Virus record (IMG/VR): IMGVR_UViG_3300037502_002100
Span: 1-35,219 of that record
DNA: 35,219 nt
DNA from: a virus
Reading direction: 5' to 3' (one strand)
Part shown: piece by piece, positions 1 to 35,219 of the stretch
Layout of the letters: every line of letters starts with the position of its first letter
Position numbering within the stretch: position 1 is the first letter of the stretch
Notes under the pieces: model-generated
The model's database searches: none
Told to the model about the DNA's origin: nothing
The model's input: only the letters and a program-made list of their open reading frames with translations
Made by a program: the position numbers and the translations under genes

Positions 1-127
1 AATTCAATTTACTCAAAGGAAAAATAATATTGTTAATACTTGGTGTCTTACCTATTCCAGCCTTACCGACAACCGCCAACCAAACAACACCATTTTCAAT
101 CCATCCTCTTTTAACTTCAACCTCAGC
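1..127. repeat. Terminal direct repeat, copy 1 (assembly overlap of a circular genome)
   Basis: The first 127 bases are identical to the last 127 bases (35093-35219). A repeat of exactly 127 bp matches the largest k-mer commonly used by short-read assemblers and lies inside one continuous coding frame, so it marks circularity rather than a biological terminal repeat. Confidence 0.95.
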
Positions 128-1300
128 ACAATTACCAATACAAGTTGAAATAAGCCAAAGCAAAGAACAACCCATAAAGTCAATATTTGAATCTAATTTA
201 TTGTGGCATTCTAAAATGTAGTGTTGTATTTCTTTTGGGAAAATATCCAAAGGAAAAGTAACATTTTCAATAGGTAGTGGTTTATCAATTTTAGGTTTAT
301 TCTCTTCAATTTTTTTCTTTAAACGACTTCCAAAACCTTGGTCGTATAAATCCTTAGTTGCCTCTTTGAAATCCCCGTTGTGGTACTTGTGTGCGTATGC
401 AACGAAAGGACTAATTAACTTTTCATTTGGGTATATTGTACCAGTTGAAAATAAAAACATACATCCACTATCTCTGAAAACATACCCCGAATGGTCGGAA
501 GTTGCTCCGTGTCTTTTTACAAGATAATGTTTGCTTTTTTGTCCGTTACTTGGGATAAAGAAATCATCTTTAATAACACTCCAAATATCAGTTTTATCGT
601 TGAAATCTTGCCACGGTGTAATTTCATCCGTTGCGTATATTTTTGGGTCACGTTTCGGCTCTATTGGTTTTTCATCAATGAAGTTATAAGCTTTTGAAAT
701 CCTCCATAGTGTTTCGCGGTCGGCATCTGTAATAAAGTCAATTTGAAAGTAGGTTAATCCAGCGTATTTGTTTTTAGGATAAATAAAAATATACCCACCA
801 ATACCACGACTTTCAAGAATAGCCTCTTTGTGCCCTTTGAGTTTTGCTATCTTTTCATTACCTACTACTCTTTTTGATTTGTAAAGGATATGAAAACCTC
901 CGCTTGCTGTTGTGTATATCGCAAACTTTTTTTCAAAGTCAATAATGTTATCTTTAAGGGTTTGGTAGTACTCATTCCAAAATTGGTCTTTCTCTATTTG
1001 CGTTGATAAAACTTTTGTATCAACGTCAACGCATTCTAAAAAATCAAAACCCGTAATAATTCCAATTGCAATTGTTTTTGGTAATTCACTACCATCTTTT
1101 TTGATTATACCACCTTGGTAATTTAATCGCTTTAAAAATTCCTCTTTTGCTAGTTTTTCATTTTGGTTTTTACTCCAACTGAAATTTGGTTTTTTACCGC
1201 TTTCAGATTCCCCAACTGTTAAAAGTGAAAACTTTTCTAAAAAGCTAAGTGCTTGTTGTTCATCCATTCTGCATAATGTATTTAAAAAACTAAAGCCCAT
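1..1300 (-). CDS. Primase-polymerase/helicase, N-terminal part (continues at 35092)
   Basis: This is the N-terminal part, about 430 residues, of a 775-residue replication protein that runs through the contig junction. Residues 85-145 carry a PrimPol signature: the acidic pair of the DVD motif at 92-94, then TASGGFHILY at 131-140. The Walker A motif GKAGIGKT (412-419) follows just before the cut. Such proteins make primers and unwind DNA at the fork. The start is uncertain. Met1 (1298-1300) lies inside a 14-bp hairpin, and the frame is open for 17 codons upstream without an ATG. Met12 (1265-1267) is a plausible alternative that leaves the hairpin in the leader. A Bacteroidota-type -7 box lies at 1397-1404. 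Fold assignment is from motifs only; the circular continuity is directly visible. Confidence 0.85.
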   Translation of the reverse strand, partial: MGFSFLNTLCRMDEQQALSFLEKFSLLTVGESESGKKPNFSWSKNQNEKLAKEEFLKRLNYQGGIIKKDGSELPKTIAIGIITGFDFLECVDVDTKVLSTQIEKDQFWNEYYQTLKDNIIDFEKKFAIYTTASGGFHILYKSKRVVGNEKIAKLKGHKEAILESRGIGGYIFIYPKNKYAGLTYFQIDFITDADRETLWRISKAYNFIDEKPIEPKRDPKIYATDEITPWQDFNDKTDIWSVIKDDFFIPSNGQKSKHYLVKRHGATSDHSGYVFRDSGCMFLFSTGTIYPNEKLISPFVAYAHKYHNGDFKEATKDLYDQGFGSRLKKKIEENKPKIDKPLPIENVTFPLDIFPKEIQHYILECHNKLDSNIDFMGCSLLWLISTCIGNCAEVEVKRGWIENGVVWLAVVGKAGIGKTPSINNIIFPLSKLN

Positions 1301-1340
1301 TAATCTTTGGCGATGCAGCGCTTTTGGATTAATAGGCTTT
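1292..1340 (-). promoter_or_regulatory. 14-bp hairpin covering the apparent PrimPol start codon
   Basis: Bases 1292-1305 and 1327-1340 are inverted repeats that pair over 14 positions on the minus-strand RNA, with one U-G pair and a 21-nt loop. The ATG at 1298-1300 lies inside the stem. There is no U-tract, so it is not a terminator. It could block initiation at Met1, mark the leader of a start at Met12, or be a protein or replication site. Confidence 0.6.
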
Positions 1341-1396
1341 AAATAAGTTCCTTGTGACTAATAGTTAACCTTCTGCATTATTAACTTTCACGTGTA

Positions 1397-1404
1397 CAAA
1401 TATA
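1397..1404 (-). promoter_or_regulatory. Bacteroidota-type -7 box upstream of PrimPol
   Basis: The minus strand reads TATATTTG, a perfect TAnnTTTG box, about 97 bases before the PrimPol ATG in the main intergenic region. No clear TTTG -33 element is found at the expected distance, so this is a likely but unproven promoter for PrimPol and the genes beyond it. Confidence 0.45.
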
Positions 1405-1471
1405 GTAATTTTTATTAAATTTGCACTAGGTAATTTCTTATTTTAAGAATTATTTATTTTTGTCATGTATT

Positions 1472-1500
1472 AAAGCACTCTGGCGGAGTGCTTTTTTTTT
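1472..1500 (+). terminator. Rho-independent terminator (plus strand)
   Basis: AAAGCACTC and GAGTGCTTT form a 9-bp stem with a 5-nt loop, followed by ten T on the plus strand. Its direction opposes all neighbouring genes. A TAAATTTG box at 1416-1423 lies just upstream on the plus strand, so it may end a short divergent RNA or protect the repeat region from readthrough. Confidence 0.6.
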
Positions 1501-1702
1501 AGTGTGAACTACTGTGAAATGACTTCACACCTATTTCACACCAAATTTCACACCTATTTTCTTTATTTTATAAGGCTTGTAGCATTTTTTAGTGTGAAGT
1601 TCACACCTAAATTGATTTTAAAAATATTTTTTCATTTTGTTTTTTTATTTTCTTGGTGTGAACTGTGAACTTCACACCAAAATTTCACACCTATTTCACA
1701 CC
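1501..1702. repeat. Iteron-like repeat array, candidate replication origin
   Basis: TTCACACC occurs seven times at 1524, 1535, 1547, 1600, 1671, 1684 and 1695. The inverse form AGTGTGAA or GGTGTGAA occurs at 1501, 1591 and 1655, with partial TGTGAA copies at 1513 and 1664. Neighbouring direct copies are 11-13 bp apart, about one helical turn. Between the two clusters lies a very A+T-rich stretch (about 1608-1650) suited to melting. The array sits upstream of the PrimPol/helicase gene and beyond the end of the ERF transcription unit. Together with 1301-1500 this is the longest non-coding stretch in the genome. Origin function is inferred; the repeats are directly visible. Confidence 0.7.
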
Positions 1703-1709
1703 TAATAAC

Positions 1710-1741
1710 AAAAAAAAGCCTTACATTTCTGCAAGGCTTTT
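1710..1741 (-). terminator. Rho-independent terminator of the ERF transcription unit
   Basis: On the minus strand AAAAGCCTTGCA, loop GAAA, TGTAAGGCTTTT forms a 12-bp stem followed by a run of eight U. It lies 4 bases beyond the stop of the last gene at 1746. Confidence 0.85.
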
Positions 1742-1745
1742 GAAA

Positions 1746-2216
1746 TTACTTAGTGAATTTGACGACTAAGCTATCTTTATTGTAGCTAATTGAGACTTTA
1801 GGCACTTCAACTCCCTCCTCATCGTAAACGGTGGATTTTTGCGCTACTTTTAACAATTCCTCACGTGCTTTCAATTGTGCTTGCAAGTTGGTGTAAAGTA
1901 AATCTTCTGAGTAGTTCAACTTGCTTGCACCTTGTTTCTTTGTAAATTCGACCGAACCTAACTTAAAGGTCTTTTCGGTGTATTTATCCGCTTCATCTCT
2001 TGCAAGTTCGTCAATCTTTACCTTTGCCTCCTTGAATAGCTTTTCAAGTTTATTGAATGAAGCGAACGCATCTAAGGGGTTTACTACTCCATTTTCAACG
2101 GCTTGTAGTATTGCGTTAATACTTTGCGTTGTTTTTTCGATTACGTTCGGTTGTGCTGTTTGGTAATCGTGTTCTTTTGCTTGGAGATCAACTCCGAAAT
2201 CTTCTAAGTTTTCCAT
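1746..2216 (-). CDS. Hypothetical protein, last gene of the recombination operon
   Basis: A 156-residue acidic, largely helical protein of unknown family. Long helices rich in E, K and Q span roughly residues 55-80 and 100-130, and the C-terminus looks like a short beta region. It is the promoter-distal gene of the ERF cluster. Its ATG overlaps the stop of the 31-codon gene upstream (TAATG), so it is probably translationally coupled, and a strong terminator follows. Its place next to ERF and DUF3127 genes suggests a DNA-metabolism accessory role, but no motif supports this directly. Confidence 0.85.
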   Translation of the reverse strand: MENLEDFGVDLQAKEHDYQTAQPNVIEKTTQSINAILQAVENGVVNPLDAFASFNKLEKLFKEAKVKIDELARDEADKYTEKTFKLGSVEFTKKQGASKLNYSEDLLYTNLQAQLKAREELLKVAQKSTVYDEEGVEVPKVSISYNKDSLVVKFTK

Positions 2217-2311
2217 TATTTGTTGTTTTTTGCTCGTAAATAATTCAAATATAATTCAATGTTAAAATGTCCTCGATTGTTCCAGAACGCTTCGATGTCT
2301 GCTAAATTCAT
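2216..2311 (-). CDS. Small protein of 31 residues between ERF and the last operon gene
   Basis: The ATG (2309-2311) overlaps the ERF stop codon as ATGA, and the stop overlaps the next ATG as TAATG. An open frame fitting both junctions exactly is unlikely by chance. The peptide starts MNLADIEAFW and contains ELYLNYLRAK. It is predicted helical with no membrane segment. Function unknown. Confidence 0.65.
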   Translation of the reverse strand: MNLADIEAFWNNRGHFNIELYLNYLRAKNNK

Positions 2312-2979
2312 TTCTTAAGGTTTAAAAGTTCGATGTTTTGTGTTCCAGTAAAGATGAATACTTCCTTAGCTTGTTCAACTGTTTTTTTGCCGTCTAATAT
2401 CGCTTTCTTAACGACTTCAAATGTTTTATCGTCACATTCTTTTTTCTGTTTTGGTTGCGCTTGTACGGGTGGTGTTGCTATTTCGTTGCTGTGTGTTTTG
2501 TCTGCGTCTTCAATGTCGCCCGTTGGAACCATAAACGCATAAAGTAAAGCGTATTTTAAAGCGTATGTAGTGGCTTTACCTGCTGATTTGTCTTGACTAT
2601 CAACTCCGTGACCATAACCTTTAATTTCAACGCTTTCACCACTTAAAGTGTGAATAATTCTATAAGTAGTTATAACTTCAGTAAATACAGATTGCTTTTG
2701 TTTTACTACGCTTTTCTTTTGATAGTTATCGTATGCTTCTTCCTCCCAACGTTCAACTTGTAACTTTGGCTCAATTTCAACAGGCAAAATAATTAGATTA
2801 TGTTGCTCCATTGCTTTACCAATTGTGTACTTAACGTCTTTATCGCTAACTCCTTTATAAGAACTATTTCCCGTCCCTACGGTCATTGACTTTTCAATGT
2901 TCTTAACGTCTTTCATAACGTTTAAAATAGCCTCGTATATCGTTGGTACACGTGGCTCGATTGTTTGTTTATTTTCCAT
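2308..2979 (-). CDS. erf: ERF-family single-strand annealing recombinase
   Basis: A 223-residue single-strand annealing protein for phage recombination. The ERF signature is clear: GYGHGVDSQDKSAGKATTY followed by ALKYALLYAF and the PTGDIEDAD acidic end, about residues 121-160. The N-terminal half holds the helical and beta core that begins with IYEAILNVMKDV. After about residue 165 comes a Pro/Gln-rich linker and a small helical C-terminal tail. ERF proteins form rings on single-stranded DNA and anneal complementary strands, and can circularise phage genomes. The neighbouring DUF3127 OB-fold protein is the expected partner. An 85-bp gap with a hairpin precedes the start. Confidence 0.9.
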   Translation of the reverse strand: MENKQTIEPRVPTIYEAILNVMKDVKNIEKSMTVGTGNSSYKGVSDKDVKYTIGKAMEQHNLIILPVEIEPKLQVERWEEEAYDNYQKKSVVKQKQSVFTEVITTYRIIHTLSGESVEIKGYGHGVDSQDKSAGKATTYALKYALLYAFMVPTGDIEDADKTHSNEIATPPVQAQPKQKKECDDKTFEVVKKAILDGKKTVEQAKEVFIFTGTQNIELLNLKK

Positions 2980-3013
2980 ATTTCGTATTTTTCTGCTAAT
3001 TTACTTTTTAAGA

Positions 3014-3045
3014 ACCGTTCACCGCTTGGTTATGTGATGAACGGT
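3014..3045 (-). promoter_or_regulatory. Intergenic hairpin without U-tract (family member 1)
   Basis: ACCGTTCA (3014-3021) and TGAACGGT (3038-3045) form an 8-bp stem between the DUF3127 stop and the ERF start. TGATGAACGGT and TGATAAACGGT are near-copies beside it. Similar elements lie at 8198, 10396 and 11611. No U-run follows, so mRNA processing, stability or protein binding is more likely than termination. Confidence 0.55.
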
Positions 3046-3064
3046 AAATATCAATGATAAACGG

Positions 3065-3415
3065 TTAAAACGGCAAATCTGACTCTTCTTCATTTGCTGG
3101 TGTCGTTGGTGCCTTGTCCTGAATACTTTCTCCGTTTCCGTCTAATCTTTCAAGTCGCCACGCTTCGAGCGTATTGAAATACTTTACTTCGCCTGCTGGT
3201 GATGTCCATTCACGACCTCGCAAATTAAAGCTAACTTCTAATTGGTTTCCTACTTTGAAAGCGTCCAATAGATTACATTTGTCTTGTGTTAATTGAAACT
3301 CAATATCTTGTGGATACTGCGATTCGTCTGTAATTACAAAAATTCTTTTACTAAATTTTTCACTTACAACTTGTGTTTCTTTCGCTACCTTGAGCGTTCC
3401 TGTTAATTTAAACAT
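3065..3415 (-). CDS. DUF3127 single-strand DNA-binding-like protein
   Basis: A 116-residue protein matching the DUF3127 family common in Bacteroidota and their phages: an OB-fold-like core with TGTLKVAKETQVVSEKFSKR near the start, QDIEFQLTQDK in the middle and VSFNLRGREW about residues 82-91. It ends in an acidic tail with DLPF at the very C-terminus, as in single-strand binding proteins, where this tail recruits partners. It probably coats single-stranded DNA during replication and ERF-mediated annealing. The family is assigned from sequence; the SSB role rests on the tail and the operon position. Confidence 0.85.
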   Translation of the reverse strand: MFKLTGTLKVAKETQVVSEKFSKRIFVITDESQYPQDIEFQLTQDKCNLLDAFKVGNQLEVSFNLRGREWTSPAGEVKYFNTLEAWRLERLDGNGESIQDKAPTTPANEEESDLPF

Positions 3416-3435
3416 ATATTTGTTTTATTTGATTA

Positions 3436-4242
3436 CTAAAATAAAGTTGCTGCTGTTTTATTAATTCTTGTTTTTGCAAATCCTAACTCTTTGATTTCTC
3501 TTTTATCTGTTTTATTGCTTTCTAATAATCTCAAAGCATTTTTATAAAAGTCTTTTTTAATTTCAAAGCCGTATGATTTACGATTAGTATTTACACTTGC
3601 TAATAAAGTAGTTCCACTGCCACAACAAGGGTCAATAACAACATCTCCTTCATCTGTAAAAATTTTAATTAATTTTTCTAATAAAGGAACTGGTTTTTGT
3701 GTTGGGTGTATTTTTTCAGTTACATTGTCACGTTCCCAATCAATGCAATTAAAAATAATTTTGCCATCGTTGTTAAATTTAGGTAATTTTTCACGATAAA
3801 AAATTAAACCATATTCGCAATTACCGACTACTTTCATATTTGCTTTTAATACTTGCGAACTGAAATTTTTACGAAATACTAAATTGATATAATTATTCAA
3901 TCCATATCTTTTAGCTAATTCAATAAGGTACATTTGTTGGTCAAAAGCGCAAAATACAATCATGCATAGCGCTTGTCCTTTTTCCTTTGGTTCTTTCTTT
4001 AAAAGTTGACTACAAAAGTGCATAAATTCTGCAGGTTTAAAATTTTCATCTGTATCAAAAAATGTTTTTCCTGCTAATTCACTTTCTCCATTTTTATTAT
4101 CTCCATCTTTATACCATGCAGGGTTTGATGCGTACGCATTATTTCCTAAATTATAAGGAATATCAGCTATTATTAATTGTGCTTTTTGTATTCCATACTT
4201 TTTAAAGTTTTGGAAATGGTCGTTAAATATCTCAGCTTTCAT
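3436..4242 (-). CDS. DNA adenine methyltransferase, beta-class order
   Basis: A 268-residue S-adenosylmethionine-dependent DNA methyltransferase. Motif IV is DIPY (residues 27-30), a variant of DPPY. The target-recognition and helical part follows, then the HPTQKP box and motif I as VIDPCCGSGTT about residues 199-209. This order, catalytic motif before the AdoMet-binding motif, is typical of beta-class enzymes such as RsrI or CcrM. The phage probably methylates its own DNA to escape host restriction. No cognate restriction enzyme lies nearby. The Ile in motif IV is unusual but Asp, Pro and Tyr are kept. N6-adenine is more likely than N4-cytosine because of the leading Asp. Confidence 0.88.
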   Translation of the reverse strand: MKAEIFNDHFQNFKKYGIQKAQLIIADIPYNLGNNAYASNPAWYKDGDNKNGESELAGKTFFDTDENFKPAEFMHFCSQLLKKEPKEKGQALCMIVFCAFDQQMYLIELAKRYGLNNYINLVFRKNFSSQVLKANMKVVGNCEYGLIFYREKLPKFNNDGKIIFNCIDWERDNVTEKIHPTQKPVPLLEKLIKIFTDEGDVVIDPCCGSGTTLLASVNTNRKSYGFEIKKDFYKNALRLLESNKTDKREIKELGFAKTRINKTAATLF

Positions 4243-4260
4243 ATTGTTTTTTATTAAGGT

Positions 4261-4500
4261 TTATTTTTCCGCTACAAATTCAGTTTTCAACCATTGTCTG
4301 AAAGCTCGTTGTATGTTCACTTGTTGCGATTGCGCTTCGAGTTCTGCGTCTGCAATTATGATATTATCAACTCTTCTAACTTCATTTAAGAACAAATTAG
4401 CATACTTCTTTGAGTTTCTGAATAGTTCTATATCTTCTAATAAATCAGCGAGTACAGGAAGTAAACCAACGACTGCGAGTAGTTTCTGTTCTTGTGTCAT
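4261..4500 (-). CDS. Hypothetical helical protein
   Basis: A 79-residue protein starting MTQEQKLLAVVGLLPVLADL. I chose the ATG at 4500 because it overlaps the stop of the upstream 40-codon gene as ATGA; the longer frame from 4569 would lie mostly inside that gene. It is predicted all-helical, with a charged second half. No family recognised. It lies between a small membrane-protein gene and the adenine methyltransferase. Confidence 0.75.
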   Translation of the reverse strand: MTQEQKLLAVVGLLPVLADLLEDIELFRNSKKYANLFLNEVRRVDNIIIADAELEAQSQQVNIQRAFRQWLKTEFVAEK

Positions 4501-4619
4501 ATCGGTAATTTTTCGGGGTGTTCGTTGTACAAGTAGATTGCCGTTAGTGTTAGAATTGCTATAATGCAAAATATAACAATAGGGTCTTTAAGAAATTGTA
4601 GTCGTGGGTCTAGTTTCAT
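4497..4619 (-). CDS. Small single-pass membrane protein, 40 residues
   Basis: The frame begins MKLDPRLQFLKDP and then has one strongly hydrophobic segment (IVIFCIIAILTLTAIYLY, about residues 14-31) with a short polar tail. Its stop overlaps the next start as ATGA, and its start lies within the end of the upstream gene. A single membrane span with a charged N-terminus would suit a small holin-like or superinfection-type peptide, but no function can be assigned. Confidence 0.65.
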   Translation of the reverse strand: MKLDPRLQFLKDPIVIFCIIAILTLTAIYLYNEHPEKLPI

Positions 4620-4749
4620 CATAATATTCTTTAATAAGTTCTTTTGAATAATCTTTAAGCTTTTTTACCTTGGTCTTTGGTACTGTCGTTTTGACAAGTA
4701 CTCCATCAGGTACTGGCTTGCGTCCTGCGTTTCGGGGGTTTTGTGTCAT
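4588..4749 (-). CDS. Small basic protein, possible DNA-binding
   Basis: A 53-residue protein starting MTQNPRNAGRKPVPDGVLVK. This NAGRKP..DG start followed by a lysine-rich helix recalls small phage proteins thought to be ribbon-helix-helix regulators, but the match is only by impression. It overlaps the 40-codon membrane-protein gene by 32 bases in another frame and is preceded by a 20-bp hairpin repeat at 4765-4784. Confidence 0.6.
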   Translation of the reverse strand: MTQNPRNAGRKPVPDGVLVKTTVPKTKVKKLKDYSKELIKEYYDETRPTTTIS

Positions 4750-4764
4750 ATTATAGGGTTAAAT

Positions 4765-4784
4765 AGGGGTGTATTTTAACCCCT
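4765..4784 (-). promoter_or_regulatory. 20-bp hairpin element, copy 1
   Basis: The minus strand has AGGGGT, an 8-nt A/T loop, and ACCCCT. The same element with two loop differences occurs at 19296-19315. Both copies sit about 10-12 bases after a stop codon and 16-20 bases before the next start, without a U-tract, so a role in RNA processing or translation control is possible. Confidence 0.5.
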
Positions 4785-4793
4785 TGTAAGTTA

Positions 4794-5024
4794 CTAAGCT
4801 AATTCAGACCAGCAATTGAAAACCCAGTCTATTTTTTGGTCTTTTAAGTATTCAGGATAAAAAGCCATTGACCAAGTTTTTTCTTCTCCGTTTTCGATAT
4901 AGTCAACAATTACGCTATCTTCTGTAAATCTTACTTTACCGCTTCCAATAACTCCGAAGTCTTTTTTAGCGTTGTAGTACCATTGTGCAATTCTGTTGTT
5001 TGTGTAATCAATTAAATTTTTCAT
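4794..5024 (-). CDS. Hypothetical protein
   Basis: A 76-residue protein of unknown family. After a basic helical start (DYTNNRIAQWYYNAKK) it alternates short strands (GKVRFTEDSVIVDYI, EKTWSMAFY) and ends with a Trp-rich helix. It is the first gene after the putative small-RNA region. A TATATTTG box at 5048-5055 lies 24 bases before the ATG, so it appears to start its own transcription unit. Confidence 0.75.
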   Translation of the reverse strand: MKNLIDYTNNRIAQWYYNAKKDFGVIGSGKVRFTEDSVIVDYIENGEEKTWSMAFYPEYLKDQKIDWVFNCWSELA

Positions 5025-5047
5025 ATCCTTTACCGTTTAAGTGTCTA

Positions 5048-5055
5048 CAAATATA
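5048..5055 (-). promoter_or_regulatory. Bacteroidota-type -7 box for the 4794-5024 gene
   Basis: TATATTTG on the minus strand, a perfect TAnnTTTG box, ends 24 bases before the ATG at 5024. It follows a terminator at 5120-5149, as expected for a fresh transcription start. No TTTG -33 match at standard spacing. Confidence 0.5.
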
Positions 5056-5119
5056 AGTACTATTTTTTAATTATAAGTACTTTTTATTAAAAATAATTGA
5101 AAATAATTTTTAGGGCATA

Positions 5120-5149
5120 AAAAAAACCGTTGATTCGGGTTCAACGGTC
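5120..5149 (-). terminator. Rho-independent terminator
   Basis: ACCGTTGA and TCAACGGT form a perfect 8-bp stem with a 7-nt loop, followed on the minus strand by eight U. It closes the non-coding stretch 5025-5364. Seventeen bases at its downstream edge (5115-5131) are identical to those of the terminator at 13589. Confidence 0.85.
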
Positions 5150-5187
5150 AAGACCTTTATAGCTCACAAAACAAAGTTAGATGAGTG

Positions 5188-5229
5188 AAAAAACCCTCGA
5201 AGTGTGCATTGTAAAGAGGCATCGAGGGT
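5188..5229 (-). terminator. Rho-independent terminator with long loop
   Basis: ACCCTCGA (5193-5200) and TCGAGGGT (5222-5229) pair perfectly over 8 bp, followed by six U on the minus strand. It lies between two other terminators in a stretch without genes, so it probably ends a non-coding RNA. Confidence 0.7.
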
Positions 5230-5283
5230 GTATTTAAAATAAGACCCGACAACTGTTCTTAAGGGAAGTAAATCGGGTACTGT
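5188..5283 (-). ncRNA. Candidate small RNA ending at the 5188 terminator
   Basis: The stretch 5025-5364 has no credible gene. A TATCTTTG box (5289-5296) lies right after the preceding terminator, then a hairpin with stem ACCCGA/TCGGGT (5244-5249 with 5273-5278), then the terminator hairpin 5188-5229. The expected RNA is about 95 nt. A second -7-like box (TAACTTTG, 5172-5179) precedes the third terminator and could give another RNA of about 45-60 nt. Neither box has a clear -33 element, so this is an inference from layout. Confidence 0.35.
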
Positions 5284-5288
5284 TATAG

Positions 5289-5296
5289 CAAAGATA
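5289..5296 (-). promoter_or_regulatory. TAnnTTTG -7 box of the candidate small RNA
   Basis: The minus strand reads TATCTTTG, one base past the terminator that ends the Acb2/Tad1 unit. There is no protein gene for more than 250 bases downstream. The -33 element is not evident. Confidence 0.35.
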
Positions 5297-5297
5297 C

Positions 5298-5323
5298 AAA
5301 AAAACCGCCTATTTCTAAGCGGT
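5298..5323 (-). terminator. Terminator after the Acb2/Tad1 gene
   Basis: ACCGC (5304-5308) and GCGGT (5319-5323) make a short G+C-rich stem, followed by seven U on the minus strand, about 40 bases beyond the stop at 5365. The stem is short but the U-run is good. Confidence 0.6.
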
Positions 5324-5364
5324 CAAAATTCAGGCGTTCAACTCCGAATTTATAGTAATTGAAT

Positions 5365-5586
5365 TTAGTTAGTAAAGCAAGATTTGACGGCATACATACA
5401 AGCAGTTTCAATTTCTGTTTGTGCAATTGAAATCAACCTCATTTTTTCTGTTGAAACTTCATTAGTTCTCATTTCTTGTAATAAATCAATCAATTCTGCT
5501 GATTTGTTTTTGATTTGATCAACCGTTTCATTTTTTGCAGGGTTGAATTCTGCTTTCACTCGTTGTTGTCCTAGTGTTTGTGACAT
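5365..5586 (-). CDS. acb2: Acb2/Tad1-type cyclic nucleotide sponge (anti-CBASS/anti-Thoeris)
   Basis: A 73-residue protein with the layout of the Acb2/Tad1 helical-hairpin family: FNPAKNETVDQIKNKSAELIDLL about residues 14-36, a short polar linker, then a second helix ending AQTEIETACMYAVKS about residues 55-69. Known members bind cyclic oligonucleotide or cyclic ADP-ribose signals and so silence CBASS or Thoeris defence. Family members share the FNP..N..VD.IK start and the E.A.M.AVK end, both visible here. It lies downstream of the lysin gene and ends at a terminator. Which nucleotide it binds cannot be told from sequence. The family match is by eye but specific. Confidence 0.75.
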   Translation of the reverse strand: MSQTLGQQRVKAEFNPAKNETVDQIKNKSAELIDLLQEMRTNEVSTEKMRLISIAQTEIETACMYAVKSCFTN

Positions 5587-5608
5587 TTTATATTTATTTA
5601 ATTGATTA

Positions 5609-6181
5609 CTAATTTAGTGTCGTTTCGTGTAATAGTGTATAAGAATAAACACGTCCTTTTTGCACCTCAACAAATTTAAACAAAGCATTCATATTTGTAA
5701 CGCTTGCACCTTGACAACCTGCTGACCAATTACCAACTTTATTCCCTTTTCCCATATAATGAAAGTTTGTAAATGCGATTTCTTCGTAAATTTTACCACC
5801 GCTTTCAAGTTGTGCGTCTTTATCATTATCCCTCCAATATAGCATCGGTTTAATTTGTCTAAATGCTTTTTGTCCATTGTGTCCTTTATCCATTAATTGG
5901 TAGCACCCTCTATACTGTTTATCGTGGACCAGGATAGCCGTTCCTAATTTATTCATAGGTTTCAATCTGTAAAACACTCCAGCATCTGTTGTAATTGGAA
6001 TTATTAACTCGTGTCGTTTGCCTTTATCGTCCCAATAGAAAGCACCTCCCCAATCATTGAAAGTGTCAGCTGTGTTTTCGTTTGTTCTCACTCCGAAAAG
6101 GTTAATTGAATTAGGCTCACGGAATACAACCGCTCCGATTTTTTCCATTCCTTTTATAACTTGGTCAATTGTTGGTTTCAT
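5609..6181 (-). CDS. Candidate endolysin with L,D-transpeptidase-like catalytic motif
   Basis: A 190-residue protein starting MKPTIDQVIKGMEKIGAVV. I chose the ATG at 6181 because it overlaps the upstream stop as ATGA. Near the C-terminus FHYMGKG is followed by GNWSAGCQGAS. A His followed after 10-20 residues by S.GC is the catalytic pattern of YkuD-type L,D-transpeptidases and related peptidases, with Cys as nucleophile. YWRDNDKD in the middle resembles a calcium-binding or conserved loop found in related phage proteins. With the spanin-like gene two genes upstream, a cell-wall-cutting role is plausible. No signal peptide is visible, so export would rely on the holin. Function is an inference. 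Confidence 0.7.
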   Translation of the reverse strand: MKPTIDQVIKGMEKIGAVVFREPNSINLFGVRTNENTADTFNDWGGAFYWDDKGKRHELIIPITTDAGVFYRLKPMNKLGTAILVHDKQYRGCYQLMDKGHNGQKAFRQIKPMLYWRDNDKDAQLESGGKIYEEIAFTNFHYMGKGNKVGNWSAGCQGASVTNMNALFKFVEVQKGRVYSYTLLHETTLN

Positions 6182-6387
6182 AATAATTGTATTTGTTTTT
6201 TTACTTCTTTCCAAAATGCCATTTTTACGGCTTGTTCAACTTTCATAATTTCATCCACTGTTAGCAATGCTGATTTTACAGCTATAATTGTGCATAATAT
6301 TTCGTGACCGCAATCTGTATCTTCATTCATTAGAATAATTTTAAATGAATCTACTAATTCAACTGCTTTTTGTTTAGGTGTAATCAT
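6178..6387 (-). CDS. Small helical protein, paralogue of 7962-8168
   Basis: A 69-residue protein of the pattern KAVELVDSF, then CTIIAVKS, then a C-terminal helix ending WKEVKKQIQLL. The gene at 7962-8168 has the same plan (KAKQLVDKF, CAIIAVEEL, WNNVKQEIEKL). The two are probably paralogues of a small family frequent in phages of Bacteroidota. Function unknown. Both ends are joined to neighbours by ATGA overlaps. Confidence 0.8.
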   Translation of the reverse strand: MITPKQKAVELVDSFKIILMNEDTDCGHEILCTIIAVKSALLTVDEIMKVEQAVKMAFWKEVKKQIQLL

Positions 6388-6464
6388 TTCAAAAATATTA
6401 AGTAAATAATGTAACTTATAATCAAAGTTATTAATAATTCGTGGAGTAGGTTGCGGAGGTTCAT
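6384..6464 (-). CDS. 26-residue membrane peptide in the lysis region
   Basis: The start overlaps the stop of the spanin-like gene (ATGA at 6461-6464) and the stop overlaps the next start (ATGA at 6384-6387). An open frame that fits both junctions is good evidence for a gene. After MNLRNLLHE comes a hydrophobic span (LLITLIISYIIYLIFL) and a final Lys. It could be a mini-holin, antiholin or spanin helper; only its membrane nature is visible. Confidence 0.6.
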   Translation of the reverse strand: MNLRNLLHELLITLIISYIIYLIFLK

Positions 6465-6904
6465 AATCTTTTCACTATTAATCTAATTAAAATAGGTGTA
6501 AAAATTCCAATTGCTAAACCAATTAAAAACCAATTAAATGGATTGCGTTCTTTAGCTTTTGCGAGCTTTACAACTTCTTTAGTTTTCCACTTCGTTACAT
6601 AACGCACCGTTTCAATTGAATCACGCTTTATTCTGTATTTATAGCGTATTTCTTGACGTGTTAAAGGTATTTGTACTTCAGGACAATTTAAAGGCATCTG
6701 AACGAATATAATTGAATCCTTGCCGTTTACTTTGATTGTCTTTTCGACCGTTACAACTCGCTCCGTTGTGTCTATTTTACCGCCTTTGTTTATAAATTTA
6801 GTAAAGTGGTAGTTGGCTGAACAACCGTATAATAAATACAACATTCCCACGATGTAAAGCGCACCCAGTAGGAGTACGCTTAAATGTTTGTAGTTTAATT
6901 TCAT
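6461..6904 (-). CDS. Candidate unimolecular spanin (lipoprotein with C-terminal membrane anchor)
   Basis: A 147-residue protein with a hydrophobic N-terminus ending in a lipobox-like LYGC (Cys28), a periplasmic middle rich in beta strands and charged residues (about 30-120), and a strongly hydrophobic C-terminal segment WFLIGLAIGIFTPILIRLIV. An outer-membrane lipid anchor plus an inner-membrane C-terminal anchor is the plan of u-spanins such as T1 gp11, which fuse the two membranes at the end of lysis. It lies close to the lysin gene. The -2 Tyr of the lipobox is unusual. The alternative is a generic membrane protein of the Rz type. Confidence 0.6.
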   Translation of the reverse strand: MKLNYKHLSVLLLGALYIVGMLYLLYGCSANYHFTKFINKGGKIDTTERVVTVEKTIKVNGKDSIIFVQMPLNCPEVQIPLTRQEIRYKYRIKRDSIETVRYVTKWKTKEVVKLAKAKERNPFNWFLIGLAIGIFTPILIRLIVKRL

Positions 6905-7185
6905 AAGTCGTAAGAACGATTAGTATTAATATATGGTTTTTTCATTGGCTTTGGTTCTAAGGTAATATTTTCTTCTTTACCACCAATCAACGACGCTTTT
7001 AATTCTTGATATTCAGCGTTGTTTTTCAGCTTAGTATCAAAGTAATAAAGTATTTTGTTTAGCTTTTCAATCTCTTTCGATTTTATTTGCCCTTTTACAA
7101 ATTCGTCATTAAAATCTTCTTCTAATTCTTTGATTTTATCCGCTTGTCGCTGGATAATTTTTCTTAGGTGTCTTTCGTTACTCAT
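6901..7185 (-). CDS. Coiled-coil hypothetical protein
   Basis: A 94-residue charged protein. Residues 5-60 form a probable coiled coil (KIIQRQADKIKELEEDF and on), followed by a Pro/Lys-rich tail. No signal or membrane segment. It is joined by ATGA overlaps to the spanin-like gene downstream and the membrane coiled-coil gene upstream, so the three are co-translated. Function unknown; association with the lysis set is only by position. Confidence 0.75.
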   Translation of the reverse strand: MSNERHLRKIIQRQADKIKELEEDFNDEFVKGQIKSKEIEKLNKILYYFDTKLKNNAEYQELKASLIGGKEENITLEPKPMKKPYINTNRSYDL

Positions 7186-7553
7186 TTTGTTTTGTTTAAA
7201 AATATGTTTACAAATTCAATAGGTGTTCTTTCGTCATAACCTAAAACGTTACCACTTTCAATAGTATAGTCTTTTAATTCTTGAACTAAGTCACAAAGTT
7301 GCTTTTCAATTGGTTCTTTAAGTTTTTGAATTTCTTGATTTTTAGCTAATAATTTAGCGTTCTTTCTTTTGTCCTCTGCAAACAAATCTTTCAGCATATC
7401 GTTTGCCGTTGCTAGTTGTTCGTTTAATGCATCGTGTCTTTGACATTTGCGCTTATAGTACGCTTTCAGAGTTAAATACTTCAAAGTTAACAGAATCGAA
7501 AACCCTGTTCCGATTAAGGCTAATGCCCCGATAGTGATTGTGTAAGTGTTCAT
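7182..7553 (-). CDS. Membrane-anchored coiled-coil protein
   Basis: A 123-residue protein with an N-terminal membrane helix (IGALALIGTGFSILLTLKYL, residues 8-27), a basic flank (KAYYKRKCQRH), and a coiled coil about residues 40-95. An N-in anchor followed by a periplasmic coiled coil is the plan of the inner-membrane spanin (Rz), so this is an alternative or additional spanin candidate beside the lipoprotein at 6461. The basic residues after the helix argue instead for a cytoplasmic body. It is the first gene of the lysis cluster; a terminator-like hairpin lies just upstream at 7577. Confidence 0.75.
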   Translation of the reverse strand: MNTYTITIGALALIGTGFSILLTLKYLTLKAYYKRKCQRHDALNEQLATANDMLKDLFAEDKRKNAKLLAKNQEIQKLKEPIEKQLCDLVQELKDYTIESGNVLGYDERTPIEFVNIFLNKTK

Positions 7554-7576
7554 ATTTATTTGTTTATTTGTTACTT

Positions 7577-7626
7577 AAAAAACCCCTCTTGTGGTTTATC
7601 TTCCAAGATTCAGTTACGGAGGGGTT
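7577..7626 (-). terminator. Terminator-like hairpin AACCCCTC/GAGGGGTT
   Basis: AACCCCTC (7581-7588) and GAGGGGTT (7619-7626) form an 8-bp stem with a 30-nt loop, followed by six U on the minus strand. The same stem occurs at 7902-7940, so the gene between them is flanked by two like hairpins. Confidence 0.6.
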
Positions 7627-7627
7627 G

Positions 7628-7885
7628 CTATCGGTTTTCGACCACCATTTTTGTTTTTATAAATCCTTTTTCTTTAAGCTGTTCAACTTCATTTTCTTTC
7701 AAATTCCATCTTAATTTGCTCAAATGTTTAATTTCTGTTTCTTCATTCCAAATCATTTGAATATCTAAGGTTAATTGACATTCATAATTTCTTTTTCCTC
7801 CAACTTCTAAAATGTTAATTGAAATTGATTCAACGGTAATCTTACCACCTATTTCAATATCTCCTAATTTTAACTTTTCTTCCAT
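7628..7885 (-). CDS. Hypothetical beta-rich protein
   Basis: An 85-residue acidic protein that alternates predicted strands (GDIEIGGKITVESISINIL, YECQLTLDIQMIW) and ends in a helix. No family recognised. It stands alone between two hairpins with identical 8-bp stems, and may be an independently acquired cassette. Confidence 0.75.
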   Translation of the reverse strand: MEEKLKLGDIEIGGKITVESISINILEVGGKRNYECQLTLDIQMIWNEETEIKHLSKLRWNLKENEVEQLKEKGFIKTKMVVENR

Positions 7886-7898
7886 TGTTTACTATTTT

Positions 7899-7940
7899 AA
7901 AAACCCCTCGGAATAGTTGCCGATTCTACTCGGAGGGGTT
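7899..7940 (-). terminator. Terminator-like hairpin AACCCCTC/GAGGGGTT, second copy
   Basis: AACCCCTC (7902-7909) and GAGGGGTT (7933-7940) form the same 8-bp stem as at 7581, followed by five U on the minus strand. It lies about 20 bases beyond the stop of the gene at 7962. Confidence 0.55.
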
Positions 7941-7961
7941 GGCATTTCTCAGGTACCTTGT

Positions 7962-8168
7962 TTAATTAATTAATTTTTCTATTTCTTGTTTGACATTGTT
8001 CCAATAATTATATGCTGAGCCAAGGTCAAGTCCTATATATTCTCTACATTGTTCCATCAACTCTTCAACTGCTATAATTGCACACTTAATTCCATTTCTC
8101 TCTCCTTGTCTAGTATTGTCCATTGTGAACTTATCTACTAATTGTTTTGCTTTTTCTGTTGTTTTCAT
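7962..8168 (-). CDS. Small helical protein, paralogue of 6178-6387
   Basis: A 68-residue protein: KAKQLVDKF at the start, KCAIIAVEEL in the middle, YWNNVKQEIEKL at the end. This plan is shared with the gene at 6178. It stands between a hairpin without U-tract (8198-8241) and a terminator, so it may be expressed separately. Function unknown. Confidence 0.8.
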   Translation of the reverse strand: MKTTEKAKQLVDKFTMDNTRQGERNGIKCAIIAVEELMEQCREYIGLDLGSAYNYWNNVKQEIEKLIN

Positions 8169-8197
8169 ATTTTTTTTTCGTTTTTAATTATTCAAAT

Positions 8198-8241
8198 CTA
8201 CTCACTATCTTCATTCGCTTGACCGCTATTGTGATGAGTGG
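8198..8241 (-). promoter_or_regulatory. Intergenic hairpin without U-tract (family member 2)
   Basis: CTACTCA (8198-8204) and TGAGTGG (8235-8241) can pair on the RNA with one G-U pair. GATGAGTGGTT is repeated at 8233 and 8253. It resembles the element at 3014 in its CGCTTG loop and GTGATGA arm. Confidence 0.4.
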
Positions 8242-8262
8242 TTGGATTAGTTGATGAGTGGT

Positions 8263-8976
8263 TTAAAACAGGGTTAATTGGTCTCCGAAACTTGAAGGAA
8301 TATGAATAATAGGTTGTTGTTCTTCAATTTCTTTTTCAGTTGCATAGGTCAAATATTCCGCACATTCTTGAGTCGTTAAAGGTTTAACCATTAAACCAGT
8401 TTCAGGTAGATAAATTCTCCATCCTTTGTAAAATTCCATTCTTAATGTATCGCAATGAATCACAACGCCTTTCATTCCATACATAACATAATTTATTACT
8501 GACATCAAACAACATCTTTCGTCTAAATCTTGACCTATGTATGTAAATTGAAATCTGTTATTTGGTTGCAATCTTGCGTGTGCAACAAAGTTTCTACTAC
8601 TACCCGTTGAAGGATCATTAACAGTCCCAGATTTTACATCGTTGTGAGTTAAATTTGCAATCAAGTTACAAACACTTTCAGGGGTAAAAAATTGACCAGT
8701 TTGAGCATTTGAAAGTCCTAATTCTTCAAAAATTCTTCCAATACAATCAGTCCAATTTCCCTCTTTTGATTTTGTTTCATAGTCTAAAAACAAAGCACCA
8801 AACGCTTCACCAAATAGCTTTTTTTCTTCATCTGAATATCTTTTAGCTCTTTCTTCGTATCGATATTCGTCACGACCTAAACAAAGCGCAGCAACACTCA
8901 TATTTAAAAAGTCATCAAATACATTGTGTAAATGTTGACTATAAGCTATCTTTTTTAATAGTGGTATTGTATTCAT
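8263..8976 (-). CDS. N-6 DNA methylase-like protein lacking the NPPY motif
   Basis: A 237-residue protein like the core of N6_Mtase (HsdM-type) enzymes. It has GQFFTP (about 93-98), an AdoMet-binding motif I as NDPSTGSSRNFVA where DPACGSG is usual, and GQDLDERC about 30 residues later at the motif II position. No NPPY or NPPF catalytic motif follows; the chain ends in a charged helix and a short tail. The N-terminal 90 residues are helical. With motif I altered (CG to TG) and motif IV missing it may bind AdoMet or DNA without methylating. Short methylase-like proteins without NPPY occur in other phages of this group. The start overlaps the HNH stop as ATGA. Confidence 0.75.
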   Translation of the reverse strand: MNTIPLLKKIAYSQHLHNVFDDFLNMSVAALCLGRDEYRYEERAKRYSDEEKKLFGEAFGALFLDYETKSKEGNWTDCIGRIFEELGLSNAQTGQFFTPESVCNLIANLTHNDVKSGTVNDPSTGSSRNFVAHARLQPNNRFQFTYIGQDLDERCCLMSVINYVMYGMKGVVIHCDTLRMEFYKGWRIYLPETGLMVKPLTTQECAEYLTYATEKEIEEQQPIIHIPSSFGDQLTLF

Positions 8977-9566
8977 AAGCTGTACATTGTTTTATTGATT
9001 TTTGTATCACATTTTATAAATTTTTCCATTGCATAAATATAGCCCTTGATATTTCCAAGCAATGTGAATCTTTTTATTTTGTCAACAACATATAAGTACG
9101 CAATGCCAATCATTTGTTTAATTGATTTTCTTACTTGCTTGAAAATTTCACAGAAACACCTATTAATAACTTCAATATCAAGCGTTAAATAATACTCTTT
9201 TAAAATCGGACAAGTGCATTTTTCAATAGCTTCTTCGCGTGTTGAAGTTTTCTTTTTTCCGTGCCAATTATCATAAGATTTTCTTTTTTCGGCATCTTGT
9301 TTATTGCTTATCCATTTTATGTTTGATGGATGACAATTCAATTTATTACCGTCAATAAATTCAATGAATTTAAAATTGAATCTATTGGGAACAAGGCATC
9401 TTGCCACTAATTTAGCTGCATATCTCTGAACCCTTTTTCCATTTATATAAATGTTATAATAAAGATAGCCGTCTTTATCTTTCAATGGTTTTATCAATTC
9501 TTCGTTTCGATAAAGTAATCCATTTTTACAAAAAAAGTATTCGCTATTTTCCTTTAGTTTTATCAT
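8973..9566 (-). CDS. Degenerate HNH homing endonuclease-like protein
   Basis: A 197-residue protein whose first 110 residues match the phage HNH homing type: YLYYNIYINGKR, KLVARCLVPN, then FIDGNKLNCHPSNIKWIS (about 69-86). In active members the sequence before IDGNK is NH and the His is catalytic; here it is EF, so the key His is missing. The C-terminal 85 residues are hydrophobic and helical and not recognised. The first 23 bases overlap the 47-codon gene upstream, and the stop overlaps the methylase-like start as ATGA. It is probably an inactive or repurposed former mobile nuclease. Confidence 0.7.
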   Translation of the reverse strand: MIKLKENSEYFFCKNGLLYRNEELIKPLKDKDGYLYYNIYINGKRVQRYAAKLVARCLVPNRFNFKFIEFIDGNKLNCHPSNIKWISNKQDAEKRKSYDNWHGKKKTSTREEAIEKCTCPILKEYYLTLDIEVINRCFCEIFKQVRKSIKQMIGIAYLYVVDKIKRFTLLGNIKGYIYAMEKFIKCDTKINKTMYSL

Positions 9567-9687
9567 AAGGTGGATTTTTAATTAGAAAATCAAATTTATT
9601 TTTATTCACGTACTCTTTAACCTTTGTTGGTGTGTAATAAATAGGCTTTGCAACTGCTATTTTAACCGCTAATTCTAAATAATTCAT
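9544..9687 (-). CDS. 47-residue protein ending in an NPPY motif
   Basis: The ATG overlaps the upstream stop as ATGA (9684-9687), which supports translation. The C-terminal third reads KFDFLIKNPPYDKTK, the form of motif IV in N6-adenine methyltransferases (D..I.NPPY). The frame then stops inside the start of the HNH gene. It may be the surviving 5' end of a methylase gene interrupted by the HNH gene, or a short peptide with a chance match. Function unknown. Confidence 0.5.
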   Translation of the reverse strand: MNYLELAVKIAVAKPIYYTPTKVKEYVNKNKFDFLIKNPPYDKTKGK

Positions 9688-9905
9688 ACCAATTCAATTT
9701 CATTACTTGTTACTTTAATCTCATTTCCCTCAAACACTATCCAATAATAGTTCAAATGTTCTGTAATAATAGCACATTCAACTCCTTTGTAAACGCAAGG
9801 ACGGTACTTGATAAAATATTTAGTGTCCTTTGGTAAATCGTGGTTTTGCTCAACTATCTGATAGTTTGCTTTGCCGTTGGTTTCGGTTTTTAGTAGGTGT
9901 TTCAT
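9684..9905 (-). CDS. Hypothetical beta-rich protein
   Basis: A 73-residue protein with several predicted strands (YQIVEQN, KYFIKYRPCVYKG, ECAIITEHLNYYWIVFEG, NEIKVTSNEIELV), resembling a small SH3-like or beta-barrel fold. No family recognised. It is joined by ATGA overlaps to the genes on both sides. Confidence 0.75.
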   Translation of the reverse strand: MKHLLKTETNGKANYQIVEQNHDLPKDTKYFIKYRPCVYKGVECAIITEHLNYYWIVFEGNEIKVTSNEIELV

Positions 9906-10063
9906 TTGTTACTCGTTTTAGTTTTTAAATGTTGTTTCCAAATCTCAAAGATTCTACCTGTTGAAACTTTGAATTCTCTAGCTAATTTATCAGTTGATTC
10001 ACTTTCAACTCTACTTAAAATATCGCTAATCTGTTTTGGTGTTAATGGTGGTTTTCTGCTCAT
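9902..10063 (-). CDS. Small helix-turn-helix protein
   Basis: A 53-residue protein starting MSRKPPLTPKQISDIL, then DKLAREFKVSTGRIFEIWK (about 26-44), a helix-turn-helix of the homeodomain-like or resolvase C-terminal type. The tail is lysine-rich. Start and stop both overlap the neighbours as ATGA. It is the best candidate for a DNA-binding regulator among the small genes. Confidence 0.7.
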   Translation of the reverse strand: MSRKPPLTPKQISDILSRVESESTDKLAREFKVSTGRIFEIWKQHLKTKTSNK

Positions 10064-10377
10064 AATCGTTTTCTTAACCAATATCTATGCTCCTCAACTT
10101 CATTAGCTAATTCGTGCAAACGTTTGATTTTGTAATTTATGTCAACAATCAAGCATTCGTATTCAAACATTCTATCCTCAATTACTTCTTTGTTGGCAAC
10201 TTTACCGGTTGAACAATTTGGGCAGTTTTCCGTTTCATCGTAAATCGGATTCATATTAATGTCTGAATTAACTACTATTGTCGCATCGCCTTTACAGATG
10301 TCGCATTGCTTGTATAGTGAGTTTCGTTCGACTAAATTAAGTCGTGCGAGTTTTTCTTGGATTGTTTCGTTTTTCAT
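10060..10377 (-). CDS. Small zinc-ribbon protein with coiled-coil tail
   Basis: A 105-residue protein with two Cys pairs, CDIC (about 25-28) and CPNC (about 52-55), likely to bind one zinc ion in a ribbon. The C-terminal 40 residues are a charged helix with heptad-like leucines and aromatics. This plan is common in small phage proteins of unknown role. A 72-base gap with a hairpin separates it from the gene upstream; downstream it is ATGA-coupled to the helix-turn-helix gene. Confidence 0.75.
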   Translation of the reverse strand: MKNETIQEKLARLNLVERNSLYKQCDICKGDATIVVNSDINMNPIYDETENCPNCSTGKVANKEVIEDRMFEYECLIVDINYKIKRLHELANEVEEHRYWLRKRL

Positions 10378-10395
10378 ATCGTAAATTTAAAGTTA

Positions 10396-10433
10396 AAAGC
10401 CGTCCGATTTGTGGAATTATGACGAACGGCTTT
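10396..10433 (-). promoter_or_regulatory. Intergenic hairpin without U-tract (family member 3)
   Basis: AAAGCCGT (10396-10403) and ACGGCTTT (10426-10433) form a perfect 8-bp stem. Seventeen bases (10416-10432) are identical to 11616-11632 in the next intergenic gap. It lies between the coiled-coil gene and the zinc-ribbon gene. Confidence 0.55.
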
Positions 10434-10449
10434 GATAACGGATAGGTGG

Positions 10450-11565
10450 TTAAAACTTACTAATCTGTGATTTACTCCAAGTTTTAAAAGCATCGAATTT
10501 TTGTTGAATTTCTTTTACAACATCGTTATCTAATTCAGTTGTAGGAATTTCAAACAAGTTAATCCAAGCCTCCATTTGTTTCTTAATTGGTGCTTTTGCT
10601 AACTTTTCAGCTTCTAATTTTTCAGCTTCTAACTTCGCTAATCTTTCACGTTCTTCTTTCGCTTGACGTTCTTTTTCAGCGTCTAATTCCGCTTGTATTT
10701 TAGCTTGTTTCTCACGTTCTGCTTTTAATTCGGCTTGACGTTTAGCTTCGAGTTGTTCCGCTTCTTTTTGTGCTTTCTCACGTTCTGCTTTTAAACGTTC
10801 GTTTTCGATTCGTTGCGCCTCTACTTTTGCTTCGTGGTCTGCTTTCATTTTTTTAGCTGATTCGATTGTAGCTGTTAAATCAACCGTTTCAAAATCAATT
10901 AAATCAAAGTTGATTATCCATTGTGAAAGTGGCAAAAGTTGCTCTTTATTAGATTGAATAGTTTGTTGACGCTTGATTTCTTTTTGTCTTTCGATTTCGG
11001 CTAAACGTTCCGCTTCAATACGTTCTTGTTCCTCCTTTATTTCAGCGTCTTTTTTGGCTTGTAATTGAAGTTTTGCACCGTTTAAAACGTTATTGTAATC
11101 TGATTCACTTAATGTTCCTAAATCAATCCCTAAAGGCACAAATTCGCTAAACGGTTCAAGTTCTGTAATACGTAATTGTTTTAACGCTTCGATTCTTTCA
11201 CGTTCTTTGTTTTCGGCGTACTTTTCAATCTCTTCTAAGTTTGATTCCATACGCTCGTTAATTGCAATCTCACGATTTTTTAAAGCGTCAACAAATTGAC
11301 CAGCACGCAAGAAAACTTCTTTAGTTGTTTTATGCCAAACTGCAATTCCTTTAGTTCGATTATCTCGAATTTTCAATCTTAACTCCCTTGCAATTTTTGC
11401 CGTTTCAGGATTTTCAATATCCATTTTTAACACTTCATTGTAAGGAACTTCTAATTGTGTTCTTTCGCTTTGAATTTGAGGTAAATTTCCCATTAACTCA
11501 TTTGCTTTGTTTTCTTCAATCCCAAATTCTTGCGGATTTACTACTACTACTACTTCATTTTTCAT
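10450..11565 (-). CDS. Long coiled-coil protein of the replication/recombination region
   Basis: A 371-residue protein. The first 165 residues (VVVVNPQEFGIEENKA, LRLKIRDNRTKGI, LKNREIAINERMESNLEEI) are a helical domain that resembles the N-terminus of phage proteins often found beside ERF or RecT genes (DUF1351-like, low certainty). Residues 165-330 hold two highly charged stretches of E, K, R, A and Q with repeated units such as AERLAEIERQ and KLEAEKLEAEKLAK, a long single alpha helix or coiled coil. The C-terminal 45 residues form a small separate domain. Function unknown; a structural or scaffolding role in DNA processing is possible. Confidence 0.8.
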   Translation of the reverse strand: MKNEVVVVVNPQEFGIEENKANELMGNLPQIQSERTQLEVPYNEVLKMDIENPETAKIARELRLKIRDNRTKGIAVWHKTTKEVFLRAGQFVDALKNREIAINERMESNLEEIEKYAENKERERIEALKQLRITELEPFSEFVPLGIDLGTLSESDYNNVLNGAKLQLQAKKDAEIKEEQERIEAERLAEIERQKEIKRQQTIQSNKEQLLPLSQWIINFDLIDFETVDLTATIESAKKMKADHEAKVEAQRIENERLKAEREKAQKEAEQLEAKRQAELKAEREKQAKIQAELDAEKERQAKEERERLAKLEAEKLEAEKLAKAPIKKQMEAWINLFEIPTTELDNDVVKEIQQKFDAFKTWSKSQISKF

Positions 11566-11610
11566 ATTCTGTTTTTTTGATTAAAATTACTTGTTAATTG
11601 TGTTGGTTTT

Positions 11611-11629
11611 CCGTTATTATGACGAACGG
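11611..11629 (-). promoter_or_regulatory. Intergenic hairpin without U-tract (family member 4)
   Basis: CCGTT (11611-11615) and AACGG (11625-11629) form a short stem in the 74-base gap between two genes. It shares 17 identical bases (11616-11632) with the element at 10396-10433. Confidence 0.45.
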
Positions 11630-11639
11630 CTTGTTGTGG

Positions 11640-12062
11640 TTATGAATGGTAAATCTCGATTTTATCCTTGCTAATCTTTATCTCCGTTCCTTTCGGGTAG
11701 TCGTTTTTTAGGTGTTCTTTTAGCAATTTGAAGCATTCAGGTTCTTGCTTTTGCGTAAAAACCCAATTCAATTCAGGAGTATTCTCTCTAATCCATTCTT
11801 GAACATCAGTAAACACATTAGATTTCTTAAGTGTTAAAAGTGCTTCTAGTTCGTCGATGGTGATTTTGGTTTCATTATCTATTTTATTCAGTTTCATCCA
11901 TTGATTATCTGATTCTTTAAAAGCAATATTAAAATAGCATTCAAATGAATCATTTAATATAGATTCTTTCAAAATCTCCTCCCCAACATTCTGCAATATT
12001 TCAATCGCCCTTAATCTTTCTTGTTCGTTGGTAATTGCAACGTAAATGTTTTCTTTTTTCAT
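11640..12062 (-). CDS. Hypothetical protein, tandem paralogue of 12059-12310
   Basis: A 140-residue protein. Residues 1-78 follow the same plan as the gene immediately upstream: a strand IYVAITNEQERLRAIEIL, a central beta region, then ITIDELEALL. An extra C-terminal domain of about 60 residues contains a Trp-rich helix and IKISKDKIEIY. The pair is joined by an ATGA overlap and probably arose by tandem duplication. Function unknown. Confidence 0.8.
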   Translation of the reverse strand: MKKENIYVAITNEQERLRAIEILQNVGEEILKESILNDSFECYFNIAFKESDNQWMKLNKIDNETKITIDELEALLTLKKSNVFTDVQEWIRENTPELNWVFTQKQEPECFKLLKEHLKNDYPKGTEIKISKDKIEIYHS

Positions 12063-12310
12063 TTTGATTCGTTTTTTAAGATTGTTTCTAATTCTTCGAG
12101 GGTTATTTCTTTTTTACTTAAATGCAATTGATTATCACCTATCCACCAACGTGGGATATTTAATACAAAAACTAAAGAGTTACAATCTTTTAAAAAATCC
12201 ATAGATTCTTCATCTTGCCAAATCGGCTCATTATACCTATTCAGAATCTCAATAGCTTTCTGTTGCTTTTCTGTTGAGTCAATCGTGACTCTAATCTCGT
12301 ATTTTTTCAT
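12059..12310 (-). CDS. Hypothetical protein, tandem paralogue of 11640-12062
   Basis: An 83-residue protein starting MKKYEIRVTIDSTEKQQKAI, with a hydrophobic central strand region (NSLVFVLNIPRWW) and ending with ITLEELETIL. These three segments line up with the N-terminal 78 residues of the next gene. Function unknown. Confidence 0.8.
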   Translation of the reverse strand: MKKYEIRVTIDSTEKQQKAIEILNRYNEPIWQDEESMDFLKDCNSLVFVLNIPRWWIGDNQLHLSKKEITLEELETILKNESK

Positions 12311-12312
12311 AG

Positions 12313-12513
12313 CTAAATATTTTCTAAGATTTCTCCAATCGTTGATAGATTAGATTCTAATTCACTTTGTTTTCTTCTAATTTCTTCTTTCGCATAAAGT
12401 TTTACGTAAAAGATATAATTAGCAACTCCTTGATAATCGTACTTTTCAAAAAGTTTTTGAACTGTTTGTCTTGCGTCAATTTGTTCTTGTTGTTCTACTT
12501 CGGATGTATTCAT
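12313..12513 (-). CDS. Small charged helical protein
   Basis: A 66-residue protein, predicted all-helical (QEQIDARQTVQKLFEKYDYQ, then EEIRRKQSELESNLSTI). The middle contains VANYIFYVKLYAKEE. Its ATG overlaps the stop of the 34-codon membrane gene as ATGA. No family recognised. Confidence 0.7.
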   Translation of the reverse strand: MNTSEVEQQEQIDARQTVQKLFEKYDYQGVANYIFYVKLYAKEEIRRKQSELESNLSTIGEILENI

Positions 12514-12614
12514 TGTTCAATTATTAGTTTAAAAATTTCATTCGTGGCATAAAACGCACAAGGAAGCACGTATAAGGCAGTGAAGATTACTAAGGTTTTA
12601 AGGATTTGTTTCAT
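12510..12614 (-). CDS. 34-residue membrane peptide
   Basis: The frame starts MKQILKTLVIFTALYVLPCA and has one hydrophobic segment (about residues 6-22) with a Cys that could serve as a weak lipobox (VLPC). The stop overlaps the next start as ATGA, and the start lies 17 bases inside the upstream gene. Function unknown. Confidence 0.55.
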   Translation of the reverse strand: MKQILKTLVIFTALYVLPCAFYATNEIFKLIIEQ

Positions 12615-12795
12615 TCCAATAGTCTTTAAATGTTTCGTGTTTAAACCCAATCATTGGATGAGTTAAGCGGCTTTCGTTAAATGCGTGTTCTGTTTGTTGT
12701 TTCTCCATTTCTTTGGCTTGTTTTAGTGTTTCAATAGCTTCACTTCCACCGCTTAAATCTAAGTTATCAAATAACCATTCTACTGCTGTTTTCAT
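12598..12795 (-). CDS. Hypothetical protein
   Basis: A 65-residue protein starting MKTAVEWLFDNLDL, then a charged helix (EAIETLKQAKEMEKQQTEHA) and a polar end with TFKDYWNETNP. The TAVEWL start is seen in many short proteins of phages from Bacteroidota. ATGA-coupled to the gene upstream. Function unknown. Confidence 0.75.
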   Translation of the reverse strand: MKTAVEWLFDNLDLSGGSEAIETLKQAKEMEKQQTEHAFNESRLTHPMIGFKHETFKDYWNETNP

Positions 12796-13031
12796 CTCCT
12801 TACAATTATTAAGTTTCCATTTAATTCCTTTGCCGTGTATTTCTCATTTAGCTTTTCAATCAATTCTTTAATTAGATAGAGTTTAAATGCCGTTATTCCT
12901 GCTAATTGGTTGTAAATGGTAGTATAGTTCATTTCGGTACTTAAACACGCATCTAAAAGCGTTTTTTTACCTTGTCGAATGTAGAACGCTGTTACTTCCA
13001 TTCGTGCTTGTTGGTATTGTATTTTAGTCAT
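12792..13031 (-). CDS. Small protein with helix-turn-helix-like segment
   Basis: A 79-residue protein starting MTKIQYQQARMEVTAFYIRQ. I prefer the ATG at 13031, which overlaps the upstream stop by 8 bases, to the one at 13052. LLDACLSTEMNYTTIYNQL (about 24-42) looks like a helix-turn-helix, followed by a helix and a short basic end. It could be a small regulator; confidence in that role is low. Confidence 0.7.
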   Translation of the reverse strand: MTKIQYQQARMEVTAFYIRQGKKTLLDACLSTEMNYTTIYNQLAGITAFKLYLIKELIEKLNEKYTAKELNGNLIIVRR

Positions 13032-13191
13032 TGCTCCAAATCTTTTTTCCATTTAAAAATATTTCAGACATTCTGTTGTCTATAAAATTTACAATCAAAT
13101 CATCATTATCATTGATTATTAAATCTTCTCTAAACCAACATTCTTTAAATGTCTTGCCATTCATAGTTAATTGTTGTTTACTTACTTTCAT
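13024..13191 (-). CDS. Hypothetical 55-residue protein
   Basis: The frame starts MKVSKQQLTMNGKTFKECWF, followed by an acidic stretch (IINDNDDLIVNFID) and FLNGKKIWSND at the end. It looks like a small beta protein. It overlaps the downstream gene by 8 bases, and a 49-base gap with no visible signal precedes it. Function unknown. Confidence 0.6.
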   Translation of the reverse strand: MKVSKQQLTMNGKTFKECWFREDLIINDNDDLIVNFIDNRMSEIFLNGKKIWSND

Positions 13192-13240
13192 TTTTCGTTT
13201 AATTTATCGTGCGTTACAGATGCGCACCCCCTTGTTTTGA

Positions 13241-13483
13241 TTATCTTACTATTCTAGTTGCTTTAATTCTAGGAGCCATTGAATAATTACCATCAATGAT
13301 AAATTCAGCATTATCCCAAACTTTAACACGTTTAGTTATTTTATCGTTTGCTCTTTGAAAACGCTCAAAACTTACACTTTTATCAGTTCTTTTAACACAA
13401 ATGTATTGAGGGCGTAAATCGCTATCACCAATAAATGTCATTTCGTAAACATTTCCTACTTCAAATCTTGTAATTGCTTCCAT
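13241..13483 (-). CDS. Hypothetical protein under a strong promoter
   Basis: An 80-residue basic protein starting MEAITRFEVGNVYEMTFIGD. I reject the longer frame from 13507 because its start lies inside the -7 box of the promoter. The sequence alternates strands and basic turns (YICVKRTDKSVSFERF, KRVKVWDNAEFIIDG) and looks like a small beta-barrel, possibly nucleic-acid-binding. It is the first gene of the long accessory operon, directly behind the best promoter in the window. Confidence 0.75.
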   Translation of the reverse strand: MEAITRFEVGNVYEMTFIGDSDLRPQYICVKRTDKSVSFERFQRANDKITKRVKVWDNAEFIIDGNYSMAPRIKATRIVR

Positions 13484-13504
13484 TGTTTTTCGTTTTTGTT
13501 TCAA

Positions 13505-13535
13505 CAAATATACAAACTATTTATATTTCTACAAA
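13505..13535 (-). promoter_or_regulatory. Bacteroidota-type promoter (TTTG, 19 bp, TATATTTG)
   Basis: On the minus strand TTTG (13532-13535) is followed after 19 bases by TATATTTG (13505-13512), matching both the -33 and -7 elements of Bacteroidota sigma-A promoters. It lies between the holin terminator (13589-13616) and the gene at 13483 and would drive the accessory and lysis genes. Confidence 0.75.
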
Positions 13536-13588
13536 ACATTTATATAAATATTTTACAATTATTTTTTAACTTGCTGAAAATTAGGCAT

Positions 13589-13616
13589 AAAAAAAACCGT
13601 CTGAATTAACAAACGG
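13589..13616 (-). terminator. Rho-independent terminator after the holin gene
   Basis: On the minus strand CCGTTTG and CAGACGG form a 7-bp stem (one U-G pair) followed by eight U. It shares 17 identical bases (13584-13600) with the terminator at 5120. It ends the structural transcription unit. Confidence 0.85.
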
Positions 13617-13662
13617 CTTCCTAACCTTTAAAAAAACGAATATGAAAGTGCTAATTTAGTAA

Positions 13663-14079
13663 TTAATCCTTCAAATCATTGATAGTTTCCTTACTTCTCT
13701 TGAAAAATTCAAACATTTTTTTCCAAATATCAACTCCAGTAACACTTTCATAGCTTTCATTTACAGATTTCAATTCAGTAGCAACACAAAAGAAAGTAAA
13801 CATTTTAGTCATAATCAAATCAATAGCAATAAAATGACCTAAAATATCCGCTATAACGTACTTTTCTAAAAAGAATATAAATACTATTGCACCGCTATAT
13901 AAAAGGCTTTTAGATATTGTGTGTGAAAGCCTACGGGAACGAATCTTATTTCCTTTTTTCCAACTTCGCCAAACTCCGAAACAAGTATCTAAAATGATTG
14001 AAGCTATTGCAAGTAAAACAAGTGGTTTAATTGGTGCTAATATTGTAAGCGGTGCTAAAAAAAGTAGTTTAGTTTTCAT
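13663..14079 (-). CDS. Phage holin
   Basis: A 138-residue membrane protein with hydrophobic segments at about residues 5-33 (two close helices), 60-80 and 82-100, and a charged cytoplasmic tail (KKMFEFFKRSKETINDLKD). The segment ILDTCFGVWRSWKKGNKIRSRRLSHTI, with Asp in the first helix and a basic loop, is typical of the class of holins with a D..FG start (phage_holin_4 type). It would time lysis by opening the inner membrane for the lysin. It is the last gene of the structural unit, coupled by TAATG to the 56-codon gene upstream and followed by a terminator. The lysin lies 7.5 kb away. Confidence 0.85.
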   Translation of the reverse strand: MKTKLLFLAPLTILAPIKPLVLLAIASIILDTCFGVWRSWKKGNKIRSRRLSHTISKSLLYSGAIVFIFFLEKYVIADILGHFIAIDLIMTKMFTFFCVATELKSVNESYESVTGVDIWKKMFEFFKRSKETINDLKD

Positions 14080-14249
14080 TATTTTATATAAAATTGTTCG
14101 GTTTCAAAATTATAAAATATTTCTGAATCAAAAGGGTTTTCCCTTTCAATTATACAAATTTGCTCAATAGCAACTTGACCTTCTAAAACTTCATTATCCA
14201 TTTTAGCGAATAATACAAGTCCAGTAATTGAATCAACTATTGTGTACAT
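14079..14249 (-). CDS. Small acidic protein between tail fibre and holin
   Basis: A 56-residue acidic protein starting MYTIVDSITGLVLFAKMDNE, with two strands and a C-terminal end rich in Phe, Tyr and Glu. Proteins of this size often follow a tail-fibre gene and may be small fibre-associated or chaperone factors, but nothing specific is visible. The stop overlaps the holin start (TAATG); the start lies 3 bases after the tail-fibre stop. Confidence 0.65.
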   Translation of the reverse strand: MYTIVDSITGLVLFAKMDNEVLEGQVAIEQICIIERENPFDSEIFYNFETEQFYIK

Positions 14250-14252
14250 AAC

Positions 14253-15332
14253 TTAAAAATTAGAAATTTCAACACTTTCAATTCTTGCTGTATCTGAAGC
14301 ACTTGCACATTGAATGGCAAATATTAAATACAAAGGTGTTCCTGTTGGTATAGCTTGGTTTTGTCTTGCACTCGAAATGTTTATGTCATCAGTTGCTTGA
14401 GCACCTGAATTTGTTAAACCTATAATGTTACCACTTACTATGTTTAAATTATTTCTGACTAAAGGTAAATAACTAACAGCAGTATTTGACCCAGTAACTG
14501 TTGCAATCAAAATAGCTGTTCCACCAATATTACTATCTACTTCACTAAGGTATGCACGTATAGTAAAAGTATTTGTGCTTCCTGAATTTCTAAAACCAGT
14601 AACTCTGAATTTTAAAAATTGAGGAACAAACGGCAAAGCAATTGATTTTGATATTGTGTTAGATGTACCGCTTGACGAAGTCCCTGCTGTTGTATCTTGA
14701 ATTTTAAACCATCCTAATTTTGAAAGAATACTACTTTGCGTTTCATCTCCAGTATTGGTATTGCTTGTATTTCCAATTATTGTTAAATTAGCATCTGTAA
14801 CGTAACGTTTGTTTGTCGAATCTGCAATATCCGCTGTTGTTGCGTCTGCTCCTGCTGTTACAAGTCCTTTTGCATCGTAAGTTATTTTAGTTTTCGTTGC
14901 GCCCGTAATTGCTGAATTAGTTGCAACCGCTCCAACGTCCGAAGCTGTGTAATTCAAAATAGCCTTAGTTTCACTTACAGATAGTCCTTCAATATTAGAA
15001 CCACCACCACTTTTTCTTCCTAAAAACTCATTAGTTCCGATTGAAACTACTGTTGGTGAACCAGTGCCACTTTGTTGCACTAAAATAGAATGCGCTGGTG
15101 AATAATCGGATTTAGCTACGAAATCAGAAGGGTCTGGAATAGTTGGGAACGTTTCTAAACTTCCATCACCTCGAAGATACTGCGCTGTTGTTCCAGTTGG
15201 CGTGTTAAACTTTGCATCTACTGCTGTTTTAACCGCCTTTTGAGTAGGATAAAACGTATCTGAATTATCAGTTAAAGTTGTTTTCTTATTTGTCGTGCTT
15301 TCGACATTTGTTAAATTTATATCTAAACTCAT
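14253..15332 (-). CDS. Tail fibre / receptor-binding protein
   Basis: A 359-residue protein rich in Ser, Thr, Asn and Gly. It begins with a trimeric-fibre pattern (TTNKKTTLTDNSDTFYPTQ then KAVKTAVDAK, about residues 13-42) and continues with repeats typical of fibre shafts (QYLRGDGS, TKITYDAKGLVTAGADATTA). The last 150 residues form a beta-rich domain that would be the tip. It probably binds the host surface. It is ATGA-coupled to the gene upstream and precedes the small protein and holin. Confidence 0.8.
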   Translation of the reverse strand: MSLDINLTNVESTTNKKTTLTDNSDTFYPTQKAVKTAVDAKFNTPTGTTAQYLRGDGSLETFPTIPDPSDFVAKSDYSPAHSILVQQSGTGSPTVVSIGTNEFLGRKSGGGSNIEGLSVSETKAILNYTASDVGAVATNSAITGATKTKITYDAKGLVTAGADATTADIADSTNKRYVTDANLTIIGNTSNTNTGDETQSSILSKLGWFKIQDTTAGTSSSGTSNTISKSIALPFVPQFLKFRVTGFRNSGSTNTFTIRAYLSEVDSNIGGTAILIATVTGSNTAVSYLPLVRNNLNIVSGNIIGLTNSGAQATDDINISSARQNQAIPTGTPLYLIFAIQCASASDTARIESVEISNF

Positions 15333-16054
15333 ACGCTTATATTTATTACTTGATTAGGGTCTAAGGTTACAATCGTTCCAGTTGAATTAAGCGATCCATT
15401 TACATAAACGTTAACCGTTGTATTAGGTAGTACAAGGTTTTCATCCGTTGTAACTGAATACGTACTGTTCTCATTTCGTACGTTTATTTCTGTTGGTTCT
15501 GTTGAGCAAGTATATTCCCCACCACTTGGTACTTCAATAACATCAACTCCATCTGTAATAGTCACAGGCAAACAATCGGTGCTTGGTGGTACATAACCAT
15601 TCTCAAAGTCATAATCAATGTAAGGAATATTACACCAATTTTGCTCATCAAATACATTCATTTGCACCGACATAGACCAACCAGCTGTAACATCGTGTCC
15701 TTTATTGATAAATGGCTCTTTACTTACATTGATATTGATATCCATAAAATCCACCCAACGTTCTTGTAGCATCGTTGTTTTAATGTCGTTTAGAATTTGG
15801 TAACAATCTGAATGTATTTCTTGAATCATTCTAGTATTACCAAGTTCGTATTGGTCACAAACCGTCAAAATCATATTAACTCCGTTTGCGTTATTGCTAT
15901 CAGTTGAATTCTGCAAAGTAGCGATAAGATAAGCGTATTGTGGTGGCGTTTCTTTATTGATTGCATCCACGAAATCCCCAAAAAAGAAATCGTTAAGTTG
16001 ACGGTGTTGCACTTGGATATACTTCAACTCCGAAACTATTTTGTTTATAGTCAT
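15329..16054 (-). CDS. Putative tail-completion/neck protein with C-terminal beta domain
   Basis: A 241-residue protein starting MTINKIVSELKYIQVQHRQL. I chose the ATG at 16054 because it overlaps the connector stop as ATGA. The first 150 residues contain a helix, QYAYLIATLQ and a WVDFMDININ strand region, as in tail-terminator or neck proteins. The C-terminal 75 residues (NVRNENSTYSVTTDENLVLP) are a small Ig-like or carbohydrate-binding-like beta domain. Neck role is inferred from position between head-tail connector and tail fibre. Confidence 0.65.
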   Translation of the reverse strand: MTINKIVSELKYIQVQHRQLNDFFFGDFVDAINKETPPQYAYLIATLQNSTDSNNANGVNMILTVCDQYELGNTRMIQEIHSDCYQILNDIKTTMLQERWVDFMDININVSKEPFINKGHDVTAGWSMSVQMNVFDEQNWCNIPYIDYDFENGYVPPSTDCLPVTITDGVDVIEVPSGGEYTCSTEPTEINVRNENSTYSVTTDENLVLPNTTVNVYVNGSLNSTGTIVTLDPNQVINISV

Positions 16055-16578
16055 TCGCATTCGTAACAGTTTGTACGGTTGTTGAATATTGGAGTAGTTG
16101 CACCGTACCAATTAGGTACAATTCCCGTTCTATCTCTTGGCATCAAATCATCTGTAACGGGATATTGTGGAAACATATTCCCGTTATCGTCACGAAGGTA
16201 TTTAACCAATTCATTTTTATAAAAGTCGGCATCAGCTTTTAAGCTACTTAGAAACTCGGTATTTTCGGCATCATTATTTGCGTTAAAATTTTGATCCGTT
16301 GTAGTTCCTGCACCTTTATTAGTAATCTTGGTTGTAAGGAATACAGCGCAACGATAATCGACGTACGCATCAACACAAGGTAGTATGTAAGTATTGTAAA
16401 GCGTGGCATAATTACCCGTTCTATTACCCTCAACTAAAATATAGTTAAGTAATTCAATTCCCAACGCAGGACGTAAGTAAATATCTTGACATCTTTGTAT
16501 TTGAATTCTTATAGTTTTAGCATCCGCATTCTGTTGCGTCAACCCTCTTTCTTTTACTCCTTCGACTGTTGTTATCAT
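16051..16578 (-). CDS. Head-tail connector protein (DUF6712-like)
   Basis: A 175-residue protein. Its start TTVEGVKERGLTQQNADAKT leads into a helical bundle with RPALGIELLNYIL and LPCVDAYVDYRCAVFL, the pattern of small head-completion proteins of the DUF6712/gp6 type in phages of Bacteroidota. These bind below the portal. The C-terminal part (PRDRTGIVPNWYG and a Cys pair at the end) is polar. It is joined by ATGA overlaps to the portal gene and to the putative neck gene, which fits the role. Confidence 0.7.
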   Translation of the reverse strand: MITTVEGVKERGLTQQNADAKTIRIQIQRCQDIYLRPALGIELLNYILVEGNRTGNYATLYNTYILPCVDAYVDYRCAVFLTTKITNKGAGTTTDQNFNANNDAENTEFLSSLKADADFYKNELVKYLRDDNGNMFPQYPVTDDLMPRDRTGIVPNWYGATTPIFNNRTNCYECE

Positions 16579-18332
16579 TTCTTAACTATTAGTTGTTGAT
16601 TCCAAATGTGACGACAATAAGGAGTAGTAACTCCCGTGTCTGCGTTTGTCCAATACCCACCTCTATAATTCCAAACATTACGGTCAACACGTGAGCTAAT
16701 TGTTTCGATTTCCTCACGTGAATACAAACGGTTTAAGTCCATTAATTTAACACAAAACTCTCTACTTTTCCCTTCAAGTGGTGGCGTTGGACTTCTTAAA
16801 GCGTACTTAAATCTAACTTCAAATTCTAAAGTGTCATTCGTTGTTAAACGCTTTCCCAAATCGGTAACTTTTCCACCTCCGATAAGTTTATATTCAATCA
16901 TTTGAGCAATACGAACTGCAACTGTTTTAACGTCAGATTTCAAAGCCTTAGCGATTGTAGTAGCGTCTTGCCCTTCGTCTAATAACTGCAATAGTTGACG
17001 GTCGAAATCAGTTAAACTCGCTGTAATTTCTCCAATAGTTTCAAATATTTCTTTGCTTCTATTAAATACCATTTCATTTTCGCTTTCCCACTCTATTTCT
17101 TCAGTGCTTAACACGTGGTAATCATCTGCATTTACTCCGAAAGTTGCAAATAATTCTATTTCATCGTTGTTAAATTGGTGTGAGTGTGAACACGCTTGAA
17201 TGGGAATAGTTGGTGTAACGGGTTGCATCTTTAAAAACGGATTATTATCCTTTAACTTAATCTCTCCTACAATTCCGCTTAATTCCATCATATAGTTAAA
17301 CGCCCAATTAAGAACGTTTTGTCTACTCTTAATATAGTTAGCGTTCCAAATTTCGTACAATTCACGGCTTTCTGCTGAATTAAACGAACCCTCTTGCATT
17401 TGTCCAAATAGTGACGGTGCTGTTATTCCGTTTGCTTGGAATATATTTTGAGTTGCACGCTTACTTGTGTAGTCGTAACGCTTGTCTAAATCATTACCAT
17501 TAAGTTGCTGAACTATTGGTGCTAAGTCTTTACCGTCTGAAAAAGTTACAATAATTTCCCCAGCATTTTCAACTCCTCCACTTGTTCCTTTAATCTGAGA
17601 AACATACTTGTCCGCTTCTTGTTTCGTTTGTGGTTGACCTCCCGTAAACGTCACCATTGTACCAGCACTAAATGAATTTTGTACCAAAGCATCAAAATAC
17701 TTAGATAAATTCATATCTGTATTGATAGCCGAAATTCCACTATAATAAGGCGGTTTAGGATAAATTCCTTTTTCAAATTTCGCTTTCTTAGTAGGGTCTT
17801 TGTAGTAGATAAAAAATGAACCTACTTTATTATTCAAGTCTAAAACTCTTAAACTTCTAAAATTAGTTTTGTCCTTAGTTTGGATTTGTGCGTTCCAATC
17901 GTCTGAAAGATAACAAGTGTTTAAGTCTTCAGAAAATCGGCAGTCGTCCATGTTTAAATGTTCCCACTTAACAACCTTAGAGCCGTCCATTGACCAACTA
18001 CCTTTCACTACAAAACCTCCGTAGCTTTCGTGGTCAGTAGATACCATTTGTAACACCTCGTTCAAATCAAAATCAGTGTACTTATTTTCTATAAATAGTT
18101 GCGCCTCATTTCCACCACTTACGATTTCAATACCACCACCCGAAATGTAGTTTACCTTAGCTTTTACAATACCACCTTGCAAAGCTGAACCGTTTAAAAG
18201 TTCGTTAATAAAGAAAGGGTAATCATTCTTTTTACCCCACTTTACGAAACCCAAACGATCGCTTTCTTCAATTGGTTTTATAAAATCTTTCTTGAATGAA
18301 AGTGATATTGCTTTTACTGTGCTATCCGACAT
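16575..18332 (-). CDS. Portal protein with C-terminal HTH-like and MuF-like extension
   Basis: A 585-residue protein. The first about 380 residues are a portal: SDRLGFVKWGKKNDYPFFIN, NYISGGGIEIV, then LFGQMQEGSFNSAESRELYE, a helix conserved in portals before the C-terminal stem. Residues about 430-490 (DFDRQLLQLLDEGQDATTIA and KTVAVRIAQMIEYKLI) look like a winged helix. The last 70 residues (SREFCVKLMDLNRLYSREEI, WNYRGGYWTN, TPYCRHIWNQ) match the end of MuF-type head morphogenesis proteins. Dodecamers would form the DNA gate of the capsid. The fusion of portal with a MuF-like tail is unusual. It overlaps both neighbours. Confidence 0.85.
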   Translation of the reverse strand: MSDSTVKAISLSFKKDFIKPIEESDRLGFVKWGKKNDYPFFINELLNGSALQGGIVKAKVNYISGGGIEIVSGGNEAQLFIENKYTDFDLNEVLQMVSTDHESYGGFVVKGSWSMDGSKVVKWEHLNMDDCRFSEDLNTCYLSDDWNAQIQTKDKTNFRSLRVLDLNNKVGSFFIYYKDPTKKAKFEKGIYPKPPYYSGISAINTDMNLSKYFDALVQNSFSAGTMVTFTGGQPQTKQEADKYVSQIKGTSGGVENAGEIIVTFSDGKDLAPIVQQLNGNDLDKRYDYTSKRATQNIFQANGITAPSLFGQMQEGSFNSAESRELYEIWNANYIKSRQNVLNWAFNYMMELSGIVGEIKLKDNNPFLKMQPVTPTIPIQACSHSHQFNNDEIELFATFGVNADDYHVLSTEEIEWESENEMVFNRSKEIFETIGEITASLTDFDRQLLQLLDEGQDATTIAKALKSDVKTVAVRIAQMIEYKLIGGGKVTDLGKRLTTNDTLEFEVRFKYALRSPTPPLEGKSREFCVKLMDLNRLYSREEIETISSRVDRNVWNYRGGYWTNADTGVTTPYCRHIWNQQLIVKK

Positions 18333-18580
18333 AATCCCGTTTCAATTAATGTTTCTTCTTGGTAAACTTTATAAATATAATCCCCCGTTTTCTCAAATTC
18401 AGCATCAAATACAAATGTATCTATGCGAGAATTAGTTTCAAAAACTTCTAATTCTAATTCAGTTGTAGTTTTGCTATCAATATGATAAAATTCAAATTGA
18501 TAAACACCGCTATCATTAACCGCTAGTTCACTTAATGTCAGAACCGCTACGTTTTCCTCGTTGTTTGTTATCCTTAACAT
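18314..18580 (-). CDS. Small beta-rich structural protein (hypothetical)
   Basis: An 88-residue protein starting MLRITNNEENVAVLTLSELA. The start at 18580 avoids most of the overlap with the 52-codon gene upstream. It has clear Ig-like alternation of strands (SGVYQFEFYHID, TTTELELEVF, GDYIYKVYQEE). Such small proteins between capsid and portal genes may decorate the capsid or tail. It overlaps the portal start by 19 bases. Function unknown. Confidence 0.7.
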   Translation of the reverse strand: MLRITNNEENVAVLTLSELAVNDSGVYQFEFYHIDSKTTTELELEVFETNSRIDTFVFDAEFEKTGDYIYKVYQEETLIETGLCRIAQ

Positions 18581-18686
18581 AGTGAATTTTTGGTTTAACT
18601 TGTGGTTTAATGATTCCAAAAACGGTCAAATCTTGTCCGTAATCTTCAATCAAATGACCTAATATTGGTGAAAATACTTTTTTCAT
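18528..18686 (-). CDS. Small basic protein, 52 residues
   Basis: The frame starts MKKVFSPILGHLIEDYGQDL and ends in a very basic tail (KPKIHYVKDNKQRGKRSGSD). It overlaps the next gene by 53 bases. A TAAATTTG box (18691-18698) lies only 4 bases before the ATG, so if that is a promoter the RNA would be almost leaderless. Small basic proteins at this position can be head-joining factors, but no function can be assigned. Confidence 0.5.
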   Translation of the reverse strand: MKKVFSPILGHLIEDYGQDLTVFGIIKPQVKPKIHYVKDNKQRGKRSGSDIK

Positions 18687-18701
18687 AGTTCAAATTTAAA
18701 C

Positions 18702-18730
18702 AAAAAAAGCCGAATGTAAAACACTCGACT
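18702..18730 (-). terminator. Terminator after the tail-tube candidate gene
   Basis: On the minus strand AGTCGAGTG and CATTCGGCT form a 9-bp stem with two G-U pairs and a 5-nt loop, followed by seven U. It lies 21 bases after the stop at 18752, within the head module, and could set capsid and tail-tube levels above portal levels. Confidence 0.75.
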
Positions 18731-18751
18731 TTCTTAACTATTAATTTAATC

Positions 18752-19276
18752 CTAAACGCTTGGTGAAGGTGTCGCTGCTAACAATGTAGCTACTAAATTA
18801 GCAGGTACATCTAAGATTGGATTGTTCTCTTGTCCTAAGAAATTTAAAATCGTTGGTGTACCGTCAGATTTCAAAGTTCCACTAACATAAGTTGAATCAG
18901 TACCTAATCGCAAACCTTCTTCTGCACCAATAAGCACATAAGTGTTATCCGCTTTTTGAACGATAAACGCTAATTCGTTTTTCGCTAACAAATGGATTTC
19001 TGCACGTTGCTCTTTTGAGTCGGAGTTTAATCTCATTTGTAAAGTTACATCGTACCATACCGCATCGTTTTCGTTGCGTCTTGGTGGTGCTGTAAAGTTT
19101 GATAGGTTTTGGCGTAGCTTGTATTGAAACACTTGAACGCTAGATGTCAAAGTTGCTACCTCTAAACCCGTTTCAGTGAACGTAAGTGTATCAACTGGAA
19201 TAGGAATAACCGACTTAATACCACCTATTGAACCAGCGCAAACTCTATCGTTAAAACCTTGTGTTAAATTGCACAT
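18752..19276 (-). CDS. Candidate major tail-tube protein
   Basis: A 174-residue protein with mainly beta character (TLTFTETGLEVATLTSSVQVF, WYDVTLQMRLNSDSKEQRAEI, ELAFIVQKADNTYVLIGAEEG), like tail-tube proteins of siphophages. It ends with TPSPSV, close to the TGSPSV end of the capsid protein next to it. It is immediately downstream of the capsid gene and followed by a terminator, as expected for an abundant virion protein. A capsid decoration protein is the alternative. Confidence 0.55.
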   Translation of the reverse strand: MCNLTQGFNDRVCAGSIGGIKSVIPIPVDTLTFTETGLEVATLTSSVQVFQYKLRQNLSNFTAPPRRNENDAVWYDVTLQMRLNSDSKEQRAEIHLLAKNELAFIVQKADNTYVLIGAEEGLRLGTDSTYVSGTLKSDGTPTILNFLGQENNPILDVPANLVATLLAATPSPSV

Positions 19277-19295
19277 ATTTTTCTAAGTTTTATAA

Positions 19296-19315
19296 AGGGG
19301 TATATTTCAACCCCT
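19296..19315 (-). promoter_or_regulatory. 20-bp hairpin element, copy 2
   Basis: The minus strand has AGGGGT, an 8-nt loop, and ACCCCT, differing at two loop bases from 4765-4784. It lies between the capsid stop and the tail-tube candidate start, without a U-tract. Confidence 0.5.
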
Positions 19316-19327
19316 CAATGGTTAATA

Positions 19328-20305
19328 CTATACGCTTGGACTTCCAGTTAATTCAAATACTCCGATTTGATTCAAGAAAGGCACTTGAGTACCCGCTCTG
19401 AATTTAGAACGCAAATACAACTTATCGTCATCTTGTGAATACCATAACTCGAAGTTATCGAAGTCACTTGAAAGGTCAGTTCCAAAGATAAACTCTGATT
19501 TTTTACCGAAGTAGAAAGAGTTTGTTCCGTTCAATCCCGGTACTGCTTCAATAGTTTTTGTAGTACCGAATAAGAATTGTGTGAACGCATCTTCGTCAAC
19601 TCCCTTAGCGTAAAGGTTCAAGTTGATCATATTTCTACGTAACTTAGTTAACGTCTCAACACCACAAAAGAAAGTAGCATCAGGATTTTCTGTTAAGTCA
19701 GCATTAACAGCTTGCATAGCTTCGTAAGCATCCATAAACGCTTCGTAAGTGTTAGCTACTGTTAACGATGCCAAAGAACCCGTATTCAAGTCAATACAAC
19801 CGTTAGCAACTGTTAAGAATTGAGTGAACCCGTTAATCCATTGTAGGTTACCCGTTCCACTTGACTTGTTACCTCTCCAAATCAATTTGTCTAATTCTCT
19901 TGCGTGTAATTTCAACAAGTAATCAGTAATTTGCGCCTCAAAAGGAAGTTGCTTATCTTCAGCCATTGCACCAGCTTGTAATGCTAATTGCGTCCAAAGA
20001 CCTTCTAAGTCAGAGTTACAAAACCCTTTCATAAATCCGATTTTCTCTACTTCGATATTTCTATCCGTGAAAACCGTGTCTCCGTTTGGTGTCATTTCAC
20101 AATCACCAGCTTGGTAAACGATTGAATCGTCCAACAACTTCAACGCTTCAGAACCTTTGATTCCTGTTTGAGTTGCAATTAATTGAAGCGTTCTTGCTTC
20201 AGATACTTGACGTGTTAATAACACATCTTTTTGTTGGTCTACATACGGTGCTAAATCTGAAACATCGTAGTCGAATTTTGTTTTGATAAAAGATTTTAAG
20301 CTCAT
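19328..20305 (-). CDS. Major capsid protein
   Basis: A 325-residue protein directly behind protease and scaffold genes. It begins MSLKSFIKTKFDYDVSDLAP, has a long helix region (DKQLPFEAQITDYLLKLHAR, ELDKLIWRGN) and ends with the beta strands FGTDLSSDFDNFELWYSQDD and TQVPFLNQIGVFEL. Size, position and the late domain with GVFELTG near the C-terminus fit an HK97-fold shell protein. The separate scaffold gene explains the absence of an N-terminal delta domain. The gene is probably strongly expressed; a 20-bp hairpin and, one gene later, a terminator follow. Confidence 0.85.
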   Translation of the reverse strand: MSLKSFIKTKFDYDVSDLAPYVDQQKDVLLTRQVSEARTLQLIATQTGIKGSEALKLLDDSIVYQAGDCEMTPNGDTVFTDRNIEVEKIGFMKGFCNSDLEGLWTQLALQAGAMAEDKQLPFEAQITDYLLKLHARELDKLIWRGNKSSGTGNLQWINGFTQFLTVANGCIDLNTGSLASLTVANTYEAFMDAYEAMQAVNADLTENPDATFFCGVETLTKLRRNMINLNLYAKGVDEDAFTQFLFGTTKTIEAVPGLNGTNSFYFGKKSEFIFGTDLSSDFDNFELWYSQDDDKLYLRSKFRAGTQVPFLNQIGVFELTGSPSV

Positions 20306-20306
20306 C

Positions 20307-20858
20307 TTATTTTCTTTTTAAGTTTTTCAATAGTAAATTTTGTTTAGCTGTCAAGTTGCTATCTTCACCTTGGCGGTTAAATTTTTGGTTTTCTTTTTCA
20401 GGATTTGAAGGTAATTTTTTAAACGCTTCAAACTCTTCTTTAAGTGCTTTGTGTTCTGCTGACATCGACTCAAATGCGCTTGTAATTGATTCAAACCCTT
20501 TTGAGAATGTATCTAAAACTTCGCTCATTTTAGCGTTAACGATTTCGTTTACTTTATCCGCTGACATTTCTTCACGAACTTCTACTTCAATGATTTCTTC
20601 TACTAAACCGTTTTCATCAACTCGGATAGTTCTACCATCTTCTAAAACGTGTGTTCCTAACGGTGCTGTTACTTTGTTTTCACCGTCTACAATGTAGATA
20701 ATAGTTTTTTCCATTAAGTCACCTTCCCACTCGATAACCGTTCCATCTGTTAACGTTGCTGTTTCAAATGTAGCTTCTTCGATTGGTGGCTCAGGTGCTG
20801 AAAATTTCGCTTTCAACTCTTTCATTAAGTTTGCGATTGTTTCTAATTGTTTATTCAT
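20307..20858 (-). CDS. Capsid scaffold protein
   Basis: A 183-residue acidic protein. The N-terminal half has a repeated beta stretch (TLTDGTVIEWEGDLMEKTII, GTHVLEDGRTIRVDENG), as seen in many head scaffold proteins of phages from Bacteroidota, and the C-terminal half is a long coiled coil (KVNEIVNAKMSEVLDTFSKG, KALKEEFEAFKKL) ending in a basic tail (KQNLLLKNLKRK) that could bind capsid. It lies between protease and capsid genes, the classic place. It overlaps the protease stop by 4 bases. It would be cleaved and removed during maturation. Confidence 0.8.
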   Translation of the reverse strand: MNKQLETIANLMKELKAKFSAPEPPIEEATFETATLTDGTVIEWEGDLMEKTIIYIVDGENKVTAPLGTHVLEDGRTIRVDENGLVEEIIEVEVREEMSADKVNEIVNAKMSEVLDTFSKGFESITSAFESMSAEHKALKEEFEAFKKLPSNPEKENQKFNRQGEDSNLTAKQNLLLKNLKRK

Positions 20859-21442
20859 TTTAACATACTTTTTAAGTCTTCAATGACTTGGGTTAAAAAT
20901 TCGTTTTCGGTTTCCTTCATTAGTTCTTCAATTACAAAATCCCCTTCGATTGAAAATCCTGTTAGCTCTCCACTTTTAGCACGTTCGTAAACTTCTTTAT
21001 CTAAAATCTTATAGCTTACTAATAGTGAGCCGTCAGATTCATCTTTAAAACGTTCAGGTGCTGTAAAACCTTTCTCATTATCAATTTGGTAAAGCATAAC
21101 CATAAAGGCATTATTTACCACATCGTTTGATTTGTGTTCAACGTTGAGGTTGTTAAAGTTTCCTTTTCGAGAGTAGTCAACGACAATATCCGAAATAGCT
21201 TGTTTATCGAACACAACATAAAACTCCTCATTACCTTGTTTTCTGTAAATTGGAAAGTCTGCTGAAATTGCAACACCCGTTACTATTTGTTTCTCATCGT
21301 TAAATTCGTATCTTTGGACTTTGGAAAACGTTTGAAAAGATTTCTCGTGTGCAGGATTAGAAACCAAAGAGTTAAAAGACACCGTTGTATTGGGGTTTTC
21401 TAAATCAATGCTAATTCTGTATATAGGTAAATCCTTTCTCAT
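20855..21442 (-). CDS. Prohead protease (XkdF-like, serine-type)
   Basis: A 195-residue protein of the XkdF/Peptidase_S78_2 type. NLNVEHKSND (about 100-109) holds the catalytic His. About 30 residues later come GSLLVSYKILDKEVYERAKS and GELTGFSIEG, where G-S-x-E is the Ser-containing motif. The order His then FS.EG is that of the herpesvirus-fold phage proteases. It would cut scaffold and capsid during head maturation. It is ATGA-coupled to the scaffold gene. The divergent plus-strand gene starts only 28 bases upstream. Confidence 0.82.
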   Translation of the reverse strand: MRKDLPIYRISIDLENPNTTVSFNSLVSNPAHEKSFQTFSKVQRYEFNDEKQIVTGVAISADFPIYRKQGNEEFYVVFDKQAISDIVVDYSRKGNFNNLNVEHKSNDVVNNAFMVMLYQIDNEKGFTAPERFKDESDGSLLVSYKILDKEVYERAKSGELTGFSIEGDFVIEELMKETENEFLTQVIEDLKSMLK

Positions 21443-21470
21443 TGATGCAAATGTTATAAGTATTTTCGAT

Positions 21471-22085
21471 ATGGCAAAAAAAAATATAAATATTTTCTAT
21501 CCGTTTAAAAAAGGAACTGATAAAACAGATTTAAACGCTTCAATTAAATTGATTAAACGTGAATATCCAGACGCAACTATTCACATTGACGACAAAGATT
21601 ATAGCACAATTAGAGGAGTTGACGTTGCACATAAAGTAATCAACTATGCACGTGAAAATAAAGGTCGATTCTTGTATATGAATGATGACTTTTTAGTCGT
21701 TAAACAACCACACAAAGCAATGTATTCAGGGGAATTAAAAGTAAACCCTAAACACCCTATAAGCTATCAAGTAGCAAGTCAGAATACTATTGATTTTCTT
21801 AATAGTTGTGGTAAGCCTTTAAAGAATTTTGAAACACATTCCCCCGTTTGGTTTGATTGTGAAAAGGTTATTGAACTATTTGACCAAATCACTTGGAAAA
21901 ATGACAACTTCTTTATCAAATCATTATACTTGAATTATTATGAATTGATAGGTTTTGAGGGTGCGAACGTAAAAATCCACCAAACAAATGTACCCTTAGC
22001 ACAAAGCCACCTAAAAAAATACGGTTGCGTTTCGTTAGGTGACGGTTTCGATATTAATAGCTTGAAGTCGATTCTTGAACTCTAA
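21471..22085 (+). CDS. Lone plus-strand GT-A/Stealth-like glycosyltransferase candidate
   Basis: A 204-residue protein and the only plus-strand gene. It reads NINIFYPFKKGTDKTDLNAS at the start, then RFLYMNDDFLVVKQ (about 63-76), where NDD is the probable metal- or donor-binding motif, MYSGELK, NFETHSPVWFD and FFIKSLYLNYY. This run of an NDD motif, an HSP motif and a late xIKSLY segment recalls Stealth-type capsular polysaccharide transferases and related phage proteins. It probably transfers a sugar or sugar phosphate, perhaps altering the host surface or virion. It is inserted between tape measure and protease, overlaps the tape-measure end by 32 bases, and has no visible promoter. Confidence 0.6.
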   Translation: MAKKNINIFYPFKKGTDKTDLNASIKLIKREYPDATIHIDDKDYSTIRGVDVAHKVINYARENKGRFLYMNDDFLVVKQPHKAMYSGELKVNPKHPISYQVASQNTIDFLNSCGKPLKNFETHSPVWFDCEKVIELFDQITWKNDNFFIKSLYLNYYELIGFEGANVKIHQTNVPLAQSHLKKYGCVSLGDGFDINSLKSILEL

Positions 22086-24306
22086 CTCTATTCTGAATTT
22101 TAGTAATATCAGATTCAAGGACCACAACCTTAGTAGTGTTTTGAGTTGGTAGGTTTAAGCCAGTTAAATTCGTTTCCGTTGTTTGATTCGATTGTTGAGT
22201 GAAACTACTTGAACTCGCTCCCGTTGAAGGTGCGCCATTACTTGAAGGAGTAGCACCACTATCGAAAGTTGTTGCTCTAATTGCTTGTGCGTTAGCGATA
22301 CCAGTAGCAAGTGCAAACGCTGAAAATGGTAAACCAAAAGTAGTCGGACTTGCTGAAACTGCTTTTACTATTGCGCTTGCTGTATCAATTGCTACTTGTG
22401 CTAATTTCATTTTCTTTTCACGTTCAAACATTCTACGCTTAATCTTTTCCTCCTCTGCTGTATTCCCACGAACTTGTTTAAGCCTTTCGTTATCTTGCAC
22501 GTTTAGTAGGTTGTTAAACGCTGTGAATGTATTTTGAACGCCTTGTGCAACCTCAAGAACTTTCTCAATGTTTTTTATTTGTTCCCTAACTTTTTCTTCG
22601 TCTATTTTCTTTTGTTCATCAGCTTCTTTTTTCTTAATGTCAGTTATTCCTTTTTGCGTTTGCTCTTCTAATTTTACCAACGCATTATTATACTCCTCAT
22701 AAGTTATTAAACCACCAGCCAAAGCATTTTGTAACTGCATCTGTTTTGATCCTTGTGCTTTCTCAAAATCTTCTAATTCGATTTCATAACTAGACTTTAC
22801 AACTGATTCGTATAACTCTAAAAGTTCAAATTGTTTATCTTGAAAATTAGTAGTTGCTACAAGTTTTTCATTTGAGTTTTTAATTAAAGTTTGAAGTTCT
22901 TTATTGGAATTTTGAATGACTAAACTAGTTGCTAAATTTGAAGTGTCAATTATTTTCTTTGCGTTCTTTTTAGCTTCCTCTGCTCGTTCCCTTGCGTTTT
23001 GTGCGCTGTTAACTTTCAACTGATTTTCACTATCCTTAATTGATTCCGTTATTTCAATAATAGCGTTTTGAGTTTCTTTTATAAGTTCGTCATTTACTCC
23101 TAGTGCGTTTGTAGCTTTCAATATGCGTTCGTTCAACTTCAACTCATTAAGTTGTTCTTTTTGGTAAGCTATGGAGTTTTTGATTTTCTTTTCTACCAAA
23201 GCGTCCGAACTCTTACCTTGTGCTTCGAGTAGTGCAATTTCCCTTTCAAGTCCTTTTTGTTCTGAATTGAATTGTTTTTCTCTAACCTCTCTTTGTTTTT
23301 CACGTTTCGCTAATTCACGGTCAATTCGTCTTATATTAGCTTCGTGTCGTTGTTGTTGGTCTCGTTCTGTTTTACTATCAATGATATTGAAGTATTCAAG
23401 TGCTTTGATTGCACCGTAAACAACTCCGATAAACGGGAAAAATATTCCTATTAAAACCTTTACGGACGTGCCTAAATTATCGAAATAGTCGTAAGCCTTT
23501 AGAACATAAGTACTAAGTTTTTGAACGGTTGCTGTTACTTTGTCAAAATTAGCGATTAACGTACCAATTAGAACGATAATAGCACCGATTCCCGTAGCAA
23601 TTAATGCACCTCTAAGTAGTTTCATAGCCGTAGTAGTGCCTAATGTTGCCGTAGTTAACCCACCTTCAGCACCCGCCATAGCCGTAGTAGTAGCAATTGA
23701 ACCCGTTAAGATAAAGTTTTTAGCCTTTTCAAGTCCAATTCTAAGCTGTAAACCGAGTATTTGGTCTTTTTGTAAGTTCCTAGCAACCACATTTACAGCA
23801 TTCACAACACCTTGAACGGCTTGTAATTTAACCATTGTTTGAACTAAGTCCTCATTTTCAACACCCGTTAAAGCAATTGCACTTTGTAAGCCTTGGAATA
23901 CCGCTGCGCCCGTTTCGATTCCTTGTAATGCGGTGTCAAGTTTTACGGTGTCAGAAGATAAAGCCGTTGTTTGATTTCTTAAATCTCCTAATCGGTCGGT
24001 AAGTTCCGCAGCTGAATTAATTGCACGTTGACCAATTGGCGAAGATTCCCCAGCTTGTAAAGCAATGGTTTGGTATTCCTTAATCAACTTGCTTTGTTGA
24101 CGAATTGATAAATTACCTTCTTTTAGCTTCTTGTCTAAGTCGTCTAAGTTTTTCTCAAATGCATCAATTCCTTTACCACTTTCTAATGTGGTTTGAGTTT
24201 CTTGAATTGATTTGTTTAAATTATCAACTGATTTGTCAAAGTCGTTAATATCTTCAATTGAATTACCCGTGTTGACCCGTAGGTTAAATATTGCTTCTGT
24301 ACTCAT
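22054..24306 (-). CDS. Tail tape measure protein
   Basis: A 750-residue protein. The N-terminal 250 residues are helical (FNLRVNTGNSIEDINDFDKS, NLNKSIQETQTTLESGKGID). Hydrophobic helices at about 230-255 (ALIATGIGAIIVLIGTLIA) and 285-305 (VKVLIGIFFPFIGVVYGAI) resemble the membrane-active parts of tape measures. A long coiled coil follows (about 320-620) and an Ala-rich, Ser/Thr/Gln-rich end. It sets tail length; 750 residues predict roughly a 110-nm tail at 0.15 nm per residue. The ATG overlaps the upstream stop. It precedes the head genes, an unusual place. Confidence 0.88.
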   Translation of the reverse strand: MSTEAIFNLRVNTGNSIEDINDFDKSVDNLNKSIQETQTTLESGKGIDAFEKNLDDLDKKLKEGNLSIRQQSKLIKEYQTIALQAGESSPIGQRAINSAAELTDRLGDLRNQTTALSSDTVKLDTALQGIETGAAVFQGLQSAIALTGVENEDLVQTMVKLQAVQGVVNAVNVVARNLQKDQILGLQLRIGLEKAKNFILTGSIATTTAMAGAEGGLTTATLGTTTAMKLLRGALIATGIGAIIVLIGTLIANFDKVTATVQKLSTYVLKAYDYFDNLGTSVKVLIGIFFPFIGVVYGAIKALEYFNIIDSKTERDQQQRHEANIRRIDRELAKREKQREVREKQFNSEQKGLEREIALLEAQGKSSDALVEKKIKNSIAYQKEQLNELKLNERILKATNALGVNDELIKETQNAIIEITESIKDSENQLKVNSAQNARERAEEAKKNAKKIIDTSNLATSLVIQNSNKELQTLIKNSNEKLVATTNFQDKQFELLELYESVVKSSYEIELEDFEKAQGSKQMQLQNALAGGLITYEEYNNALVKLEEQTQKGITDIKKKEADEQKKIDEEKVREQIKNIEKVLEVAQGVQNTFTAFNNLLNVQDNERLKQVRGNTAEEEKIKRRMFEREKKMKLAQVAIDTASAIVKAVSASPTTFGLPFSAFALATGIANAQAIRATTFDSGATPSSNGAPSTGASSSSFTQQSNQTTETNLTGLNLPTQNTTKVVVLESDITKIQNRVRVQESTSSY

Positions 24307-26483
24307 ATCTTAATTAATTCAACTGTTGTATTAACGTTTTGTTGTGCATCGTATTCACTAATTTTTTGAATGTAAAACTTCACACCATCAATTAGTTTTA
24401 TTGTTCGTAAATTTAAACGGTTTACATCTAATGGCAATAACCACATTTGACATTCAATTTGTTTACCAAATTTATTGACTATCCTAGTTATTGATTGCTC
24501 ATGATAAGAATACAAGTTATCATTTGGATAGGTTGTGACGGTGTAGAATACTTTATCAGGAACACCGAACAATAAATCAAACGTTGCATTATCTCGAATG
24601 TTTGTATGTCCTATAAACGGATAACTTGTGTTTTCGTCAGGGTCTCCATTTTCGTCAATATGAATCCAATTACCAGCCGTTAACGCACCACGAAAACAAA
24701 TGTATGGTGACCCTTTGAACGGTTTAACAACACCGTTATCAATTGTAATATTTGACGGCATAATTAAATCCGTTACTTCATCGTTAAGGTTTGGAACATC
24801 AACCAAACATTTTGCACTAAATGGTAACTCGATTATTGTAGTTTCGTTGTTGTATTGACTTTGTGAATCGATATTGAAAGCACCGTATTTCTTATTTGTT
24901 TCAGTTGTATAGCGTGTGTTCCAATAGTCGGCATCGTCTTTGAACTTGAGTAGATAGTTACGTGTTGCAAAGTTGATAGTTGGCGTTACAATTACGTCTT
25001 CATTGAAATCTATTTTCTTTGTCCAATCGTCACTTGAATCAATATAGAAATCATCTAAGGTTTCAATCTCTAAAATTGTAGGGTCGTTCTCATTTGGATT
25101 GACATACAAGTTAAGCATATTAATAACTCCCTTAAAGAATACATCTCCAGTCATATCGGGTAAGAACGCACTAAGATACACCGTACCACCGTCTGTAAGT
25201 TGTTGGGGCTGTTTTTGTAGGTTGATATTTACCGTATCGCTTTCAATAGTTGTGGTTACCGTTGCGCTATTCATTCCCGTTCTTGTAAACGTAGTATCGT
25301 TTAAAATAAACGTAATACCAAAAGTCAACACATCGTTTACCTCAACGTTTATTTGTCGCTTGTAATCAAATGTAAATGTAGTTGCTGTTGTTTCACTTGT
25401 GATTGCACCCATATAGATTAAGTCATTTGAAATTAACGAACCGTTTTTTAACACAATCAAAGCCAAATTATAAGAACCATCAACGGTATAAGCACCGCTT
25501 CCATTTCCAACTATATCGATGTTTAGATTGTGGTCACCATTATACTGCACTTCATAAAGTCCTTTAGATTTTGCACGTATTGTTAAAGGTATTCCCGTTA
25601 CAACTTGTGTTAATAAATCTTGTGTGATTGTAGCATCAATAAACGTACTGAAATTATTTACAAAGGTATTAAGTAGCCCGATCGGTTGGTCTAAGTCACG
25701 AACTAAATTGATAGTTCTATTGATAACAAACCCGTCTCCTTTGTTGTCTTCCGTTCCAAACACACTATCATCATCCGCTTGTTCTTGTGTAATACTTGGC
25801 AATTCCCCCCCACCATAACACAATAACATTCTTTTAACTCGTTCGGTTTCTAAAATATCACTATCCCACGTTATACCAACTCTTTCAAACAACTTTAACA
25901 ACACTTCATAAACGTACAATTGTGGCGGAATATCAGTAAGCCTAAACGTGTCATTTGCGGGTCTATTATAGCCATTTTCAGTTAGTCCATAGTAGTAACC
26001 TTTACCTTGATTTAATAAGTTGGTATCAACTCCATTTAACACAACCGTACCGCCCCACGTGTCGACTTGATGCTGTTTTGTTAACGTATGGTTGTACTCG
26101 CTAAAATCCAACTCGTTCAGCTTGATTTTATTCATCTGTTGAACGTAGTCTATAACCTCGCTGTATAAGGTAATTTCAAACGATTTGTTAAGCGTACATC
26201 GTTGTAATTGTGCGTAGCCGTTGAATAGTAGAATCGAATTGTAGTAATATTGTGCCGTTGCTCTAATTGTAGGGTCAAAGTTTCCAATACTTGAACTACT
26301 GAACATATAAACCGATTGAAACAAATTCAAGTTAGTTTGCGTCCAAGGTAAAGTAATTGTCTTACTACTTGTTCCTTTACGCTTCGATAGGTCTTTAATA
26401 TCCCCTACATTGTAGCTAATCGGAAACGGTGCGCTATCTGTAAGGTCAACTAATATGCCGTTAATAAATAATTCCCCTATCAT
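24303..26483 (-). CDS. Large tail-tip protein (distal tail/hub-like)
   Basis: A 726-residue protein starting MIGELFINGILVDLTDSAPF, with RKGTSSKTITLPWTQTN in the first 50 residues. The rest is mainly beta: a first domain with VYMFSSSSIGNFDPTIRATA, later ECQMWLLPLDVNRLNLRTIK and an end ISEYDAQQNVNTTVELIKI. Such proteins with a SKTI.LP start are found in many siphophages of Bacteroidota and lie at the tail tip. It is joined by ATGA overlaps to the tape measure downstream and another tail protein upstream. The exact part (hub, distal tail protein) cannot be told. Confidence 0.72.
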   Translation of the reverse strand: MIGELFINGILVDLTDSAPFPISYNVGDIKDLSKRKGTSSKTITLPWTQTNLNLFQSVYMFSSSSIGNFDPTIRATAQYYYNSILLFNGYAQLQRCTLNKSFEITLYSEVIDYVQQMNKIKLNELDFSEYNHTLTKQHQVDTWGGTVVLNGVDTNLLNQGKGYYYGLTENGYNRPANDTFRLTDIPPQLYVYEVLLKLFERVGITWDSDILETERVKRMLLCYGGGELPSITQEQADDDSVFGTEDNKGDGFVINRTINLVRDLDQPIGLLNTFVNNFSTFIDATITQDLLTQVVTGIPLTIRAKSKGLYEVQYNGDHNLNIDIVGNGSGAYTVDGSYNLALIVLKNGSLISNDLIYMGAITSETTATTFTFDYKRQINVEVNDVLTFGITFILNDTTFTRTGMNSATVTTTIESDTVNINLQKQPQQLTDGGTVYLSAFLPDMTGDVFFKGVINMLNLYVNPNENDPTILEIETLDDFYIDSSDDWTKKIDFNEDVIVTPTINFATRNYLLKFKDDADYWNTRYTTETNKKYGAFNIDSQSQYNNETTIIELPFSAKCLVDVPNLNDEVTDLIMPSNITIDNGVVKPFKGSPYICFRGALTAGNWIHIDENGDPDENTSYPFIGHTNIRDNATFDLLFGVPDKVFYTVTTYPNDNLYSYHEQSITRIVNKFGKQIECQMWLLPLDVNRLNLRTIKLIDGVKFYIQKISEYDAQQNVNTTVELIKI

Positions 26484-27964
26484 AGTATTTGAGATTTATA
26501 GTCGAATGTACGTTTTGCCGTTACTTGTTCTTGAATCAACATATCACGCTTAGAAGTCTTTTGACGGCTCAACTCATTCATAACATTCAATGGTTCGTAA
26601 GACCAACTTGGAACGGTAAGCATTACAGGGTTGACCTCAAAGGCTTCAAGAAAATCATCTCCGCTAGTTGTTAATGTATAATTTCCGAAAGGGCAATTTT
26701 CAGTTGTATTATTAACAGCATAAAATATATTTAAAGTAACTCTTCTTAATGACCATTGTGTTTCCGCTAAATTTCTATCTATGTAACAATTAAATCCATT
26801 TACTACTAAATAATAATTTCCATCTTCATTTAAATCCAACGCCACCGTAACAGGCTCTTCACCTACTAAGGTATAGGTAACAAGGATTGAGTCGCACGTT
26901 TCCGATTCTTGCTGTGTGAAATCAACGCTTTCAATGTAGACTAACGGTGATTCATATAGCGACCTTACAAGCCAATTCTGTATAGTTGGTTTAATCCAAT
27001 CACTATTTAGAATCAGTCTATCAGTAACCTCTTTCAAATGCGTTAAGTGTTGACCGTTAGCAATTGCATAATTGTAACCACTATCCGACCATTGACCGAG
27101 TGTTGACTCGTGCATTATCGTTTTAATATCGCTTTCACTAATTGAATCTAACTTGAACGTATAAGCATCCCAAACACCGTACTTATTAAGCCAAACAAGT
27201 CTAACATTTGGATAGCGTTCACATTCTCGGTCAATGTAGAATCTGAATGTTTCGGACGTGCTTAAAAGTCCAGCGATAAAGACTTCATAGTAATAGCAAT
27301 TGTCAAATGAAACACCCGTTAATTCTTCAATCAAAGCTACATTTGGATTGATTACAAACAGATTAGAACCGAAAGCAATTGGTAAAGATGTGTTGGTTAT
27401 TTCATTCCCACTAATGTCGTATAAATAAACATTTACACCCGTAATATTATTATTTGTCATCATTCCAATATAGCACGAATCCGTACTCCTAACGAATTGC
27501 TTTTCAGTCCTTGGAAAATCTGTTAAGAACTTTTTAAAATTAGTACTATCACTATTCAATGTATAGTCGTTCCAATTCCATTGCAACCACCTATCCGTTC
27601 TAAGCGAACCGTTAAATGCTCTTAATTCTGTACTTGTTGCAGTATCGTGTGTTGCGCCTGTGTAATATTCAGTTACCGTAATTTGATACTCGCAAATTGA
27701 ATTAAAATAATCGGTTGTAATTTCACTCAAAGCTAATATCGAACTCGTTAAACGTGCCTTTACAACCTCGCTACAATCGAACCTCGCTTGACCTACATTC
27801 GTATTGTAAACTTCGTGTTGTGAAACGAATACACCATTGACTTCTACATCAACTATGTATTTAAAATCCGCTTCCGTTCCGTGGTCTAACGAATAGAAAA
27901 CGAAATTTAAAGGGTTATAAACGGGGCTGAACGGCTGTGGCTCAGATATAAATAGTACACTCAT
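26480..27964 (-). CDS. Tail protein, probably tail-tip or baseplate component
   Basis: A 494-residue protein starting MSVLFISEPQPFSPVYNPLN. It is beta-rich with Ig-like pieces (KYIVDVEVNGVFVSQHEVYN, CEYQITVTEYYTGATHDTAT) and contains an aromatic-rich centre (TDRWLQWNWNDYTLNSDSTN). The C-terminal part ends in a helix (VMNELSRQKTSKRDMLIQ). Found between the small tail gene at 27961 and the large tail-tip protein, with ATGA overlaps on both sides. Its close link to those genes supports a virion role; no specific domain is recognised. Confidence 0.68.
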   Translation of the reverse strand: MSVLFISEPQPFSPVYNPLNFVFYSLDHGTEADFKYIVDVEVNGVFVSQHEVYNTNVGQARFDCSEVVKARLTSSILALSEITTDYFNSICEYQITVTEYYTGATHDTATSTELRAFNGSLRTDRWLQWNWNDYTLNSDSTNFKKFLTDFPRTEKQFVRSTDSCYIGMMTNNNITGVNVYLYDISGNEITNTSLPIAFGSNLFVINPNVALIEELTGVSFDNCYYYEVFIAGLLSTSETFRFYIDRECERYPNVRLVWLNKYGVWDAYTFKLDSISESDIKTIMHESTLGQWSDSGYNYAIANGQHLTHLKEVTDRLILNSDWIKPTIQNWLVRSLYESPLVYIESVDFTQQESETCDSILVTYTLVGEEPVTVALDLNEDGNYYLVVNGFNCYIDRNLAETQWSLRRVTLNIFYAVNNTTENCPFGNYTLTTSGDDFLEAFEVNPVMLTVPSWSYEPLNVMNELSRQKTSKRDMLIQEQVTAKRTFDYKSQIL

Positions 27965-28458
27965 TTTGCTAATTTATTAAATTTTGCTTCAAACTGCAAA
28001 CCAGTCATTTCTTCGAGTAGTCTTGCAACGTCATTTAGTAGGGTTTCGTTGATAACGTTTGCTGTAATGTTACGGGGTTTTATACCTCGTTGTTTAATGT
28101 TGAAACTTATTCCGTAAGCGTGTCCAATTTCAACACCGTATGCTTGTTGGATAGCTTTTGCCATATTAGGACTTACTGTTGGCGTTTTGAATTTATAAAT
28201 CGAACCTTGTGAATTAGATAAACCGTCTACCCCTTGGTCTTGAAATTTATAATAAAAATCGGCTTGAACTTCAAACGATAGCGAACCCGTAGGAAAATAA
28301 ACAACTGATTGCGCTAAACCTCCTAAATTGTGAACGTTCTTTCTAACGTAGTCAGATAGTTCGTCAGTTACCAATTGACCTATTGTAGTAACCAATTTCT
28401 CATAGTCACTCAAAGGCTCATTGCTAGCTACTATCCCTAAGTCATCAAACGTTTTCAT
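27961..28458 (-). CDS. Tail or neck component (gp10-like candidate)
   Basis: A 165-residue protein. It has a helix near the start (DYEKLVTTIGQLVTDELSDY), then VHNLGGLAQSVVYFPTGSLS and a DFYYKFQDQGVDGLSN loop, and a C-terminal helix (LNDVARLLEEMTGLQFEAKF). The layout recalls HK97 gp10-type tail-completion proteins, where a Y..Y.. GvdG loop follows a short beta region. It lies just after the frameshift product and overlaps its end by 14 bases. Role is inferred from position and this resemblance. Confidence 0.6.
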   Translation of the reverse strand: MKTFDDLGIVASNEPLSDYEKLVTTIGQLVTDELSDYVRKNVHNLGGLAQSVVYFPTGSLSFEVQADFYYKFQDQGVDGLSNSQGSIYKFKTPTVSPNMAKAIQQAYGVEIGHAYGISFNIKQRGIKPRNITANVINETLLNDVARLLEEMTGLQFEAKFNKLAK

Positions 28459-29169
28459 TCAATTGTTCTTTTCGTTTTTCGTTAAAAAAATGCAACCAAA
28501 ACAAGGTAGTGACATACGGTTGTCGTGTTACTTCTTTGATTGAAATCCGCATATCTTCCGCAACTTGTACCACAATCTTTGTCCATAAGTACCACTCATT
28601 TCTTTCTGTTGTGTCCTCATCGTTGCTATCGCTCTCGCTGTCTTCACTCCCATTATAGCCAGCTTCCGCTTGTCTAAGTTGTGCAAAAAAAAACCTTGGA
28701 AATTTAAGTATTCTTGCCACGGAAAATGCAACCTAAACAATTCCTCTCGTTCGCTGTTTGGATTTATCACTTTGCCCTTTTCCTCTTGGCAGTATTCCAT
28801 ACCCTCCTCAACATAGAATATAGCTAATAGCTTTTGTGGTTCGTTTAGCAACTCTGACTTACTCATGTTCTTTAAGTCAATAATCTGACCTGTTGACCAA
28901 TGTTGACGATTTGTGCTAAACGTGTAAACCTTGCCTTGTATTTCAATTCGTTCTGCAGGATTGGATTTCTTATAAGTCGAAAGTAAATCTATGTAATGGT
29001 TTGAAATCCTTAACACATCCTCAACGTGTGACTTGCGTACCTTAGAAAGCATTTCGTCACGGAATATAGAAACAACCTTAGCCCTAAATTCTAAGTTATC
29101 TAATAACTCCTCAAGTTTTACGTCTGCTGTTACTAAGTTCTGCCACTTGGCTAATTGGTCTATTCTCAT
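28445..29169 (-). CDS. Tail assembly chaperone, -1 frameshift fusion form
   Basis: A -1 frameshift at T_TTT_TTT (28687-28693) would join the first 161 residues of the 28528-29169 frame to the 28445-28720 frame, giving about 241 residues. The added part reads FAQLRQAEAGYNGSEDSESD, an acidic linker and then WYLWTKIVVQVAEDMRIS and VTTLFWLHFFNEKRKEQL, a plan like the T part of G/GT chaperones. In siphophages such pairs bind the tape measure and recruit tail-tube protein. No ATG-led start suitable for separate translation of the second frame is evident except at 28720 inside the overlap. The frameshift is an inference from the heptamer and the frames. Confidence 0.65.
28528..29169 (-). CDS. Tail assembly chaperone, unshifted form
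   Basis: A 213-residue protein in the zero frame, starting MRIDQLAKWQNLVTADVKLE. It is helical with a short beta segment (RIEIQGKVYTFSTNRQHW), and has PQKLLAIFYVEEGMEYC before the slippery run. After the run it continues for about 52 residues (LHNLDKRKLAIMGVKTARAI and on), ending in a basic tail. It corresponds to gpG of lambda-type tail chaperones by position in the tail module, though not by clear sequence identity. ATGA-coupled to the large terminase gene. Confidence 0.7.
   Translation of the reverse strand: MRIDQLAKWQNLVTADVKLEELLDNLEFRAKVVSIFRDEMLSKVRKSHVEDVLRISNHYIDLLSTYKKSNPAERIEIQGKVYTFSTNRQHWSTGQIIDLKNMSKSELLNEPQKLLAIFYVEEGMEYCQEEKGKVINPNSEREELFRLHFPWQEYLNFQGFFLHNLDKRKLAIMGVKTARAIATMRTQQKEMSGTYGQRLWYKLRKICGFQSKK
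28685..28693 (-). other. Slippery run for -1 ribosomal frameshift
   Basis: Nine consecutive T on the minus strand follow GG. In the zero frame the codons are GGT TTT TTT TTG, so T_TTT_TTT is a perfect -1 slippery heptamer. The -1 frame is open for 80 further codons. A homopolymer length error in assembly is the main alternative. Confidence 0.65.
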
Positions 29170-30365
29170 ATTCTTGCAATATAGTATTGTCCTTTTGTGC
29201 GTTTCGTCTTATGCGATTGGTTCGCCAAAGATAGTGAAATTACGCTATCATCGTGCATTCCTTGGGGTGCTGAATATTGCACCTTTCGAGTATTTGGATT
29301 GTAGATGTAAGTAAAGTTTTCTAATTCGTCAATTAACCAATCTATGTTTAAAACTTTGATTTCTTTATTCTCAAATGCCACCGCCAAATCTTCAATCATT
29401 ATCGGTTTACTTGAACTACTTGTAACGTGTGGGTAAACTAAGTTTCTGCATTTCTTTTCTAATAGTTCATAAAACACATCGCCTTGGTTGTTTACTTCGA
29501 CCGCAGTCATACAATTGTACTTAACAATCTTTTCAGCTACCTTATCAATTATCGTTGACCATTCTGTTTGCCTCCATCGTTCACAAAATACCATTTCCTT
29601 ACGTTCGTTGATAACTGTTAAAACTGTGTAATCATCTGCTCGTCCGATATCTAAACCACCGTAGTTCTTACCACTTGCACCAACTCCAATACATTCACGA
29701 ACGTTTCTAAATATACCAGTACCACCGTCAATAAATTCTGCTAAGTATTCTTGTCTGAATACGTGGTCAGGTAGTGACCGTTTACGTTCGTCAATTTCTC
29801 GAGTGTCAATCATTGGATTATCATAAGAAGTGAAGCTAAACGACTTGTAACGGTCATCATAGTTGCACTGCATAAATAAGCTATGAAAGTGATTTTTACC
29901 TTTTGGAGTTGAAATAAACAGAACCTTTTTACCTTTAACTAAAACCGTTGCACTAAGCACCTCATCCCAAAGTTCACGCCTTGTAAACGCCATCTCATCA
30001 ACTATAAGAAAGTCAAACGTATTACCACGAATGTTGTCAGGGCGTTCCCCACTAAAGAATTGAATTGTACTTCCTAATCCTTGTATAAGTAATTCAGATT
30101 TATTGTAGCTAAATATTCCGCTGTTTTGTGTGTACTTCTCAAAGTCACTAAACACTTTCTTTGATTGCTTATAAACGGGGGTAACCCACGCTATATTGCA
30201 CCCTTTGTGGTTAATTGACCAGTACAGCATTTGGTTAATACCAAGCATTGACTTACCAAACTGCCTACCAATATTTAAGACGTAATACTTAAACGGCTCA
30301 TTGTTAATAGAGTTATGTATTAATCTTTGTGTAGCGTGTGGTTTATAACCTTTGATTGTTGACAT
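29166..30365 (-). CDS. terL: Terminase large subunit
   Basis: A 399-residue DNA-packaging motor. The ATPase part has Walker A as GRQFGKS (33-39), then WVTPVYKQSKKVF, and Walker B with catalytic Glu as FDFLIVDEMAF (118-127). FISTPKGKNHF is the coupling motif. The nuclease part starts with YGGLDIGRADDYTVLTV (first Asp), with VEVNNQGDVFYELL in the middle and a late HDDSVISLSLA (last catalytic Asp). All motifs of an RNase H-fold terminase are present. At about 400 residues it is on the short side. It is TAATG-coupled to the small subunit and ATGA-coupled to the tail chaperone gene. Confidence 0.93.
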   Translation of the reverse strand: MSTIKGYKPHATQRLIHNSINNEPFKYYVLNIGRQFGKSMLGINQMLYWSINHKGCNIAWVTPVYKQSKKVFSDFEKYTQNSGIFSYNKSELLIQGLGSTIQFFSGERPDNIRGNTFDFLIVDEMAFTRRELWDEVLSATVLVKGKKVLFISTPKGKNHFHSLFMQCNYDDRYKSFSFTSYDNPMIDTREIDERKRSLPDHVFRQEYLAEFIDGGTGIFRNVRECIGVGASGKNYGGLDIGRADDYTVLTVINERKEMVFCERWRQTEWSTIIDKVAEKIVKYNCMTAVEVNNQGDVFYELLEKKCRNLVYPHVTSSSSKPIMIEDLAVAFENKEIKVLNIDWLIDELENFTYIYNPNTRKVQYSAPQGMHDDSVISLSLANQSHKTKRTKGQYYIARI

Positions 30366-30760
30366 TATACATCGAAATCGAATTTATCAACTTGCTTAGT
30401 TTCAGTCTTTTCAGATAGGTTATTTAAACGTTGCGTTATACTTGGATTGTATTGTCCAACCATACCGCCCTCGATTTGGTCTTGACGTATTAAATCCCTT
30501 ATATGCGTACAGATAGTAATATATTCGTTGTATCTATTATCAGGATTATCAAAATATTGTTTAACACAACCTACTAACTTAAAGCAATAAACCCTAAAAC
30601 CCTCAAGTGTTAAAGGTCGTTCAAGTTTCTCATTTTCAGACATACCGTCCTTACCTACGAATACGTGTCTTTTACGTGGGTTTTCTTTCACGTATAATAC
30701 ATACGCTTCAAACAACTCTAAAAGTCGTTCAGGGGTTTCGATATACTTGTGTTTAGCCAT
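30365..30760 (-). CDS. terS: Terminase small subunit
   Basis: A 131-residue protein just upstream of the large terminase, sharing a TAATG junction with it. The N-terminal part (ETPERLLELFEAYVLYVKEN) and GFRVYCFKLVGCVKQYFDNP form a helical DNA-binding region, and DLIRQDQIEGGMVGQYNPSI is the oligomerisation region typical of small terminases of the GGMVGQYN.S type (G..G.fn..i..R.N). The acidic-aromatic tail (DKFDFDV) may contact TerL. It recognises the packaging start site. Confidence 0.85.
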   Translation of the reverse strand: MAKHKYIETPERLLELFEAYVLYVKENPRKRHVFVGKDGMSENEKLERPLTLEGFRVYCFKLVGCVKQYFDNPDNRYNEYITICTHIRDLIRQDQIEGGMVGQYNPSITQRLNNLSEKTETKQVDKFDFDV

Positions 30761-30858
30761 TACAATACAGCAAAAGTGATTATCATTCCAATAATTGCCA
30801 CGATTACAACGATAGCTGACATTACACCGTCTACTCCGTCTTGTTTTTGATTTTCCAT
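30760..30858 (-). CDS. 32-residue membrane peptide
   Basis: The frame starts MENQKQDGVDGVMSAIVVIV and is hydrophobic to the end (one membrane helix, residues 13-32). Its stop overlaps the small-terminase start as TAATG and it starts 1 base after the amidotransferase stop, so it is well placed in the operon. Function unknown. Confidence 0.6.
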   Translation of the reverse strand: MENQKQDGVDGVMSAIVVIVAIIGMIITFAVL

Positions 30859-30859
30859 A

Positions 30860-31897
30860 TTACTTACAATATTTAATATAAAAAGTATAAGGTACAACTT
30901 TCATTTTAGCAAGTACCCACATTAATAATCTGTATTTCTTGAAATCGTATCTTTCAAATTCATTGCGTTCCATTTTAGTTTTAGGAATTGCAATATCTAA
31001 TTTTTGCTTTTCCCAATGGTGTGCAACTTGAAAGATTCGTTTAGCTTCATTTTTAGTTAGCTTTTCGCTTCTAACTTTTGCCGAAAGGTACACAATTCTT
31101 TTATCAATACCAAATTTAGTAGGTAGTAAGTGACCACCAACGAATTCAGTATAAACATTTTCACAGTGCTTACCACCGTAGTCTTGCCACGAAATAAACG
31201 CTTTCATTTCAGCTTCTAGTTCTTCACGTTCTTTTATATAGTGGAACGGTCGAATGTTCTTAATACCTATTAAAGCGTAAAACAATTGGTCTTTGAAAGT
31301 AAATAAAGGATAGTTTGTTAATTCCTTATTTGTATGCCATTTGTAAACCGATTTGATATACTTTGCATCCATATAAGTCCAACCTTTTGGAGTACTTCCC
31401 TCGGTTCTGAAATCGTGACCGTTTAGAATGTATTTGATACCGTATTTGTAAGCCGTATCGTACATTAACTTAGTCATTGCAATATCATTTGGAATATCGG
31501 CGTCAGGCAATCCAGCTTGAATAAAAGCATCGTTAAGCGTGTCGTATTCCAACTTGTTCACGTTGTAAGTTATCGCATCGACATTTAGCAACTTGATTAG
31601 TTGGCTCATATTGTGCGTAGCTTGTGGCACGTTGTAATGATTGTCAAAGTGAATAACTAAGGGTTTTAAATTCCACTTTTTAACAGCAAGGTAAAGCAAT
31701 AAAGAACTATCAACACCACCGCTAATTCCCATTATACAATCATACTTTTTATTGTTTCGTACCTTATCAAGTAACGGCATCAAATCGCTTGGGTTTGCTT
31801 GTGCTTCTAACTGGTCGTGCAAATCGCAATATTCACATTGAGTATCTCCGATAGTAGCAATCGACTCATCAAATAAACATCTTGGGCATTCTTTCAT
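30860..31897 (-). CDS. PP-loop N-acetyl-sugar amidotransferase-like enzyme
   Basis: A 345-residue protein of the family that includes WbpG and WbuX, which convert an acetamido sugar to an acetamidino sugar in surface polysaccharides. A zinc-like start (CPRCLFDES, CEYCDLH) is followed by YDCIMGISGGVDSSLLLYL (about 53-71), the PP-loop ATP pyrophosphatase motif, then LKPLVIHFDNHYN, DIPNDIAMTKLMYDTA, YILNGHDFRTEGSTPKGWTY and a long helical end. These line up in order with the amidotransferase family. The enzyme needs ammonia from a partner glutaminase, and none is encoded here, so the host may supply it. It shares an ATGA overlap with the glycosyltransferase gene. Confidence 0.75.
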   Translation of the reverse strand: MKECPRCLFDESIATIGDTQCEYCDLHDQLEAQANPSDLMPLLDKVRNNKKYDCIMGISGGVDSSLLLYLAVKKWNLKPLVIHFDNHYNVPQATHNMSQLIKLLNVDAITYNVNKLEYDTLNDAFIQAGLPDADIPNDIAMTKLMYDTAYKYGIKYILNGHDFRTEGSTPKGWTYMDAKYIKSVYKWHTNKELTNYPLFTFKDQLFYALIGIKNIRPFHYIKEREELEAEMKAFISWQDYGGKHCENVYTEFVGGHLLPTKFGIDKRIVYLSAKVRSEKLTKNEAKRIFQVAHHWEKQKLDIAIPKTKMERNEFERYDFKKYRLLMWVLAKMKVVPYTFYIKYCK

Positions 31898-32571
31898 ATT
31901 CTATTTATTTCTCCAAAATTAGTTAATAATTTCAAATCACATTTAACACTTTTTAATTTTCCGTTCCAATGGTCTTCAAACTTATGTTTATTTCCCCACT
32001 TGTTAGTTGAAATCGAAAGACATTGAATCGCTTTTGTGTTTGGTAACAATCCAACGTTTTCAGCTTTCAGATACATTGACCAATCTAAACCAGCGTTTAA
32101 ATGATTATCAAACGGCATAAAGTTAATACGCTTTAAAAAGTCAATCGATAAAACTCTACCTATTCCTATTGGCTCGTTGTGACGGCTACCTTGTGGATAA
32201 CCTTGCCAAAATACCAAACGTTTACTTTCTGCAACATCGACAAAGTGACATCCTGCAACTCCGATAATGTCGTATTTGTTTAAATGTTTTTTACATAACT
32301 TCAAATAAGAATCTGAAATCCAATCACTCGAACCAACAAATAAAACGCTTTCACAATCTGACTTATTGCACGCTTTAAATCCAGCGTTCCACTTAGAACC
32401 TAACGGAGTGTTTGCGTGTTCAATATACTGAACATCTAAGTCTTTACAGATTTGTCTTGCTTGTGGTTCGTTACCGATTCCTATTGGTGTAACGCCTTGT
32501 TTGATTAATCGTTCCATTGTTAGCTTAATTAACGAGAAACGACCGTAAATTGGAATAGGTGCGTAAATCAT
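31894..32571 (-). CDS. GT-A-type glycosyltransferase-like protein
   Basis: A 225-residue protein. It starts YAPIPIYGRFSLIKLTMERL, the first beta-alpha unit of a nucleotide-sugar fold, followed by EHANTPLGSKWNAGF and LFVGSSDWISDSYL, where the SSD is at the place of the DxD metal site of family 2 enzymes. Later RLVFWQGYPQGSRHNEPIGI and FDNHLNAGLDWSMYLKAE complete the fold. It probably transfers a sugar to a surface, virion or nucleic-acid acceptor. It is ATGA-coupled to the amidotransferase gene, so the two likely act on the same product. Confidence 0.65.
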   Translation of the reverse strand: MIYAPIPIYGRFSLIKLTMERLIKQGVTPIGIGNEPQARQICKDLDVQYIEHANTPLGSKWNAGFKACNKSDCESVLFVGSSDWISDSYLKLCKKHLNKYDIIGVAGCHFVDVAESKRLVFWQGYPQGSRHNEPIGIGRVLSIDFLKRINFMPFDNHLNAGLDWSMYLKAENVGLLPNTKAIQCLSISTNKWGNKHKFEDHWNGKLKSVKCDLKLLTNFGEINRI

Positions 32572-32783
32572 TGCTTAACTCCTATGAAGTGAATAACTGG
32601 GGTTTTAACTTTGTTTTTTTTGATTAGCTTAAACATTTGTCTCTTAACACAATCAGGGCAACTCTTATTCATTTTTTCCCCTAAGTGCATTTCTAATTCT
32701 ATTTTTTGCATGTGTGTTAATCTAAAAAAACCCTTTTTATCAAGGTTATCTAATTGCTCTTGCAATCCTTTACTTACGTTCAT
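32568..32783 (-). CDS. Small basic protein with CPDC motif
   Basis: A 71-residue protein with helical start (NVSKGLQEQLDNLDKKGFFR), KSCPDCVKRQMFKLIKKNK, and a hydrophobic end. A single CxxC could be half of a zinc site or a redox motif. It is the first gene of the sugar-modification set and is ATGA-coupled to the glycosyltransferase. Function unknown. Confidence 0.7.
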   Translation of the reverse strand: MNVSKGLQEQLDNLDKKGFFRLTHMQKIELEMHLGEKMNKSCPDCVKRQMFKLIKKNKVKTPVIHFIGVKQ

Positions 32784-32970
32784 AAGTCATTATTAAATAG
32801 GTTAAAAGATACGCGCCAAATGAATAATGCACGTGGTTAATATCTTCACAAATATACAAAATAACAGCAACCCAAAAAGACAAGCACGCCCAACAATTGA
32901 AAGGTTTGAAGTCTATAAAGATATGTTGCTGAATAAAATAAGCTATTCCAATCGCTGTTAGTAGTATCAT
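32770..32970 (-). CDS. Small membrane protein with CWACLSFW motif
   Basis: A 66-residue protein. I chose the ATG at 32970, which overlaps the nuclease stop as ATGA. It has hydrophobic helices (MILLTAIGIAYFIQQHIF and WACLSFWVAVILYI) and ends basic. The CxxCxSFW pattern recurs in small membrane proteins of such phages, to my recollection. It overlaps the next gene by 14 bases. A TATATTTG box lies inside its frame (32849-32856). Function unknown. Confidence 0.65.
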   Translation of the reverse strand: MILLTAIGIAYFIQQHIFIDFKPFNCWACLSFWVAVILYICEDINHVHYSFGAYLLTYLIMTYERK

Positions 32971-33545
32971 TCTATCGGTATTAATTTCTGTATTTCCTCT
33001 TGGAACTGCTCGAAGGATTTCCACTTACAAAGGTAGTAAATTGCGTTTGATGATTCAGTTCTAATTTGATTTTTGATTTGTGAATCTAATTGCTTTTCAT
33101 ATTTACCAGTTTTTAATTCAATTACAAGTTTCTTACCATTTGTAGGAATTATACCTTCAATATCTCCGTCACCACTATTCAAACCTTTTAACCAAACTCC
33201 ACCGCTTGCTTTTGATTTATCTGCTCTCCAACGTCCCTCGCTTGATTTTCTTTTAGGTTCTATAAAATTATATATAAATTCCAAATAGTCACAAATAAGT
33301 TTTGTAATTGCATTTGTGTCGTGTGCTTGTTTTGAAGTTCCTTTAGTTATTTTTGTGTAAGGAATACCACGCTCATCTAAAAGTGTTTCTTTTACTGTCT
33401 TAATAACTTCTTTTGATTTTAATAACTTGTGTCGTTTCTTGTATTTCTTTTCAATTGAACCTAAAAAACGAGGGTCTTGTCCTTTCATTTCTGAATCAAT
33501 ACAAAGTTGTGTAAATTCCTTTAAACTAAATATTTTCATCTTCAT
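32967..33545 (-). CDS. VRR-NUC domain nuclease
   Basis: A 192-residue protein. The N-terminal part is basic and helical (MKMKIFSLKEFTQLCIDSEM, KKYKKRHKLLKSKEVIKTVK). The nuclease core is at about 110-185: GDGDIEGIIPTNGKKLVIEL followed by KTGKYEKQLDSQIKNQI, where D..I, IELK and the Gln make the PD-(D/E)xK site of the VRR-NUC family, and IYYLCKWKSFEQFQEEI at the end. Phage proteins of this type act in recombination or replication fork processing, as structure-selective nucleases. Two possible starts (Met1 and Met3). Overlaps upstream gene by 20 bases. Confidence 0.82.
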   Translation of the reverse strand: MKMKIFSLKEFTQLCIDSEMKGQDPRFLGSIEKKYKKRHKLLKSKEVIKTVKETLLDERGIPYTKITKGTSKQAHDTNAITKLICDYLEFIYNFIEPKRKSSEGRWRADKSKASGGVWLKGLNSGDGDIEGIIPTNGKKLVIELKTGKYEKQLDSQIKNQIRTESSNAIYYLCKWKSFEQFQEEIQKLIPIE

Positions 33546-33693
33546 TCAATTTTATACACATTTCACAATAAGCTATCATTTTATCTATAATTTCACAATA
33601 ATATTCTGTTGGTATTGGCATTGATAGTATACCTTCAGTATCACGCAACCAACTTTGGTGGCTTTTAATTAATTCTAAGTCTTCTTTTGTCAT
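33526..33693 (-). CDS. Hypothetical 55-residue protein
   Basis: The frame starts MTKEDLELIKSHQSWLRDTE and contains IIDKMIAYCEMCIKLNED near the end, a mostly helical acidic protein. Its start overlaps the upstream stop as ATGA (33690-33693), and it runs 20 bases into the nuclease gene. Function unknown. Confidence 0.65.
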   Translation of the reverse strand: MTKEDLELIKSHQSWLRDTEGILSMPIPTEYYCEIIDKMIAYCEMCIKLNEDENI

Positions 33694-33821
33694 ACCATTT
33701 CAATTTTAAATTCACGTGAATAATTACCACTCGCTTTGAGTTGTTTCTTTTTCCAATTGCACAACGCACGGCTTGGGAAATACCAGCTTTCGGTGTTGGC
33801 GTAGGTTAGTTTATAGGTCAT
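33690..33821 (-). CDS. Hypothetical 43-residue basic protein
   Basis: The frame starts MTYKLTYANTESWYFPSRAL and is basic (CNWKKKQLKAS) to its end. Its stop overlaps the next start as ATGA, and it overlaps the upstream gene by 11 bases. It could bind nucleic acid, but no motif is clear. Confidence 0.6.
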   Translation of the reverse strand: MTYKLTYANTESWYFPSRALCNWKKKQLKASGNYSREFKIEMV

Positions 33822-34068
33822 TGTTGATAGGTTTAGATTTGTATAAATATTCAACTCCTATTTCATTTTCATCTTTCCAAAAAATACTTAATAAAATTTG
33901 AAAAGTAGGGTGTGGATTTTCTTTCATAAATTCTACAATCAATGTTCCTTTATGGTCATTTATACTACAAATTTCATCATCAAATTTATGATTACATATT
34001 CTTTGAGCAATTCTACTTAATCGTTCTGTTCTCCAAAACTCATTATAACTTGGCATTTCTATTCTCAT
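33811..34068 (-). CDS. Hypothetical protein downstream of PrimPol
   Basis: An 85-residue protein with helical start (MRIEMPSYNEFWRTERLSRI), then a DHKGTLIVEFMKENPHPTFQ stretch and IFWKDENEIGVEYLY, as in small alpha/beta folds. Its start overlaps the PrimPol stop as ATGA, so it would be made along with it. Function unknown. Confidence 0.75.
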   Translation of the reverse strand: MRIEMPSYNEFWRTERLSRIAQRICNHKFDDEICSINDHKGTLIVEFMKENPHPTFQILLSIFWKDENEIGVEYLYKSKPINNDL

Positions 34069-35219
34069 TTTTCCTCTATTTTTTTAATTAAATTTATTAT
34101 TTGTCTTCTTGAAACTCCTAATAATTCAGCAACTTTTGTTCTATTAAAATCATTATCCGCTTTGTAAATAGCTTGTAATTTATCAAATGTTGTTTCTGCT
34201 CCCTTGGATGCCGTTTTCAAGTCTTTTATTTCAGTAGCTTCAATCTTTATTTTCTTGGCATTCATTACAAAGTAGTTACTTAACTTTTCAGCTTTAAGCA
34301 TTGATTCTTTGTTAATCCAAAGGTAGTTAACGTTTTCGTCAAAGTTACTTTCAAAGAAGTGAATAAGTAGTGCAAACCTTGGTATGTAGCTTTTCTGCTT
34401 TGGGAACATTGACTTTAAATATTCGTTTTCCTCTTCGCTGTTTTGTTCTTTGGTTATTCTGTTAAATATTCTTTTCCATTCAGTTTTAGCACCATCGTCA
34501 AAGCGAACTCGCATCGGTTCAATGTCGTTGTCATTATTACGCTTAATTAGTTTCTGTTTAATACCTTGGTAAAACCTTACAATAGTATCTGAATACCACT
34601 GCAATACTGAATAATCAACTTCGTTTTCGTTGTATTCATCAACCTTAGCATCAGGAAAACTCAAAAGCATACGGTCTAAAAATCCATTGTCTTTATTTTC
34701 ATCAGTTGCAAAAGTGTTAAAGATACTTGGTTGAATACCACCCAAAACAGGTATAAATGGTTTTTCAATAAATGAACCAGCACGAGTAATTCTATTCAAG
34801 TAAACCGATTTACCACTCCAACAACTAAGCCAAAATTCCAAATCAGACCCACTTCTATATTTATTCATATCTTTAAACCATCCAGCAAGTTCGTCTTTGA
34901 ATACTCCAACTGAATTGTCATTTTCTTGGTGTAAATCAACCAAAGCTTCTAATGTAATATCATTAACTAAAAATTGTGATTTTTTTGGTGGTGGTGGTAA
35001 TTCCAAACCTAAATCTGCTCTTTCTTTTTTATTCAATGAATCAATATAATCATACCTTTCTTTTGCTTCTCTATACTTTTTAATCTCATTATAATTCAAT
35101 TTACTCAAAGGAAAAATAATATTGTTAATACTTGGTGTCTTACCTATTCCAGCCTTACCGACAACCGCCAACCAAACAACACCATTTTCAATCCATCCTC
35201 TTTTAACTTCAACCTCAGC
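34065..35219 (-). CDS. Primase-polymerase/helicase, DUF3987 part (continues at 1)
   Basis: This is the C-terminal part of the 775-residue protein that begins at 1300. It starts at the contig end just before the Walker A motif GKAGIGKT and continues with the DUF3987 ATPase: LEALVDLHQENDNSVGVFKD and ELAGWFKDM (Walker B-like, conserved in DUF3987), PFIPVLGGIQPSIFN (sensor region) and a helix-rich end with a probable helix-turn-helix (KVAELLGVSRRQIINLIKKI). DUF3987 with PrimPol is a known phage and plasmid replicase plan. The last 127 bases repeat the first 127, so count them once. Stop overlaps the next start as ATGA. Confidence 0.88.
   Translation of the reverse strand, partial: AEVEVKRGWIENGVVWLAVVGKAGIGKTPSINNIIFPLSKLNYNEIKKYREAKERYDYIDSLNKKERADLGLELPPPPKKSQFLVNDITLEALVDLHQENDNSVGVFKDELAGWFKDMNKYRSGSDLEFWLSCWSGKSVYLNRITRAGSFIEKPFIPVLGGIQPSIFNTFATDENKDNGFLDRMLLSFPDAKVDEYNENEVDYSVLQWYSDTIVRFYQGIKQKLIKRNNDNDIEPMRVRFDDGAKTEWKRIFNRITKEQNSEEENEYLKSMFPKQKSYIPRFALLIHFFESNFDENVNYLWINKESMLKAEKLSNYFVMNAKKIKIEATEIKDLKTASKGAETTFDKLQAIYKADNDFNRTKVAELLGVSRRQIINLIKKIEEK
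35093..35219. repeat. Terminal direct repeat, copy 2 (assembly overlap of a circular genome)
   Basis: Identical to bases 1-127. Removing one copy gives a 35,092-bp circle in which the PrimPol/helicase frame continues without interruption: 1028 bases (34065-35092) plus 1300 bases (1-1300) make exactly 776 codons. Confidence 0.95.

Follow-up and report, generated by a model that had tools for sequence, protein, structure and literature searches.

What is the function of the short repeats in the largest intergenic gap of this viral genome, and which protein would read them? The window, meaning the whole stretch of DNA analysed, is IMG/VR virus record IMGVR_UViG_3300037502_002100 with its 35,219 bases, and since these end in a direct terminal repeat of 127 bp the map is circular, at ~35,092 bp. 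On this map a gene for a PrimPol-DUF3987 protein spans the record ends, with the repeats upstream of it. A preliminary description had seen an iteron-like array and a candidate replication origin here, but no initiator with a known iteron-binding domain. From the comparisons below we consider it very probable that the array is the replication origin of the phage and that PrimPol-DUF3987 is its initiator; contrary to that description, PrimPol itself ends in an HTH that co-varies with the repeat.

Repeat clusters around an A+T-rich segment

The gap at 1268–1745 is indeed the largest between open reading frames of the window, as the placement of the array in the largest intergenic region, upstream of the primase/helicase, had implied. 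The next gene (1746) bounds this gap, and an intrinsic terminator of the upstream gene (1708–1741, minus strand) stops transcription before the array. The array (1501–1702) holds 12 TGTGAA cores within 1503–1700 (198 bp): seven direct copies of TTCACACC, one exact and two near-exact inverse copies, and two shorter ones. Along the PrimPol strand the order of the cores is >>><<, an A+T-rich segment, a central ><, and then >>><<. Specifically, the distal cluster (1655–1702, minus strand) has direct copies at 1695–1702, 1684–1691 and 1671–1678 and inverse cores at 1664–1669 and 1657–1662. It is followed by the A+T-rich segment (1608–1654), a candidate unwinding element whose best 40-mer is 93% A+T, by a central palindromic pair AGTGTGAA-G-TTCACACC (1591–1607), and by a spacer GCTACAAGCCTTATAAAATAAAG of the CTTATAAACATTGA type (1556–1590, minus strand) that is kept in relatives whatever their repeat motif. 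The proximal cluster (1501–1554, minus strand) has direct copies at 1547–1554, 1535–1542 and 1524–1531 and inverse cores at 1513–1518 and 1503–1508.

Exact copies of TTCACACC start on the plus strand at 1524, 1535, 1547, 1600, 1671, 1684 and 1695 (n = 7) and occur once on the minus strand, at 1655–1662, while TTCACACT, an inverse copy that is one base off, lies at 1501–1508 and 1591–1598. The original count of seven direct and three inverse copies is thus correct for the direct ones, but only one of the inverse copies is exact, the other two being near-exact. The direct copies are spaced by 11 and 12, then by 13 and 11, matching the 11–13 bp given before, and the A+T-rich 40-mer has five copies on one flank and seven on the other, so the picture of two clusters around an A+T-rich stretch also stands.

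Short repeats arise readily in A+T-rich intergenic sequence, and the array might in principle be a chance or assembly repeat without function. The window contains nine exact copies of TTCACACC, eight of them within 1524–1702; shuffled sequences are expected to give 1.05 over the whole window (sd 1.06, largest 4), and none of 100 shuffles reaches the observed count. A 6-mer cluster of this kind is found in no other 250-bp stretch of the window, the runner-up holding six copies, which bears out the earlier statement that such repeats occur nowhere else in it. Furthermore, position and layout are conserved across over 120 distinct loci even though the letters differ. A functionless repeat is already refuted by this conservation in relatives, and we give it a practically negligible probability.

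The cumulative GC skew, suggested earlier as a check on the origin, falls steadily over the window with no extremum. It is uninformative here because nearly all genes are co-oriented on the minus strand.

Two further elements accompany the array. Elements of the CTTATAAACATTGA type are found in or beside arrays with different motifs, for example in L062, L063, L134 and L148, sometimes as two inverted copies. Between array and promoter (1408–1500) lie ~70–90 bp with a strong hairpin (AAAGCACTC..GAGTGCTTT), common to the window and L017 (PrimPol ~75% identical) and absent from L002 (95% identical); judged by this distribution, the segment is a movable or recombined one.

Arrays beside PrimPol in related phages

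The first relatives were 42 viral loci found by a search with the N-terminal half of PrimPol. With three further viral scans and one scan of genome contigs, which contributed only three, the total rose to 241 loci. For the analysis we kept 133 distinct PrimPols whose C-terminus is complete and which have 300 bp or more of upstream sequence. Arrays were called without bias, using 64 TGNNAN 6-mers plus GTTTAA in 300-bp windows.

When the TTCACACC of the window was searched upstream of PrimPol in the first 42 relatives, only the closest one, L002, matched. The array looked absent with the window motif because the motif switches: the layout is the same but the letters differ, with GGTGTAAC in L003, GTGTTAC in L014 and GTGTAAAG in L004 and L017. 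The motif classes among the relatives include TGTGAA, TGTGAC, TGTAAC, TGTAAA, TGCGAA, TGCGAC, GTTTAA and others. Within one phage the repeats agree, whereas between neighbouring phages they differ, as is expected if one cognate protein reads all the repeats of a phage.

An array adjoins PrimPol in 122 of the 133 distinct relatives, upstream in 68 and downstream in 54, and this retention of the layout next to the gene supports the original proposal of a candidate origin. It also answers the question, raised at the outset, of whether related phages might have the same replication gene but lack such repeats: they have the same gene and the same layout of repeats, with a different motif. In an upstream-only search 75 of the 133 loci had seemed to be without an array, and the downstream search then found most of them. 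The downstream arrays lie 3–47 bp past the PrimPol stop codon, nearly all beginning within 3–30 bp. Along the PrimPol tree there are five switches of the array from one side to the other, and because it occurs on both sides it belongs to the PrimPol gene and not to the promoter.

These positions also bear on whether the array, instead of being an origin, might be an operator at which PrimPol binds by the same HTH to repress its own promoter. The array is upstream of PrimPol in the window and in 67 further distinct loci, in many of which, as in the window, it stands just before the PrimPol promoter. However, 54 loci have an array of the same layout just downstream, away from that promoter, and an operator would hardly need twelve sites round an A+T-rich core. 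Moreover, an origin can at the same time serve in autoregulation, as in iteron plasmids. We therefore hold an operator role in place of an origin to be improbable, though in the upstream cases the same sites could regulate the PrimPol promoter in addition to serving as the origin.

The layout is also quantitatively regular. Among 67 cluster representatives the array has a median of 12 copies over 244 bp, and in 64 of the 67 two or more copies lie on each side of an A+T-rich 40-mer. A median of 12, twice six, would fit two hexamers, but is only suggestive because the copy numbers span 5 to 16.

Several of the 11 uncalled loci have another motif (TGCGCA in L067, L093 and L095, GTTCAA in L080, TGCACA in L090, GTACAA in L130), while the array of L025 is partial and those of L092 and L097 are weak. 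In L005, possibly a chimeric contig, neither the 493 bp upstream nor the 500 bp downstream contain an array, though its HTH is intact (SRQQVIN). The 'TGCAAC' upstream calls in L031, L033 and L036 were dropped since they fall in coding sequence, the real arrays being downstream. The palindrome-like motifs of L060 and L144 are both TGTGAC on inspection, and the tests use that orientation.

At the arrays of the cluster representatives, matches to the IHF consensus and DnaA boxes are only sporadic; perfect DnaA boxes, TTATCCACA, occur just past the array in representatives L228 and L235 only. Separately, the gene before the array in L004, L006, L008, L022 and L028 resembles DnaA domain IV by eye (IGRMLDKDHVTVMHGLK).

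Recognition helix and repeat motif

The N-terminal part of PrimPol-DUF3987 is encoded at 1–1267 on the minus strand, with a probable start at ATG 1267, and the remainder at 34065–35092 on the same strand, with the stop at 34065; residues are numbered from the longest ORF (start 1300, 775 aa). The AEP primase domain has a PHROG DNA polymerase/primase match (4.6e-21), with Pfam Prim-Pol below cut-off, and its modelled fold is like those of pRN1 ORF904 and NrS-1 PrimPol. After it comes the DUF3987 ATPase domain (PF13148, E 2e-53), an MCM-like AAA+ domain in the model. Among cultured phages there is no close relative of this PrimPol, the best being ~31% identical over half of the protein, and a PDB sequence search with the PrimPol profile gave no match.

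The C-terminal HTH (residues 735–774; 34071–34190, minus strand) is assigned from Pfam matches to HTH_23, HTH_8 and HTH_11, all below cut-off (HTH_23 and HTH_8 just under), from an AlphaFold2 model and from co-variation. In the model of L002, helices at 735–745, 751–758 and 762–774 form a three-helix HTH. The mean pLDDT is 80.7, and the domain arrangement is distrusted because the pTM is 0.53. Since a wing is not seen, we class the domain as HTH and not as winged helix. The recognition helix, residues 762–774 (34071–34109, minus strand), includes Arg763 (codon 34104–34106) and Asn767 (codon 34092–34094).

The start of this helix, residues 762–767, varies together with the repeat motif, which is most easily seen in close pairs. 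Between L015 and L017, 9 of 757 residues are different; five of these, 763, 766 and 767 (window numbering) among them, fall within the last 13, and the arrays read TGTTAC and TGTAAA respectively. The PrimPols of the window and L003 are ~91% identical and in their last 17 residues differ only at 763, 766 and 767, with arrays of TGTGAA and TGTAAC. The close kin L062, L063 and L064 combine TGTGAA with RHIIN, TGTGAC with RQVIR, and TGTAAC with QQVIR.

The same association holds over the family. Among 28 cluster representatives (23 TG-type), Arg763 occurs in 12 of 12 arrays with G at position 4 (G4) and in none of 11 others, and Arg767 in 7 of 7 arrays with C at position 6 (C6) and in none of 15 with A (A6); no other column, out of ~750, comes near these two. 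For 57 TG-type representatives and 735 columns, residue 763 ranks top for motif position 4 and residue 767 for position 6, with an excess information for best vs next column of 0.59 vs 0.25 (763) and 0.53 vs 0.24 (767). The code was fixed on upstream arrays before being applied to other loci. In the loci outside the rule-making set, which mostly have downstream arrays, R767 is present in 20 of 24 C6 arrays and lacking in 32 of 35 A6 arrays, and R763 is found in only 1 of 53 non-G4 arrays (with L060 and L144 read as TGTGAC).

To account for shared ancestry we used a PrimPol tree built without the last 45 residues, a quick tree whose branch support is SH-aLRT alone; in these tests the orientation of some motifs was set by rule. 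The motif changes 12 times on the tree at position 4 and 17 times at position 6. Tree-independent pairs give 10.9 same and 0 opposite changes for position 6 and residue 767 (p ~0.001), and 8–9 same and 0–1 opposite for position 4 and residue 763 (p 0.008–0.02), whereas the crossed controls, in which 763 and 767 are swapped between positions, give p values of 1 and 0.63. The array, its layout, its conservation beside the gene and the co-variation of residues with bases are all direct results of these computations.

The phage encodes other small proteins, and one of these or a host protein (a repressor, or a partition or packaging protein) could conceivably bind the array, its link to PrimPol being accidental. 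But two residues of the PrimPol recognition helix rank first among 735 columns for two separate motif positions, tree-controlled switching agrees with the PrimPol code, and the array moves along with the PrimPol gene. We judge such an accidental link to be very improbable, and return to PrimPol as the reader of the repeats.

Arg commonly contacts G, and Asn commonly contacts A. Arg767 in combination with C6 would then read the G of the opposite strand. Recognition of the repeats by the PrimPol HTH appears to follow a code that is largely readable from sequence. The exceptions are L121, L122 and L127 (R767 with A6), L235 (R763 with A4), L114, L108, L153 and L167, and K763 replaces R in L228 and L234. 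No residue of the recognition helix clearly pairs with motif position 3. For position 2, a link between SR to SL and TG to TT correlates, but was rejected as clade-confounded. L080 has an SL-class HTH with Arg763 and the array GTTCAA, not GTTTAA, where Arg763 once more accompanies an extra G:C pair, viewed from the opposite strand.

The outcome is a code that links amino acids to bases at two positions for an initiator of replication. Natural near-swaps (9 of 757 differences with a switched array) make specificity changes directly testable.

Proposed initiation, known systems and the leader RNA

From the co-variation and the layout we infer physical binding, ring loading, melting and firing as follows. 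The C-terminal HTH of each subunit would read one TGTGAA core, in the window with Arg763 reading G at position 4 and Asn767 reading A at position 6. At the two inverted clusters (5+5 sites) and the central pair (2 sites), two helicase rings would be loaded either side of the A+T-rich segment, which would melt. The MCM-like DUF3987 motor would unwind, the PrimPol domain would prime and a host polymerase would then extend. On this account, the simplest one, PrimPol-DUF3987 would be initiator, helicase and primase in one protein.

This proposal has several counterparts. SaPI/PICI Rep (Pri-Rep) is a helicase initiator whose C-terminal DNA-binding domain reads short origin iterons beside its gene (PMC7581432, PMC6092414), and in PICI origins an A+T-rich region invariably lies between two sets of iterons, an arrangement described as found only in PICIs (PMC6092414). 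The window too has two repeat sets around an A+T-rich region beside the initiator gene, but the phage has its own large and small terminase subunits and portal, so it is not a satellite. A layout described as satellite-specific therefore occurs in phages with their own packaging genes. The window furthermore has a primase plus MCM-like DUF3987 where SaPIs have SaPI helicases, and in PrimPol-DUF3987 phages the array may be upstream or downstream; the two are likened here by function and layout.

The C-terminal part of the P4 alpha protein binds the origin. This protein of satellite phage P4 also unites a primase with a helicase and has a cognate ori at which it works (PMC6092414, PMC7145576), which likens it to PrimPol-DUF3987, although the helicase type is expected to differ. 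In SCCmec, the isolated C-terminal domain of the initiator helicase Cch2 binds iteron-like repeats downstream of the operon (PMC7581432). Here the likeness is in the C-terminal domain of an initiator helicase and repeats near its genes, while the Cch2 helicase is of D5/Primase_Cterm type, the primase is separate and there are only three repeats. Iteron plasmid origins (RK2/P1/pSC101) likewise have direct repeats by an A+T-rich unwinding element and a rep gene, but the repeats of the window are short, in mixed orientation and on both sides. To our knowledge the Rep proteins of such plasmids are without primase and helicase domains.

A counterpart in domain architecture is the PrimPol-PV1 supergroup (PrimQH and all3500 families), in which an AEP primase is likewise fused to DUF3987. 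For PrimQH-family primase fusions, DUF3987 members included, the C-terminal domain has been suggested to recognise origins (PMC5862659); that suggestion came without origins, whereas here origins, domain and residue–base code are given, turning a published guess into a tested prediction. Our search, mostly outside subscription journals, found no paper on iterons of DUF3987 phages, an absence that is weak evidence. If the proposal is correct, an initiator and an origin are assigned to a large family of uncultured phages.

Downstream of the array in the window, the −7 box of the PrimPol promoter, TATATTTG (1397–1404, minus strand), is conserved in relatives; we take it to be of the TAnnTTTG promoter type. 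Between this promoter and PrimPol is a leader RNA of ~100 nt (1292–1386, minus strand) with two hairpins, hairpin 1 at 1363–1386 and a terminator-like hairpin 2 at 1340–1292. The loop of hairpin 1, AUGCAG (1378–1373), is complementary to the apical loop of hairpin 2, CUGCAU (1318–1313). By itself this 6-bp pair falls short of significance (p 0.125), the support coming from the family: the kissing-loop leader is conserved in the leaders of 90 relatives, loop complementarity is above shuffles at p 0.05 in 57 of 74 distinct leaders (~4 expected), at least 36 different complementary loop sequences occur, and mean pair scores are 18.1 for own pairs vs 11.8 with the loops of other phages. Rfam gave no leader match above the gathering score, only weak chance hits. 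Kissing-loop control of PrimPol expression is thus likely. Because the leader is present with either upstream or downstream arrays, it is separate from the origin.

Origin and leader might still act as one incompatibility module, in which the HTH–iteron code would set origin sharing and the terminated leader RNA of one phage would affect, in trans, leaders that share its loop type. We consider this idea rather unlikely, but if true it would let RNA control copy number or exclude superinfecting phages, much as plasmids control their replication or P4 confers immunity through RNA.

The phage host is presumed to belong to the Bacteroidota, from the promoter type and the genome relatives (two titled Psychroflexus, Bacteroidetes). 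Almost all genes of the window are on the minus strand. The genes present encode, among others, an ERF recombinase and a DUF3127 single-strand binding protein. The sole long plus-strand ORF (21390–22085) lies within the structural genes and has no Pfam match. A PP-loop ATPase (30860–31897, minus strand; Pfam NAD_synthase/ATP_bind_3) resembles a sugar amidotransferase and neighbours a glycosyltransferase-like ORF (31894–32571, minus strand), and the two are possible phage-carried genes for surface-sugar modification. At 8263–9566 (minus strand) an N6 DNA methylase adjoins an HNH_3-like ORF.

Follow-up and report, generated by a model that had tools for sequence, protein, structure and literature searches.

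The G/GT pair is the textbook case in which ribosomal frameshifting sets a protein ratio in phage assembly, the original tail-frameshift paper reportedly being that of Xu, Hendrix and Duda in 2004, and for dnaX two unrelated slips are known to serve one task. The lambda G/GT shift is described in a review as translational and widely conserved (PMC5009743), and the record of phage P2 likewise annotates the −1 shift of its E/E' pair as translational. In 11 P2-type phages, comprising P2 itself and ten diverse records out of 40 (80 loci of the P2 collection at 99–100% identity being left out), the E/E' slip site was TTTTTTG in nine, TTTTTTC in one and GGGAAAG in one, with no homopolymer above six. 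A second group of systems, represented by Shigella mxiE and spa13, Thermus dnaX and bacterial IS elements, makes use of transcriptional slippage at a conserved run of about nine A/T at the frame transition, yielding products in two frames (PMC5009743, PMC1088944). In many genomes, selection against A/T runs is reported to become apparent at a length of nine, and 9A or 9T runs conserved in homologues have been taken as purposeful transcriptional slippage (PMC1088944). In transcripts of Escherichia coli, single-base insertions in homopolymers are reported to rise with run length up to nine, which is the length of the RNA:DNA hybrid (PMC5574713). Here, we analysed a viral DNA of 35,219 nucleotides (IMG/VR record IMGVR_UViG_3300037502_002100; hereafter the window), in which a −1 frameshift fusing two parts of a tail chaperone had been predicted. 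Our analysis points to a two-product gene of a tailed Bacteroidota phage, most likely a tail-assembly chaperone, whose −1 product is probably made through slippage of RNA polymerase.

The minus strand of the window reads GGT TTT TTT TTG in the zero frame (28695–28684), with nine T at 28693–28685, and from the slip onwards the −1 frame meets no stop until 28445, giving a fusion of 161 + 80 = 241 residues (Table 1). The zero-frame reading of the original prediction and its −1 transition at the T run, with 80 open codons and a fusion of about 241 residues, are thus confirmed by the sequence and, as described below, by relatives. The A+T-rich window contains four T9/A9 runs, as compared to 18.5 expected from shuffles, and the other three (at 1492, 8170 and 21476) lie outside the larger minus-strand ORFs. 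Because a T run alone is unremarkable for this composition, relatives were needed to judge its significance. The run at 21476–21484, also a T9 on the minus strand, falls in a gap of about 600 nt between the tape-measure-like gene and a protease gene (PF14550). The two-frame gene adjoins the terminase and lies on the same strand as, and three to four genes upstream of, the tape-measure-like gene, with a portal gene further along the block (phrog_11226, 1.4e-26). Just upstream of the terminase genes, two minus-strand genes (30860–31897 and 31894–32571) look like metabolic or sugar-modifying cargo, one being PP-loop/NAD synthase-like (PF02540) and the other having no Pfam match.

Table 1. Features of the two-frame gene and its neighbours in the window.
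Feature	Position	Strand	Evidence
Zero-frame gene, short G-like product, 213 aa, ATG start	28528..29169	-	pLDDT 89; profile homologues in 179/209 first-set sequences
N-terminal domain common to both products, 161 codons including two TTT codons	28687..29169	-	
T9 slip run	28685..28693	-	T9 in 194, T10 in 13 of 207 unique regions
T_TTT_TTT heptamer, in phase within the run; potential site of ribosomal −1 slippage	28687..28693	-	sequence itself
T9 with its flanking bases, GG-T9-G; the flanks are over-represented in the family and resemble the E. coli pause consensus	28684..28695	-	
Post-slip −1 frame, 80 codons plus stop, encoding an acidic linker and a T-like domain	28445..28687	-	pLDDT 77, three C-terminal helices (predicted)
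Dual-coding overlap: 52 zero-frame codons and stop, also read in −1	28528..28686	-	recoding null and substitution counts
Terminase large subunit, upstream neighbour	29166..30365	-	PF03237 7.9e-18; phrog_2 7.7e-45
Terminase small subunit-like protein	30365..30760	-	PF16677 GP3_package 2.2e-7
Next gene, 165 aa, start codon inside the end of the −1 frame	27961..28458	-	phrog_29822 (unknown) E 0.01
Tape-measure-like protein, 750 aa	22054..24306	-	phrog_9483 tape measure E 0.06; coiled-coil, hydrophobic look of translation

Relatives were collected by terminase searches. Four queries yielded a first set of 208 loci, or 209 sequences including the window, and three more searches, one of them starting from the highly divergent terminase of cultured phage P12024S, yielded a second set of 130 loci; sites were searched for at thresholds of T≥7 and T≥9 in the first set and T≥8 in the second. 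A profile of the G-like domain matched 179 of the 209 first-set sequences, 168 of which carried a two-frame site, the remaining 11 being cut by a contig end (nine), fused (L138) or broken after 76 codons (L084). The 30 first-set sequences without a G match have a contig that stops shortly past TerL, a gene outside the sampled stretch, or a distant terminase. In the second set, 103 G matches comprised 87 sites, eight in-frame fusions and eight genes cut by a contig end, whereas 12 loci, all marine, matched the T profile only and 15 had no match; L272, L303 and L347 are cut by the contig end, yet carry T9 before it. With the isolate and two contigs from bacterial MAGs, the total came to 258 loci, representing 207 unique regions and 80 clusters (80% nucleotide identity), which are related to one another, so that their counts are not independent. 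In L084, the G-like gene breaks after position 4405 and is followed by opposite-strand coding DNA, indicating either a rearrangement or a chimeric contig.

In the two-frame genes, the run comprised nine T in all but 13 of the 207 unique regions, which have ten, and no other length occurred. It was found in phase 1 in 135 regions, in phase 2 in 66 and in phase 0 in 6, with at least six phase changes on a terminase tree of 45 sequences (leaving out L211, L213, L214 and L216–L219, of which L211 and L213 form very long branches when included). The open second frame was the −1 frame in 207 of 207 regions, in every phase, and each T9 or T10 contained an in-phase T_TTT_TTT. In these regions, the conserved feature is a run of 9–10 T in any codon phase, not the heptamer. 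The original prediction had placed the slip at T_TTT_TTT; this motif is indeed in phase everywhere, but it is the longer run that is conserved, and the expected recurrence in related phages was seen for the T run and both frames in all 207 regions. Homopolymers are error-prone in some methods, and an error in assembly or sequencing, with eight or ten T in reality, had been an explicit worry. The evidence of 207 unique regions in 80 clusters is concordant between independent metagenome contigs, a pair of cultured phages and two contigs of bacterial MAGs, and selection acts on both frames past the run, which leaves an error next to no probability; for the family, this reading is already refuted. 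The run could also act at the DNA level, with replication slippage altering its length and turning the fusion on and off in sub-populations, as homopolymers are typical contingency sites (PMC3711429). Such a 50:50 switch would show both states, whereas the frames are out of register by −1 in every one of the 207 regions, no in-frame variant arises through run length even in the T10 lineages, and the existing in-frame fusions lack the run. Phase variation is consequently very improbable.

In those fusions, namely L138 and the marine loci L216, L217, L306–L312 and L324, both profiles fall within one ORF lacking a T run. The predicted folds of G and T also both find a match in A0A6J7WJY4, a 243-aa viral protein (G, E 1.5e-4; T, E 0.013). 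The existence of natural in-frame fusions argues that the G–T fusion is a real protein form. More widely, L306–L327, L216–L219 and L138, mostly marine, show G and T parts, or a T match, in one uninterrupted ORF without a T run. Cultured relatives are the Nonlabens (Persicivirga) phages P12024S (NC_018271, 23136–23830; L211) and P12024L (NC_018272, 23946–24640; L212), each with one T9 two-frame gene. They share with the window the G profile (E 4e-13 and 2e-13, respectively), the T profile (E 2e-7 and 5e-8), the T9 and the open −1 frame, and differ in having another large terminase and the flanks AC-T9-A instead of G(G/C)-T9-G. Both phages were grown on a flavobacterium, T9 sites are present on the contigs L214 (binned as Chitinophagaceae) and L213 (binned as an unclassified bacterium), and in-frame fusions or single-ORF matches to the T domain are found on contigs from a marine Flavobacteriaceae MAG and from Zunongwangia. 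From the flavobacterial cultured relatives and the Bacteroidota-binned contigs, we infer that these are phages of Bacteroidota. Flavobacterium phage 6H has a G-profile match in gp10 (L224, 10352–10927; E 7.6e-9), with T6C at the site and a −1 frame that stops at once, so that 6H either stands outside the T9 group or is differently arranged. A possible T-like frame lies further on in 6H, and its genome contains seven A/T runs of at least nine.

Downstream of the slip, the zero frame stays open for 49 codons on average (range 28–68, 43 first-set clusters), as compared to 17 under a null model in which the −1 protein was randomly recoded with the codon usage of the family and the open length of the zero frame was scored. 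The +1 frame showed no comparable excess, except in L180, and the null was kept for several single clusters (L016, L029, L111, L201 and others, P over 0.2). In 39 disjoint pairs, drawn without reuse yet from related clusters, fourfold-site differences amounted to 0.342 in the zero frame before the run and 0.277 in the −1 part past the zero-frame stop, whereas in the overlap they dropped to 0.123 when read as zero frame and 0.097 when read as −1, a roughly threefold reduction of synonymous change in both frames. Differences per codon position were.084/.041/.301 before the run and.020/.209/.056 after it, with the overlap being mixed (.055/.121/.107); because the clusters are related, no formal p-value is attached. 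Given the long open zero frame and the lowered synonymous change in both frames, these patterns indicate that the tail of the short product and the linker of the long product are both selected and that the region is dual-coding.

These data also bear on the possibility that no fusion is made, either because the −1 frame is an independently started gene or because the zero-frame tail is an idle by-product. The records of P12024S (gp38/gp39) and P12024L (gp40/gp41) do annotate two hypothetical proteins, with the −1 frame beginning at an internal ATG, and the by-product idea arose because the GAN codons of the acidic −1 linker give ANG in the zero frame, which is never a stop. In the window, however, the −1 frame has its first start codon, a GTG, already upstream of the T9, residue conservation in −1 sets in at the run, and natural in-frame fusions exist. 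Moreover, the zero frame is open longer than recoding predicts and constraint is seen in both frames; taken over the whole set, the recoding null and the substitution counts reject the idle by-product. We therefore regard two unfused products as hardly tenable. The original prediction had explained the overlapping frames by the slip, which holds for the fusion, but the post-slip zero frame is not idle, as its 52-codon tail is under selection.

Which machine slips is a separate question, for which RNA polymerase appears the better candidate because run length is kept over phase, P2-type sites differ, no stimulator is enriched and such runs are absent elsewhere in first-set coding DNA. Ordinary transcripts with U9 would encode the 213-aa G-like protein. 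In a minority of transcripts, a polymerase at the end of the run, holding an entirely rU:dA hybrid, would slip back one base and add one U; as one added U gives exactly the −1 frame, translation of this mRNA would enter that frame and produce the 241-aa G–T fusion. Across the family, the surplus Ts persist while the encoded residues vary: in 51 phase-1 T9 clusters, the codon holding the ninth T specified W in 16, C in 16, Y in 16 and S in 3, which have little in common but the first T. Within a single lineage, the residues encoded in both frames also hold the extra Ts in place, which counts against this reading. Elsewhere in the coding DNA of 44 first-set representatives (215,796 nt), runs of at least nine were absent for both T (1.4 expected) and A (9.7 expected), and 142,944 nt of second-set coding DNA contained no T≥8 and one A9 (a count without computed expectation). 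Downstream RNA structure was not enriched (mean z 0.07 in 43 windows, −0.30 in 172 control windows), although two of the 43, L118 and L165, had z below −2, so that structure in single lineages is possible. Nor were upstream SD-like 4-mers enriched (5 of 44, as compared to 14.3% of 880 control stretches), and Rfam matched nothing in the window.

Programmed −1 ribosomal frameshifting, as for G/GT or P2 E/E', can be considered because T_TTT_TTT always lies inside the run, with extra Ts either raising efficiency or being kept by the residues. P2-type chaperones use T_TTT_TTG, and G/GT is held to be translational (PMC5009743). The absence of a stimulator is not decisive against it. Yet the heptamer needs seven Ts, and none of the 207 regions has fewer than nine: a surplus of two or three Ts is invariably retained, located before the heptamer, after it or on both sides, depending on phase. 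No TTTTTTC, A-run or mixed heptamer takes its place, and the flank bias described below tracks the run rather than the heptamer. Overall, we consider a ribosomal slip unlikely, if by no means negligible.

The bases next to the run are biased. Relative to phase-matched T4–T8 runs in ORFs, the first 44 clusters had G two bases before the run (−2) in 31 (10.5 expected), G or C directly before it (−1) in 41 (25.4) and G directly after it (+1) in 32 (12.4). The bias was retested in 36 later clusters and recurred (20 vs 8.8, 35 vs 18.5 and 19 vs 9.3, respectively), such that the 80 clusters have G at −2 in 51, G, C or A at −1 in 53, 23 and 4, and G, A or C at +1 in 51, 19 and 10. In the 56 phase-1 clusters, the codon with the first T was GTT in 38, CTT in 17 and ATT in one, even though these genomes use ATT more often than GTT or CTT. 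This near-absence of ATT before the TTT codons in phase 1 is not accounted for by the protein. The elemental pause consensus reported for E. coli is G-11G-10T-3G-2Y-1G+1 (PMC6062546). With the RNA 3' end placed on the last T, the flanks correspond to −11, −10 and +1 of this consensus and the RNA:DNA hybrid is taken up entirely by the nine Ts. The polymerase would pause there, on a hybrid as weak as any can be, before moving back by one base and inserting an extra U. The fit is imperfect, as −10 is C in 23 of 80 clusters and +1 is A in 19 of 80, the consensus is that of E. coli rather than of Bacteroidota, and P12024S lacks these flanks. That pause-assisted polymerase slippage sets the ratio of tail chaperones throughout a lineage of Bacteroidota phages is a tentative proposal, possible but somewhat doubtful.

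As to the identity of the products, a tail-assembly chaperone is the best guess, and a rather confident one, given the two products, a small T domain containing Trp and the position of the gene. The structure predicted for G is compact and mostly helical, with a single long helix at its end, and that for T is a flexible acidic linker followed by three helices, in agreement with the originally proposed helical, Trp-containing C-terminal domain, the family having a conserved motif around WGWY. No named family was found for G or T in Pfam or PHROG; phrog_32199, of unknown function, matched 6 of 43 G members, and the Pfam matches obtained for G and T, being single, weak and unrelated, were discarded. 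A fold search of the PDB gave no match for G (best E 2.3; best Z 3.0). In BFVD, G had 31 matches under E 0.001, all unnamed or uncharacterised and including Nonlabens P12024S, T had none under 0.001, and entries named tail assembly chaperone matched weakly (G, E 0.87 and 1.3; T, E 0.43). The predicted G/GT identity thus agrees with the architecture, the location upstream of the tape-measure-like gene and weak fold hints, but not with any family named by sequence; as to its placement in the tail module, the gene lies on the same strand as the tape-measure-like gene and upstream of it, but several genes away and adjoining the terminase.

In comparison with lambda G/GT and P2 gpE/E+E', the gene has in common two products sharing an N-terminal part, a small second domain added via a −1 shift, and a location in the structural block upstream of a tape-measure-like gene. 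It differs in that T9 or T10 occurs in any phase rather than one heptamer in one phase, that the post-slip zero frame spans 28–68 codons (43 first-set clusters) as opposed to 2–16 in the 11 P2-type phages, and that it adjoins the terminase, with no match by sequence or PDB fold. By analogy with lambda, the role of G would be to cover the tape measure protein, while the T domain of the fusion would bring in the tail tube protein. As compared to mxiE, spa13, dnaX and IS elements, the putative slippage concerns a phage assembly gene known here from more than 200 unique sequences, with three phases and a long dual-coding overlap.

These genes form an unnamed family, probably the tail-assembly chaperones (G and GT) of Bacteroidota phages. 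In the literature searched, mostly freely accessible papers, we found no report of a tail chaperone made by transcriptional slippage. If the polymerase reading is true, a large phage lineage makes a G/GT-like switch with RNA polymerase, and two unrelated slips have been recruited for one task. For annotation, the rule would be that two-frame chaperone genes are to be joined at T9/T10, with the short product having its own selected tail in a dual-coding overlap. The family offers many natural variants of one slip site, including a cultured phage pair, and, should the pause reading hold, it would document in nature, within dual-coding DNA, how polymerase slippage is tuned by the length of the run and its flanks.
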